A DNA stretch of 43,861 bases, taken from assembly GCA_001898035.1 (NCBI GenBank), contig MKRX01000005.1, positions 40,962 to 84,822 on the forward strand, read 5' to 3'. The notes beneath the pieces were generated by a model. The model was not told the DNA's origin. It did no database searches and saw only the letters and a list, made by a program, of their open reading frames with translations. The DNA is from Armatimonadetes bacterium 55-13 (GTDB taxonomy: Bacteria > Armatimonadota > Fimbriimonadia > Fimbriimonadales > Fimbriimonadaceae). Positions 1 to 43,861 of this stretch are shown one piece after another (the first letter of the stretch is position 1; each line of letters begins with the position of its first letter). The position numbers and the translations under genes are program-made.

Positions 1-2142
1 ATTCGATGGGATTGGGTCCGTCAATTGTCTGTTCATCGCAATTTGCGGCGCGAACATGAATTTGAAAGAAAGTCGATGCTCTTTGGCTATCCGGAACTGA
101 TCTGGCTGAGACTCCCCGGCTAGCCCCAATCCCGCCAGATTCGCATCCTCTCGGCTAATGCGAATGAATGCAAGCGAATCGGCGGTCATGAACTTGGAAC
201 CGGCGGAATCCGAGTGTTTGGCCTGTACTCCATCGGCAACCTTGTTCGTAGATTCAAGATATCCGTCTCGGGGTACTCCGTAGGGAAGCATAATCGTTCT
301 TTCGTCAAGGGGCGAGTCGCCCCCTCCGAAGCGGAAAACGACGTCTCGGGCCTGAGAATCCCGTTGAGGGCCATCCGGAGAGTTGTACACGATGTCATTC
401 AGAACTGCCATCTGTCTGGCGTCGAACTTCGCGAACGGTAGACGACCGGATTGCGCAATCTCGTCGCGCTGGGTTCTCGAGAAAGTCGCGTAGAGTTGCA
501 GCATCTGCCAACCCGAACCGAAGCTCAGGTCATCGAGAAACGATTCGGCAAAGGGGGTATCGATCAAATGGAAGTACTTGACGCCCAGGTCGTCCATCTG
601 AGGTTGCGACTTCTGCGCGATGGCGTACTTGGAAAGTTGCTCCAGCGAGAGATACTGGTCCTTATCGAGCAAGCGAAGCGCCGTACCCAATGCTTCGCGG
701 TTTGTTCTCTCTCTTCTGGCGGCTGCCGGCTCTCTGGGTGAAATTTGGATCCAATCGTCTTTAATTGAGACGACAGAACTGTCTGCCCGCAACAATGCCT
801 CAATGAACTTGCTTGGAACGACCTTGCCCCCTTTTACGGCGGCCGTCATCGTTTTGAAATCATCGTCGGACAGATAAGCAACCAAATTTTTGGAAGATTG
901 ATCTGAGGTTGCAAGAAGCGCTTCCGAAGGCGCGAACGACAGCGGGTCGTATTTGTTCGGATTAAGAACCCTTTCGCGAAGCTCGTCGCTCATTTTAGGG
1001 GTCTTTGAATTCCCGCCCGCCGAAATCACCTCGAAGGAACCGCTTGAATCGGACGACGAAATACTGATGCCGCGGACAATTTTGACGGCGCCCATCGATC
1101 CGCCAGCCGGAGCATCTACCGCGATATCGGCAAGTTCCTTTGACAGCGGACTCAACTCAATCGGCTTTTCGTTTGCAATTGGCGGCGTGGAATTGGAACC
1201 GGGTTTCTTGAGCAATGACGTGGAGAGGAAGTAAGAGCCGCTCACCAGCACCTTTCCGTTTGGATCAGAGACGACCAGGTCTAAGTTGACGTTCGATCTT
1301 CCGAACCTGGACTGTGCGATGAGCATGATATGGCCGATCCCAAGTTTGGGGTCGCCATCACCTCGAGGATCGCCTCCGAGTCCGTTAATGACCACACGGC
1401 GATTGTTTCCTCCAGCTTGGGGCTTTGTCGCATTTGAGAGCGTCGTTTGCTCATTGAGGAACCGGTTGGCAATCTGGGAAGCTCCTCCCGGAAGTGGGGA
1501 TTGCATCCTGGTTGGATTGGTGGCAAAGACGACGCGGGTACGAGTAATCAGTGACGCGATTTGGGCGTCCGACATGTTCCGTAGAAGCGAAACAATGGCT
1601 CTGGCCGATGGTGAAGACTTGGTGAGGTCGTCAAAGTTGCCCTTTAGGCTTACAACTCCCCCGTTGGTGGCTTCAGAGAACATCTTGGATTGTTCATCCA
1701 CCATCTTTTGTGCGGCCTTGGCATCGAACTCACCTGCCTTCGTCTGCTGGTTTGAAAGGTCGGCGATCTGGTTCCGAATCAACTGGATTTTTGCGACCAG
1801 TTCGGCCTGCTCATCGGCCTTCTCACGATTGGTTCCCCGGTAAAGAACGTAGCCGGCCCCCTCTTTACGCCATTCGGCATGAAGGGTATCAGCAATTTTA
1901 GTCAGGGCTTCGTTGAGGGGAGTGCCCTTGAGGTTCAGGACGATGATGTCGCTTGCGACGTCGGGGGCGGCGGAGAGTGATGTGTCAGCGGCTTTCGACA
2001 ATTCCTCAAGCACCGACTTTACAGGCGCGGCAACGTTGCGAAAGTCCACCTTTGCCCCGGTCTCTTGGGCCATCGAGATACCTGCGGCAAGGATCTGCAG
2101 AGGTAGGGCGACCCCAGTTACGAAAAATTTCGTTCGTCCCAT
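1..2142 (-). CDS. Secreted protein with N-terminal STN-like domain, partial (C-terminus beyond left edge)
   Basis: Reading the minus strand from ATG at 2142 gives 714 codons with no stop to position 1, so the gene is cut by the window edge. The first ~25 residues (MGRTKFFVTGV, then a hydrophobic run ending near SMAQ) look like a signal peptide. Residues ~30-85 (motifs VDFRNVAAPVKSVLEELS and LKGTPLNEALTKIAD) resemble the STN domain found at the N-terminus of secretins and TonB-dependent receptors. A polar, Gln/Lys-rich probably helical stretch follows, then long regions I do not recognise. It is divergent from the pseudouridine synthase at 2296. A secretin-like outer-membrane role is possible, but no secretin core is visible in the part seen, and other STN-bearing secreted proteins fit equally well. 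The open frame is certain; the function is unknown. Confidence 0.85.
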   Translation of the reverse strand, partial: MGRTKFFVTGVALPLQILAAGISMAQETGAKVDFRNVAAPVKSVLEELSKAADTSLSAAPDVASDIIVLNLKGTPLNEALTKIADTLHAEWRKEGAGYVLYRGTNREKADEQAELVAKIQLIRNQIADLSNQQTKAGEFDAKAAQKMVDEQSKMFSEATNGGVVSLKGNFDDLTKSSPSARAIVSLLRNMSDAQIASLITRTRVVFATNPTRMQSPLPGGASQIANRFLNEQTTLSNATKPQAGGNNRRVVINGLGGDPRGDGDPKLGIGHIMLIAQSRFGRSNVNLDLVVSDPNGKVLVSGSYFLSTSLLKKPGSNSTPPIANEKPIELSPLSKELADIAVDAPAGGSMGAVKIVRGISISSSDSSGSFEVISAGGNSKTPKMSDELRERVLNPNKYDPLSFAPSEALLATSDQSSKNLVAYLSDDDFKTMTAAVKGGKVVPSKFIEALLRADSSVVSIKDDWIQISPREPAAARRERTNREALGTALRLLDKDQYLSLEQLSKYAIAQKSQPQMDDLGVKYFHLIDTPFAESFLDDLSFGSGWQMLQLYATFSRTQRDEIAQSGRLPFAKFDARQMAVLNDIVYNSPDGPQRDSQARDVVFRFGGGDSPLDERTIMLPYGVPRDGYLESTNKVADGVQAKHSDSAGSKFMTADSLAFIRISREDANLAGLGLAGESQPDQFRIAKEHRLSFKFMFAPQIAMNRQLTDPIPSN

Positions 2143-2295
2143 ATTGCTGTAACTTACTTCATTTAATCACACAGAGTTCCAGGTGAGTAAGAAAAAATTC
2201 GTCAACTTCCAAACCCTGGGTCTTCAAAGAATCAAAGCGTTCACTTTGAGTAGGATTACGGGACCCTGGCGCATAGAACCGGGCGGGAGAACTCC

Positions 2296-3198
2296 GTGAA
2301 GTTAGTGGCAGATCAATTCGAGCGTTTGGACAAGTTCTTGGCAAAGGAGTTTCCTGACCACAGTCGCACCAAACTCGTGAAGTTGATCGACGATGGCGTT
2401 GTGAGGGTCGATGGCAAGGTCGCTAAACCCTCCTTCAAGTTAGAACCGGGAATGAGCGTTGAACTCCCCGAGCCCCAAGAGACGGTCGCCCATGACCTGA
2501 CGCCAGCCGACATTCCACTTGAAATCGTCTTCGAAGACGAGCATCTGTTGGTTGTCAACAAGCCAAGGGGATTAGCCGCTCACCCTGCCGCATCGCTCAA
2601 AGAACCTTCGCTCGTGAACGCCTTGCTTGCTCGATCTCACGAACTGAGCCAAACTGCCGGAGCTTTTCGACCCGGAATCGTTCACCGACTGGACAAGGAC
2701 ACCACTGGCTTGATGGTGGTAGCTAAGACAGATCAAGCTCATGCGTTCTTGGCCAAACAGATTGAAACAAAGACCGCCGAGCGCCGATACTTGGCGGTGG
2801 TGGCGGGCGAGGTGGAGCAAGAGAGATTCAAGATCGACGCTCCCATCGCACGAGATCAACGAAACCGACTGAAGATGGCGGTCGATATGAAGGGGAGACC
2901 TGCCTTGACCCATGTTCATCAGTTTGCCAGAGTCCAAGCGGGCTTTTTGCTCGGAGTTAAGCTGGAGACCGGAAGAACCCACCAGATTCGCGTGCATCTC
3001 AGTTCCATTGGCCATCCCGTGCTCGGCGATACCATCTACGCGCCCAAGGCCTATCAAGAAGGGCCCCTTCAACTCCACGCGGCAATGCTGGCGTTTGACC
3101 ATCCCGTCTCAGGCGAGAGAATCAACTGCTACGCTCCACCTCCCCGTGATTTCGACGATGGTGGAGGAGACTGGAAGGAACCGCTCGCCGCGATTTAG
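2296..3198 (+). CDS. rluD: RluA/RluD-family 23S rRNA-type pseudouridine synthase
   Basis: A 300-residue protein of usual length for the RluA/RluD family, which isomerises uridines in rRNA or tRNA in the cytoplasm. Residues ~10-60 form an S4 RNA-binding domain (DKFLAKEFPDHSRTKLVKLI, then VRVDGK). The catalytic core carries the hallmark HRLDKDTTGLMVVAKT around residues 131-146; the Asp after RL is the family nucleophile. The later motifs LETGRTHQIRVHLSSIGHP and LHAAMLAFDHP are also family signatures. The start is GTG at 2296, preceded by GGGAGA at 2285-2290. The family is certain; which uridines it modifies (RluD-like positions in helix 69 or others) cannot be told from sequence alone, so the symbol is tentative. 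Confidence 0.9.
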   Translation: MKLVADQFERLDKFLAKEFPDHSRTKLVKLIDDGVVRVDGKVAKPSFKLEPGMSVELPEPQETVAHDLTPADIPLEIVFEDEHLLVVNKPRGLAAHPAASLKEPSLVNALLARSHELSQTAGAFRPGIVHRLDKDTTGLMVVAKTDQAHAFLAKQIETKTAERRYLAVVAGEVEQERFKIDAPIARDQRNRLKMAVDMKGRPALTHVHQFARVQAGFLLGVKLETGRTHQIRVHLSSIGHPVLGDTIYAPKAYQEGPLQLHAAMLAFDHPVSGERINCYAPPPRDFDDGGGDWKEPLAAI

Positions 3199-3213
3199 AA
3201 TCAGGAAGAAGAT

Positions 3214-3894
3214 ATGGGCGAACTCATTAGTTTTGACGGCGGAGAGAAGAACTACGAAGGCTATTTGGCGACCGCGTCGGGTGGCTCGGGAATTGGCCTC
3301 ATCGTGCTGCAAGAGTATTGGGGCTTGGTCGATCACATCAAGGACGTTTGTGATCGATTCGCTGCTGAGGGGTTCACCGCACTTGCTCCCGACCTTTTCT
3401 TTGGCGAACGAACCACTGAACCGACACGGGCAGGAGAGATGATGATGGCTCTGAATATCTCCGAAACCGAGCAGATTCTGGCTCGGGCGGTAGAAGCGCT
3501 CCGAATCTTGCCTTCCGTCAATTCGGAGAAAGTTGGGATCATCGGATTCTGTATGGGTGGTCAACTTGCCATGTTCGCGGCCTGTCACAATCCGACCATC
3601 GGCGCGTGCGTCAATTTCTATGGCATTCATCCGCACGTGCATCCCTCTTTCCGTCAATTGGAATGCCCAATCTTAGGAGTATTTGCCGAAACGGACCCCT
3701 ATGCGGGACCGGAAGTTGTCAAGGCACTGGACGAGGAGCTAACCCTTCTCGGGAAAACGCATGACTTCGAGACCTTCCCTGGAACCCAGCATGCGTTCTT
3801 TAACGATGCAAGGCCAGAGGTATTCAACGCCGATGCCTCATCCAAAGCCTGGAACAAAACCCTAACCTTTTTGCGACAAAATCTTGCTGGCTAA
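3214..3894 (+). CDS. Dienelactone hydrolase-family alpha/beta hydrolase
   Basis: A 226-residue protein of normal length for the dienelactone hydrolase family. The Cys-Asp-His triad is visible: the nucleophile elbow GFCMGG (Cys ~113), the Asp in FAETDPY (~160) and the His in GTQHAFFND (~192). The early segment LIVLQEYWGLVDHIKDVCDRFA, followed by ALAPDLFFGE, is also typical. There is no signal peptide, so it is cytoplasmic. It begins 15 bp after the pseudouridine synthase stop, with AGGAAG upstream of ATG, so the two may share a transcript. The family includes chloroaromatic-pathway lactonases and many esterases of unknown substrate. No aromatic degradation genes are nearby, so I do not assign a substrate. 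Confidence 0.88.
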   Translation: MGELISFDGGEKNYEGYLATASGGSGIGLIVLQEYWGLVDHIKDVCDRFAAEGFTALAPDLFFGERTTEPTRAGEMMMALNISETEQILARAVEALRILPSVNSEKVGIIGFCMGGQLAMFAACHNPTIGACVNFYGIHPHVHPSFRQLECPILGVFAETDPYAGPEVVKALDEELTLLGKTHDFETFPGTQHAFFNDARPEVFNADASSKAWNKTLTFLRQNLAG

Positions 3895-3942
3895 GTCAAC
3901 CGAATCGCAATTCAACCCGTCTTCGGGTTAAGGTTAAACAGT

Positions 3943-5313
3943 ATGGTTGCCACGTGGATTGCCAGTATCGTCATGCTTTCAGGTGCTCAAGGTGGCACGA
4001 GCCTACTTCGGCAGATCGTGCCGAGTCCGACCGGGATCAATGGTTACGAGGACTACCTCAGCGCGGCGGACGCAATTAACGATGGTCAACTAGACGACTA
4101 TCTGTCTTGGTCCTCACACCAGTATCAAGATTATCTAAACTCTTTTACTCCTGGGCCTGACATGAGTCCAGAAGAAGTTCGCGAACTGAAAGCAATAAAG
4201 CCCGATGCGCAGAAGTTGGCTCGGCTGAAGCGTCTGAGCACAATGAATTTCTTAGAAGTTCGCCGGGAGGCGAAGAAGCACTACGAGAAAGCCCTTCAAT
4301 TTCTGCATCGAGGATCGACGAAAAAGGCCTGGGATCCTCGACAGAAAATCGTAGCTGACACCTTAATGCCTGAGTACACCTATTTCAAGTCATTGGCGAA
4401 ACTAGCAAAAATGGCTTCGTTCGCCGCCTTCGCGGACGGCGATACGAAAGAGGGCACCGAAATCCTCATCGACACGCTAGCCCTGGGCTACAACCTCCAA
4501 AACGGAATACTAATCTCGAACCTAGTGGGCACGGCGATTCAAGCAATTGCCATGGCCGCGTTTGAAAGGAACCTCCAAAATATTTCCGTCTTCGACGCGA
4601 AGACAATCGAAACCAGAGTAGGAGCGATGCTAGGAGGAAATCCTCTGATTGTTGATTCGATCAAGCGAGAATTTCAGTTCTCCATCGACGCTTTCAACGA
4701 CATGCTCGATAAGGTCGAGTCGATCATCTCAAATCAAGGCGTCAACGATGATCTTAATGCAGGCTTGAAACAAAAACTCAAGTCCCTTACCCCAGCCCAA
4801 AAGGAGTCTCTGAGTCAAAAGCTCCGTAGCGAGTTAATGCCGAAATATCAAGAGATCGTGGCGCAATTCTCGAAACCTGAATCGGAGTGGGGAAAGATTA
4901 ACGACCAGGAAGAGGCGTCACCGGATGAGACGCTCGCCAATCTCAATACGCCTGATCAATTCGTGGAGTACTGGTCCCGCAATTTACTGCCGGTGTTTGG
5001 ACAGGTCGGACAGGCCGCCGCGAAACTTCGAGCTCAGTTGAGGCTCCTGCGCCTCCACGCAGCGGTATTGCGCTACAAATGGGAAAACGGAAGCATGCCC
5101 AAGACTCTTGAAGACGCTGTTGCAAGGAAAGACACGATTGATCCACTAAATGGGCAACTTTTTGTCTATGAGCAGCAACCGCCCTGGGGTTTTCGAATTT
5201 ACAGTTTGGGTAGCCCTCAACTGGGCCAAATTGAACTCAAGTATCGAAGACCAGCGAATTTCGTTCCTCAAGATTCGGGTCCGGTTCCTCCGCTCTTGAC
5301 AGCCGGGCCGTAA
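3943..5313 (+). CDS. Hypothetical exported protein, 456 aa
   Basis: I do not recognise this protein. It starts with a short hydrophobic stretch (MVATWIASIVMLSGAQGG) that could be a signal peptide or anchor. The middle is mostly helical and charged. The C-terminal ~90 residues (RLHAAVLRYKWENGSMPKTLEDA, then DPLNGQLFVYEQ and FRIYSLG) match the style of pseudopilin and related planctomycete/Armatimonadota proteins, in which a helix reading 'AxxRYxxENGxxPxxL' is followed by 'DPxxGxxxxY'. It sits alone, 48 bp after the hydrolase and 37 bp before the MFS gene. A 6-bp hairpin with loop TCTT lies at 3915-3930, just upstream of the start. A gene of this length, composition and continuity is very likely real; its function is unknown. 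Confidence 0.8.
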   Translation: MVATWIASIVMLSGAQGGTSLLRQIVPSPTGINGYEDYLSAADAINDGQLDDYLSWSSHQYQDYLNSFTPGPDMSPEEVRELKAIKPDAQKLARLKRLSTMNFLEVRREAKKHYEKALQFLHRGSTKKAWDPRQKIVADTLMPEYTYFKSLAKLAKMASFAAFADGDTKEGTEILIDTLALGYNLQNGILISNLVGTAIQAIAMAAFERNLQNISVFDAKTIETRVGAMLGGNPLIVDSIKREFQFSIDAFNDMLDKVESIISNQGVNDDLNAGLKQKLKSLTPAQKESLSQKLRSELMPKYQEIVAQFSKPESEWGKINDQEEASPDETLANLNTPDQFVEYWSRNLLPVFGQVGQAAAKLRAQLRLLRLHAAVLRYKWENGSMPKTLEDAVARKDTIDPLNGQLFVYEQQPPWGFRIYSLGSPQLGQIELKYRRPANFVPQDSGPVPPLLTAGP

Positions 5314-5350
5314 TTCCTTAGATTTAGCGTCGATCACGAAGTGGTGAACG

Positions 5351-6691
5351 ATGGCAGTCAATCAAGCGGCGGGGCGGCGGCTGTTTCTCGACATGAACGG
5401 TTATCAGTGGACCGTTCTCTTTGCGGCGTGGCTGGGCTGGGGTTTTGACGTCTTTGACGGGTTGCTATTCAATTACGTAGCTCCGAACTGTGTACCGACC
5501 TTGCTCGGTCTGCAAATCGGTAGCGATGCGGCTAAGGAAGCAACATTCGCGTGGAACGGGATTCTCACTTCAATCCTCCTGATCGGCTGGGGGCTAGGCG
5601 GAATTCTGTTTGGCCGGGTTGCCGACCGTATCGGGCGCACCAAAACTCTGATGATCACGATGGCGATGTACTCGCTGGGCACGGCGTTGTGCGCCGTTGC
5701 TCCAAACATCTGGATGCTGCTGGTCTTCCGTATCGTGGCGAGCCTTGGAATTGGCGGAGAATGGGCGGCGGGAGCTGCCATGGTTGCGGAGGTTGTGCCT
5801 GAAAAGCGTCGGGTAGAAGCAGGCGCTTTGCTGTACACGTCCGCGCCGATGGGGTTATTCCTGGCTACCTACGTAACTTACATGATCCAAGGCGTCGCTT
5901 TTAAGGGGAACCCGGAAGTGGCTTGGCGCTATGTCTTCTTGTTTGGTCTGATCCCAGCCGCCATCGCGTTTTTGGTTCGGCTCTTCGTGAAGGAGCCGGA
6001 ACGTTGGAAAAACATGACGGAACGAGTCCATCCCAAGATCTCCGAACTATTCAGCCCGGAGATGCGCCGAATAACGCTAAGCGGATTTGTGATGGCGCTG
6101 GTGGCACTAGTGATGTGGTGGGCATGTAATGCCTTCATCCCGACCGTTGCAACGACCCTAGCCCAAGCACAAGCCAAGGCCCAGGGCTTGGACAAAGGCA
6201 TGACCACCGCTCTGGTGGAGGAATGGAAGAAACTGGCCACCAACTGCTTCAACATTGGAGGGCTGATTGGCACATTATTGACCGTTCCCATCGCCAAGTC
6301 CCTTGGAAGACGGGTGATGTTTGCCATCTATTTCGTGGTTTCGGCAGCCGCGCTTTTTGGAACATTCGGCTTGAATCTGGCCCCGCATGATCGGCTGTAT
6401 GGATATTTCTTCATTGGACTCTCGGTATTCGGCGTTTTTGGTTCATTCACCTATTACTTGCCCGAGCTGTTTCCGACACGTTTGCGAGGGACGGGGGCTG
6501 GGTTTTGTTACAACGCAGGAAGGTTCATTGCGGCAGCCGGACCATTCTTAGTCGGATCGGTCATCGCTCTCTCTAAGAACGATCCCGCCGCACCGCTCAA
6601 AACCTTATTCTGGGTGGGGGCAATTCCCGTTGCGGGTTTGCTCTTATTGCCTCTTGCCATTGAGACCAAAGGATCAGCTTTGGCGGACTAG
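5351..6691 (+). CDS. MFS transporter (organic acid / sugar symporter type)
   Basis: A 446-residue, strongly hydrophobic inner-membrane protein of about 12 helices. The loop 2-3 motif A of the major facilitator superfamily is present as GRVADRIGRTK near residues 88-98. Helix 4-5 carries RIVASLGIGGEWAAGAAMVAE, a pattern common in the aromatic acid and sialate/lactate proton symporter branches. The C-terminal half holds the second family signature, YYLPELFPTRLRGTGAGFCYNAGR. Substrates in these branches are carboxylates or sugars, and there is no neighbouring catabolic gene to narrow this. No strong Shine-Dalgarno is seen before ATG (GTGGTG lies just upstream). The family is certain; the substrate is unknown. 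Confidence 0.9.
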   Translation: MAVNQAAGRRLFLDMNGYQWTVLFAAWLGWGFDVFDGLLFNYVAPNCVPTLLGLQIGSDAAKEATFAWNGILTSILLIGWGLGGILFGRVADRIGRTKTLMITMAMYSLGTALCAVAPNIWMLLVFRIVASLGIGGEWAAGAAMVAEVVPEKRRVEAGALLYTSAPMGLFLATYVTYMIQGVAFKGNPEVAWRYVFLFGLIPAAIAFLVRLFVKEPERWKNMTERVHPKISELFSPEMRRITLSGFVMALVALVMWWACNAFIPTVATTLAQAQAKAQGLDKGMTTALVEEWKKLATNCFNIGGLIGTLLTVPIAKSLGRRVMFAIYFVVSAAALFGTFGLNLAPHDRLYGYFFIGLSVFGVFGSFTYYLPELFPTRLRGTGAGFCYNAGRFIAAAGPFLVGSVIALSKNDPAAPLKTLFWVGAIPVAGLLLLPLAIETKGSALAD

Positions 6692-6728
6692 GTAAGGCGA
6701 CTGGACTAGTGCAACGTAGCCGCATTGG

Positions 6729-6734
6729 TATAAA
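6729..6734 (+). promoter_or_regulatory. Candidate -10 element (TATAAA) abutting the start codon at 6741
   Basis: TATAAA ends 6 bp before the ATG at 6741, so a start of transcription 6-8 bp downstream would fall on or next to the initiation codon and give a leaderless mRNA. No convincing -35 or Shine-Dalgarno is visible. Inference from position only. Confidence 0.3.
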
Positions 6735-6740
6735 TCCGGC

Positions 6741-7664
6741 ATGCCCGTTGCGTTATTCGTTTCGTCCTTGATTTTTTTCGGGGCTAAACCAGCTTGGAAT
6801 CAGATTGTCGGCCATTCGATTGGTGAGGTTGAAGGTCGGCTAGGGAAGCCAGTTACCACGCAAAATGAGAATTACGCCAACTATGATCCTCGTTGGATCA
6901 AGTGGATTGTGGAGCGTCCCCACGGGTTGCCGGTAGAGCACACGTTGGAAATGGTTTGGAGATATGAAGACCACATGGTCCACGATCTGGATCTGTGGGC
7001 GAATCGCAGAGCTGCCAATCCCGGTGGCGCCGGAAACTGGGTGTCTTACCTGGGCGGTCCGGTCTCAGAATTTGAGAAACTGGTTGGCAAACCAACCTCT
7101 CGCGAGGTGTTCACCGACTTCGGGGTGAGGAACGAGAATCGCGTTTACAAAACCAAAGCGTGGGGAGACGTCCAAGCCTCCGTATTCTATTTCAACCCGA
7201 AGTCTCCCGTGTTGACCAAGGTGACTATTCACTTTGGACCGAAAGCGGAGCTAAACCCCACCTTGGCTAGTCTGAAGGTCAATGCCAAAAGCTGGCGGCA
7301 AATGGACGGGGACGTGGATCCCAATTCTGATGCCCATTTGCGTTTCTATTTGGGCGAGGGCAGATTTTCCGTTCGTGAGTACTCGCTCCCGAACGGGGAG
7401 AAGGTGGAGGTTCAATACGCCGGACCAAAGGGGAATGAGATTGCGCAGTCATTTGCCTATTTCTCTGACCGTTTGACGGGGCTTCTGGATGGCGCAGCGA
7501 TGTTCGGATATAAGATCGCGCCCAGCGCGGTCAATAAGATGCAAGGCAGCGAAAGCGCCTGGGATCGACCAAGCTACTTCGCTGTCTACTCGCCGACCCC
7601 TCAGAAACAGATTCGAATTGGGATTCGGAACTTCGATCCCAGCGATTTGCCTCAGGGAAACTGA
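6741..7664 (+). CDS. Secreted hypothetical protein, 307 aa
   Basis: Not recognised. The N-terminus MPVALFVSSLIFFGAKPAWNQ is a likely signal peptide. The mature region begins with IVGHSIGEVEGRLGKPVTT and later has YLGGPVSEFEKLVGKPTSREVF, so the repeated phrase 'G-x-x-x-E-x-x-x-G-K-P' suggests two SmpA/OmlA-like or related repeats used in envelope proteins. The rest is rich in beta-prone segments. It follows the MFS gene by 49 bp, has no Shine-Dalgarno and may be leaderless (TATAAA at 6729). Its stop codon overlaps the 3' end of the convergent GH172 gene by 13 bp. A real gene by length, signal peptide and coding style; function unknown. Confidence 0.78.
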   Translation: MPVALFVSSLIFFGAKPAWNQIVGHSIGEVEGRLGKPVTTQNENYANYDPRWIKWIVERPHGLPVEHTLEMVWRYEDHMVHDLDLWANRRAANPGGAGNWVSYLGGPVSEFEKLVGKPTSREVFTDFGVRNENRVYKTKAWGDVQASVFYFNPKSPVLTKVTIHFGPKAELNPTLASLKVNAKSWRQMDGDVDPNSDAHLRFYLGEGRFSVREYSLPNGEKVEVQYAGPKGNEIAQSFAYFSDRLTGLLDGAAMFGYKIAPSAVNKMQGSESAWDRPSYFAVYSPTPQKQIRIGIRNFDPSDLPQGN

Positions 7665-8728
7665 GGTTCATTTGGGCGGGGCAGCCTTTCCTCAACCGGC
7701 AAGAGTGGTGGGAACGGCTTGTGGGGCTCCACTTGATACCAGTAGGCGGTGGAAGAGTAGTCGTTTGAGAGTTTGTTGGCGTGTCCGTGTTCGATGGAGA
7801 CACGAATGGACTTTCGGAAACGAATGGGATCTTCGATGTGGAATCGGTACATCGAGTTCTTGCCCTTCCATCGCCACTCCGCCGTGCCTGAGTTGACGGT
7901 GATGCCGTGGTAAGGGGCGCAATACTCCTGAGCGGGGCCGAAGGCGGTGCAGAAGTAGTCCTCCGTACCGGTGCCGTGAAGGCGGGGCGGCCAAGGTTCG
8001 CCGTCGATGACAAACATGTCGTCCCCTTCGCCGTACCAATCGTTGCCTTGCCGCTGGAAGCAATCGATATTGAGATTGCATCCGACGAAGATGCCATCCC
8101 CTTCGGCTTCAAGGATGAGATAGTTGTCCTTGTCATCCAAGGTCTTCTTTGAAGCCCAGATTTGGAGATAGTTTTCGGGACCGAGTTTTTCTTTTAGCCA
8201 TCCTTCGGTGGGATTCTCGCGTCGCCACTGGGCGTGGAATCGGGCGACCTCGGCGGGGTGGGGTTCTGCGTACTCCTCAAAGTCCACGTAATAGTAGAGG
8301 TTGATGTCGTTCTCGCACTCATTTTGGACCTCGATGCGGGCGGCGTTGAACGGCATGGGGAACCAGCAGCTAAATCCTCTCCCATCTTCCGGAGACATCT
8401 GGAGAGGGGCCGAGACGAAGTTCTTTCGAATCCCGTGGCCGATGCCGAAGAAGTCTCCCAGCGGGACTTCAACCGAAGGGTTTTCCTCTCCGTCCCACCA
8501 CATTCGGATGACCGCCTTTCGAGGATAGCTGTCGTCGTTGCCGACTGTCAGCCAGATGTGGCGGATGCAGCCAGGTTTGGCTTCGTCAAGCAGTACGTGC
8601 GAGGTTCCGGCGGGAATCGTTCGCCAGTCCTCGTTTCCCCCACTTTGATCCCAAGAAGAGGAGCGGCGCGAGATGAAGTCTCGGAGGACGGGCAGGTTGT
8701 GGAGCGAGCCGGAGCCAAGCATGGCCAA
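7652..8728 (-). CDS. GH172 / DUF2961 family glycoside hydrolase-like protein
   Basis: A 358-residue protein matching the DUF2961 family, now glycoside hydrolase family 172, whose characterised members cleave alpha-D-fructofuranosides or D-arabinofuranosides. Visible family motifs are IPAGTSHVLLDEAKPGCIRHIW near residue 45, MWWDGEENPSVEVPLGDFFG near 85-105, WYGEGDDMFVIDGE near 225, LHGTGTEDYF near 245 and the later YRFHIEDPIRF. No signal peptide is seen, so it is probably cytoplasmic. The longest frame begins with TTG at 8728, but ATG at 8722 is an equally good start; neither has a clear Shine-Dalgarno. No other carbohydrate genes lie next to it. The acidic residues in EGDD and GTEDYF are likely active-site candidates. 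Family call strong, substrate unknown. Confidence 0.88.
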   Translation of the reverse strand: MAMLGSGSLHNLPVLRDFISRRSSSWDQSGGNEDWRTIPAGTSHVLLDEAKPGCIRHIWLTVGNDDSYPRKAVIRMWWDGEENPSVEVPLGDFFGIGHGIRKNFVSAPLQMSPEDGRGFSCWFPMPFNAARIEVQNECENDINLYYYVDFEEYAEPHPAEVARFHAQWRRENPTEGWLKEKLGPENYLQIWASKKTLDDKDNYLILEAEGDGIFVGCNLNIDCFQRQGNDWYGEGDDMFVIDGEPWPPRLHGTGTEDYFCTAFGPAQEYCAPYHGITVNSGTAEWRWKGKNSMYRFHIEDPIRFRKSIRVSIEHGHANKLSNDYSSTAYWYQVEPHKPFPPLLPVEERLPRPNEPQFP

Positions 8729-8733
8729 TTGTA

Positions 8734-8765
8734 AAGGGAATGGGAAGCGAAGGGGAAGGGAATGG
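8734..8765. repeat. Direct repeat AAGGGAATGG x2 in a divergent promoter region
   Basis: AAGGGAATGG occurs exactly at 8734-8743 and 8756-8765, a 22-bp period (about two helical turns), in the 80-bp gap between the divergent GH172 gene and the flavin reductase-like gene. It could be an operator for either gene, but the whole gap is purine rich, which raises the chance of coincidence. Confidence 0.4.
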
Positions 8766-8808
8766 TGAGTTCAGATAACAAGAGGCTGGAATCGTCCACA
8801 ATGGAGGA

Positions 8809-9432
8809 GTGAGCGAAGAATCTGTGAGCATCGATTTTGGCGCGATAAGCCACGACCTTGCCTACAGCATTCTTGTCGCCACCATCCATCCTCGCCCCAT
8901 TGCGTTTGTCAGCACGATCTCTGGGGAAGGCGCCTTAAACTTGGCTCCGTTTAGCTTCTTCATGGTCGGCGGATCGAATCCACCCAGTCTGGTCTTTAGC
9001 CCAACGTTGAGCCGGATGGGGGCTAAAGACAGCTTACGTAACGTGCAGGAGACAGGCGACTTCGTGGTCAACCTCGTCCACCGAGAAATGGCGGATTCTA
9101 TGAATCTGACGAGCAAAGGCTATCCAGCGGATGTTTCGGAATGGGAGATTGCCGGACTCACTCCGGCTCCCAGCGTCAAGGTCAAAGCGCCTCGAGTTGC
9201 CGAAAGTCTGGTCCAGTTTGAATGCAAGCTCTATCAGGTGATCGAGCATGGACATGGCCCGGGTTCGGCCCGATACGTGATTGGGGAGGTGCTTTACGCG
9301 CATCTACACCCCACGCTTTGGGATGGCGAGAAGGTGGTGGATGAGTTGGTTCGGCCCATCGCCCGAATGGGGGGACCTCACTATTTGGACACCAACGCCC
9401 TTGAGTTCTTTTCATTGGAACGGCCTAAGTGA
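8809..9432 (+). CDS. Flavin reductase-like / FMN-binding split-barrel protein
   Basis: A 207-residue protein of the flavin reductase-like domain family, cytoplasmic FMN- or FAD-binding proteins. The N-terminal segment YSILVATIHPRPIAFVST, then GALNLAPFSFFMVGGSNPPSLVFS, is the typical FMN-phosphate-binding part. RNVQETGDFVVNLV and the later LVQFECKLYQVIEHG are also family segments. Many members act as reductase partners of monooxygenases, but none is nearby here. The start is uncertain. GTG at 8809 has GGAGGA touching it, too close for normal spacing, while GTG at 8824 is 15 bp from the same element. Family clear, exact role unknown. Confidence 0.85.
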   Translation: MSEESVSIDFGAISHDLAYSILVATIHPRPIAFVSTISGEGALNLAPFSFFMVGGSNPPSLVFSPTLSRMGAKDSLRNVQETGDFVVNLVHREMADSMNLTSKGYPADVSEWEIAGLTPAPSVKVKAPRVAESLVQFECKLYQVIEHGHGPGSARYVIGEVLYAHLHPTLWDGEKVVDELVRPIARMGGPHYLDTNALEFFSLERPK

Positions 9433-9500
9433 GAAATCTGCGTCAAAGGGAGTAATCTCTTCGTCTTCAAAAGCTAGGCAATCGCCTACTTCACCAGCAC

Positions 9501-12500
9501 ATGCGTCTTAAGCGCGTCAAGATTTTTGGGTTCAAGACATTCGCGGACCGGACAGAGTTCAACGTCGATGGCGGCTTGATTGCGGTCGTCGGGGCGAACG
9601 GTTGCGGCAAGTCGAACCTGGTCGACGCGATATTGTGGGGACTGGGAGAAGGGAACGCGCGGCAACTTCGCGCCGCCAGCAGCCAAGACGTGATCTTCAG
9701 CGGCAGCGCGCGGAGAAAGGCGGTTGGGTTTGCCGAAGTGAGTCTTCTGTTCGACAACGAAGACGGCGCTCTGCCCATCGATACTCCCGAAGTCTCCATC
9801 ACCCGCCGGTTGACCCGATCTGGCGATAGCGAGTACTCGATCAACAAGCAGACCTGCCGCCAACGAGACATCTTCGAGCTTTTGGCAGACTCCGGATTGG
9901 GGCGAGCCGGTTATTCCATCGTTGGCCAAAAGGACATCGACAACGCCTTGGCGGCTTCCCCCGAAGAGCGCCGCGCTTGGGTGGATGAGGCAGCGGGTGT
10001 TCAACGGTATCGAGCCCGTAAGATCGAGAGTCTTCGGCGTCTAAGCTCCGCCAATCAGCATCTCTCCCGAGTCAACGACATCATCCAGGAGTTGGAGAGT
10101 CAACGGGAGCCGCTGCGGGAAGAGGCGGAAGTCGCCCGCAAGTACAAAACCACGCTGACTAGCCTCCGCGAGATCGAGTCTGGCTTGTTGATTAACGAAG
10201 TGGCGAAGGCGGTTCGCGAGGTCGAGGAACTCGAGAAGAAGATCGAAGAGTCCTCCAAGCTCGCCCGCGAAGAACTGATTCGGGCGGACCATATCGATAC
10301 CCAGATCCGAAGGATCGGTGAAGAAGTCTCGGCGCTGGAGAGCGAGATGGACTCCATCCGAGGTTTGCAGCAGGGCAGCTTGACGGCGATGGAGCGTGCC
10401 AACGCAGACCTTCGGTTAGCGGAGCAGCGCCTTCAAAGCCTGGACGATCTTGAGAAGAACCTGGGCGAGGAAGCGGGCAAGGGGCAAGAGCGGGTTAAGG
10501 AACTCGAACTTGAAATCGAATCGCTGATCGAGGAAGAGAAGCTCGAAATCGAGGGCTTGGACAAACTCCGAGTCGAGTTCGCCGGGGCCGGGGAAGAAGC
10601 GAAAGCGCTTCAAGACAAGCTGCGCTCCTTGGAAAAATCACTTCTCGATGCCCGAGAGCGACACAATTTGCGACTCCGTCAGGAGGCCCAGGCCGAACAG
10701 CAAAAGGAACGGGCCGGACTGGCGCGCCGCGAGTTGAAGGGGATCGAGGAATCTCTTCCGGACCTTGACGAAGCCGTCGCCGAGGCGAAGAAGGCGTTTG
10801 ACGAGCTATTCGGGGCGATCAAGGAACAGCAGGATAAGGTCAAGGCGATTGAGCAGCGACTGGCTCAGGACCGGCAGCAGGACGAGCAAGACGCCCAAGC
10901 ATCCCGCCGACTATTGGCGGAGAAAGCCTCGTTGGAAGGACGCCGTCGCGGTATTGAGGCGACCATTGAAACCCACGAGGGATTGAACCAGGGTGCGCGC
11001 GCGGTCTTGGAAGCCGCCGAACGAGGCGTTCTGAGCGCCACCTATACGCCGGTTGGCGAAGCGGTGAAGGTCGATAAGGACTTGGCGTTGGCGATCGAAA
11101 CGGCCCTGGGTGGTTCGGCGAATGATCTCATCGTCGATCAAGACTCGGATGCGAAAGCGGCCATCTCCTTCTTGAAGCAGCACCGCCTCGGTCGCGCCAC
11201 CTTCCAACCGATCCCTCTCATGCGGCCGTTTGAGCCCTCCTTTGAACTGCGGAAGGTCTTGGGGGAGCGCGGCGTTGTGGGGCGGGCGAGTGAACTCGTT
11301 GCCTGTGAGTACCGAGTCAAGCCGGTTATCGATAGCCTCCTCGGCCGAGTTCTGATCGTTGAGGACCTGGACACCTCGCTTCGACTCGCGAAGACCTCCG
11401 GCTGGAGCCGAATGGTGACCCTGGACGGGGAAGTCGTGCACAGTTCCGGCGCGGTTACGGGGGGACACGCGGCGAAGCAGGGCTACGGTTTGGTGCAGCG
11501 AAAGGCGGACCTTGCCGAACTTGAGAAAGAGATCGAGAAGATCGAACGGTTGGTTTCTGATGCGGAATCTCGGGCGAGAAAGCGTGGTTCCGAACGACAG
11601 AAACTGATCGATGAAGCCGCCTCGCTCAACGCTCAGGTCGGTGAGCATCAGGAAGAGGTCGATGAGGCAAGATCTTACTGGCAGACGCTGAACGAAGAGC
11701 TTCAGGCGGCGTTGAAAGCGAAACAGCGCCTGGAGCACGAGCTTGAGCAGCTTAAAGCGGCAGGGAGTGACCAGATTGAAGAAGTCGACGTTGCCGCCAT
11801 CGAGACCGAGCGAGACGAACTGATCCGTCAACTGGCCTCTCGGTCGGCGGACGCGGAGAGTGCGGAGACCCGCCTTCGGGAGAATGAGCAGCGTCTGGCG
11901 CAAGCTCAGATGCGCCTTTACACCGCGCGCAAGCGGTTAGAAGTCACTCAGGAGGCAGAAGAGGGCCGAGAGAAGCGACTTTCTCACCTGGAGCCGGATC
12001 GGGAAAAGGCTCGCCTTGAAATCAAGCGATCAACCGAGCTGGGCGATAAAGCGAGGCAGGACAAAGCGGAAGCGGACCAGCGACTGGAGAAGGCTCAGGA
12101 AGCCAAGCGAGGATTGCTGGAGCAGAACCTTCAACTCGTCGAAGAAGCGAAAGCCGCTCGCGCCAATGCGGGCAGCGTGGGCGATGGGGTTCACCAAGCC
12201 GAACTCAACCGCGCCCGAGCCGAATCTCGCCGCGCCTCGTCGCTGCAACGGCTCTTTGAAGAGTACGGATTAGGGGAAGAGGAGGCATTGGAACAGGAAG
12301 GGATGCACGAGGTCCCGCCCGATGCTTCCGCCATCGTTTCTCGGCTACGCAGAGACCTTAAGGCGATGGGCGACGTGAACGTTGGGGCTATCGAGGCGTT
12401 TGAGCGATTGACCGTTCGCTTTGATGAGTTAAGTGGCCAACAAAAGGACATTCTTGACGGGATCGAGCAAGTTGAGGCATCCATCAAAGAACTGGACAAG

Positions 12501-13028
12501 CTCACCCGGGAGCGGTTTCTCAACACGTTCTCACAGGTTCAGGTCCATTTCGAGGAACTCTTCACGAAGCTGTTTGGCGGTGGCGAGGGCAAGATTACGC
12601 TCACCGATGAAAACAACGTGCTGGAGTCCGGTATCGAGATCGAAGTCCAGCTTCCGGGTAAGAAGCGGCAACAACTGCAACTCCTCAGCGGTGGAGAGCG
12701 CGCCCTTTGCGCCTCTGCTTTCTTGTTCTCGCTCTTGAGGGTGAAGCCTTCGCCTCTCGTCGTTCTTGACGAGGTTGATGCGCCACTGGACGGCCGCAAC
12801 GTCGAGCGATTTGCCACGCTCCTTCATGAGTTCACGGACAACACTCAGTTCATTGTCATTACCCACAACCCGACAACCATCGAGCAGGCTCCGGTTTGGC
12901 TGGGTGTAACCATGCAAGAGCCGGGGGTTTCGATGCTCGTGCCGACCAAGGTTTCTACCCCCATTGCCACAGGAGAAGGAGATGCTGCAAGCGCCACTCA
13001 GTTGTCTCCGAGTCCCGCTATGGGGTAG
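9501..13028 (+). CDS. smc: Chromosome segregation protein SMC
   Basis: A 1175-residue structural maintenance of chromosomes ATPase, the usual length for bacterial SMC. The head starts with RLKRVKIFGFKTFADRT, and Walker A is GANGCGKSN at about residues 32-40. A long heptad-rich coiled coil runs to ~500. The hinge lies at about 510-660 and includes GEAVKVDKDLALAIETALGG and GGHAAKQGYG. A second coiled coil follows. The C-terminal head carries the ABC signature LSGGERAL near 1060 and Walker B PLVVLDEVDAPLD near 1085. It acts as a dimer with ScpA and ScpB, which are not in this window. The start has no obvious Shine-Dalgarno. Its last 11 bp overlap the convergent gene that ends at 13018. It is adjacent to no other segregation gene here. 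Confidence 0.97.
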   Translation: MRLKRVKIFGFKTFADRTEFNVDGGLIAVVGANGCGKSNLVDAILWGLGEGNARQLRAASSQDVIFSGSARRKAVGFAEVSLLFDNEDGALPIDTPEVSITRRLTRSGDSEYSINKQTCRQRDIFELLADSGLGRAGYSIVGQKDIDNALAASPEERRAWVDEAAGVQRYRARKIESLRRLSSANQHLSRVNDIIQELESQREPLREEAEVARKYKTTLTSLREIESGLLINEVAKAVREVEELEKKIEESSKLAREELIRADHIDTQIRRIGEEVSALESEMDSIRGLQQGSLTAMERANADLRLAEQRLQSLDDLEKNLGEEAGKGQERVKELELEIESLIEEEKLEIEGLDKLRVEFAGAGEEAKALQDKLRSLEKSLLDARERHNLRLRQEAQAEQQKERAGLARRELKGIEESLPDLDEAVAEAKKAFDELFGAIKEQQDKVKAIEQRLAQDRQQDEQDAQASRRLLAEKASLEGRRRGIEATIETHEGLNQGARAVLEAAERGVLSATYTPVGEAVKVDKDLALAIETALGGSANDLIVDQDSDAKAAISFLKQHRLGRATFQPIPLMRPFEPSFELRKVLGERGVVGRASELVACEYRVKPVIDSLLGRVLIVEDLDTSLRLAKTSGWSRMVTLDGEVVHSSGAVTGGHAAKQGYGLVQRKADLAELEKEIEKIERLVSDAESRARKRGSERQKLIDEAASLNAQVGEHQEEVDEARSYWQTLNEELQAALKAKQRLEHELEQLKAAGSDQIEEVDVAAIETERDELIRQLASRSADAESAETRLRENEQRLAQAQMRLYTARKRLEVTQEAEEGREKRLSHLEPDREKARLEIKRSTELGDKARQDKAEADQRLEKAQEAKRGLLEQNLQLVEEAKAARANAGSVGDGVHQAELNRARAESRRASSLQRLFEEYGLGEEEALEQEGMHEVPPDASAIVSRLRRDLKAMGDVNVGAIEAFERLTVRFDELSGQQKDILDGIEQVEASIKELDKLTRERFLNTFSQVQVHFEELFTKLFGGGEGKITLTDENNVLESGIEIEVQLPGKKRQQLQLLSGGERALCASAFLFSLLRVKPSPLVVLDEVDAPLDGRNVERFATLLHEFTDNTQFIVITHNPTTIEQAPVWLGVTMQEPGVSMLVPTKVSTPIATGEGDAASATQLSPSPAMG

Positions 13029-13797
13029 GTCCGTTTTCCCACACTCCTCTTCCCGAGCTTGTTCGAATCTGATAAATGTTGTCGCCCGAACGTATCCAGT
13101 AGGCGGGAACGATTCTTCCGGTTGGGGACACAGAGTAGGTTCCCCCGGTCAAGATAGTGAGCCGTGCGCCAGGATTGAACATGATGGCCTGGGGTTCATA
13201 AAACCAGGTCGGTCCAAGATCGATGTTGACCAGTCCATTGGCGGTTCGCAATACCAGCCCGGAGGCGATATTTGGACCAGTTCCAAAGGTGGTCATTCGA
13301 TCCACGGCGCCCGTAATCTCGATGACGTTGGGATCGGGGGGAAGTTGGGTGACAGGCTGAGCGATGTCCCAATACGGATATCCTTCTGGACGTCGTAGAG
13401 CAAGGACACTGTGTCCCACCTTCACCAGTTTGGCAAGAATCACTCCACGGCCGTCAACCATTATCTTCGATCCCGTCACTTGCACTTGATCCTTGAGATT
13501 AAGTTTCGTCTTCTGATTGTCAACAAACCAAGTGGGACCGAGTTCGACGACGGCGGTGCCACCGTTGGGCGCCTTTACGAGGATGGTAACTCCCTCGCTC
13601 ATGCCATTTCTGGGCTCCACTCTTTGAATTCCAGTAATGCGTCCGTCAAACGTGATCTGACTTCTTAGGTTGTAAAGCCGGTTGTAAGGTGAGTTGTAGG
13701 CATAGCCGTGCATTCGCGAATCTACGACAACGGTCTGGGTTACACCGATTCCTATGGTCAGGTTCGCCAGGATTAACGTTGCTAGGGTCTTTCTCAT
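13018..13797 (-). CDS. Secreted hypothetical protein with a duplicated domain
   Basis: Not recognised by family. I place the start at ATG 13797 (MRKTLATLILANLTIGIG, a signal peptide) because GGAGAG lies at a good distance before it; an in-frame ATG at 13809 would add four residues (MESN). The mature protein holds two similar units. The first (residues ~40-130) contains GRITGIQRV and VVELGPTWFVDNQ; the second (~150-240) contains VIEITGAVDRM and VNIDLGPTWFYEPQ. Both read like small beta-barrels with the shared phrase LGPTWF, and each is followed by a run of the type 'L-x-x-x-x-V-T-G-S / L-T-I-L-T-G-G'. This suggests an internal duplication of an OB-like domain. It overlaps the 3' end of smc by 11 bp on the opposite strand. 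Exported function unknown. Confidence 0.8.
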   Translation of the reverse strand: MRKTLATLILANLTIGIGVTQTVVVDSRMHGYAYNSPYNRLYNLRSQITFDGRITGIQRVEPRNGMSEGVTILVKAPNGGTAVVELGPTWFVDNQKTKLNLKDQVQVTGSKIMVDGRGVILAKLVKVGHSVLALRRPEGYPYWDIAQPVTQLPPDPNVIEITGAVDRMTTFGTGPNIASGLVLRTANGLVNIDLGPTWFYEPQAIMFNPGARLTILTGGTYSVSPTGRIVPAYWIRSGDNIYQIRTSSGRGVWENGPTP

Positions 13798-13853
13798 GTT
13801 GCTCTCCATTTACATCCGAATCCTTTGACGAAGATTCGGAGTGAAGAGGCGAA

Positions 13854-15014
13854 TTAGGCGAAGGAGATGATCGTCGGCGATCCACGCTCGATAAGTTCGA
13901 GGGTTGTGGTCGCGCCTGGGAGCGAAATCTTGATGAGGGGGGTGTTCAAACCTTCCCTGATTTCCCACGGAGCTAGATCAGGCAGGGCGAACTTTAGGCT
14001 TTCGGCTCCGCCTTGAGTGGCCATCATCCAGACCTCTTGCTCCGTAATAGGTTTTCCGCGATGAGTGCTCACTCGCAGCGCCTCCCGCATCTCAGCGAAC
14101 ATATCGATCACACCGCTGCTGGCTGGACTATCCATTCCCAAGCCCACCGGAATTCCGGCGTCTAACATCTCACGTATTGGAGCGGTCGGGCACTGAAGGC
14201 GCGTGTTTGACCTCGGGCAGTGGGCAATAGAGACTCTGCCTTCAGCAAGCGATTCGATGTCCTCCGCCGAGATATCGCAACAATGAACGAATTGAGCACC
14301 TGGCCGAACAAGTCCCAGATCTTTCAGGGTGGGAACGATGTCCTTTCCGGTTGGAATCACTTCAAATCCAAACTTTCGGTAGAAGTCTCCAATCTGTCCG
14401 GAACCGTCTCGGGTGAACTGAGACTCAAGCTCGGTTTCGGCGACGTGGATGCTGATTGGCTTATTGCTGGAGCCAAATTCGGCCAGAGTTTCGCGGTCGA
14501 CGGTGTGGTAAGCGTGGGGCGTGAGGTAGATCGGGCGGCGAATGATTTTTCCTTGGTCAACGGCCTTGGCTCTGATCGCGGCGATCTTGGCTTGGCGAGT
14601 ATCACGCTCGAAAAAAGTGATGGTCTCCTGAAAAATCACCCCATCGAGATTTGCTGAGAGAAGGGCGGTGGCCGCCGTGGGACGATCAGAGTGTTCACCA
14701 ATGAGGGCGACACCGGTCCGACGATTTTCATGTGCCGCGGTGATGGAGTCTCGTCGGACCTTGACTTCCGATTCGCCCATCTTCGCCTGAGTTATTTCGC
14801 GAATCCAATCCCAATAGGCCTCGGCCCGCATCTTGTCCTGGAGGCCCCGATATTCTAAATGCGAGTGGGCGTTGACAAACGCCGGAGAGATGACGAAGTT
14901 CTCTGGGATTCCGGTGTGGGGCCGGATTTGAGCGATGGTCTTTCCCTCCATCACCAACTCGACGCCAAGCTCAAGCTTGCCGTCGATGACGACTCCATAA
15001 GGTCTAAGGATCAA
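13854..15014 (-). CDS. Amidohydrolase-superfamily deaminase-like enzyme
   Basis: A 386-residue metal-dependent hydrolase of the cytosine deaminase / chlorohydrolase / S-adenosylhomocysteine deaminase branch. The first metal ligands are NAHSHLE (His50, His52). The next His is in ISIHVAETELE, another is in IAHCPRSNTRL, and the catalytic Asp is in GLGMDSPASSGVIDMF. This arrangement (HxH, H, H, D) is complete, so the enzyme is probably active. Purine- or nucleoside-type substrates are usual for this branch, and aminodeoxyfutalosine deaminase of the menaquinone futalosine pathway is one possibility, but no neighbour supports that. Its start overlaps the stop of the prepilin gene by 4 bp (ATGA), so the two are translationally coupled. 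The pairing is probably incidental to function. Confidence 0.82.
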   Translation of the reverse strand: MILRPYGVVIDGKLELGVELVMEGKTIAQIRPHTGIPENFVISPAFVNAHSHLEYRGLQDKMRAEAYWDWIREITQAKMGESEVKVRRDSITAAHENRRTGVALIGEHSDRPTAATALLSANLDGVIFQETITFFERDTRQAKIAAIRAKAVDQGKIIRRPIYLTPHAYHTVDRETLAEFGSSNKPISIHVAETELESQFTRDGSGQIGDFYRKFGFEVIPTGKDIVPTLKDLGLVRPGAQFVHCCDISAEDIESLAEGRVSIAHCPRSNTRLQCPTAPIREMLDAGIPVGLGMDSPASSGVIDMFAEMREALRVSTHRGKPITEQEVWMMATQGGAESLKFALPDLAPWEIREGLNTPLIKISLPGATTTLELIERGSPTIISFA

Positions 15015-15679
15015 AGCGGTGTCTGCCAGGCCTGCTGAAGCTGATCGAAAGAGAGCGACTTAACGTGAAAGTCTCCGAAGAGGGTGTTGTATCGGTATTT
15101 CGTGATCAGGCTGGCATAGGCGCTAAAGTCGTCATCTGGCCTGAGGGCACGTTCGGGGACATGCCAGTGCCCGGCTCCATCAAAGAGTACGTTCACGTTT
15201 GCCGGCAATTGGAAAGAAGTCTGACTGAAGGCTCTAAAGGCAATTTCCGTCCGGAAGAAATAGCTTGAACCATAAAGCTTATACATGCTGGGCGAGGCGT
15301 TGAAAGGCTCTGGGAAGTGATTATCCAAGACGGATGCGCCAGTGTCTCCCGGACACATAAATACGTCTTTGTTCTTGAGATAAGGCTGGAGAACCTCTGA
15401 CATCAGGGGCATATAGGGAATACGGGCGCGGAAATCAGGCTGGCTGTCCCAAATTTGAGGCGCCCACTTGTCGGATGCGTCCAAAGCATGAGGGAAGACG
15501 TCGTCATAATCTCCCATGTACATGACGATGGATTTTCCGATTTGATTGAGGTTGCTGATGCAGGCGGTCTTCTTGGCGGCAGCCTTGGCGCGAGCGAAGA
15601 CTGGGAAGAGAATGGCCGCAAGAATCGCAATGATCGCAATCACCACGAGAAGCTCAATCAAAGTAAAGGCTCGGCGCAT
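15011..15679 (-). CDS. Prepilin-type N-terminal methylation domain protein (pseudopilin-like)
   Basis: A 222-residue protein that begins with a class III prepilin signal: MRRAFTLIELLVVIAIIAIL, with phenylalanine at +1 and glutamate at +5 after the processing site, followed by a hydrophobic helix (AAILFPVFARAKAAAKK). The body (CISNLNQIGKSIVMYMGDYDDVFP) and the C-terminal GDFHVKSLSF match the abundant Armatimonadota/planctomycete pseudopilin-like family (related to DUF1559), whose members end with a 'DGHVK'-type motif. Prepilin peptidase would cleave after the Ala preceding Phe, and the protein would sit in the inner membrane or a type II/IV fibre. No secretion or pilus assembly genes are nearby, as is common for this dispersed family. 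No Shine-Dalgarno is evident. Confidence 0.9.
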   Translation of the reverse strand: MRRAFTLIELLVVIAIIAILAAILFPVFARAKAAAKKTACISNLNQIGKSIVMYMGDYDDVFPHALDASDKWAPQIWDSQPDFRARIPYMPLMSEVLQPYLKNKDVFMCPGDTGASVLDNHFPEPFNASPSMYKLYGSSYFFRTEIAFRAFSQTSFQLPANVNVLFDGAGHWHVPERALRPDDDFSAYASLITKYRYNTLFGDFHVKSLSFDQLQQAWQTPL

Positions 15680-15764
15680 ACCAACATAGTACGCGAATCG
15701 GGTGGGTCCTGGTTGCTAGGAATAAAGTGGAAATGTCAATGGCGAACCTGCCATAATCCAAAGT

Positions 15765-15784
15765 TGCGTCTTCACCTAGACGCA
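15765..15784 (+). promoter_or_regulatory. Inverted repeat ending at the start codon at 15784
   Basis: TGCGTC (15765-15770) and GACGCA (15779-15784) pair perfectly over an 8-base loop, and the last base is the A of the ATG. A CATAAT hexamer at 15752-15757 could be the -10, which would place the transcript start at about this hairpin. It could be an operator or a start-codon-masking hairpin. Inference only. Confidence 0.35.
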
Positions 15785-17613
15785 TGAGGGAACCCTTGGC
15801 AAAACCCGCAACACTAAAGCCCGAAGAAACCTTTGCAAGATCATACGTTGATCGCCTTATTCTGGAAAAACTGACGGAGATGGAGGCGGCTGTAAAATTG
15901 TCCGAGCTGGCCGATAAGCTCTCCGGCGACGGAATTGGCCTGGCCGCCGTTCGATCGCTTCTGGCGTCCAATCCGGATCGATTCGCATATCACGAGCGAC
16001 GCTGGATCCCGGCATCCCGCTTGATGGGCGTTGGCCGACCCCTGAACGAGCAGATCGCGATCGTTCTCCACGGATTCGGTGGTCCCATGCCGTTGAATCT
16101 CTTGGTCGCCGAGATCGCACGACTGCGACGCGACGAACCGGAAACGGTCGAAGCCAGCATCCGGCGGATTGCGGAAGTCGACATCCGATTTGTGTTGGAC
16201 ATCGAAGATCGCCTCTCCTTGACGAGTTGGGGATTTGTCGCTTCCGACGAGAAGACCGAGCGAGCCTACGCGCTCAACCAAATCACCGCCGAGGACGTTG
16301 ACGAAGTTGCCAAGAAGTTGGAAGGATTTGACTGGACCAAGCCGAATGCAGTCGCGGAAGCGATCACCAAGGTTGCTCCGGTAAGCCTCAAGGCTCTGGG
16401 CGCGGTGGCTTGGGGCGTTCTGAACCCACAAGATCCTCGCTCCGTGCACGAGTACGATGCTCGAGATTTCTACTCGGACGCGGTCACTACCGAGGGCTAT
16501 ATCTTCGCCCCGGACGGCGTGATTTACCCTGAGGCCGAGTCGAAGAAGTGGGTTAGCACGGCGATCAAGCTGGCTGACCGTCTTGCGCCGACCGTCGAAC
16601 TCGACGACGCTGCTCCTATCGAAGTCAAGGCCGAGGACGTGGACCGACTGGTCAACAAGATTTTGGGCTCCGAGCCTTCTACGACCGCGACTCGGTTGCT
16701 GGAAGAGTTCTACGAGATCACCCCCAGCAACAAGACGTTCCCAGACGACATGGCGAACCTTATGGCTTCGCTAAGGGGCGATGCCCGAGTCACCTGGGTT
16801 GGTGGAGATCGATTCCAGAAAGCAGGACAGATTGCCGACTTCGTCAACGAGGTCCCCGAGCCGTTCAAGTTCGTTCCGAGCGGCGTGCTGGATGAGGAAG
16901 GCGAGCCGATCGACATCGAACTGACGGACGACGGTCTTAGCTCCTCGCTCCGCAAGCTCCTTTCGCACCCGTTGGCCACGGACGTCCTGGATGAGGACAT
17001 CCTTCCGGCGCCGAAGACGATGCCGGAGAGCGTTCGTCTGGTGCTAAAGTCGATTCACCGAGAGCTGGGTACGTTCCCGCTCTGCCAATTGCCTACCGGT
17101 TGGTTGGATGCCGAGCCGAAGATTCAGGAGTTGATCTTCATCGATCCGAACGGCCGAGAGCTTCAGGTCTGGGTGAATCAAGAAGCGCGTCTGATGTTCG
17201 GTCTGATTGAGTGGTGGTTCGACCAGCCGATTGAAAGCGGCGGCGTCTTCACCCTGACCAAGACCACCAAGCCCAACGTTCTCGAATTTGCGTGGATGGA
17301 TCAGCCGGACCCGGTTGTTTACATCAGTTCGCAACGAATGGAAGAGCTTCGCCAGATCGGCGCTCGTGCCGATGGCATGAGCACGCTCGACATTCTGGTT
17401 GAGGTTATGGGCCACTGGCCGAAGGGCGCGGACTACTTGACCATCCTTGCGGAAGTCAACGTCGTTCGACGATCATCTCGACGACTGGTCGCCTCGCTCT
17501 TGTCAAGCTACCAGTGCTTCTATCAGCGATCGGGTTCGCCAGTTTGGCACTACGATGCGAAGAAGCTGGATCAAGGCTTCGACAAGACGAAGAAGAAGTT
17601 CATCAAGAAGTAA
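15784..17613 (+). CDS. Hypothetical protein, 609 aa, possible winged-helix domains at both ends
   Basis: Not recognised. No signal peptide or membrane segment is seen, so it is cytoplasmic, and it is acidic with a lysine-rich tail (KTKKKFIKK). Residues ~25-85 (LTEMEAAVKLSELADKLS, then GLAAVRSLLASNPDRFAYHERRWI) read like a winged helix of the HARE-HTH kind. The C-terminal part (ADYLTILAEVNVV, RRSSRRLVASLLSSY, then YQRSGSPVWHYD) has the same pattern of two helices plus a 'phenylalanine/tyrosine ... W' strand. Another similar unit may lie at ~95-155. The middle contains FAPDGVIYPEAESKKW. The arrangement suggests nucleic acid binding or a transcription-related role, but no catalytic motif is visible. 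It is followed 107 bp later by rpsT. It could be a lineage-specific conserved protein of Armatimonadota. Confidence 0.85.
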   Translation: MREPLAKPATLKPEETFARSYVDRLILEKLTEMEAAVKLSELADKLSGDGIGLAAVRSLLASNPDRFAYHERRWIPASRLMGVGRPLNEQIAIVLHGFGGPMPLNLLVAEIARLRRDEPETVEASIRRIAEVDIRFVLDIEDRLSLTSWGFVASDEKTERAYALNQITAEDVDEVAKKLEGFDWTKPNAVAEAITKVAPVSLKALGAVAWGVLNPQDPRSVHEYDARDFYSDAVTTEGYIFAPDGVIYPEAESKKWVSTAIKLADRLAPTVELDDAAPIEVKAEDVDRLVNKILGSEPSTTATRLLEEFYEITPSNKTFPDDMANLMASLRGDARVTWVGGDRFQKAGQIADFVNEVPEPFKFVPSGVLDEEGEPIDIELTDDGLSSSLRKLLSHPLATDVLDEDILPAPKTMPESVRLVLKSIHRELGTFPLCQLPTGWLDAEPKIQELIFIDPNGRELQVWVNQEARLMFGLIEWWFDQPIESGGVFTLTKTTKPNVLEFAWMDQPDPVVYISSQRMEELRQIGARADGMSTLDILVEVMGHWPKGADYLTILAEVNVVRRSSRRLVASLLSSYQCFYQRSGSPVWHYDAKKLDQGFDKTKKKFIKK

Positions 17614-17694
17614 AAACAGGCAGACGGGCCAATTCGCTAGGTCTTGTGGGAGGGATCCGATAAGGTTAGTGAGTTTGGCCCGGTGCTCCTGTGG

Positions 17695-17700
17695 TAAGAT
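17695..17700 (+). promoter_or_regulatory. Candidate -10 (TAAGAT) for rpsT
   Basis: TAAGAT lies 20 bp upstream of the rpsT start in the 107-bp gap after the 609-residue gene. A -35 is not convincing (TTTGGC at 17674 gives a 15-bp spacer). Low confidence. Confidence 0.25.
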
Positions 17701-17720
17701 AATCAACTCGAAAGAATCCT

Positions 17721-17996
17721 ATGGCAAACAAGAGATCTAGTAAGAAGGACCTGCGACGAATCGCCAAGCGAACCGTGCGCAACAAGGGCACCAAGACGGC
17801 CCTCAAGACCTACGTAAAGAAGGTTAAGGCCACGGCTGCTACGGGCGAGACGGCTGCTGTTCAGGCTGCTTTGACGACGGCAGTTAAGGCCCTCGACAAG
17901 GCTGCACAGCGCGGGATCATTCACAAGAACCAGGCTGCTCGCCGAAAGAGCCGAGCTGCGAAGGCCGCCAACAAGGCCCTTCAAGCCGAGAAGTAA
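17721..17996 (+). CDS. rpsT: 30S ribosomal protein S20
   Basis: A 91-residue, very basic, alanine- and lysine-rich protein of usual S20 length. It begins MANKRSSKKDLRR and has the expected motifs RTVRNKGTKTALKTYVKK and the C-terminal GIIHKNQAARRKSRAAKAANKAL. S20 binds 16S rRNA early in 30S assembly. The gene is single, with its own upstream gap and a strong terminator 12 bp after the stop. Codon use is visibly biased to a small set (AAG, GCT, GCC), as expected for a highly expressed gene. The ATG has no canonical Shine-Dalgarno, only AAAGAA. Confidence 0.97.
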   Translation: MANKRSSKKDLRRIAKRTVRNKGTKTALKTYVKKVKATAATGETAAVQAALTTAVKALDKAAQRGIIHKNQAARRKSRAAKAANKALQAEK

Positions 17997-18007
17997 GTTT
18001 TAAAGAA

Positions 18008-18042
18008 ATAGCCCCGAGCGAAATTTCGCTCGGGGCTATTTT
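18008..18042 (+). terminator. Strong intrinsic terminator after rpsT, likely bidirectional
   Basis: Bases 18008-18039 form a perfect 32-nt palindrome (arms centred on AATT between 18022 and 18025, GC-rich in the outer half), followed by TTTT (18039-18042). On the other strand the stem is preceded by AAAA and followed by ATTTCTTTA-type sequence, so it can also end the minus-strand FKBP transcript that stops at 18056. Confidence 0.93.
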
Positions 18043-18055
18043 GCGTTGTCTTTTC

Positions 18056-18373
18056 CTATTTGATCGAAACGAGTTCGACTTCGAAGACCAACGTTGCGTT
18101 CGGTGGGATGGCGCTTCCCGCTCCTCTTGCGCCATAGCCAAACTCGGGTGGGATGGTGGCTTTGCGCTTTCCGCCGGGACTCATCCCGAGAACCATCAGG
18201 TCAAATCCTGGGATTACCTGACCGGCGCCGACCTGAAACGAAAAGGTGCTGCGCCCGTGGCTGCTGTCAAATTCTTTCCCATCGGGAAATGTGCCCCGAT
18301 AGTGGAGTTCAACCGTATCGCCGTCTTTGACCTGGGGGCCTTCGCCCGTTTGAATTTCTTCGATTCCAATCAT
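18056..18373 (-). CDS. FKBP-type peptidyl-prolyl cis-trans isomerase, single domain
   Basis: A 105-residue single FKBP domain, the same size as minimal FKBPs. Family motifs are VKDGDTVELHYRGTFPDGKEFDSS near residues 14-38, FQVGAGQVIPGFDLMVLGM near 46-64, RKATIPPEFGYG near 70-81 and the C-terminal IPPNATLVFEVELVSI. Active-site aromatic and Asp positions (Y25, F35, D36, V55, I56, W-position replaced by F58, Y80) appear largely kept; the usual Trp of the pocket floor is Phe. No signal peptide, so cytoplasmic. Its ATG overlaps the stop of the preceding two-domain FKBP gene by 4 bp, so the two are coupled. It assists proline-limited protein folding. Confidence 0.93.
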   Translation of the reverse strand: MIGIEEIQTGEGPQVKDGDTVELHYRGTFPDGKEFDSSHGRSTFSFQVGAGQVIPGFDLMVLGMSPGGKRKATIPPEFGYGARGAGSAIPPNATLVFEVELVSIK

Positions 18374-19077
18374 TTCGTTTCTCCGCGCGCCAACTTGACC
18401 ATCTCAATGGTGAAGAAGAGGGTTTGTCCGGGCTTGATCAAGCCCTCGCCAACTCCCTTGTCTCCGTAACCGAACTCCGCGAGAATGGTTAACTCGCGCT
18501 TTTCGCCTTGTTTCATACCGATGACGCCAGCGGTGAAGCCCTTAATCAAGGCGGTGCGGCCGAGGATGATCTGGAAGGTTTGCTTGCGCTCGTAGCTGCT
18601 GTCTAGAACCTTACCCGTGTCATCCTTCAGTTCGTAGTGAAGCTCGCAGACATCGCCGCCAAGGGCCGTCAGTTCACCCTTGCCTTCGGTTAAGATCTTC
18701 GTCTTGATTCGGTCGATCTTGACCATGGTGATGTCGAACTTGAGGTCCGAATTGGGAGGAATCTCGCCTGCGCTTTGAGCGCCGTAGGCGAGGTCGCTCG
18801 GGATCGTAAGTGATCGAATACCATGGACCTTCATTCCGACTAGGCCCTGATCCCAACCTTTGATGACTTGACCCGCGCCGAGGGTGAATTGAAATGGCGC
18901 TCGATCGACTGAGGAGTCGAATTGCTTACCGCTGGCGAGTTTTCCGGTGTAGTTAACGGTGATGATATCGCCAGGTTGGGCGGCAATGCCGATGCCGGTC
19001 AAGGTGTCCTTGATCTCAACCTTTCCGGGTCCCTGGATGAATAGCGCGGCAAGGAGCGCTATGGCACATGTGCTCAT
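18370..19077 (-). CDS. Exported protein with two tandem FKBP-type PPIase domains
   Basis: I place the start at ATG 19077 (MSTCAIALLAALFIQGPGKVEI), which gives a short signal peptide; an upstream GTG at 19113 is in frame but adds a charged, non-signal extension. Two FKBP domains follow. Domain 1 has ITVNYTGKLASGKQFDSS, FTLGAGQVIKGWDQGLVGM and RSLTIPSDLAYGAQSAG, with the pocket Trp present. Domain 2 is more diverged, with CELHYELKDDTGKVLDSS, FQIILGRTALIKGFTAGVIGM and RELTILAEFGYGDKGVG. The C-terminal ends FFTIEMVKL. The likely site is the periplasm or envelope, where it would aid folding of secreted proteins. It overlaps the cytoplasmic FKBP gene by 4 bp and lies 45 bp after the TTHB210-like gene, so all three are probably one operon. 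Confidence 0.9.
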   Translation of the reverse strand: MSTCAIALLAALFIQGPGKVEIKDTLTGIGIAAQPGDIITVNYTGKLASGKQFDSSVDRAPFQFTLGAGQVIKGWDQGLVGMKVHGIRSLTIPSDLAYGAQSAGEIPPNSDLKFDITMVKIDRIKTKILTEGKGELTALGGDVCELHYELKDDTGKVLDSSYERKQTFQIILGRTALIKGFTAGVIGMKQGEKRELTILAEFGYGDKGVGEGLIKPGQTLFFTIEMVKLARGETK

Positions 19078-19122
19078 GCAGGAATCGTACCCCTCGTTTC
19101 TCACAAGGGGCACGAAATTGGG

Positions 19123-19959
19123 TTAGGCCTTTTTCTTAGGCTTTGCCGGCATGGTCTTCGCGGGAGACTTCGCTTTGGCAAAGATCAGATTGTCTAGGGA
19201 GATGGTGATCTCCTTGCGGGCTTCGTTGTATTTCACGCCGTATTCGCAGGGATAGAATCCCGTCTTATCAAACGCCTTGGGCATTGGAATTGGCTGGTGA
19301 AAGTCAGGCTTGCTCGCTAGGAACTCGTGAGTGATCATCGGTTCGAAGAAGGCCGTCTTCCCGTTGTAGCTTCCGTAAAGGAAGGTGGAGGAGAAGGGCT
19401 GGCCATTCAATTCCGGGGTCTTGGGATCAATCCAGTGGGCGCCCATGCGGGGAACCACGGTGCCTGGAGGCAGGATGTATCCCGAGGGAATGAATTCTGG
19501 CGAGGGTTTGAGATTGCACTTCTTCAAGTCGCCGCCGCGAGCAAGGATTTTCTCCTTGGCCGCTTCGTCGATGGTGTAGAAGTGAATGTCAAAGTGAGGT
19601 CGGCCGTAGATTTGCTCCGGCTCGTGTCCCACCGGGTTCCAATCCAGTTCGACATGGTCGAAGGGTTGGCCCTGGATCTGCGGAGGAAGCTCCAAGATGT
19701 ACATTTTCATGGGCATCTTGGGGTCGAGGTCCTTAGGAAGGCCCTCGAGGGCTGATTCGGTGAGGGTTACCCCCATGGATTCGATCTTGAACTTGGGACC
19801 GGGAGCGATTTTCGCCCACGTGAATGCCATCCCATTTCCCACGGCAACGCCGGGACCGAAGATATATCCTTTCTTGCAGTTCGGACAAGCGTACGCTGCG
19901 CTTGCGACGGCTGCATAAACAACAGAAATTGAAAGCAATGCAAATGCTCGCGTCTTCAT
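19123..19959 (-). CDS. Secreted TTHB210/DUF5602-like protein with HxDxHFY motif
   Basis: A 278-residue protein with signal peptide MKTRAFALLSISVVYAAVASA, followed by YACPNCKKGY, a CxxC pair close to the mature N-terminus. The central HFDIHFYTI and PRMGAHWID, with FEPMITHEFL, are the conserved histidine-containing pieces I associate with the TTHB210-like / DUF5602 family of periplasmic proteins, in which the histidines could bind a metal. The assignment is from memory of the motif style, not from a search. The C-terminal tail is lysine rich (AKSPAKTMPAKPKKKA). It leads the FKBP genes in the same direction, 45 bp before the two-domain FKBP start used here, so an envelope-folding context is possible but unproven. 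Confidence 0.75.
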   Translation of the reverse strand: MKTRAFALLSISVVYAAVASAAYACPNCKKGYIFGPGVAVGNGMAFTWAKIAPGPKFKIESMGVTLTESALEGLPKDLDPKMPMKMYILELPPQIQGQPFDHVELDWNPVGHEPEQIYGRPHFDIHFYTIDEAAKEKILARGGDLKKCNLKPSPEFIPSGYILPPGTVVPRMGAHWIDPKTPELNGQPFSSTFLYGSYNGKTAFFEPMITHEFLASKPDFHQPIPMPKAFDKTGFYPCEYGVKYNEARKEITISLDNLIFAKAKSPAKTMPAKPKKKA

Positions 19960-19997
19960 AGCGAGACCGTTTTGCCACGTAATTTCGCTTAATCCTA

Positions 19998-20090
19998 GGG
20001 GCCCGGTATTCTTTTGGGGACTACAGCCCGCCCGATTTGGAACAATTGGGTCCTCAAAAGGCCATAGGGCTTAGATGAATACTGGGCCCC
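19998..20090 (+). ncRNA. Nested-hairpin structured element between two minus-strand genes
   Basis: Three nested helices can form. The outer one pairs 19998-20011 with 20077-20090 (14 bp). The inner one pairs 20011-20021 with 20050-20060 (11 bp). The apical hairpin pairs 20031-20037 with 20044-20050 (7 bp, loop of 6). Each helix has one G·U that pairs only in the plus-strand RNA; on the minus strand these become C·A mismatches. A possible 5-bp pseudoknot joins AGCCC (20025-20029) to GGGCT (20067-20071). The outer stem is followed by ATTTCCTTTT (20091-20100), like a terminator tail. It lies antisense to the gap between the methionine synthase gene and the TTHB210-like gene. I do not recognise a known RNA family. 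Confidence 0.5.
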
Positions 20091-20107
20091 ATTTCCTTTT
20101 GCCGCAA

Positions 20108-22051
20108 TTATGCGGTAGCGAACTCTCGCTTATCGAAAACGAGGTCGCTCGCGATCTTCCAAACCTCAGCGTCGATCCGATTTTCCGGGAGAATCTTGCT
20201 GAAGTGGACAATGGCGCTGGTGAGTCCCGCCTCCCGTGCGTAGTGCAGGAACGCCGAGTTCAGGATCTGTCTCGCGGCAGGTTTCAGACCAAAGCTCACG
20301 TTGGAAACGCCGAGGATTGAGTTCACGTGCGGATGTCTCCTTCTGACTTCCTTGATCGCCTCAATCGTCTCGATGGCCGATTGTCGGAACTCTTCATCTC
20401 CCGAGCCCAGGGTGAAGGTAAGGCAGTCGAGGAATACGTCGTGGTCTGGCAGGCCTTTGGCGCGGGTGCGCTCCAAGATTCGCTCGGCGATCGCCACTTT
20501 CTTCTCCGCAGACTTGGCCATGCCGTCTTCGTCAATGGTCAAGGCAACTACGGCGGCGCCGTACTTCTGACAAAGGTTCAGCACCTTCTCGGTGCGCGCC
20601 TCGCCATCTTCGAAGTTGATCGAGTTGATGATGGGCTTGCCAGCCAGGCATTTCAGAGCGTCCTCTACCACGTTGACTTCGGTCGAGTCGATCATGATTG
20701 GCACCGTGATGTGCTGGTTGTAGTAACTCAGCAGGGTCCGCATGTCCCTGGATTCATCCCGGCCGACATAGGCGGTGCAGACGTCTAGCACGTGCGAACC
20801 CTCGCCCTCCAACTCTCGGGCAAGTTCGGTCAGGCCCTCCCAGTTTTCGGCGGCGAGCATTTCTCGGAATGCCTTGGAGCCGTTAGCATTGGTCTTCTCG
20901 CCAACAATGAGATAGGAACTGTCTTGCTCGTAAGGTTGGAACTGATAGAGCGAGCTGCATCCCACCAGACTCAGGCCCTCAGCTTGGGCATCCGTTCTCA
21001 AGGTGAAATCGAACCCAGGGAAGAGGTGGCGGACCTTTCGCCAGTGGGCGTTATCCGTGTGCAGACGCCCTCCTACGGCTTCCGCGACCGCCTTGATGTG
21101 AGCCGGGGTGGTTCCGCAGCAGCCACCGGCAATGGCGACGCCATGGTCTCGCACAAACCGTTCGTGGTGATGCCCAAGTTCTTCTGGGGTGAGTTTGTAA
21201 ACGGCCTGTCCGCCTTCCATCACTGGCAAGCCTGCATTGGGCTGGACGCTCAGGGGGCGGGTGGAGTTGTCGCCTAAGAATCGGATATGAGGCGCCATTT
21301 CCACCGGGCCGGTGGCGCAGTTGATCCCGATGGCCTTGACGGCGGGGAAGCTCTCCAGCATGTTGAGGGCCGCCCCTAGCTCAGAGCCCAGGAGCATCGT
21401 CCCGGTTTGCTCCATCGTGACCTGCACGAAGAGGGGAACTTCCCGCTGAGTTTCCGCCATTGCCCTCTGGGCGGCGATGACGGTAGCTTTGACCATCAAC
21501 AGGTCTTGGAGCGTTTCTAGCAAGAGAGCGTCCGCTCCGCCTTCTAGCGAGCCTTTGAACGAGTTGAAGTAGGTTTGTTCTAGCTCATCGAAAGTGGTTT
21601 GCCGGAGGGTGACCAGTTTGGTGCCAGGGCCGATGGCGCCGACGACGAAGCGTGGTTTGGCGGTTGTCGAGACTTTGTCAGCAGCTCGCCGGGCGATCTT
21701 GGTGGCCTGAAGGGCGATCTCGTAGTCCAGGTCTTGAATATCGTATTCGCCCAGGACGATGGAGGTGCAGCCGAACATATTGGTCTCCACCAAGTCCGAG
21801 CCTGCTTCGTAATAACGGGTGTGGATCGCCTCGATGGCATCGGGGCGGGTGAAGACAAGCAGTTCGTTGCAGCCGTCTAAGAAGCGGTTTTCCAAACGGT
21901 TTCCGGCTTCGCGAACCTTGGCAGGAAAGGCAGGATCGTCTCTGAGGGTGAAATCTGCCTCCGTGAAGTTTGCCGCCTGAATTTGGGTGCCCATGGCGCC
22001 ATCCCAGATGAGGACGCGGTCATTGAGAGCTTCAAGTAATTTGGATTCCAC
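20108..22051 (-). CDS. metH: Methionine synthase, homocysteine and folate modules only
   Basis: A 647-residue protein that corresponds to the first two modules of cobalamin-dependent methionine synthase. The homocysteine-binding barrel (residues ~1-330) begins ALNDRVLIWDGAMGTQIQ and has the zinc-ligand segments GINCATGP (~242) and GGCCGT (~312). The pterin/methyltetrahydrofolate barrel (~360-645) has GEKTNANGSKAFREM, EGSHVLDVCTAYVGRDE, IMIDSTEVNVVEDALK and ILGVSNVSFGLKPAARQ. It stops at the normal end of the folate barrel, so the cobalamin-binding and AdoMet reactivation modules (another ~580 residues in full MetH) are absent and there is no trace of them downstream. The start is GTG at 22051 with a poor Shine-Dalgarno. 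It would transfer methyl from methyl-folate to homocysteine with a separate corrinoid protein. See findings. Confidence 0.92.
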   Translation of the reverse strand: MESKLLEALNDRVLIWDGAMGTQIQAANFTEADFTLRDDPAFPAKVREAGNRLENRFLDGCNELLVFTRPDAIEAIHTRYYEAGSDLVETNMFGCTSIVLGEYDIQDLDYEIALQATKIARRAADKVSTTAKPRFVVGAIGPGTKLVTLRQTTFDELEQTYFNSFKGSLEGGADALLLETLQDLLMVKATVIAAQRAMAETQREVPLFVQVTMEQTGTMLLGSELGAALNMLESFPAVKAIGINCATGPVEMAPHIRFLGDNSTRPLSVQPNAGLPVMEGGQAVYKLTPEELGHHHERFVRDHGVAIAGGCCGTTPAHIKAVAEAVGGRLHTDNAHWRKVRHLFPGFDFTLRTDAQAEGLSLVGCSSLYQFQPYEQDSSYLIVGEKTNANGSKAFREMLAAENWEGLTELARELEGEGSHVLDVCTAYVGRDESRDMRTLLSYYNQHITVPIMIDSTEVNVVEDALKCLAGKPIINSINFEDGEARTEKVLNLCQKYGAAVVALTIDEDGMAKSAEKKVAIAERILERTRAKGLPDHDVFLDCLTFTLGSGDEEFRQSAIETIEAIKEVRRRHPHVNSILGVSNVSFGLKPAARQILNSAFLHYAREAGLTSAIVHFSKILPENRIDAEVWKIASDLVFDKREFATA

Positions 22052-22089
22052 CCTTTAAGTGTAGCCTCTGGGGATTGCTTCAACCGGGG

Positions 22090-22188
22090 CGGTTGCCCGA
22101 GGGCGGAATGGCGTAAGGCCATGAAATGAGCCCGCCTAATGATCGAAGGCGTTGAACCTGATGCCGGTAATCCTGCTAACGGTAACCG
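22090..22188 (+). promoter_or_regulatory. TPP-riboswitch-like leader
   Basis: The segment carries TTGAACCTGAT (22152-22162), an exact match to the conserved core of THI elements, in a matching fold. P1 pairs 22090-22097 with 22181-22188 (8 bp, one G·U). P2 pairs 22101-22106 with 22132-22137 (6 bp, one G·U). P3 is the hairpin 22108-22112/22118-22122. TGAAATGAG follows P3 where CTGAGA is expected. P5 is GCCGG (22163-22167) with CCTGC (22172-22176), one mismatch. Both G·U pairs fit only the plus-strand RNA. The 3' core GCGNAGGGAA is degenerate here (GCTAACGGTAA). This suggests a diverged TPP aptamer or a relative. A weak hairpin at 22205-22226 followed by TTAGTTTATT could be its expression platform. 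Confidence 0.5.
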
Positions 22189-22204
22189 TGCCGGAAAAAC
22201 GACG

Positions 22205-22236
22205 ACCCTGGTAACTGCCCCGGGTTAGTTTATTGC
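22205..22236 (+). terminator. Possible attenuator hairpin downstream of the TPP-like aptamer
   Basis: ACCCTGG (22205-22211) can pair with CCCGGGT (about 22219-22225) apart from one T·C mismatch, and the helix is followed by the T-rich TAGTTTATT. It lies between the aptamer-like element and the small ORF at 22241. The stem is short, so the call is weak. Confidence 0.3.
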
Positions 22237-22240
22237 GGTA

Positions 22241-22375
22241 ATGCTGAAAAAGAATAGTGCTGCTGTTGGCGGCATTGCGAAGATGCTATACACGATCATT
22301 CTAGTGACGATGACCACTGCATCGGCATTCGGTGCATGGGGTCTATTTAAGGAGGCACTGAGGGCGAAAGCCTGA
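22241..22375 (+). CDS. Small single-pass membrane protein, 44 aa
   Basis: An ATG at 22241 opens 44 codons ending in TGA (22373-22375). The product begins MLKKNSAAVGGIAKML and has a hydrophobic run from about residue 16 to 36 (YTIILVTMTTASAFGAWGLF), ending in a basic tail (KEALRAKA). The K-K start, one hydrophobic helix and a basic end are typical of small membrane proteins. It sits just after the TPP-like leader and 104 bp before the ABC exporter frame. It has no good Shine-Dalgarno. If the leader is a riboswitch, this is the first gene it controls, and it may link to thiamine transport or to the exporter. It is not a known family to me. Confidence 0.5.
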   Translation: MLKKNSAAVGGIAKMLYTIILVTMTTASAFGAWGLFKEALRAKA

Positions 22376-22479
22376 AGTCAACAACTTGGTGGTGAGGTCC
22401 TCGGTCCGCGCTGGGTGGTCCGGGGCCTTGTCATTTATGAGGCATCAGGGACTGTTTTTGGGCAAGTTCGGCTGAAACC

Positions 22480-24375
22480 TTGCTTGAACCGGTCCAACCT
22501 TGGAAAACTAGGCGGGTGCGATCCTTTCGCCGCACGCTGAGTTTTCTGCGGCCTTACCGGGCGCGCGTTATTACGGCCGTCATTTTGACGCTGCTCGTAA
22601 CCCTGCTTCAGATCATCCCGCCACGGCTTTTTCAATACGCCATCGACGATGGCATCCGCCAGGCCCTTTCTGCCTCCACTCAGATTGAGACCTTGCAGAA
22701 AGAATCCAAAGAGAATCCGACGGCGGTGGCGAAGAATCAGGGCGAAATTTCCCATCTGCAAGAGGTCCGGGACAACCGAGCCCCCAAGATGGTCATGTAT
22801 GCCGCCATCGCGCTTTTTGGCGTCATCTTATTGCGAAACATTCTGAGCTTTGCGAACTCTTACACCTTGACCTGGATAGGCCACCGGTTCGTCTTTGACC
22901 TTCGTTTCGAGACCTGGAAGCACCTTCAGCGACTCTCGCTGGCGTATCACAACCAGACCCAAACCGGAAAGATCATGGCCCGCGTCACGGGCGATATTGA
23001 GTTAATCCAAGGTTTGATCCAGGGGCAACTCGTCACCTTCCTCAGCGACTTGGTGACGCTGGTGGCGGTTATTGCGATGCTGTTCGTGTTGGAATGGCGG
23101 ATTGCGGGAATGATCGTGGCCTTGATCCCCTTCTATGTCATCAGCTACCTCAGCTTCCTGAAGCACATTCGAGAGGTCAGCCAAGAACAGCGACGGCTTT
23201 GGGACGAGATGCTGGGCAAACTTGCTGAGAAGATCGCTGGCATTGGCGTCGTCAAGGCTTTTGTGAAGGAAGATTACGAGACGGCCAACTTCATGGGAAG
23301 CGTCCGCGCAAAGTTCAACGTGGACATGCGGCAGGTCCACCTGAACCGTCGGCTCGGTCTGATGTCCGGCGTCATTTCGGCCCTCGGAACCGGCATCGTC
23401 TATGCCTACGGCGGTTCGCTGGTTCAGCACGGCCATCTCACGGCGGGAGCGTTGGTTGCCCTTACGTTTTATATTGGCTACGTCTTTAATCCCGCGGTCC
23501 GGGTGGTGGACTTCAATAACTCTCTCCAATGGGCGTTAGCCGCTATGGACCGAGTGTTCCAAACCTTAGACACGCGTCCCGAGATTGAAGACAAGCCGGG
23601 CGCTTTGGCATTGCCCCAAGTGCAGGGCAACGTCAAGTTTGAAAACGTCACCTTTAGCTATGTTGAAGGGAAGAACGCAATCGACGACGTCAATCTCGAA
23701 GTCAAACAAGGTGAGATCGTAGCGCTCGTAGGGCATAGCGGAGCAGGGAAGAGCACCCTTATGAATCTGCTGATGCGTTTCTATGACCCAACTGCGGGAT
23801 CCGTGATGGTGGACGGGCATGACTTGCGAGAACTACGGCTGGAATCGCTACGAAAGAAGGTCAGCATGGTGGCTCAAGAGAACGTGCTGTTTAGCGTTTC
23901 GCTCCTAGAGAACGTCAAGTACGGGAACCCTCAGGCGAACGATCAGCAAGCGATAGATGCTTGTAAAGCCGCCGACCTCCACAACTTCATCATGGAGTTG
24001 CCGGATGGCTATGAGACGATGATCGGCGAGGACGGGATCAAACTCAGCGGAGGACAGAAGCAGCGTCTCGCCTTGGCGCGAGCCCTCATCACCGACCCCG
24101 CGATCCTCATTCTGGATGACGTCACCAGCGCCTTGGACGGTGAGACGGAAGCGAGGGTTCAAGAGGCATTGAGCCGCGTGATGAGGGGACGAACAACGTT
24201 CATCATCGCCCACCGTCTCTCTTCGGTCGTCGACGCCGATCGGATCTACGTGATCGAAGACGGCAAGATTGTCGATGTCGGCACCCACGGCGAACTGGTC
24301 GACCGAGAAGGCATCTACCGCGATATTTATCGCGAGCAGTTTAAGAGCGCGTTGGAAAGCAAAAGCGCTTCTTAA
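22480..24375 (+). CDS. ABC transporter, fused permease and ATPase (exporter type)
   Basis: A 631-residue half-transporter of the MsbA/multidrug ABC exporter family, acting as a dimer in the inner membrane. Residues ~20-370 hold six membrane helices (FLRPYRARVITAVILTLL at the first), with a ~45-residue charged, helical insert between helices 1 and 2 (about residues 65-110, in the region of QIETLQKESKEN). The ATPase domain has Walker A GHSGAGKST near 417, the Q-loop in MVAQENVLF, the signature LSGGQKQR near 522, Walker B LILDD near 543 and the H-loop IIAHRLSS near 577. The start is uncertain: TTG at 22480 is the longest, and GTG at 22516 (VRSFRRTLSFLRPY) is a good alternative. Substrates of this family are lipids, peptides or drugs; no neighbour defines one. 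It is followed by the dcw promoter region. Confidence 0.9.
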   Translation: MLEPVQPWKTRRVRSFRRTLSFLRPYRARVITAVILTLLVTLLQIIPPRLFQYAIDDGIRQALSASTQIETLQKESKENPTAVAKNQGEISHLQEVRDNRAPKMVMYAAIALFGVILLRNILSFANSYTLTWIGHRFVFDLRFETWKHLQRLSLAYHNQTQTGKIMARVTGDIELIQGLIQGQLVTFLSDLVTLVAVIAMLFVLEWRIAGMIVALIPFYVISYLSFLKHIREVSQEQRRLWDEMLGKLAEKIAGIGVVKAFVKEDYETANFMGSVRAKFNVDMRQVHLNRRLGLMSGVISALGTGIVYAYGGSLVQHGHLTAGALVALTFYIGYVFNPAVRVVDFNNSLQWALAAMDRVFQTLDTRPEIEDKPGALALPQVQGNVKFENVTFSYVEGKNAIDDVNLEVKQGEIVALVGHSGAGKSTLMNLLMRFYDPTAGSVMVDGHDLRELRLESLRKKVSMVAQENVLFSVSLLENVKYGNPQANDQQAIDACKAADLHNFIMELPDGYETMIGEDGIKLSGGQKQRLALARALITDPAILILDDVTSALDGETEARVQEALSRVMRGRTTFIIAHRLSSVVDADRIYVIEDGKIVDVGTHGELVDREGIYRDIYREQFKSALESKSAS

Positions 24376-24388
24376 GGGCTTCCACTAA

Positions 24389-24450
24389 CGCAATAGTCCC
24401 ACTCATTGCGGATTCAAATTTTCCGCCATTCACGAGGTGAACTCATTTTT
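24389..24450 (+). terminator. Two weak hairpins after the ABC exporter gene
   Basis: CGCAAT (24389-24394) pairs with ATTGCG (24405-24410) over a 10-base loop, and TTCAC (24429-24433) pairs with GTGAA (24437-24441) before CTCATTTTT (24442-24450). Either could end the exporter transcript; both stems are short. Confidence 0.35.
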
Positions 24451-24501
24451 GGTGATATTTATGTAGACGTATGTTTCCTTGCATGTAAACGGAGTGATTG
24501 A

Positions 24502-24560
24502 TTCCCATAAAATTCCCAAAAAAGTTGACCGTTTCCCATAAATATCCCAGTACAATCCCA
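24502..24560. promoter_or_regulatory. MraZ operator-like array: five TCCCA boxes
   Basis: TCCCA (TGGGA on the other strand) occurs at 24503, 24514, 24534, 24545 and 24556. The first pair is 11 bp apart, and the last three are exactly 11 bp apart. The block at 24502-24518 is repeated at 24533-24549 with only two base differences. MraZ autoregulators bind TGGG-type direct repeats upstream of the dcw operon (known mainly from E. coli, with about 10-bp period). The array lies 140-200 bp before mraZ and overlaps the candidate -35 TTGACC (24525-24530) and -10 TACAAT (24551-24556). This is very probably the mraZ operator. Confidence 0.8.
24525..24556 (+). promoter_or_regulatory. Candidate dcw promoter (TTGACC ... 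TACAAT)
   Basis: TTGACC (24525-24530) and TACAAT (24551-24556) are separated by 20 bp, longer than the usual 17. Both lie among the TCCCA boxes, which fits repression by MraZ occlusion. The spacing leaves doubt. Confidence 0.4.
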
Positions 24561-24634
24561 ACACCGAAGCGGACGGGCCAAGAGGGCACAAGATGTTTTG
24601 GAGGGCAGGGCGGGGTGCTCTACCCAGAATTTGA

Positions 24635-24667
24635 CGGGCGGCTTAGCACGGATGCGAAGGCCGCCCG
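24635..24667 (+). promoter_or_regulatory. GC-rich 8-bp hairpin in the mraZ 5' leader
   Basis: CGGGCGGC (24635-24642) pairs perfectly with GCCGCCCG (24660-24667) over a 17-base loop, ending 32 bp before the mraZ ATG. There is no T-tract, so it is not a plain terminator. It could influence translation or transcript stability. Confidence 0.45.
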
Positions 24668-24699
24668 AAGTACTCAGTGGCTAAGGGAAGTGCGTGGCA

Positions 24700-25200
24700 A
24701 TGGCAAATGCGGAAGGCAAAACCAGTCCAAAGCGCTTTTTTGGCTATAGCGAGGCGACGATCGACGAAAAGGGAAGGATCCTGGTCGATAAGAAGAATCG
24801 CGAAAGGCTGGGTAAGGATTTTGTTGTCGCGCTCATGCCGACGGGGTGCTTAGCGATGTATGCGGCGCCGCAATGGGATGAGAAGGTTGAAGACATGCTC
24901 AGCTACGACTCCATGAATACGGGGCGTGAACACTACACCCGTATGATGCTGGCGAACGTAGCCGACGAACTGAATTGCGACGGGCAAGGACGATTCGTTC
25001 TTCCTCACAAGCTTAGGGAAAAAGCTGGGCTTGGCGAGAAAGTGGTCCTGAACGGCGCAGGCGACCGACTCGAAATTTGGGACGCCGACGAGTTTGCTCG
25101 ATACGAAGTGAACCCGTGGACCTACGGAGTCGACCGTCGCGAGAAGATTGAAAAGGCCTACCGAATGATGAAGGAGTCCGGCGAGCCGGGCCGGTCGTAG
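24700..25200 (+). CDS. mraZ: Transcriptional regulator MraZ
   Basis: The protein has 166 residues from ATG 24700. I prefer this start because GGGAAG (24685-24690) is at good spacing for it; GTG at 24694 is in frame but only 3 bp from that element. Two MraZ/AbrB-like swapped-hairpin domains are visible, with motifs YSEATIDEKGRILVDKKNRERL (~14-35) and NCDGQGRFVLPHKLREKAGL (~92-111). The DxKGR and DGQGR pieces are the family's DNA-binding repeats. MraZ forms ring oligomers and binds the TGGG-type boxes upstream of its own operon; a matching array lies at 24502-24560. It is the first gene of the cluster, followed 11 bp later by rsmH, the universal pairing. Slightly longer than E. coli MraZ (152). 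Confidence 0.95.
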   Translation: MANAEGKTSPKRFFGYSEATIDEKGRILVDKKNRERLGKDFVVALMPTGCLAMYAAPQWDEKVEDMLSYDSMNTGREHYTRMMLANVADELNCDGQGRFVLPHKLREKAGLGEKVVLNGAGDRLEIWDADEFARYEVNPWTYGVDRREKIEKAYRMMKESGEPGRS

Positions 25201-25211
25201 GGGAGCAGGCA

Positions 25212-26117
25212 ATGGCTCTTGAAAAGCACGACCCGGTAATGCTTCAGGAAGTGCTCGAAGTGCTTCCTCTGGAATCAGGAGGAGTTGCGGTCGACGGAAC
25301 GCTGGGATTGGCGGGGCACGCAAAAGAATTCGCCAGGCGTGTAAGCCCCGGTGGGAAGTTGGTGGGAACGGACTGGGATGAGTCGATGCTGGCCATCGCG
25401 CGAGAGCGGTTGATGGAAGTTGAAGGCGTTGAGAAGATCCTGATCCACGCCGACTACCGTGGACTGGCAGAGGCGCTGAATGAACGAGGTCTGGAAGCGG
25501 ACGGAATTCTGCTCGACCTGGGTTTGAACAGCGCACAAATAGAGGATTCGGAACGAGGCATCGCGTTCAAGGAAGCAGGCCCGTTGGATATGCGAATGGA
25601 TCGCAGTTCAGGGGAACCCGCTTCATCGATGCTCAACCGAATGTCGCTAGACCAGATCGAGCAAATCCTCTGGGAATACGGCGACGAAAGATGGGCGCGG
25701 GCAATCGCGCGGAAGATTGTCGAGCGGCGGAAGGATGAACCGCTGCGAACGACGCAGGATTTGGTGGATTGCGTACTGGCTGCGATTCCGGTCAAAGCGA
25801 GAGACAAACGAATCCATCCGGCGACTCGGACTTTTCAAGCGGTTCGAATTGCCGTCAACCGGGAGCTTGAGGATTTAGAAGAGACCTTTGTGGAGATCGC
25901 GGGGTGCTTGAAGCCTGGTGGAGTCATGGCGGTATTGAGCTATCACTCCGGCGAGGATCGAGCGATCAAGCGAGCCTCGAAGGAACTGATTGAAGACGGG
26001 TTTGAAGAGCTTTTTAAAAAGCCGAAAACGCCCACTGCGGAAGAGATCGCGCGGAACCCGCGCAGTCGAAGCGCGAAGTTAAGAGCCGTTCGAAGGATCG
26101 AACGGGAAACGAGTTAG
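25212..26117 (+). CDS. rsmH: 16S rRNA (cytosine-1402-N4) methyltransferase RsmH (MraW)
   Basis: A 301-residue cytoplasmic methyltransferase that modifies 16S rRNA C1402 at N4 with AdoMet. The start of the fold has KHDPVMLQEVLEVL, and the AdoMet loop is VDGTLGLAGHAKEF (a GxGGHxxxx variant). The family hallmark DLGLNSAQIEDSERGIAFKEAGPLDMRMD appears near residues 100-125, and FQAVRIAVNRELEDLE and AVLSYHSGEDRAIK later. ATG at 25212 has GGGGAGCAGG upstream. It lies between mraZ and the ftsL-like gene, the standard dcw order. Length and motifs are complete. The glycine loop reads GLAG where the family usually has GGAG, a small substitution to note. Confidence 0.95.
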   Translation: MALEKHDPVMLQEVLEVLPLESGGVAVDGTLGLAGHAKEFARRVSPGGKLVGTDWDESMLAIARERLMEVEGVEKILIHADYRGLAEALNERGLEADGILLDLGLNSAQIEDSERGIAFKEAGPLDMRMDRSSGEPASSMLNRMSLDQIEQILWEYGDERWARAIARKIVERRKDEPLRTTQDLVDCVLAAIPVKARDKRIHPATRTFQAVRIAVNRELEDLEETFVEIAGCLKPGGVMAVLSYHSGEDRAIKRASKELIEDGFEELFKKPKTPTAEEIARNPRSRSAKLRAVRRIERETS

Positions 26118-26164
26118 GAGAACAGATACGGGCCACGGATGGCCAGTTTTATTGGAGACTTAGG

Positions 26165-26533
26165 ATGAGTGCAGTACCGATTTATAAGCCGCAAGTTGAG
26201 ACTCGACCCCAGTTGCGAGTCGTTCCTGGCACGGGGCCAACGGTGGCGACCCAAATTGTGCGTTCGGTACTCACGTTTACCCTGGTCGCGCTGTTCGTTT
26301 TCGGAATGAGTAGCCTGGCGGGCCACGTGATGGTTGAGAAGGCTCGCCGAGAAGGAATCCGCGCCAAGCAGCGACTCGGCTCCGCCACCACCGCCCAGTC
26401 CGTCCTTGCCAAGCAGATCGAAGCGCTATCGAACGATAGCGACCTTGAGGCATGGGCCCTACGCAATGGTTTCGTCGCTCCAGATGGTCAGTTCAAACCG
26501 TCTTTGAAGAACGTTGTCGTCGCAAGCCGCTAG
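26165..26533 (+). CDS. ftsL: FtsL-like small divisome membrane protein
   Basis: A 122-residue protein with a short polar N-terminus, one membrane segment (about residues 33-57, VRSVLTFTLVALFVFGMSSLAGHV) and a following polar, probably coiled-coil region (VEKARREGIRAKQRLGS, then SVLAKQIEALSNDSDLEAWALRNGF). This is the bitopic plan of FtsL, which joins FtsB and FtsQ to activate the septal synthase FtsW-FtsI. Sequence identity in this family is low, so the call rests on topology, size and its place between rsmH and ftsI. The last 20 bp overlap the start of ftsI, consistent with coupling. ATG at 26165 lies 48 bp after rsmH, with GGAGACTTAGG upstream. Confidence 0.8.
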   Translation: MSAVPIYKPQVETRPQLRVVPGTGPTVATQIVRSVLTFTLVALFVFGMSSLAGHVMVEKARREGIRAKQRLGSATTAQSVLAKQIEALSNDSDLEAWALRNGFVAPDGQFKPSLKNVVVASR

Positions 26534-28271
26534 CTCTACGTTTCGTTTTAAAGGAGTCGCCTGGTTAGCAGGCGGCTTCTTCGTGGTTGCCGTCTATAGC
26601 CAACTCCGAGTCCAAGCAATAGAACGCAAGGCGGTGTTGAACAAGGCGGAGAAATCTAACCGATTTATCATCTCCGTAACCGATGAGCCTCGGAGGGGAC
26701 AAATCTTGTCCGCCGATGGCAAAGTTCTGGCCCGTGACGAGGGTGCGTATGAACTCAATATCCAATTTCGCAAAGTCCCTCACAGTGACGGCTTCTTTTT
26801 AGACCTGGGCGAAGCCACGGGGATTTCCGGCGCTGAGTTTGCCGAACTCGCGGCGCGAGGCGACAAGAACCAGTCGTGGAACGCCGTCATTACCGGCGAG
26901 CAAAAGCGAAAGGTCGATTCCGTGAAGTACCGCTGGCGGGCGGATGGATTGTCTGTGAAGCAAACTGGCCAACGCGCCTACCCCCTCGGCTATGCCGCCA
27001 GTTCCTTGGTCGGAGCCTTTAAGGACGGGAGTGCGACGAAGGGGCTCGAAAAGAGCCTAGATGGCGACCTGACCGGGACCAAAGGGGTGGCCAAAGGTTT
27101 GGTTGACCGCACGGGAGCCTTTTTGCCGATGCGCATGGATGGAGCAACCGTCAAACGGGTGGATGGGCAGGACGTTGAACTGACCATCGATAGCGACCTC
27201 CAAAAGGTCGCGGCGGATGCGGTGAAGAAAGCGGTCGAATCGAACAAAGCGGAAAGTGGAATCGCCATCGTGATGGACCCGAAGACGGGTGATATCCTGG
27301 CGATGTCCAACTGGCCGACGTTCGATCCCGTTACCGGCCAGGGGCCTGATGGCAAGTCTGCCGATGTAAACCCAAACATCATGTCCCGCTTCGAGCCCGG
27401 ATCAACGATGAAGATCCTGACCGTTGCTAAGGCGCTCGACGAAGGCTTGATCGATGATCATACGACGGTGAAATGCGCGGGCATCCTCAAGAAGGGGCCC
27501 TATCAGGTGAAGTGCGATTCCCACCACGGCAATCGAGCTCACGGTGTCTTGGACCCGGAGAAAGCCATTGCCGTCAGCTGCAACGTATCGGCTGCAACTT
27601 GGGCGTTGGATATCGGATTTGACGACTACCACCACTACATCGAAGACTTGGGCTTGATGCAGAAGTGCTCGGTGAAGCTGCCGTATCAAGTTTCGGGCAG
27701 CATGATCATCGAGCCGGTGGCCAAGCCGTTAGAGTTGATGTGCTGGGGATTCGGGCAGTCGATGGGTGTCACTCCGTTGGCTCTGGCCTCTGCATTCACC
27801 GCGATTGGAAATAACGGCGTCAGAATGGAACCTCGGCTAGTGAAGTCGATTGGTGGCAAGGAACAGCCGGTTCAAGAAGGAAAGCAGGTTTTCAAGGCCG
27901 AGACAGCTCAGGAAGTTCTGAAGTTCATGGAAGCGGTTATCGACTCGGATCGGGGAAGCGGAAAGACGCTTCGCATTCCTGGGTATCGGCTTGCCGGAAA
28001 GACGGGTACGGCGGAGCGCTTGGGAAGACATGGCGGTGGATACGTGGCTAACTTTGTCGGGTTTGTTCCTGCCATCCAGCCCAAGGCCATGATCCTGGTC
28101 ATGGTTGACCATCCGCAAGGCGGCAAGTACTACGGCGCTTCGGTGGCTGGTCCGGTATTCGATGAACTCGCCCGGGCGGTCATTCGGAAGTTTGCGATCA
28201 TGCCTTCGGCGCCGCCGGTGACTTCAACTCCGAAAGCGCCTGCGGTTGAAGTTCAGGTGAAGAAGCCTTGA
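26514..28271 (+). CDS. ftsI: Septal peptidoglycan transpeptidase FtsI (class B PBP, PBP3-like)
   Basis: A 585-residue class B penicillin-binding protein. An N-terminal membrane anchor (GVAWLAGGFFVVAVYSQL) is followed by a dimerisation/pedestal domain with DEPRRGQILSADGKVLA. The transpeptidase domain has all three active-site motifs: SxxK as STMK (~Ser297, in SRFEPGSTMKI), SxN as SCN (~353) and KTGT (~495, in LAGKTGTAER). It cross-links septal peptidoglycan and pairs with FtsW, encoded downstream. The only available start before the membrane segment is TTG at 26514, inside the last 20 bp of the ftsL-like gene, so translation coupling is likely. The stop overlaps the TTG of murE (TTGA). Confidence 0.95.
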   Translation: MSSQAASSTFRFKGVAWLAGGFFVVAVYSQLRVQAIERKAVLNKAEKSNRFIISVTDEPRRGQILSADGKVLARDEGAYELNIQFRKVPHSDGFFLDLGEATGISGAEFAELAARGDKNQSWNAVITGEQKRKVDSVKYRWRADGLSVKQTGQRAYPLGYAASSLVGAFKDGSATKGLEKSLDGDLTGTKGVAKGLVDRTGAFLPMRMDGATVKRVDGQDVELTIDSDLQKVAADAVKKAVESNKAESGIAIVMDPKTGDILAMSNWPTFDPVTGQGPDGKSADVNPNIMSRFEPGSTMKILTVAKALDEGLIDDHTTVKCAGILKKGPYQVKCDSHHGNRAHGVLDPEKAIAVSCNVSAATWALDIGFDDYHHYIEDLGLMQKCSVKLPYQVSGSMIIEPVAKPLELMCWGFGQSMGVTPLALASAFTAIGNNGVRMEPRLVKSIGGKEQPVQEGKQVFKAETAQEVLKFMEAVIDSDRGSGKTLRIPGYRLAGKTGTAERLGRHGGGYVANFVGFVPAIQPKAMILVMVDHPQGGKYYGASVAGPVFDELARAVIRKFAIMPSAPPVTSTPKAPAVEVQVKKP

Positions 28272-29809
28272 AACTCAGTGATCTATTTTCCGCCGCCTCC
28301 GTCTCCGCCCAAATGAGGGATGGGGAGGCGGAAGTTACCTCCATCGCCATCGACTCTCGACAAGCTCAGCCCGGCGCCCTTTTCGTCTGCATGCCGGGGA
28401 CAACCAATGACAGTCACGCCTTTCTTCCCGATGCGGCGGCGAAGGGGGCGGTGGCGGCTCTCGTTTGGAGCAAGGAGGGTTTCGAAGCGGCGAAGTCGGC
28501 AGGTCTTGCGGCTGCACTTCTCCCCCAAGATCGCATCGAGTTCAACGAGGCGATTTGGCGACTGTGCGATGTCTTCTTCGATCACCCGACCCGAAACATG
28601 AAGGTCGTCGGGGTCACCGGCACCAATGGCAAAACGACGACGGCCTGGCTGATCCGAGACATGTTGTCCGCGCTGGGAGTGAAAGCCGGTTACATCGGAA
28701 CCCTCGGCTTCCAGATTCCCGGTGAAGAACGGGAGCTTTCGAACACGACGCCCTTCGCGGTGGAGCTTTACAATCTGTTGGCCGAGGCAAGAGACAAAGG
28801 CGTTGAGGCGCTTGCCATCGAAGTCTCATCTCACGCCCTGGCCGAGCGTCGAGCGGACGGGATTGAGTTCGATGCTGCCGTCTTCACGAACCTGACCCAG
28901 GATCACCTCGACTTCCATGGGACGATGGAGGACTACGAAGCAGCCAAACGACGCCTGTTCGAAGACCTTCCTCAACAAACGGCGAAGAAGTTTGTGGGCG
29001 CCGCCAATCTGAGCGACCCGGTCGGACGACGTTGGGTTGCAGAGATTGAGAGCGTGTTCGGATACGGAAACGACTCCGATGACGACATGGCTACGTTGAT
29101 TGGCAAGGCCGAAGAAGTCGCCATCGATCATGTGACGCTCAGGCTCGGGGCACTTGGACAAGCCGATGCGACGGGGACGGCGCCTCTTGGAGGCGACTAT
29201 AACTTTTGGAATTTGCTGAGCGCCAGCGCGGGATTGCTGGCGCTACAGAAAGCGTGCGGTCTCTTTAAGGAATCGCAGACGGTCCTCGACTTGATTGCCA
29301 ACCTCTTCAAAGAAGTCCGTCCGGTTCCTGGTCGCTTTGAATCGGTTCGAAACGATCAAGGGATTGGCGTGCTGGTGGACTACGCCCACACGCCCGACGC
29401 AGTCGAGAAACTGCTCGATGCCGTGAAGCCCCTAACGAAGGGGCGAGTGATTACGGTGTTCGGTTGTGGCGGAGATCGCGATCGCACCAAGCGGCCCAAG
29501 ATGGCGAAAGCGGCGAGTGAGCGAAGCGACCTTACCGTCGTGACCAGCGATAACCCGCGCACTGAGGATCCACAGGAAATCCTGAACGAAGTCCTGACCG
29601 GCATCGTTTCCGGTCGAGAATCGGTGGATATCATTGATCGCCGTGAAGCCATCGCCTACGCTGTTGGCGCCGCCAAGCCGGGCGATGTGGTGGTCATTGC
29701 GGGCAAGGGGCACGAGAATTATCAGATCATCGGGCGAACGAAGTATCCGATGGACGACCGCGAGATGGCCCGAGAGGCCCTGGCAACCCTATCGGGTTCG
29801 ACACAATAG
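28268..29809 (+). CDS. murE: UDP-MurNAc-L-Ala-D-Glu:meso-diaminopimelate ligase MurE
   Basis: A 513-residue Mur ligase that adds the third peptide residue to UDP-MurNAc-dipeptide in the cytoplasm, using ATP. The P-loop is GVTGTNGKTTTAW near residues 116-128. The central domain has EVSSHALAERRADGIEFDAAVFTNLTQDHLDFHG (split here for length: EVSSHALAERR and FTNLTQDHLDFHG), the carbamylated-lysine and magnesium region. The substrate-selecting motif is DNPR in VVTSDNPRTEDP (~428), characteristic of meso-DAP-specific enzymes; lysine-adding enzymes differ here. The start is TTG, overlapping the ftsI stop by 4 bp (TTGA). This predicts DAP-type peptidoglycan in this organism. Confidence 0.95.
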   Translation: MKLSDLFSAASVSAQMRDGEAEVTSIAIDSRQAQPGALFVCMPGTTNDSHAFLPDAAAKGAVAALVWSKEGFEAAKSAGLAAALLPQDRIEFNEAIWRLCDVFFDHPTRNMKVVGVTGTNGKTTTAWLIRDMLSALGVKAGYIGTLGFQIPGEERELSNTTPFAVELYNLLAEARDKGVEALAIEVSSHALAERRADGIEFDAAVFTNLTQDHLDFHGTMEDYEAAKRRLFEDLPQQTAKKFVGAANLSDPVGRRWVAEIESVFGYGNDSDDDMATLIGKAEEVAIDHVTLRLGALGQADATGTAPLGGDYNFWNLLSASAGLLALQKACGLFKESQTVLDLIANLFKEVRPVPGRFESVRNDQGIGVLVDYAHTPDAVEKLLDAVKPLTKGRVITVFGCGGDRDRTKRPKMAKAASERSDLTVVTSDNPRTEDPQEILNEVLTGIVSGRESVDIIDRREAIAYAVGAAKPGDVVVIAGKGHENYQIIGRTKYPMDDREMAREALATLSGSTQ

Positions 29810-29818
29810 AGGGGCTTT

Positions 29819-31162
29819 ATGACTCCGTTGACATTGGAAGAACTCTCGCTGATCGTAGGTGGCCTGGAAGTTTCAGGTTCGGGATTGATTAAGGGCTTTG
29901 CGACCGATAACCGTCAAGTCAAACCCGGTGACCTCTTCCTTGCGATCAAAGGAGCCAACGCCGATGGCCACGACTTTGTCGCCGACGCGGTTCGCCGAGG
30001 CGCGGTCGGAGCGTTGGTCGAACGACCTGTGGACGGACCGTTCGTCCGAGTGGAGAACTTGGTCGAAGCTCTCGCGAAGTTCGGCGCGAATTTTAGAAAC
30101 CGATTCGATGGACCAGTGATCGGTATTACCGGGAGTGCGGGGAAGACCACGACCAAGGAATTCCTCGCCTCCGCCCTCTCACCCCTTGGAACCATTCTCA
30201 AGACGGTTGGCAATCGGAACACCGAGTACACCGCCCCCCTGCTATGGGCCGATCTGACTTCAGATACCTCAGCCGTGGTGGTGGAGATGGCCATGCGCGG
30301 TTTCGGGCAGATCGCTCACCTTGCATCGTTCTCCAAGCCGACGATGGGGGTGATCACCAACATCGGCTATTCCCACTTGGAGCAAATGAAGTCTCGTGAG
30401 GGAATAGCCAAGGCGAAGGGCGAACTGATCGAGGCTCTGCCCGCAGATGGCGTGGCGATTCTGCCCGAGGACGATGATTTCATCGGCATGCTCCGAGACC
30501 TTGCCGGACAGCGGCCGGTGCTGACCTTCGGGTTTGGCAAGGGTGCCGATTGTCGGTTGATCGAAGTTTCCTCAGATGGATTGGGCGGGAGCGTCGTAAA
30601 AGGCTTCTTCGCGGATATCCCCTGGCAGACCAGCATTCCCGTGATTGGCAAACACTTGGCGGCGAATGCCGCCGCCGCCATCGCGGCCGCAGTAACCCTT
30701 GGGCTTTCTCCCCAAGAGGCGGCCGATGCGCTCTGCGAGGCGGATTTGCCGCCGATGCGGATGCAGTTGATCGACCGAAATGGCGTTCAGATTCTGCTCG
30801 ATGCCTATAACGCGGCTCCGCCCAGCATGATCGCGGCCATTGAGGCGCTCGCGGAGATGGAAGTCGACGGTCGGCGGTTAGCGGTGATTGGCGAAATGCG
30901 AGAGCTGGGTGACCAGACGGAAGCCGCGCACCGAAGCATCGGAGAGGCTCTGGTGCGGGCCGGAATTGATGAAGTGTTGTTCGTCGGTGAGCCGATGAGG
31001 TTCGCCAAGGAAGAAACCGACCGGGCCGGGTTGCGAACCACTCTCACCACCATTCCCGAGGAAGCCAGCGCGTTCGTCGGCCGCGCGGGCCGGGGCGACG
31101 CGATTTTGATTAAGGGTAGCCGCGCGTTAGCGTTAGAGAACGCGGTGGGAGGCAATAGCTAG
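29819..31162 (+). CDS. murF: UDP-MurNAc-tripeptide:D-Ala-D-Ala ligase MurF
   Basis: A 447-residue Mur ligase that joins D-Ala-D-Ala to the UDP-MurNAc tripeptide. The N-terminal domain has TDNRQVKPGDLFLAIKGANADGHDFV, here abbreviated by its key pieces FATDNRQ and AIKGANADGHDF. The P-loop is GITGSAGKTTTKE near 102-112. NRNTEYTAPL and GNAR-like elements and the later ANAAAAIAAAVTLGL, DAYNAAPPSM and GEMRELG are family motifs. ATG at 29819 has AGAGGGG upstream, 9 bp after the murE stop. It uses the dipeptide made by the Ddl domain encoded downstream. The stop is immediately followed by the mraY start. Confidence 0.95.
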   Translation: MTPLTLEELSLIVGGLEVSGSGLIKGFATDNRQVKPGDLFLAIKGANADGHDFVADAVRRGAVGALVERPVDGPFVRVENLVEALAKFGANFRNRFDGPVIGITGSAGKTTTKEFLASALSPLGTILKTVGNRNTEYTAPLLWADLTSDTSAVVVEMAMRGFGQIAHLASFSKPTMGVITNIGYSHLEQMKSREGIAKAKGELIEALPADGVAILPEDDDFIGMLRDLAGQRPVLTFGFGKGADCRLIEVSSDGLGGSVVKGFFADIPWQTSIPVIGKHLAANAAAAIAAAVTLGLSPQEAADALCEADLPPMRMQLIDRNGVQILLDAYNAAPPSMIAAIEALAEMEVDGRRLAVIGEMRELGDQTEAAHRSIGEALVRAGIDEVLFVGEPMRFAKEETDRAGLRTTLTTIPEEASAFVGRAGRGDAILIKGSRALALENAVGGNS

Positions 31163-32233
31163 TTGGTCATCTCTCCAGAGGTTTTGCGACATCTTCCGAT
31201 GGCGTTTTGGATTGGATTCTTGGGGGCTGGGATTTCCGCCTGGCCGATCTTCCGCGCACTGGTCCAGTTCAAGTCACGCCAAACGATCAGCCAGTACGCG
31301 CCCGAAGGTCACCAGGCGAAGCAAGGAACCCCCACGATGGGTGGGCTGATTGTGGCGGCGGGAGTGATCGTCTGGCTCGTCTTCTGGTTGCCTCACGCGA
31401 ACACCAAGGACACTGCCGCATACCTCGGGCTCTTCCTCGGTTTTGCGATCATCGGATTCGTCGATGACTACGTCGTACCGCGACTCCTTGCAGGGAAGCG
31501 TGGTTTGGGTTGGAAACAGAAGATTCTGATGCAGATCGGAATGTCGATTCTGGTGGCGCTTTCGCTTAAGATGGACTTCGGCGTCTCCTGTGTCGTGATC
31601 TTCCTGATCCTGTTCTTCAGCAACGCATACAACTTCTCCGATGGGCTCGATGGTCTCGCCGGAACCCTCGGACTTCTGTTGTTCGGCGCGGTTGGAGTGC
31701 TGGGCTTGCTTCTCGGGGCGCCCGCTGCGCTCTCGCTGACCTCGTTCGCGATCTGTGGCGCATATCTTCCGTTTCTTTTTCTCAACGCGCCTCCCGCCAA
31801 GATCTTCATGGGAGACGTGGGGTCGTTGCCGTTGGGCGCGGTGCTGGGGCTCTTCGTGGCTCAACTCGCGATGGCCGACGCGCCAGGGGCCGGACCTTGG
31901 AGCTTTGGGGTGATCGGAGCGCTGGTAGTTCTGAGCATCGTGATGATCTGCGAATTGGTGCCGGTTCCGCTCCAGATTCTCTCTGTGAAAGTGCGAAAGA
32001 AGAAGCTTTTCCCCTACACGCCGATCCACCACGCTTTCGAGAAAGCGGGCTGGCCAGAGTCGCGAGTCGTGTGGCGATTTGCCTTTGTCCAAGCCGTATG
32101 TTCGGCGGCGGCGGTGGCATGGATCGTTATGGCCAGACCGACCGACGAACCGAAGAACCTGGAGGGCAGGCTCCACATTCCCACCCACCTCCAAAAGACC
32201 TTAGCCGCCAAGGTGGTTACGGTTGAAGAATAG
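31163..32233 (+). CDS. mraY: Phospho-MurNAc-pentapeptide translocase MraY
   Basis: A 356-residue polytopic membrane enzyme that moves phospho-MurNAc-pentapeptide onto undecaprenyl phosphate to make lipid I. Family motifs are PTMGGLI near residue 55, the acidic pair GFVDDYV near 97-101, NAYNFSDGLDGLAG near 151-165, FMGDVGSLPLGA near 215 and the HHAFEKAGW piece (with the three-histidine-type loop PIHHAFE) near 290. The longest frame begins at TTG 31163, directly after the murF stop, with GGGAGG 10 bp before it; ATG at 31199 (MAFWIGF) is an alternative that would still keep the first helix. The last 11 bp overlap murD. Confidence 0.95.
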   Translation: MVISPEVLRHLPMAFWIGFLGAGISAWPIFRALVQFKSRQTISQYAPEGHQAKQGTPTMGGLIVAAGVIVWLVFWLPHANTKDTAAYLGLFLGFAIIGFVDDYVVPRLLAGKRGLGWKQKILMQIGMSILVALSLKMDFGVSCVVIFLILFFSNAYNFSDGLDGLAGTLGLLLFGAVGVLGLLLGAPAALSLTSFAICGAYLPFLFLNAPPAKIFMGDVGSLPLGAVLGLFVAQLAMADAPGAGPWSFGVIGALVVLSIVMICELVPVPLQILSVKVRKKKLFPYTPIHHAFEKAGWPESRVVWRFAFVQAVCSAAAVAWIVMARPTDEPKNLEGRLHIPTHLQKTLAAKVVTVEE

Positions 32234-33746
32234 CCGCATCGCGGTTTTTGGGTTAGGTAGATCAGGGCTCGCCATTGCGCGAGGAGCATTGGCGCAAGGC
32301 GCACATCCACACGTATTCGATCAGGCAAATGCAGATTCACTGCTCAAGCCGGAGATTTTGGAAGAAGCAAGGACTGAGGGGATCACCGTCACCCTCGGCT
32401 GGGACGGCAAGTTGCCGGAGGGCCTCGACCTTTTAGTGGTGAACCCGGCCGTCGATATGCGATCCGCAATCCTGCGGGAGGCGGTCGAGGCCGGAATCGA
32501 GGTGATCAGCGAAGTCGAGTTCGCCTTTCGGATTAGTAAGGCCCCCATCATCGCCATCACCGGCACCAATGGCAAAAGCACCACTACGGTGATGACCTAC
32601 ATCTGCCTCAAGGCATGCGGGATCGACGCCGTCCTTTGCGGGAATATCTTCGGGTCGGGCTATCCAGAAGTTCCGATGACCGAGGCGGCGCTTCGCTCAA
32701 CCCCCGACCAGATCTTGGTGGCGGAGATCAGCTCATTCCAGCTTGAGTGGGTTCGCGAGTTCAAGCCGGTCAGCGCCGGAATCACCAACATCTGGCCGGA
32801 CCATCTGGATCGCTACGACAGTTTCGAGCAATACGCCGCGACCAAGCAACGCATTTTTAACGCCCAAGATGAGAATGACTTTGCCGTCGTAAAGGCTCAT
32901 GATCCGGTCGTCAAGGCGCCTGGTCAATCGGCGGCGGTCCGACGTGGCCGACGACCCGCCCCCGAACTTATTGGGGTAAAGACCCCGACCGTCCTGACCT
33001 TTGGCGCTACCGGAGAACACGCGCGGGTCGATGAGCGATTTCTCACCGTGCTCGATAAGCAGGTGAAGATCGAGGAGTTGACTTACTCGGAGCCGCATAA
33101 CTACACCAATGCTTGTATGGCGGGATTACTTGCCTTTGGAGCGCTGAAAGCATCCTCCCGAATCCATCCTGAAGGCGTCGCCGCCAAGGTTGTGGCGGAG
33201 GCGGAGAAAGAAGCGGAAGCATCCCGAGCGGCGAGGCGCACGGCTTACAACGAGCGACAACTAGAGGCAAACAAACCGCAGTGGATTTTGCCTGCCGCCA
33301 TCCTGGAGGGCCTTCGCTCCTTTACAGGCATCGCTCATCGCATGGAGTTCGTGGGAGAGCGTGATGGAATCCGAGTCATCAACAACTCGATGTGTACGAA
33401 TCCCGATGCCGTGCTGAAATCCGCAATGGCATTAAGAGGGCCAAACCACATCTTGATCGGGGGACGAAACAAGGATCTCGACTTCCGGCCCCTCAGAAAC
33501 TACTTCGCCAATGGAATGCACCACGCCTATCTTTACGGAGAGGCGAGGCAAAGCTTAACCGAACAAATTGGTCACTTTCCGACGTTTGAAAGAATGGAGG
33601 ACGCCTTTGCGGCGGCGGTGGATGCCGCGCGTAGCGGGGAAGTGGTGATGTTGGCGCCTGGATGCGCCAGCTCCGACCAGTTTCGCGACTTTAGGCACCG
33701 CGGGGACGTCTTTAAACAGATAGCCAAGGAGTGGCTTGAACAATGA
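32223..33746 (+). CDS. murD: UDP-MurNAc-L-alanine:D-glutamate ligase MurD
   Basis: A 507-residue Mur ligase adding D-glutamate to UDP-MurNAc-L-Ala. The N-terminus RIAVFGLGRSGLAIARGAL is a nucleotide-fold glycine loop. The P-loop is ITGTNGKSTTTV near 112-123. EISSFQLEWVREF, NIWPDHLDRYDSFEQYAATKQRIF (key part WPDHLDRYDSFE) and the late HRMEFVGERDGI, NNSMCTNPDAVLKSA and LIGGRNKDLDF are family motifs. It is longer than E. coli MurD (438), with a charged insert at about residues 315-350 (AEAEKEAEASRAARR). The start is TTG at 32223, inside the mraY end (11-bp overlap). There is no other plausible start before the glycine loop. The stop overlaps ftsW by 4 bp (ATGA). Confidence 0.95.
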   Translation: MKNSRIAVFGLGRSGLAIARGALAQGAHPHVFDQANADSLLKPEILEEARTEGITVTLGWDGKLPEGLDLLVVNPAVDMRSAILREAVEAGIEVISEVEFAFRISKAPIIAITGTNGKSTTTVMTYICLKACGIDAVLCGNIFGSGYPEVPMTEAALRSTPDQILVAEISSFQLEWVREFKPVSAGITNIWPDHLDRYDSFEQYAATKQRIFNAQDENDFAVVKAHDPVVKAPGQSAAVRRGRRPAPELIGVKTPTVLTFGATGEHARVDERFLTVLDKQVKIEELTYSEPHNYTNACMAGLLAFGALKASSRIHPEGVAAKVVAEAEKEAEASRAARRTAYNERQLEANKPQWILPAAILEGLRSFTGIAHRMEFVGERDGIRVINNSMCTNPDAVLKSAMALRGPNHILIGGRNKDLDFRPLRNYFANGMHHAYLYGEARQSLTEQIGHFPTFERMEDAFAAAVDAARSGEVVMLAPGCASSDQFRDFRHRGDVFKQIAKEWLEQ

Positions 33747-34966
33747 ACAATTCACGGAGGATCTACGACCCTATCCTGTTTGGCCTCGCGCTCTTGCTGA
33801 CGGCTGTTGGGATGCTCTTCATTTTCGATGCGGGTTATGCTCGCGCCCTGCGCGATGGCAAGGGAATGATCCCTCGCGAATTCCTGATGCAGATCCCCTT
33901 CTTGATCGTGGGACTGATCGGCGCATGGGTCATTTCCGGGTTTAACCAAGTCAAGTGGAAGCGATGGTCGAAAGCCTTCTTCTTCTTGGGCATGCTTAGC
34001 TTGATCGCGGTCGAGGTTCCGGGACTCGGAGTCGAGATGAGCGGTGCGCACCGTTGGATCGGTCGAGGCGCATTCTTGGTACAGCCGGCTGAGTTCTTCA
34101 AACTGGCAGGAATCCTCTATCTGGCGGGCGTCTTTGCCGAGCGAAAGGCTTGGCCCTCCAAACTCCCTAAGTACAAAGACTGGGGCGCGAAGATGGATGC
34201 GCTAGCCATCCCCAAACTCATGCGCTACCTGCCGGCTCTTTGGATGCTGGTCGGAATCGTTTTGATTGAGAAAGAGCCGGACATGGGCACGGCGGCGGTG
34301 GTCGCGGTGACCACGTTCGTGATGTTTGTGATCGGTGGCGTTTCCCGCGCCTCGCTCGCGCTGGCCATCGGGCTCTCGGTTTTGGGATGCTGGTTCATGG
34401 TGAAGGCTCAGCCGTACCGTATGGATCGAATCCTCAATCACGCTCAGCGGTGGAATCCGGAGAATGTGGACGATGTGGGATACCAAACCGTCCAATCCGA
34501 ATTGGCGATGGCGAGTGGCGGCGTGGCGGGGGTCGGCATTGGCGCTGGACGAGCGAAGCACGTCATTCCGGCGACCACGACCGACTTCATCATGGCAACG
34601 ATCGGTGAAGAGTTTGGGTTAGTCGGCTCCATCGCAGTCATCGGCTTGCTGGCGGCTCTTGTGTGGCGACTCTTCTGGCTTGCTTCGCGAGCCCACACGA
34701 AGTTCTCGATGCTGGTGCTGGCCGGAGTCGGCTCATGGATCGGGGTTCAGGCTTGCACGAACGTAATGATGGCAAACGGCTTCTTGCCTGCCATCGGCAT
34801 TCCGCTTCCGTTCATCAGTTCGGGCGGATCGTCACTGATTGCTCTGTGGTTTGCGATGGGATTGTGCCAAGCGGTCCTTTCGCCGGTTCCGGTAAAGAAG
34901 GAGGCAGATGTTGCGACTGGTCGTGACCGGTGGGGGCACGGGCGGGCACGTCTATCCCGCGCTTGA
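33743..34966 (+). CDS. ftsW: Septal peptidoglycan glycosyltransferase FtsW (SEDS family)
   Basis: A 407-residue polytopic SEDS protein that polymerises lipid II at the septum with FtsI. About ten membrane helices are predictable (DPILFGLALLLTAVGMLFIF first). SEDS motifs include GAHRWIGRGAFLVQPAEFFKLA near 100-120, KEPDMGTAAVV near 175, the substrate loop GYQTVQSELAMASGGVAGVGIG (key part QSELAMASGG), DFIMATIGEEFGLVGS near 275 and the C-terminal GIPLPFISSGGSSL near 355. The start ATG overlaps murD by 4 bp. The C-terminal 59 bp overlap murG, which has its own AGGAGG inside ftsW. The polar C-terminal tail (GRDRWGHGRARLSRA) comes from the overlap region and is therefore constrained by both frames. 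Confidence 0.95.
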   Translation: MNNSRRIYDPILFGLALLLTAVGMLFIFDAGYARALRDGKGMIPREFLMQIPFLIVGLIGAWVISGFNQVKWKRWSKAFFFLGMLSLIAVEVPGLGVEMSGAHRWIGRGAFLVQPAEFFKLAGILYLAGVFAERKAWPSKLPKYKDWGAKMDALAIPKLMRYLPALWMLVGIVLIEKEPDMGTAAVVAVTTFVMFVIGGVSRASLALAIGLSVLGCWFMVKAQPYRMDRILNHAQRWNPENVDDVGYQTVQSELAMASGGVAGVGIGAGRAKHVIPATTTDFIMATIGEEFGLVGSIAVIGLLAALVWRLFWLASRAHTKFSMLVLAGVGSWIGVQACTNVMMANGFLPAIGIPLPFISSGGSSLIALWFAMGLCQAVLSPVPVKKEADVATGRDRWGHGRARLSRA

Positions 34967-35984
34967 AGTAGCTCGCTATGCGAGCGAGCAGGGAGCCGAG
35001 ATTTTGTATCTCGGCTCCCTGCGTGGTCAAGAAGGGAAGGCATGTGCTGACCGAGGAATCCTCTTCCAAGGGTTCCCGTCTGAGCCCTTGTATTCGCTGA
35101 AGACCCCTCGTGGATGGAGGGCGGCTGCCCAATTGCTGCGGGCCAAAAGCATGGCTAAACGTGCTCTGAAGGCTGCCGACCCCGACGTCGTGTTTTCTAC
35201 CGGCGGCTATTCGGCGGGGCCAGTGGTGGCGGCGGCGAGATCGTTGGGCATTCCGTACTGCATCCACGAAGCGAACTCGGTTCCTGGGCGTTCCAATCTC
35301 ATGTTTGCTCATGAGGCGGATGCGTTCACGTGCCTCTTCAAGTCCACCCCCAAGTTTGCTCCGAACGTTTCTTGCGTAAGGGTGGGCCAACCGCTTCGCC
35401 ACGAACTCCGGGAAGCGGTCAAAGACCGTAAGCCGGTGGAAGACTTGGTTCTGATCGTAGGCGGTTCACAGGGGTCGGAGTACCTCAACATGAATATGCC
35501 GCGAGCGGCCACCAGCGACCAACTCCAATCGACGCGATTTCTCCACGCCAGCGGCCCGAAGAACTTCGAATCCACTTTCAAAGTGGTGCAATCGTTGGGG
35601 ATTGATGACCGCTATCGAGTCGTTCCGTACTTGGAGACCAACGACATGGTCGAGGCTTATCGGTCGGCGACGGTGGTGGTGGGTCGAAGTGGGAGCACGC
35701 TGGCGGAATTGGCAATGTTCGGAATTCCTTCAGTCCTTGTGCCCTTACCCTCAGCGGCGGGAAACCATCAGTTTCATAATGCAGAAGAGTTCGTCGAAAT
35801 CAATGCGGCGAAGTTGGTCCCCCAAGATCAAGCCACTCCGGCGGCCCTCGCGGAAGCCATCGAAGGATGGGTGGGCAATGCGGAGGCACGGCAAATTGCC
35901 GAACGCGAACTCAAGGCGTGGGATATTCCTGACGCCACGGAAAGGATTTACGAATTGATTCAGCAAGCCACGGTGCAGCATTGA
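34908..35984 (+). CDS. murG: UDP-GlcNAc:lipid I N-acetylglucosaminyltransferase MurG
   Basis: A 358-residue GT28 glycosyltransferase that turns lipid I into lipid II at the inner face of the membrane. The donor loop GGGTGGHVYPALE is at residues 8-20, FSTGGYSAGPVVAAARSLGIP near 88-108, HEANSVPGRSN near 110-120, a second glycine motif GGSQGSEYLNM near 185 and GRSGSTLAELAMFGIPSVLVP near 262-282. ATG 34908 is preceded by AGGAGG four to five bases upstream, inside ftsW; the two genes overlap by 59 bp, the largest overlap in the cluster. A 15-bp perfect inverted repeat lies in the coding region at 34988-35022. The stop overlaps murC by 4 bp (TTGA). Confidence 0.95.
   Translation: MLRLVVTGGGTGGHVYPALEVARYASEQGAEILYLGSLRGQEGKACADRGILFQGFPSEPLYSLKTPRGWRAAAQLLRAKSMAKRALKAADPDVVFSTGGYSAGPVVAAARSLGIPYCIHEANSVPGRSNLMFAHEADAFTCLFKSTPKFAPNVSCVRVGQPLRHELREAVKDRKPVEDLVLIVGGSQGSEYLNMNMPRAATSDQLQSTRFLHASGPKNFESTFKVVQSLGIDDRYRVVPYLETNDMVEAYRSATVVVGRSGSTLAELAMFGIPSVLVPLPSAAGNHQFHNAEEFVEINAAKLVPQDQATPAALAEAIEGWVGNAEARQIAERELKAWDIPDATERIYELIQQATVQH
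34988..35022 (+). repeat. 15-bp perfect inverted repeat inside murG
   Basis: Bases 34988-35002 are the exact reverse complement of 35008-35022, with a 5-base loop (tttgt, 35003-35007). The stem is 10 of 15 G/C. It lies about 80 bp into murG and encodes residues near SEQGAEILYLGSLRG, so the protein is not disrupted. No T-tract follows. Confidence 0.9.
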
Positions 35985-38383
35985 GAAAAGCCGAAGAGAT
36001 CGCCTCGGAGTTTGCGCCTCGGGAGGCGTTGGACGGCAAGACGTCGTTCTTCCTCGTCGGGATCGGCGGCGCCGGAATGAGCGCCTTGGCCCGGCTGCTG
36101 AAAGATCGCGGCCACTCTGTTCGCGGCGCCGACTCTACGGCTTCGGCAGAAGTTGACCGTCTCCGTTCGGAAGGGATCGACGTCCAGATCGGTCATAGCG
36201 GCGAAGCGATTCAGGCTGATGACGCGGTCGTCCTGACTGACGCCATCGATCTCGCCAAGAGCCCGGAAGTCGCTCGCGCGCGAGAACTCGGCCTTCCGCT
36301 CTTTCGCCGATCTCAGGCTCTCGGGTGGTTGCTGAAAGCCTACAAGGTCATCGCGGTCACCGGGACTCACGGGAAGACGACCACCACCGGCATGATCGGC
36401 GCGGGATTGAAGGCGGCGGGGCTAGATCCGCTGATCGTCGTCGGTGCGAATGTGCCGGAGTTTGGCGGTCCGGTCGTCGATGGAAAGGGCGAGTGGGCGG
36501 TGGTGGAGGCCTGCGAGGCCTATGATAGTTTTCACGACATCGACCCCTGGTACGTGGTCCTTACGAACCTGGAAATGGACCATGTGGACTTCCACGGAAC
36601 CTACGAGAACCTAGAGGCAAGCGTGCTTCGGTTCGTGAACAAGGCGGCCAAGTTGTTCTACGCCACGCCCGATGCCGGGGCGAGGGAAGTGGCGGAGAAG
36701 TCGAGCATTCCACACGTTGGTTACGACACCAACGATTTCATCGCAGCGGTGGAGAATTCCAACGCTTTGATCGCGAGCCCGAAGCAGCGAGGCGAACACA
36801 ACCTTTTGAATGCCAGCGGGGCGATCAAGATCGCTAACGAGGTTTCGGCCCCGGTCAAAGATGCCCTTGCCGCCATCGTCGCGTTTCGAGGCGCCGAGCG
36901 AAGACAACAAGTCTTGCGCGGTGAAGGAGTGAATGCGAAGTACGATGCGGATTCCAACACCCTCTTCATTCCGCCTTCTGGCGTGCCGAAGCGCGATGTG
37001 GTGGTGATTGACGACTACGCTCACCACCCAACCGAGGTCCGAGAGAGTCTGACTGCGCTGAAGACTTGGTACACCTCTCAAGATCCCGAATCGGGGGAGT
37101 CTTCCAAGCGCTTGATCGTGGCGTTCCAGCCTCACCTCTATTCCCGCACCGCCGACTTTATCGAAGAGTTTGCCGAAGCGCTCAGCGTGGCGGACGTCGT
37201 TTTTCTGACCGACATCTACCCCGCCCGCGAAGCGCCGATGCCCGGAATCAGTTCGGCTCGCATCGCTGAGCACATTCACAAAGAGTGCTATTACATCCCC
37301 AGTCGGCACCTGTTGCCCGCAAAGGTCGCCGCCTTTGCCCGAGAGGGTGATGTGGTGGTCGGAATGGGCGCGGGGAACATCAGCGAATTTGCTCCGGCCT
37401 TTATCCACGAATGGGAGCGCCGAATGGACCTTGAGAACAGCGAACGCCCCACCAAAGTCGCCGTGGTGTACGGAGGCGATAGCTCGGAGCGCGAGATTTC
37501 GATCCTGAGCGGTCGCGAGGTTCAAGCCTCGCTCGCCCGACAGGGTTTCGATGCCGAGTTGGTCGATGTGACGGACCTCTTGCTCAGCAAAGGAGACGTG
37601 CACCGCTTCCTTGGTCCAGATCGTCCCGACGTCGCCTGTTTGGCGGTCCACGGCACGCATGCCGAGGATGGAGCCGTCCAAGGGCTACTGGAGCTTTTGC
37701 ACATCCCCTATACGGGCTCGGGAATCCAGGCGAGTGCGCTGGCGATGGATAAGGGGCTGACCAAACAGATTTTGTCCGCCCAAGGGATTCGGGTACCGGA
37801 GGGACAGTTGGTAACGGCGAAGGATCAAGTTATTGACCTTCCGCTTCCGCTCGTCGTCAAGCCCAACGCCGAGGGCTCTACCGTGGGTTTATCTTTTGTA
37901 GAAACGAAGGAGCAACTGCAACCGGCCATCGAACGCGCGCTATCCTATGGTGGGAGTTGCTTGGTGGAAGAGTGGGTGAAGGGAATGGAGATCTCGGTTC
38001 CCGTTCTTGGAGATCGCGTGCTTCCGCCCGTTGAAATCGCCCCGGCGAGCGGGAAATACGATTTCGCCTCGAAGTACACGCCAGGAGCGACGGAAGAGAT
38101 TGTCCCCGCCCGAATCGGCGAGGAACTTACCCGGCAGGTTCAGTCGATCGCCCTGAAAGCTCACCAAACCCTCAGGTGCCAAGGGGCGACCCGGACGGAT
38201 ATGTTGATCCGAAATCCGGAGGGGAACGCGGAAGTGTTCGTCCTGGAGGTCAACACCTTGCCCGGCATGACCTCGACCTCGCTGTTGCCCAACAGCGCCA
38301 AGGCGGCGGGAATTGATTTTGATGCGTTGACAAAGTGGCTGGTGGAGGACGCCCTCGCTCGGTATGGCGCGAAGAAGGCGTAA
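35981..38383 (+). CDS. murC-ddl: MurC-Ddl fusion: UDP-MurNAc:L-Ala ligase + D-Ala-D-Ala ligase
   Basis: An 800-residue fusion. Residues ~1-475 are MurC: FFLVGIGGAGMSALARLL near 19-36, the P-loop VTGTHGKTTTTGMIG near 124-138, EACEAYDSFHDIDP near 170, HVDFHGTYENLEA and the late DDYAHHPTEVRESL and QPHLYSRTADF. Residues ~488-800 are a D-alanine:D-alanine ligase with an ATP-grasp fold: VAVVYGGDSSEREISILSG at the start, VHGTHAEDGAVQGLLELL, PYTGSGIQASALAMDK, VVKPNAEGSTVGLS and EVNTLPGMTSTSLLP at the end. A ~12-residue linker (ERRMDLENSERP) joins them. The protein makes both the first peptide bond and the terminal dipeptide. The start is TTG 35981, coupled to murG. Such fusions are known from chlamydiae. 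murB, often found beside murC, is absent. Confidence 0.95.
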   Translation: MRKAEEIASEFAPREALDGKTSFFLVGIGGAGMSALARLLKDRGHSVRGADSTASAEVDRLRSEGIDVQIGHSGEAIQADDAVVLTDAIDLAKSPEVARARELGLPLFRRSQALGWLLKAYKVIAVTGTHGKTTTTGMIGAGLKAAGLDPLIVVGANVPEFGGPVVDGKGEWAVVEACEAYDSFHDIDPWYVVLTNLEMDHVDFHGTYENLEASVLRFVNKAAKLFYATPDAGAREVAEKSSIPHVGYDTNDFIAAVENSNALIASPKQRGEHNLLNASGAIKIANEVSAPVKDALAAIVAFRGAERRQQVLRGEGVNAKYDADSNTLFIPPSGVPKRDVVVIDDYAHHPTEVRESLTALKTWYTSQDPESGESSKRLIVAFQPHLYSRTADFIEEFAEALSVADVVFLTDIYPAREAPMPGISSARIAEHIHKECYYIPSRHLLPAKVAAFAREGDVVVGMGAGNISEFAPAFIHEWERRMDLENSERPTKVAVVYGGDSSEREISILSGREVQASLARQGFDAELVDVTDLLLSKGDVHRFLGPDRPDVACLAVHGTHAEDGAVQGLLELLHIPYTGSGIQASALAMDKGLTKQILSAQGIRVPEGQLVTAKDQVIDLPLPLVVKPNAEGSTVGLSFVETKEQLQPAIERALSYGGSCLVEEWVKGMEISVPVLGDRVLPPVEIAPASGKYDFASKYTPGATEEIVPARIGEELTRQVQSIALKAHQTLRCQGATRTDMLIRNPEGNAEVFVLEVNTLPGMTSTSLLPNSAKAAGIDFDALTKWLVEDALARYGAKKA

Positions 38384-39104
38384 GCGAAGACCCCTTGCGT
38401 ACGGGCCGATATTTGCGACCCTCTTGGTCGTGAATATCGTGATGGGTATTCGCTACAGTCGACTGACCTCGATCACCAAGGTCCGCGTGATCGGAGCGGC
38501 GAAAGGCGATGAACATCGAATCAAAGCAATACTTGCTCGATATCACGATATCCCAGCCCTTCAAATCAATGCAAATGCGCTCATGACTACCCTTAATAGT
38601 CGAAGTGCGGTCAACCGGGTAGATGTCACGCGAAACATCTTTGGCCGGGCCGTCGTCAGCATGGACTATCGAATGCCAGTTGCTAAAGTCGTCGGAATGA
38701 GCGGAGCTGCGATTGCCCGAGATGGATCCATCTTTCAGACTATTGATGCTGTGCCTTCGGACCTTCCGAGCGTATCTTTACCCGTGGACGCGCAAAAGCC
38801 GATCATGACCCTTGTCGGGCCCTGGAGGAGCGGAGAAATCGGAGGATTAGCCGCAGAAGTTAGAAAAATCGTGCCGGATGAAGAGAAAACACTGACCGCC
38901 GATGAAAACGGTGGATTATGCTTAAATATAGGTTCAAAGTTCGCGGTTCGCTTTGGTCTTCCGAAGAGGCTTGACGAGAAAATGGATTACCTCGTACGGC
39001 AACTTGATCAAGATCCGGGATTGATCGCGAGTGGGAAGACGTTAGTCTTGGTAAACCTTGATCGTCCAAGCTACGCACAGGGAGTAGCAAAGAGAGAGCA
39101 ATGA
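38364..39104 (+). CDS. ftsQ: FtsQ/DivIB-like divisome protein
   Basis: A 246-residue bitopic membrane protein. A very basic N-terminus (MARRRRKRRP) is followed by one membrane helix (YGPIFATLLVVNIVMGI). The periplasmic part starts with a POTRA-like segment (SITKVRVIGAAKGDEHRIKAI, then NSRSAVNRVDVTRNIFGRAVVSM), as in FtsQ, and a beta domain follows. FtsQ links FtsL and FtsB to the division ring. Conservation is low, so the call relies on topology, the POTRA pattern and the position between ddl and ftsA. The start overlaps murC-ddl by 20 bp and the stop overlaps the DUF881 gene by 4 bp (ATGA). Base use is a little more AT-rich than the mur genes. Confidence 0.85.
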   Translation: MARRRRKRRPLAYGPIFATLLVVNIVMGIRYSRLTSITKVRVIGAAKGDEHRIKAILARYHDIPALQINANALMTTLNSRSAVNRVDVTRNIFGRAVVSMDYRMPVAKVVGMSGAAIARDGSIFQTIDAVPSDLPSVSLPVDAQKPIMTLVGPWRSGEIGGLAAEVRKIVPDEEKTLTADENGGLCLNIGSKFAVRFGLPKRLDEKMDYLVRQLDQDPGLIASGKTLVLVNLDRPSYAQGVAKREQ

Positions 39105-39853
39105 ATCCATTTGTAAGCCGATTTTCCGGCAATTCTTGGGTAATGCCAGTCAGCGCGATGTCGCTGGTGTTGGGATTCATGATTTCGATGGCTTGGGTCA
39201 CGAAAGAGACGCGTGGATCTCGACTGGGCCTGCTGGGAGCCTCTCAGAACGGGAGGGTTTCGAGCGGAACCGTCGATATGCAGGAGGCGATTGAGAAGAC
39301 TCAAGCTGAGGTAGCTAAGTTGCGCGCGGACAATACGAAGTTACAGAACGCAATGGCTTCACAAACTTCATCGACGAAAGCCCTCAATGATAGTCTTCAA
39401 GAGGCGAAGATCATTGCTGGACTCACTGATCTCCAGGGTCCAGGCGTGGTCGTCGAGCTTAAAGACAGCAAGAAGCCGGCAAGCGGTATTTTTCCCGCCG
39501 ACCTGATCATCCACGACATCGACGTTTTGAAAGTGGTCAACGAGCTTTGGAATGCTGGAGCGGAGGCGGTTTCCGTCAATAACCACCGCGTCGTCGGAGG
39601 AACAAGTTTTCGGTGCGTTGGTTCGGTGATTCTAGTGGATGATGTCAAGATCGCCTCGCCTATCGTGATTCGCGCGATCGGAAATGCCGATACTTTGAAA
39701 GGAGCGATGGAGTTGCCTGAAGGCGTCCTATCCGACCTCAAGGATATCGACCCTGCGATGGCATCGGTGGATAAAGTAAAGAGTCAGCGATTGCCTGCGT
39801 TTACCGGCTCCACAACGAAGCGGGTTGGCATTGTGCCTAAGGATTCCAAATAA
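39101..39853 (+). CDS. DUF881 (YlxW-like) membrane protein
   Basis: A 250-residue protein with one N-terminal membrane helix (WVMPVSAMSLVLGFMISMAWV), a coiled-coil region (MQEAIEKTQAEVAKLRADN, then KLQNAMASQ) and a DUF881 domain with GLTDLQGPGVVVELKDS, DLIIHDIDVLKVVNELWNAGAEAVSVNNHR (key part NELWNAGAEAVSVN) and RCVGSVILVDD. DUF881 genes sit between divIB/ftsQ and ftsA in Bacillus and many actinobacteria; their function in division is not well defined. Its ATG overlaps ftsQ by 4 bp. The stop is directly followed by the GTG of sbp. Confidence 0.9.
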   Translation: MNPFVSRFSGNSWVMPVSAMSLVLGFMISMAWVTKETRGSRLGLLGASQNGRVSSGTVDMQEAIEKTQAEVAKLRADNTKLQNAMASQTSSTKALNDSLQEAKIIAGLTDLQGPGVVVELKDSKKPASGIFPADLIIHDIDVLKVVNELWNAGAEAVSVNNHRVVGGTSFRCVGSVILVDDVKIASPIVIRAIGNADTLKGAMELPEGVLSDLKDIDPAMASVDKVKSQRLPAFTGSTTKRVGIVPKDSK

Positions 39854-40255
39854 GTGATCCTGATTCCCATCGTCGCCCTCTTCCTTGGAGCGGCGCTTGC
39901 CCTCTTAATGAAGACGCCTGTCCCCGGGGTGTATGGACAATACATGGCCGTCGCCTGTTTGGCTGGCTTTGATAGTGTCTGCGGGGGCATCCGAAGTGGA
40001 CTGGAGGGGAAATTTAGAAACGATGTCTTTACGAGTGGCTTTATTTTTAATATCCTCATTGCGTTCTTCCTGGCTTGGCTAGGCGATAAGATTTTCGTCG
40101 ATCTGTTTTTGGCCGTGGCCCTCGTCCTCGGCGCTCGAATTTTTACCAATCTGAGTCTGATTCGACGGTTCCTACTTACCAAGTGGCAGGATAGTCATGA
40201 GCGTAAACGCATGCAGCAAATTGTGCAGGCGAATCAATCGGAGACCACGCAATGA
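39854..40255 (+). CDS. sbp: Small basic protein Sbp (DUF1290)
   Basis: A 133-residue membrane protein with three hydrophobic segments: IPIVALFLGAALALLM, the middle GQYMAVACLAGFDSVCGGIRSGLEG, and FNILIAFFLAWLGD followed by LFLAVALVLGARIF. The DUF1290 hallmark is GFDSVCGGIRSGLEGKF, then FISGF-type NDVFTSGFIFN. In Bacillus and actinobacteria sbp lies between the ylxW/DUF881 genes and ftsA, as here. It begins with GTG directly after the DUF881 stop and overlaps ftsA by 4 bp (ATGA). The C-terminal tail ([19 protein letters not shown]) is polar. Its role is not established beyond linkage to division. Confidence 0.93.
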   Translation: MILIPIVALFLGAALALLMKTPVPGVYGQYMAVACLAGFDSVCGGIRSGLEGKFRNDVFTSGFIFNILIAFFLAWLGDKIFVDLFLAVALVLGARIFTNLSLIRRFLLTKWQDSHERKRMQQIVQANQSETTQ

Positions 40256-41526
40256 GAGCCAACGGAACGCAGAACGGATCCTCAAAAAATCTTCCCCGAG
40301 GGGACTGGACGGCGGTTCTCGATATCGGTTCATCGAAGGTCGTATGCTTGGTCGCGATGGACGATGGAGAGGGTGGTATCGACCTTCAGGGATTGGGAGT
40401 TGCCGAATGCAAAGGCGTAAAGCGAGGCGTTGTAACCGATCTGGAAGAAACCTCAAGGGCGATTGATGCGGCGGTGCGGCGAGTTGAGCAACAGATTGGC
40501 GAAAAGATCGAGAGTCTGATTACGGGCGTGACCGGAACGCACCTGGAAGGCCATAACGCGATGGGCTTTGTACCGATCTACCCTCGATCGCGTCAAATCA
40601 CGAGAGAAGATGTTCTCCAGGTCATTAACCACAGCCGCCAGTTCATGATCCCGCCGGATCGCGAGATGATTCAAGCGCTTCCCCGGGAATTCAAGATCGA
40701 TGGCCAGCGCGGTGTTCAGCGTCCCATTGGCATGAACGGAAGCAAGCTAGAAGTTACGACTTATATCGTGACCGGCCAGACTACTCACATCCAGAACATC
40801 GAGAAAGCAACCCAGATGACGGGACGGCGAGTGGATCAGATGGTGGTCACCTCGCTGGCGTCTGGCCTGGGTGTACTGACTCCCGATGAGATTGAGCTCG
40901 GCGCGGTCGTTGTCGATATCGGCGAGGGCGTAACCGACATTGGTGTGTTCCAAGGTGGGTCGATTGCCTACAGCGCCACCATTCCCATCGGCAGCGGATT
41001 AGTGACATCGGATATCTCTAAACTTTTGCGTTGTTCGCCCGATGAGGCTGAGAGGCTAAAAGTGATGCATGCCCACGCCACTTCGGCGGGAGTGGACGAA
41101 CGCGATTCGGTGCAGGTGATTCAACTTGGACACGACGAGCCGAGAGCCCTTCAGCGCAAGGTACTATGCGAGATCACCGAAAGCCGAATGCGAGAGCTTG
41201 CGGTCATGGTGCGGCAGCAAATTGAGAAGAGCGGACTGTACGCTATGCTTCCGGGAGGAGTTGTACTCACCGGCGGCGGAGCCCTTCTCAGCGGCTCCGA
41301 AAAGTTGTTTACTGAAGTATTGAAACACCTGCGGGTGCGTCATGCCGAACCTCGTCTTTATGCGGGGCATGGCATGGATACCGACCGATCGGGATTGGCG
41401 ACGGCGGCTGGAATCGCGAGATTTGCGATCCAATGTTTTGATGATGAATTAGGACCAGCGTCGGGCTCCGGCGGTTGGAAAGAAAGAATCCGAACGATAT
41501 TTTCGCTAATTAGCGGGAAGGCATGA
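40252..41526 (+). CDS. ftsA: Cell division protein FtsA
   Basis: A 424-residue actin-like ATPase that tethers FtsZ to the membrane. The phosphate-1 motif is [17 protein letters not shown] near 15-31, the S/T domain 1C region includes [15 protein letters not shown] and [10 protein letters not shown], phosphate-2 is [20 protein letters not shown] near 220-240, and the adenosine motif is [13 protein letters not shown] near 335-347. The C-terminal amphipathic helix ([17 protein letters not shown]) is the usual membrane-targeting helix. ATG at 40252 overlaps sbp by 4 bp, and the stop overlaps the ATG of ftsZ by 4 bp, so FtsA and FtsZ are translationally coupled. Confidence 0.97.
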
Positions 41527-42770
41527 TCAAGGTTAACGGGAAGGTTATCGAAAAGAAAATGGCGCAGCAAACAGCAGTCATTAAAGTTGTAGGCGTAGGC
41601 GGCGGTGGCTCCAACGCTGTCAATCGTATGATCGAGAGCGGCATCAAGGGTGTGGAGTTCATTGCGATGAACACCGATATCCAGGTGCTTGACCTTTCGA
41701 CCGCTCCAAAGAAGGTTCAGCTCGGCGCCAACCTGACTCGAGGTCTGGGTGCCGGTGGTAACCCTGAGATCGGCAAGAGTGCGGCGGAAGAGAGTAAAGC
41801 CGATATCCGCAAGGCCCTTGAAGGCGCCGACATGGTTTTCGTGACCGCCGGCATGGGTGGTGGCACCGGAACCGGCGCCGCTCCCGTGATTGCCGACCTG
41901 GCACGTGAGATCGGTGCGCTTTCCGTCGCCGTCGTCACGCGACCGTTCTCCTTTGAAGGACCTCGCCGTTCACGCTTGGCCGAGCAGGGTGTGACTTCGC
42001 TGATGGGCCGCGTCGATACGATCATCACGATTCCCAATGATCGTCTTCTGAGCGTGGTCGAGCGAAAGACGACGTTGATGGACGCCTTCCGAGTTGCCGA
42101 CGACGTTCTGCGACAAGGCGTGCAAGGGATTTCCGACATCATCACCATCCCTGGCCAGATCAACGTGGACTTCGCCGACGTTCGTGCGGTCATGACCAAC
42201 GCGGGACCGGCGCTGATGGGGATCGGTTACGGAGTGGGCGAGCAGCGCGCGCTTCAGGCCGCCCAATCGGCCACGAACAGCCCGCTTTTGGAGCAGACTA
42301 TCCACGGAGCCAAGGGGCTCTTGGTCAACGTCACTTCCTCTGCCGACCTCACGCTTGCCGAAGCGAACGAAGCTCTCCTCTACATCCAGGGCCTGTGCGA
42401 CGAAGAGGACGCCAACATCTTCTTCGGAACCGTTGTGGACCCGGAGATGGATGGAACCGTCCGAGTTACCGTCTTGGCTACCGGATTCAATCCCTATTCC
42501 AGCGAAGGGAGAAAGGTCGCCGACGCGACTTTCAACGCGCCGCAGCCTGAGCCTAAGCCGGTCGTAACTCCGGCGACCCCGAGCAGCGCGGTGACGACGC
42601 CTGCACCAGAAGCCGGTACGTTGCCTCCGCAGAAAATTGAGTCGAAGCCGCTGTTCAAGCAAGACACCGCACCCGCCAACCGAGCCGGGCAGTTCGACGC
42701 GGCGGAGATCTTCGATGAGACCGACCTGGACATCCCGGCGTTCATTCGAGAGCACCGAACGAAGAAGTAA
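41523..42770 (+). CDS. ftsZ: Cell division protein FtsZ
   Basis: A 415-residue tubulin-like GTPase forming the division ring. The N-terminus has [19 protein letters not shown], the first GTP loop; the tubulin signature [10 protein letters not shown] is near residues 116-125; the T7 region [11 protein letters not shown] is near 217. An Ala/Pro-rich linker ([20 protein letters not shown]) leads to the conserved C-terminal peptide [10 protein letters not shown], which binds FtsA. ATG 41523 overlaps the ftsA stop by 4 bp with GGGAAGG upstream; a second ATG at 41559 ([10 protein letters not shown]) is a possible alternative. A terminator follows 20 bp after the stop, ending the dcw cluster. Confidence 0.97.
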
Positions 42771-42790
42771 TCCACGTTCGGAAACAGACA

Positions 42791-42830
42791 GACCTAGGCT
42801 CTCGCGCTTGCGAGGGCCTAGGTCGTTTTT
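42791..42830 (+). terminator. Strong intrinsic terminator after ftsZ
   Basis: A 15-bp stem (42791-42805 with 42810-42824, one T·G) with a 4-base loop is followed by TTTTT (42826-42830). It marks the 3' end of the dcw cluster. Confidence 0.93.
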
Positions 42831-42873
42831 GGAGATGTGAAATTGCCGCCGCGATCCTTGGGGGCTATCCGTC

Positions 42874-42879
42874 TATTTA
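42874..42879 (+). promoter_or_regulatory. Candidate -10 (TATTTA) just before the start at 42887
   Basis: TATTTA ends 7 bp before the ATG, which would give a leaderless or nearly leaderless transcript. It sits within the 12-nt inverted repeat GTCTATTTAGAC (42871-42882), which might be an operator instead. Weak. Confidence 0.3.
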
Positions 42880-42886
42880 GACAATC

Positions 42887-43861
42887 ATGACCTTCCCAGC
42901 ACTTCTTGCGGCTCTAGTTGTCTCCCCAATTCAGGGATCTCAGGTTCCCTTTGGCGATCCACAGGGCGTCACCGAACCTTCTCGGCTGGCTCTGACTCCG
43001 GTGCTGGACGGAGAAATCAAGCGAGACGAATGGGACGGCTTCGCCAAGCTTGAGAGCGGTGAGGCCTACCTCCAATGGGAGCCGGGCATCCTTTACGTTG
43101 CGGGCAAGATCCCAGTGGACCAGGATTTGGTCGTAAGTATCGACGTAAAGCAGGATGGCTGGTTAGTCGGGAAGGATAACCTGCAATTCCGATTGCGACC
43201 GGTGGAAGGCAAGGTGGTCGTAACCGCGCGTCAGTTGGACGCAACGAATGTTGCCGGCCCCAAGTGGGTCGACCTTCCCGGCTTTGAAGGCTCGACCCTG
43301 ACGGCGATGAAGAGCGATGAGATGGGCGTATCCATCGAAGCCGCGATCACCGATCCCGGAATCGGCATGTTGCCCGTCAAAGAGGGCGACCGCTATAACG
43401 TTCGAATCGATTCCTTGGCTCAGACCTCGCAACAACTCGAGCCCTTCCTCCCCCGGGTGGCGAAGGAAGTGAAGATGGCGATGCAGCGAGCCAGCGCCAT
43501 GCCGATGGGCTTGAACTGGAAAGTCGAGGACAGTGGTCGTGTGGTGACTCCGGGTAAGACCACCAAGATTCGCTTTAGCTTCAATACGAAAGAAGAGATT
43601 CCGATCAAGAAAATCGATATCAAGCCTGAGGGCCCCCTTGCTGAGCAGACCACCAGCATGGGGATCCCTTTCCCCGAGTTCGATAAGAAGGGAAGAGCCT
43701 TCGTGGACTATGAAACCGGCACTTCAGATCAAGCGCCTACCGGCTATCATCTGCTGTCCGGAGTTCTGTCCACTGCCGACGGAGCGCCAGCGATCATCCA
43801 AGCCAGCTTCCGCATCGCGCCGCTGGTCGATATCGACGTGGTGGCCGGAAAGTTTGAGGAG
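42887..43861 (+). CDS. Secreted protein with CBM9/DOMON-like N-terminal domain, partial
   Basis: ATG at 42887 opens 325 codons with no stop to the right edge. Residues 1-20 (MTFPALLAALVVSPIQGSQ) are a likely signal peptide. Residues ~40-150 (TPVLDGEIKRDEWDGFAKLES, then AYLQWEPGILYVAGKIP and GKDNLQFRL) have the 'LDG-x-x-x-x-x-EW' start and sandwich-strand pattern of carbohydrate-binding module 9 / DOMON-like domains. The part after residue ~200 (VVTPGKTTKIRFSFNTKEEIPIKKI, seen as VVTPGKTTKIRFSF) looks like a beta-sandwich domain of the type used in secreted adhesive or enzyme proteins. No catalytic domain is in the visible part. It is separated from ftsZ by the terminator and has its own promoter region. 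Family call is tentative; the open frame is sure. Confidence 0.8.
   Translation, partial: MTFPALLAALVVSPIQGSQVPFGDPQGVTEPSRLALTPVLDGEIKRDEWDGFAKLESGEAYLQWEPGILYVAGKIPVDQDLVVSIDVKQDGWLVGKDNLQFRLRPVEGKVVVTARQLDATNVAGPKWVDLPGFEGSTLTAMKSDEMGVSIEAAITDPGIGMLPVKEGDRYNVRIDSLAQTSQQLEPFLPRVAKEVKMAMQRASAMPMGLNWKVEDSGRVVTPGKTTKIRFSFNTKEEIPIKKIDIKPEGPLAEQTTSMGIPFPEFDKKGRAFVDYETGTSDQAPTGYHLLSGVLSTADGAPAIIQASFRIAPLVDIDVVAGKFEE

Follow-up and report, generated by a model that had tools for sequence, protein, structure and literature searches.

In the preQ1-II RNAs and the HDV-like ribozymes a hairpin is inserted into an H-type pseudoknot, and the attC sites of integrons are marked by the core sites RYYYAAC and GTTRRRY. 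Together with intrinsic terminators, palindromic repeats of the MITE and REP kind and the Bradyrhizobiaceae small RNA BjrC68 (Rfam RF02353), these are the described systems with which a structured element of 93 bp from Armatimonadetes bacterium 55-13 can be compared. The element occupies positions 19998-20090 of the window (the whole stretch of 43,861 nucleotides that was analysed) and sits in a 148-bp intergenic region (19960-20107) between a gene of the TTHB210-like family (PF18197; 278 aa, 19123-19959, minus strand) and a gene encoding the homocysteine- and pterin-binding part of methionine synthase (metH; 647 aa, 20108-22051, minus strand). The most plausible reading is a local hairpin of ordinary kind at the end of a gene, and not a new RNA class.

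On the plus strand the element comprises three helices. P1 (14 bp) joins GGGGCCCGGTATTC (19998-20011) to GAATACTGGGCCCC (20077-20090), P2 (11 bp) joins CTTTTGGGGAC (20011-20021) to GTCCTCAAAAG (20050-20060), and P3 is a 7-bp hairpin (20031-20050; arms 20031-20037 and 20044-20050) closed by the loop TGGAAC. Each helix holds a single G.U pair on this strand (20005-20083, 20017-20054 and 20034-20047, respectively). A possible pseudoknot of 5 bp can be drawn between AGCCC (20025-20029) and GGGCT (20067-20071), and, read from the sequence, the pairing extends to 8 bp with one bulged C (20021-20029 with 20067-20074). The element is followed by a U-rich tail, ATTTCCTTTT (20091-20100), in which seven of the ten positions are U and the run is interrupted by CC. 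The original prediction had described these three helices, their wobble pairs, the possible pseudoknot, the tail and the minus-strand orientation of both neighbouring genes, and every one of these features is present at the coordinates claimed, although the pseudoknot pairing has a frequency near chance. Because C20011 is common to P1 and P2, and G20050 to P2 and P3, the three helices cannot all form at full length at once.

The strand order of the preQ1-II and HDV-like pseudoknots (P2-5', PK-5', P3, P2-3', PK-3') can be drawn in the element. Unlike those RNAs, it matches no such family up to E 10, its pseudoknot is near the chance level and its P2 has 11 bp. The earlier statement that no known RNA family has this shape was borne out: Rfam gave no matches in the window, and a known family was rejected since no gathering score was reached. 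The best candidate, BjrC68, resembles the element through a weak match at 20002-20100 on the plus strand, with hairpins followed by a U-rich end, but it scores 17.9 bits where the gathering score is 39. An integron attC site was also discarded, as neither RYYYAAC nor GTTRRRY occurs in 19960-20107 on either strand.

When 19998-20090 is folded on the plus strand, the structure of minimum free energy (-47.7 kcal/mol) is a single long hairpin with interruptions, from which P2 is missing. The nested P1/P2/P3 arrangement had been proposed as the fold of this element, but it reaches -40.0 kcal/mol and is not the form of lowest energy; the best listed nested form with P2 reaches -46.2 kcal/mol. Mean pair probabilities on this strand are 0.996 for P1, 0.369 for P2 (10 of its pairs) and 0.692 for P3, while the pseudoknot pairing, treated as a nested helix by a folding program that does not model pseudoknots, has a probability of 0.002. 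In prefixes ending at 20072-20084 P2 folds and P3 is absent, and these prefix folds suggest that the P2 form could be reached during RNA synthesis.

A second hairpin competes with this structure. It spans 47 bases (20055-20101), starts on the minus strand 6 bases past the metH stop codon (20108-20110) and consumes the 3' arms of P1 and P2 as well as the U-rich tail. Its two sides, 20055-20070 and 20086-20101, are Watson-Crick complementary at 13 of 16 positions; on the minus strand they read CAAAAGG..AUGGGGC..AG against CU..GCCCUAU..CCUUUUG, with two 2x2 internal loops. Folded alone, the hairpin has an energy of -20.5 kcal/mol on the minus strand (0 of 200 shuffles as stable) and -19.0 kcal/mol on the plus strand (1 of 200). 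On both strands, the best fold of 20051-20160 contains it; on the minus strand this fold has a z score of -4.6 and no equally stable shuffle among 200. If the region is extended to 19998-20160, the P1 fold is preferred on both strands. An equilibrium switch between P1/P2 and the 20055-20101 hairpin in a full-length plus-strand RNA was judged unlikely given the mean P1 probability of 0.996.

This hairpin is like an intrinsic terminator in that it lies directly past the metH stop codon, with an A-rich foot on one side and a U-rich foot on the other. It differs from one in its two internal loops, in having four U in a row, in being missed by a simple terminator scan and in its overlap with the longer and more stable P1 hairpin. 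The foot on the minus strand is CCUUUUGAGG, where the run of only four U is paired with CAAAAGG, and from its letters it looks like that of a worn two-way terminator. No U-run follows P1 on the minus strand (TAGGATTAAG). On the plus strand the terminator scan returned an 8-pair hairpin at 20067-20089 with the U-rich tail of the element (1 found against 0.6 in shuffles). P1, taken as a plus-strand terminator, would have a loop of 65 nt and the interrupted tail of seven U in ten; the window has three other stems of at least 13 bp, with spans of 34-38. The metH 3' end (20102-20160) has a strong fold of its own on the minus strand (z -3.5, 1 of 200 shuffles), and a 5-bp hairpin within it, CCGCA/UGCGG, overlies the stop codon.

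The reading to which we give most weight, tentatively and with somewhat less than even confidence, is that the element is a lineage-specific metH gene end, made of a terminator-like hairpin and an additional complementary arm at 19998-20021. During metH transcription the 47-base hairpin would form first, and could act first, because synthesis of the minus-strand RNA produces it before the 19998-20021 arm. It might then reduce the transcription that runs on into the following gene, or shield the transcript at its 3' end. Upon read-through, or in a plus-strand RNA, the 19998-20021 arm would join and the longer P1/P2 hairpin would result. The position, 6 bases past the stop codon of metH and flanked by two genes that run the same way, argues for the gene-end reading, as does the 20055-20101 hairpin, which is beyond chance and belongs to the best fold of the metH 3' region whenever the 19998-20021 arm is missing. 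The two internal loops, the short UUUUG at the foot, the lack of a U-run after P1 on the minus strand and the preference for the P1 fold on both strands once the whole of 19998-20160 is present speak against it, as does the sequence of the element, which is not conserved in the genomes searched and so gives no sign of selection.

The gene order around the element is consistent with a lineage-specific gene end. Beyond the TTHB210-like gene, whose start codon lies 38 bp from the element, an FKBP gene follows on the same strand (18370-19113). In the sister MAG SJ693 (L074), metH is 82% identical and is followed after a spacer of about 50 bases by FKBP, with neither a TTHB210-like gene nor the element in between; similarity to the window stops at the metH stop codon. 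FKBP comes immediately after metH in L075 and L090 as well, and at about 90 bases with 33% identity in L011, and it is found farther from metH in L079 and L076. The element lies where the TTHB210-like gene separates metH from FKBP, two genes that adjoin each other in the sister and some other relatives. TTHB210-like genes were found in 18 of 101 genomes, this one included, and in neither of the two other genomes of the genus, which are 74% and 75% complete. We infer that the gene was gained here and not lost in the sister; an insertion of older date that the sister later lost is also possible, since genome G014 (L010/L080) keeps a 59-aa remnant of a TTHB210-like gene directly after metH. The ends of the segment of about 1 kb carry no direct repeat as an insertion signature, the sole listed direct repeat being inside the gene. 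As for metH, the domains above the cut-off in its 647-aa ORF are the homocysteine- and pterin-binding ones only, and in several relatives at the level of the order the match falls in an ORF of about 1150 aa.

In search of an equivalent structure beside metH, relatives were scanned on the sense strand at 28 metH loci and 13 loci of TTHB210-like genes besides those of the window, with the best three stems listed per locus. Stems of at least 10 bp with a span below 40, within about 55 bases of the metH stop codon, occur at 4 of the 28 other metH loci (L009, L021, L024 and L031), which speaks for the gene-end reading; the remaining 24 have no such short stem near the stop codon among the stems listed, which speaks against it.

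The degree to which the element exceeds chance depends on the scale considered. The 93-nt fold has a z score of -4.9 on the plus strand, with none of 1000 shuffles as stable, and of -3.3 on the minus strand (-40.1 kcal/mol), with 2 of 1000; with flanks, over 121 nt, the scores are -3.4 and -1.2, respectively. No shuffle in 1000 of the 148-bp intergenic region reaches a stem of 14 bp, and a P2 of 10 bp within the 65-nt loop of P1 was matched in 37 of 5000 shuffles. P3 (248 of 5000, about 5%) and the pseudoknot pairing (209 of 5000, about 4%) are near chance. When the window was scanned coarsely on both strands, as 1752 stretches of 110 nt, the stretches starting at 19951 and 20001 fall outside the 25 lowest z scores (-3.28 or lower) and gave -0.9 and -2.1 on the plus strand when refolded, a low rank due to the fact that both cut P1; 20051-20160 on the minus strand is among those 25, together with several other places.

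Stems like P1, defined by a length of at least 14 bp, no more than one G.U and a span of 60-130, were counted on two strands of a 444-kb genome sample (443,861 bases, that is, the window plus a 400-kb sample), in which a crude mask leaves 60,588 bases outside ORFs of at least 150 aa. Three matches at two places were found against 1.67 expected, two of the three being one palindrome in L169. The combination of P1 with a nested stem of at least 10 bp, intergenic position not being required, turned up 4 times when 151 Mb of shuffled sequence were searched, which corresponds to an expected 0.0012 occurrences in the window and 0.12 in the genome; a separate shuffled run of 26.6 Mb gave none. The element is therefore beyond chance for this window but not for a scan of many genomes, and it may serve as a calibration case, since such a striking nested fold, beyond chance in one window, is nevertheless expected about once per eight genomes of this size.

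These counts bear directly on the reading that ranks second, which we regard as a real possibility, though at clearly less than even confidence: a neutral palindrome devoid of function, produced by chance or mutation (template switching or local duplication), or a single decayed copy of a mobile palindrome. P1-like stems occur near the chance rate, a many-genome scan will meet some combinations of P1 with P2 at 0.12 per genome, and P3 and the pseudoknot add pairings near chance. The likeness of 78% between the arm 19999-20016 and the tail 20084-20101, as direct repeats, would fit a local duplication, and no relative was found in the searches. A neutral origin is harder to reconcile with an expectation of only 0.0012 per window and with the competing 20055-20101 hairpin past the metH stop codon, which is likewise beyond chance. 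It also sits poorly with the fact that the genome holds no other copy and that no target-site duplication was seen (flanks AATCCTA and ATTTCC, compared by eye).

It had been argued that the wobble pairs fix the strand of the element, but this does not hold. Read as a single palindrome with arms of 31 bp, the element has 22 Watson-Crick pairs and 9 irregular ones, and among the latter four are wobbles on the plus strand, two are wobbles on the minus strand and three are neither. The argument is largely circular because the helices had been extended with G.U allowed on the plus strand, so that an A.C would have ended a helix uncounted; wobble pairs within helices picked with wobbles permitted do not amount to a proof of strand. 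The folds themselves point both ways: the plus strand gives 19998-20090 its more stable fold, and the minus strand gives 20055-20101 and 20051-20160 their more significant ones.

The proposal of a separate plus-strand transcript convergent to metH found no support either, since a simple scan for sigma-70 sites gave none on the plus strand in 19800-20300. An autonomous small RNA of this strand would have a pseudoknotted core, in which P1 encloses P2, P3 and the 20025-20029/20067-20071 pairing, and would end at the U-rich tail; if transcribed, it would be a small RNA of interest for Fimbriimonadia. It is suggested by the energies of 19998-20090 (-47.7 kcal/mol on the plus and -40.1 kcal/mol on the minus strand), by the irregular pair of each originally drawn helix being a G.U on the plus strand, by the tail at 20091-20100 and by the orientation of both flanking genes, owing to which a plus-strand RNA would be its own transcript. 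Such an RNA needs a promoter, which the simple scan did not find, P2 has a mean probability of 0.37 and the pseudoknot one of 0.002 as a nested helix, the strand assignment is partly circular, and there are no homologs in the genomes searched; taken together, this makes it unlikely. The least probable of the readings, which we would grant very little, is an orphan plus-strand RNA of about 100 nt, so far of this genome only, in which the P1-closed pseudoknotted core is combined with a switchable 3' end, and which would control read-through or antisense transcription at metH; in the proposed switch 20055-20070 would pair with its upstream partner in P2 or, alternatively, with 20086-20101 downstream of it. 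A plus-strand riboswitch was excluded, as the next gene on this strand is metH in antisense and none lies downstream in the same transcript.

On the minus strand, a weak sigma70-like match (TCGATA-18-CATAAT, 9 of 12 positions; 1 found against 0.3 expected in shuffles) lies at 20136-20107, just upstream of the element. With only 38 bp from the element to the start codon, it raises the idea of a structured 5' leader of the TTHB210-like mRNA that starts at this site and carries a stabilising or regulatory hairpin. We consider this improbable, because the minus-strand fold of 19998-20090 is the weaker one and 12 other such leaders have no consistent structure. In 13 leaders, this one included, whose starts were guessed by script and lay 36-48 bases off the expected place in three cases, the sense-strand z score is -1.00 to 1.68 in 11 of the 12 others, -2.86 in L067 and -2.22 here. 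A conserved leader structure of TTHB210-like genes is therefore not supported, only the L067 leader and this one being below -2.

The element resembles MITE and REP sequences as a short, imperfect and intergenic palindrome; it differs from them in being present in one copy in this genome, in having no relatives found and in showing no target-site duplication. Within the genome the other four matches are only 14-21 nt long (E 0.48-5.8), and this single copy disposes of the dispersed mobile palindrome that had been considered at the outset. BLAST against 100 other genomes returned only matches of 15 to 37 nt (best E 0.032), and against 84 other genomes of the family, an overlapping set, three short matches (E 0.0097-0.044), all of which are at chance level given the number of genomes. 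Covariance searches used a model built from the element alone, of low sensitivity and with stricter filters beyond 40 genomes; they recovered only the element itself among 101 genomes at E 1, and no relative in the 290 others of 291 phylum genomes at E 0.5. The same model, run on both strands of 47 sequences (the window, 32 of 80 metH loci and 14 TTHB210-like loci), gave the element, the same element in reverse (23.8 bits) and a match in L088 (12.7 bits, E 2.8). There was no relative among phages and plasmids, and viral contigs gave no match to one degenerate 25-base pattern of the element. Among the titles listed in literature searches, none concerns this element or a small RNA of Fimbriimonadia. 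This absence of homologs is evidence neither against an RNA nor for one, and an RNA family is unsupported rather than refuted. The structure is present, in single copy and confined to this genome as far as searched, and a function would be putative at most. The original observation is thus partly confirmed and its interpretation partly supported.

Several other hairpins were met in the course of the analysis. In the window, a perfect hairpin of 15 bp at 34988-35022 (GCAGGGAGCCGAGAT / ATCTCGGCTCCCTGC) lies in the 5' part of the ORF 34908-35984, which we take from its N-terminus to be murG-like, and not at a gene end. A 17-bp hairpin at 18005-18042 lies between two convergent ORFs, 17721-17996 on the plus strand (presumably S20-like) and 18056-18373 on the minus strand (FKBP-like), and its U-rich stretches on both strands make it look like a two-way terminator. 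Upstream of the TTHB210-like gene of L067, a phylum-level relative, there is a stem of 22 bp at 1210-1269 (GCTGCAAAGCCCGTTCCGGGCT / AGCCCGGAATGGGCTTTGCGGC). In L169, an inverted repeat of 18 bp (12026-12093, span 68 bp, core TAGTTATTTTACAGGA) reaches the start codon of a 61-aa ORF; by eye the protein resembles a ribbon-helix-helix protein, and the repeat is a possible candidate operator.
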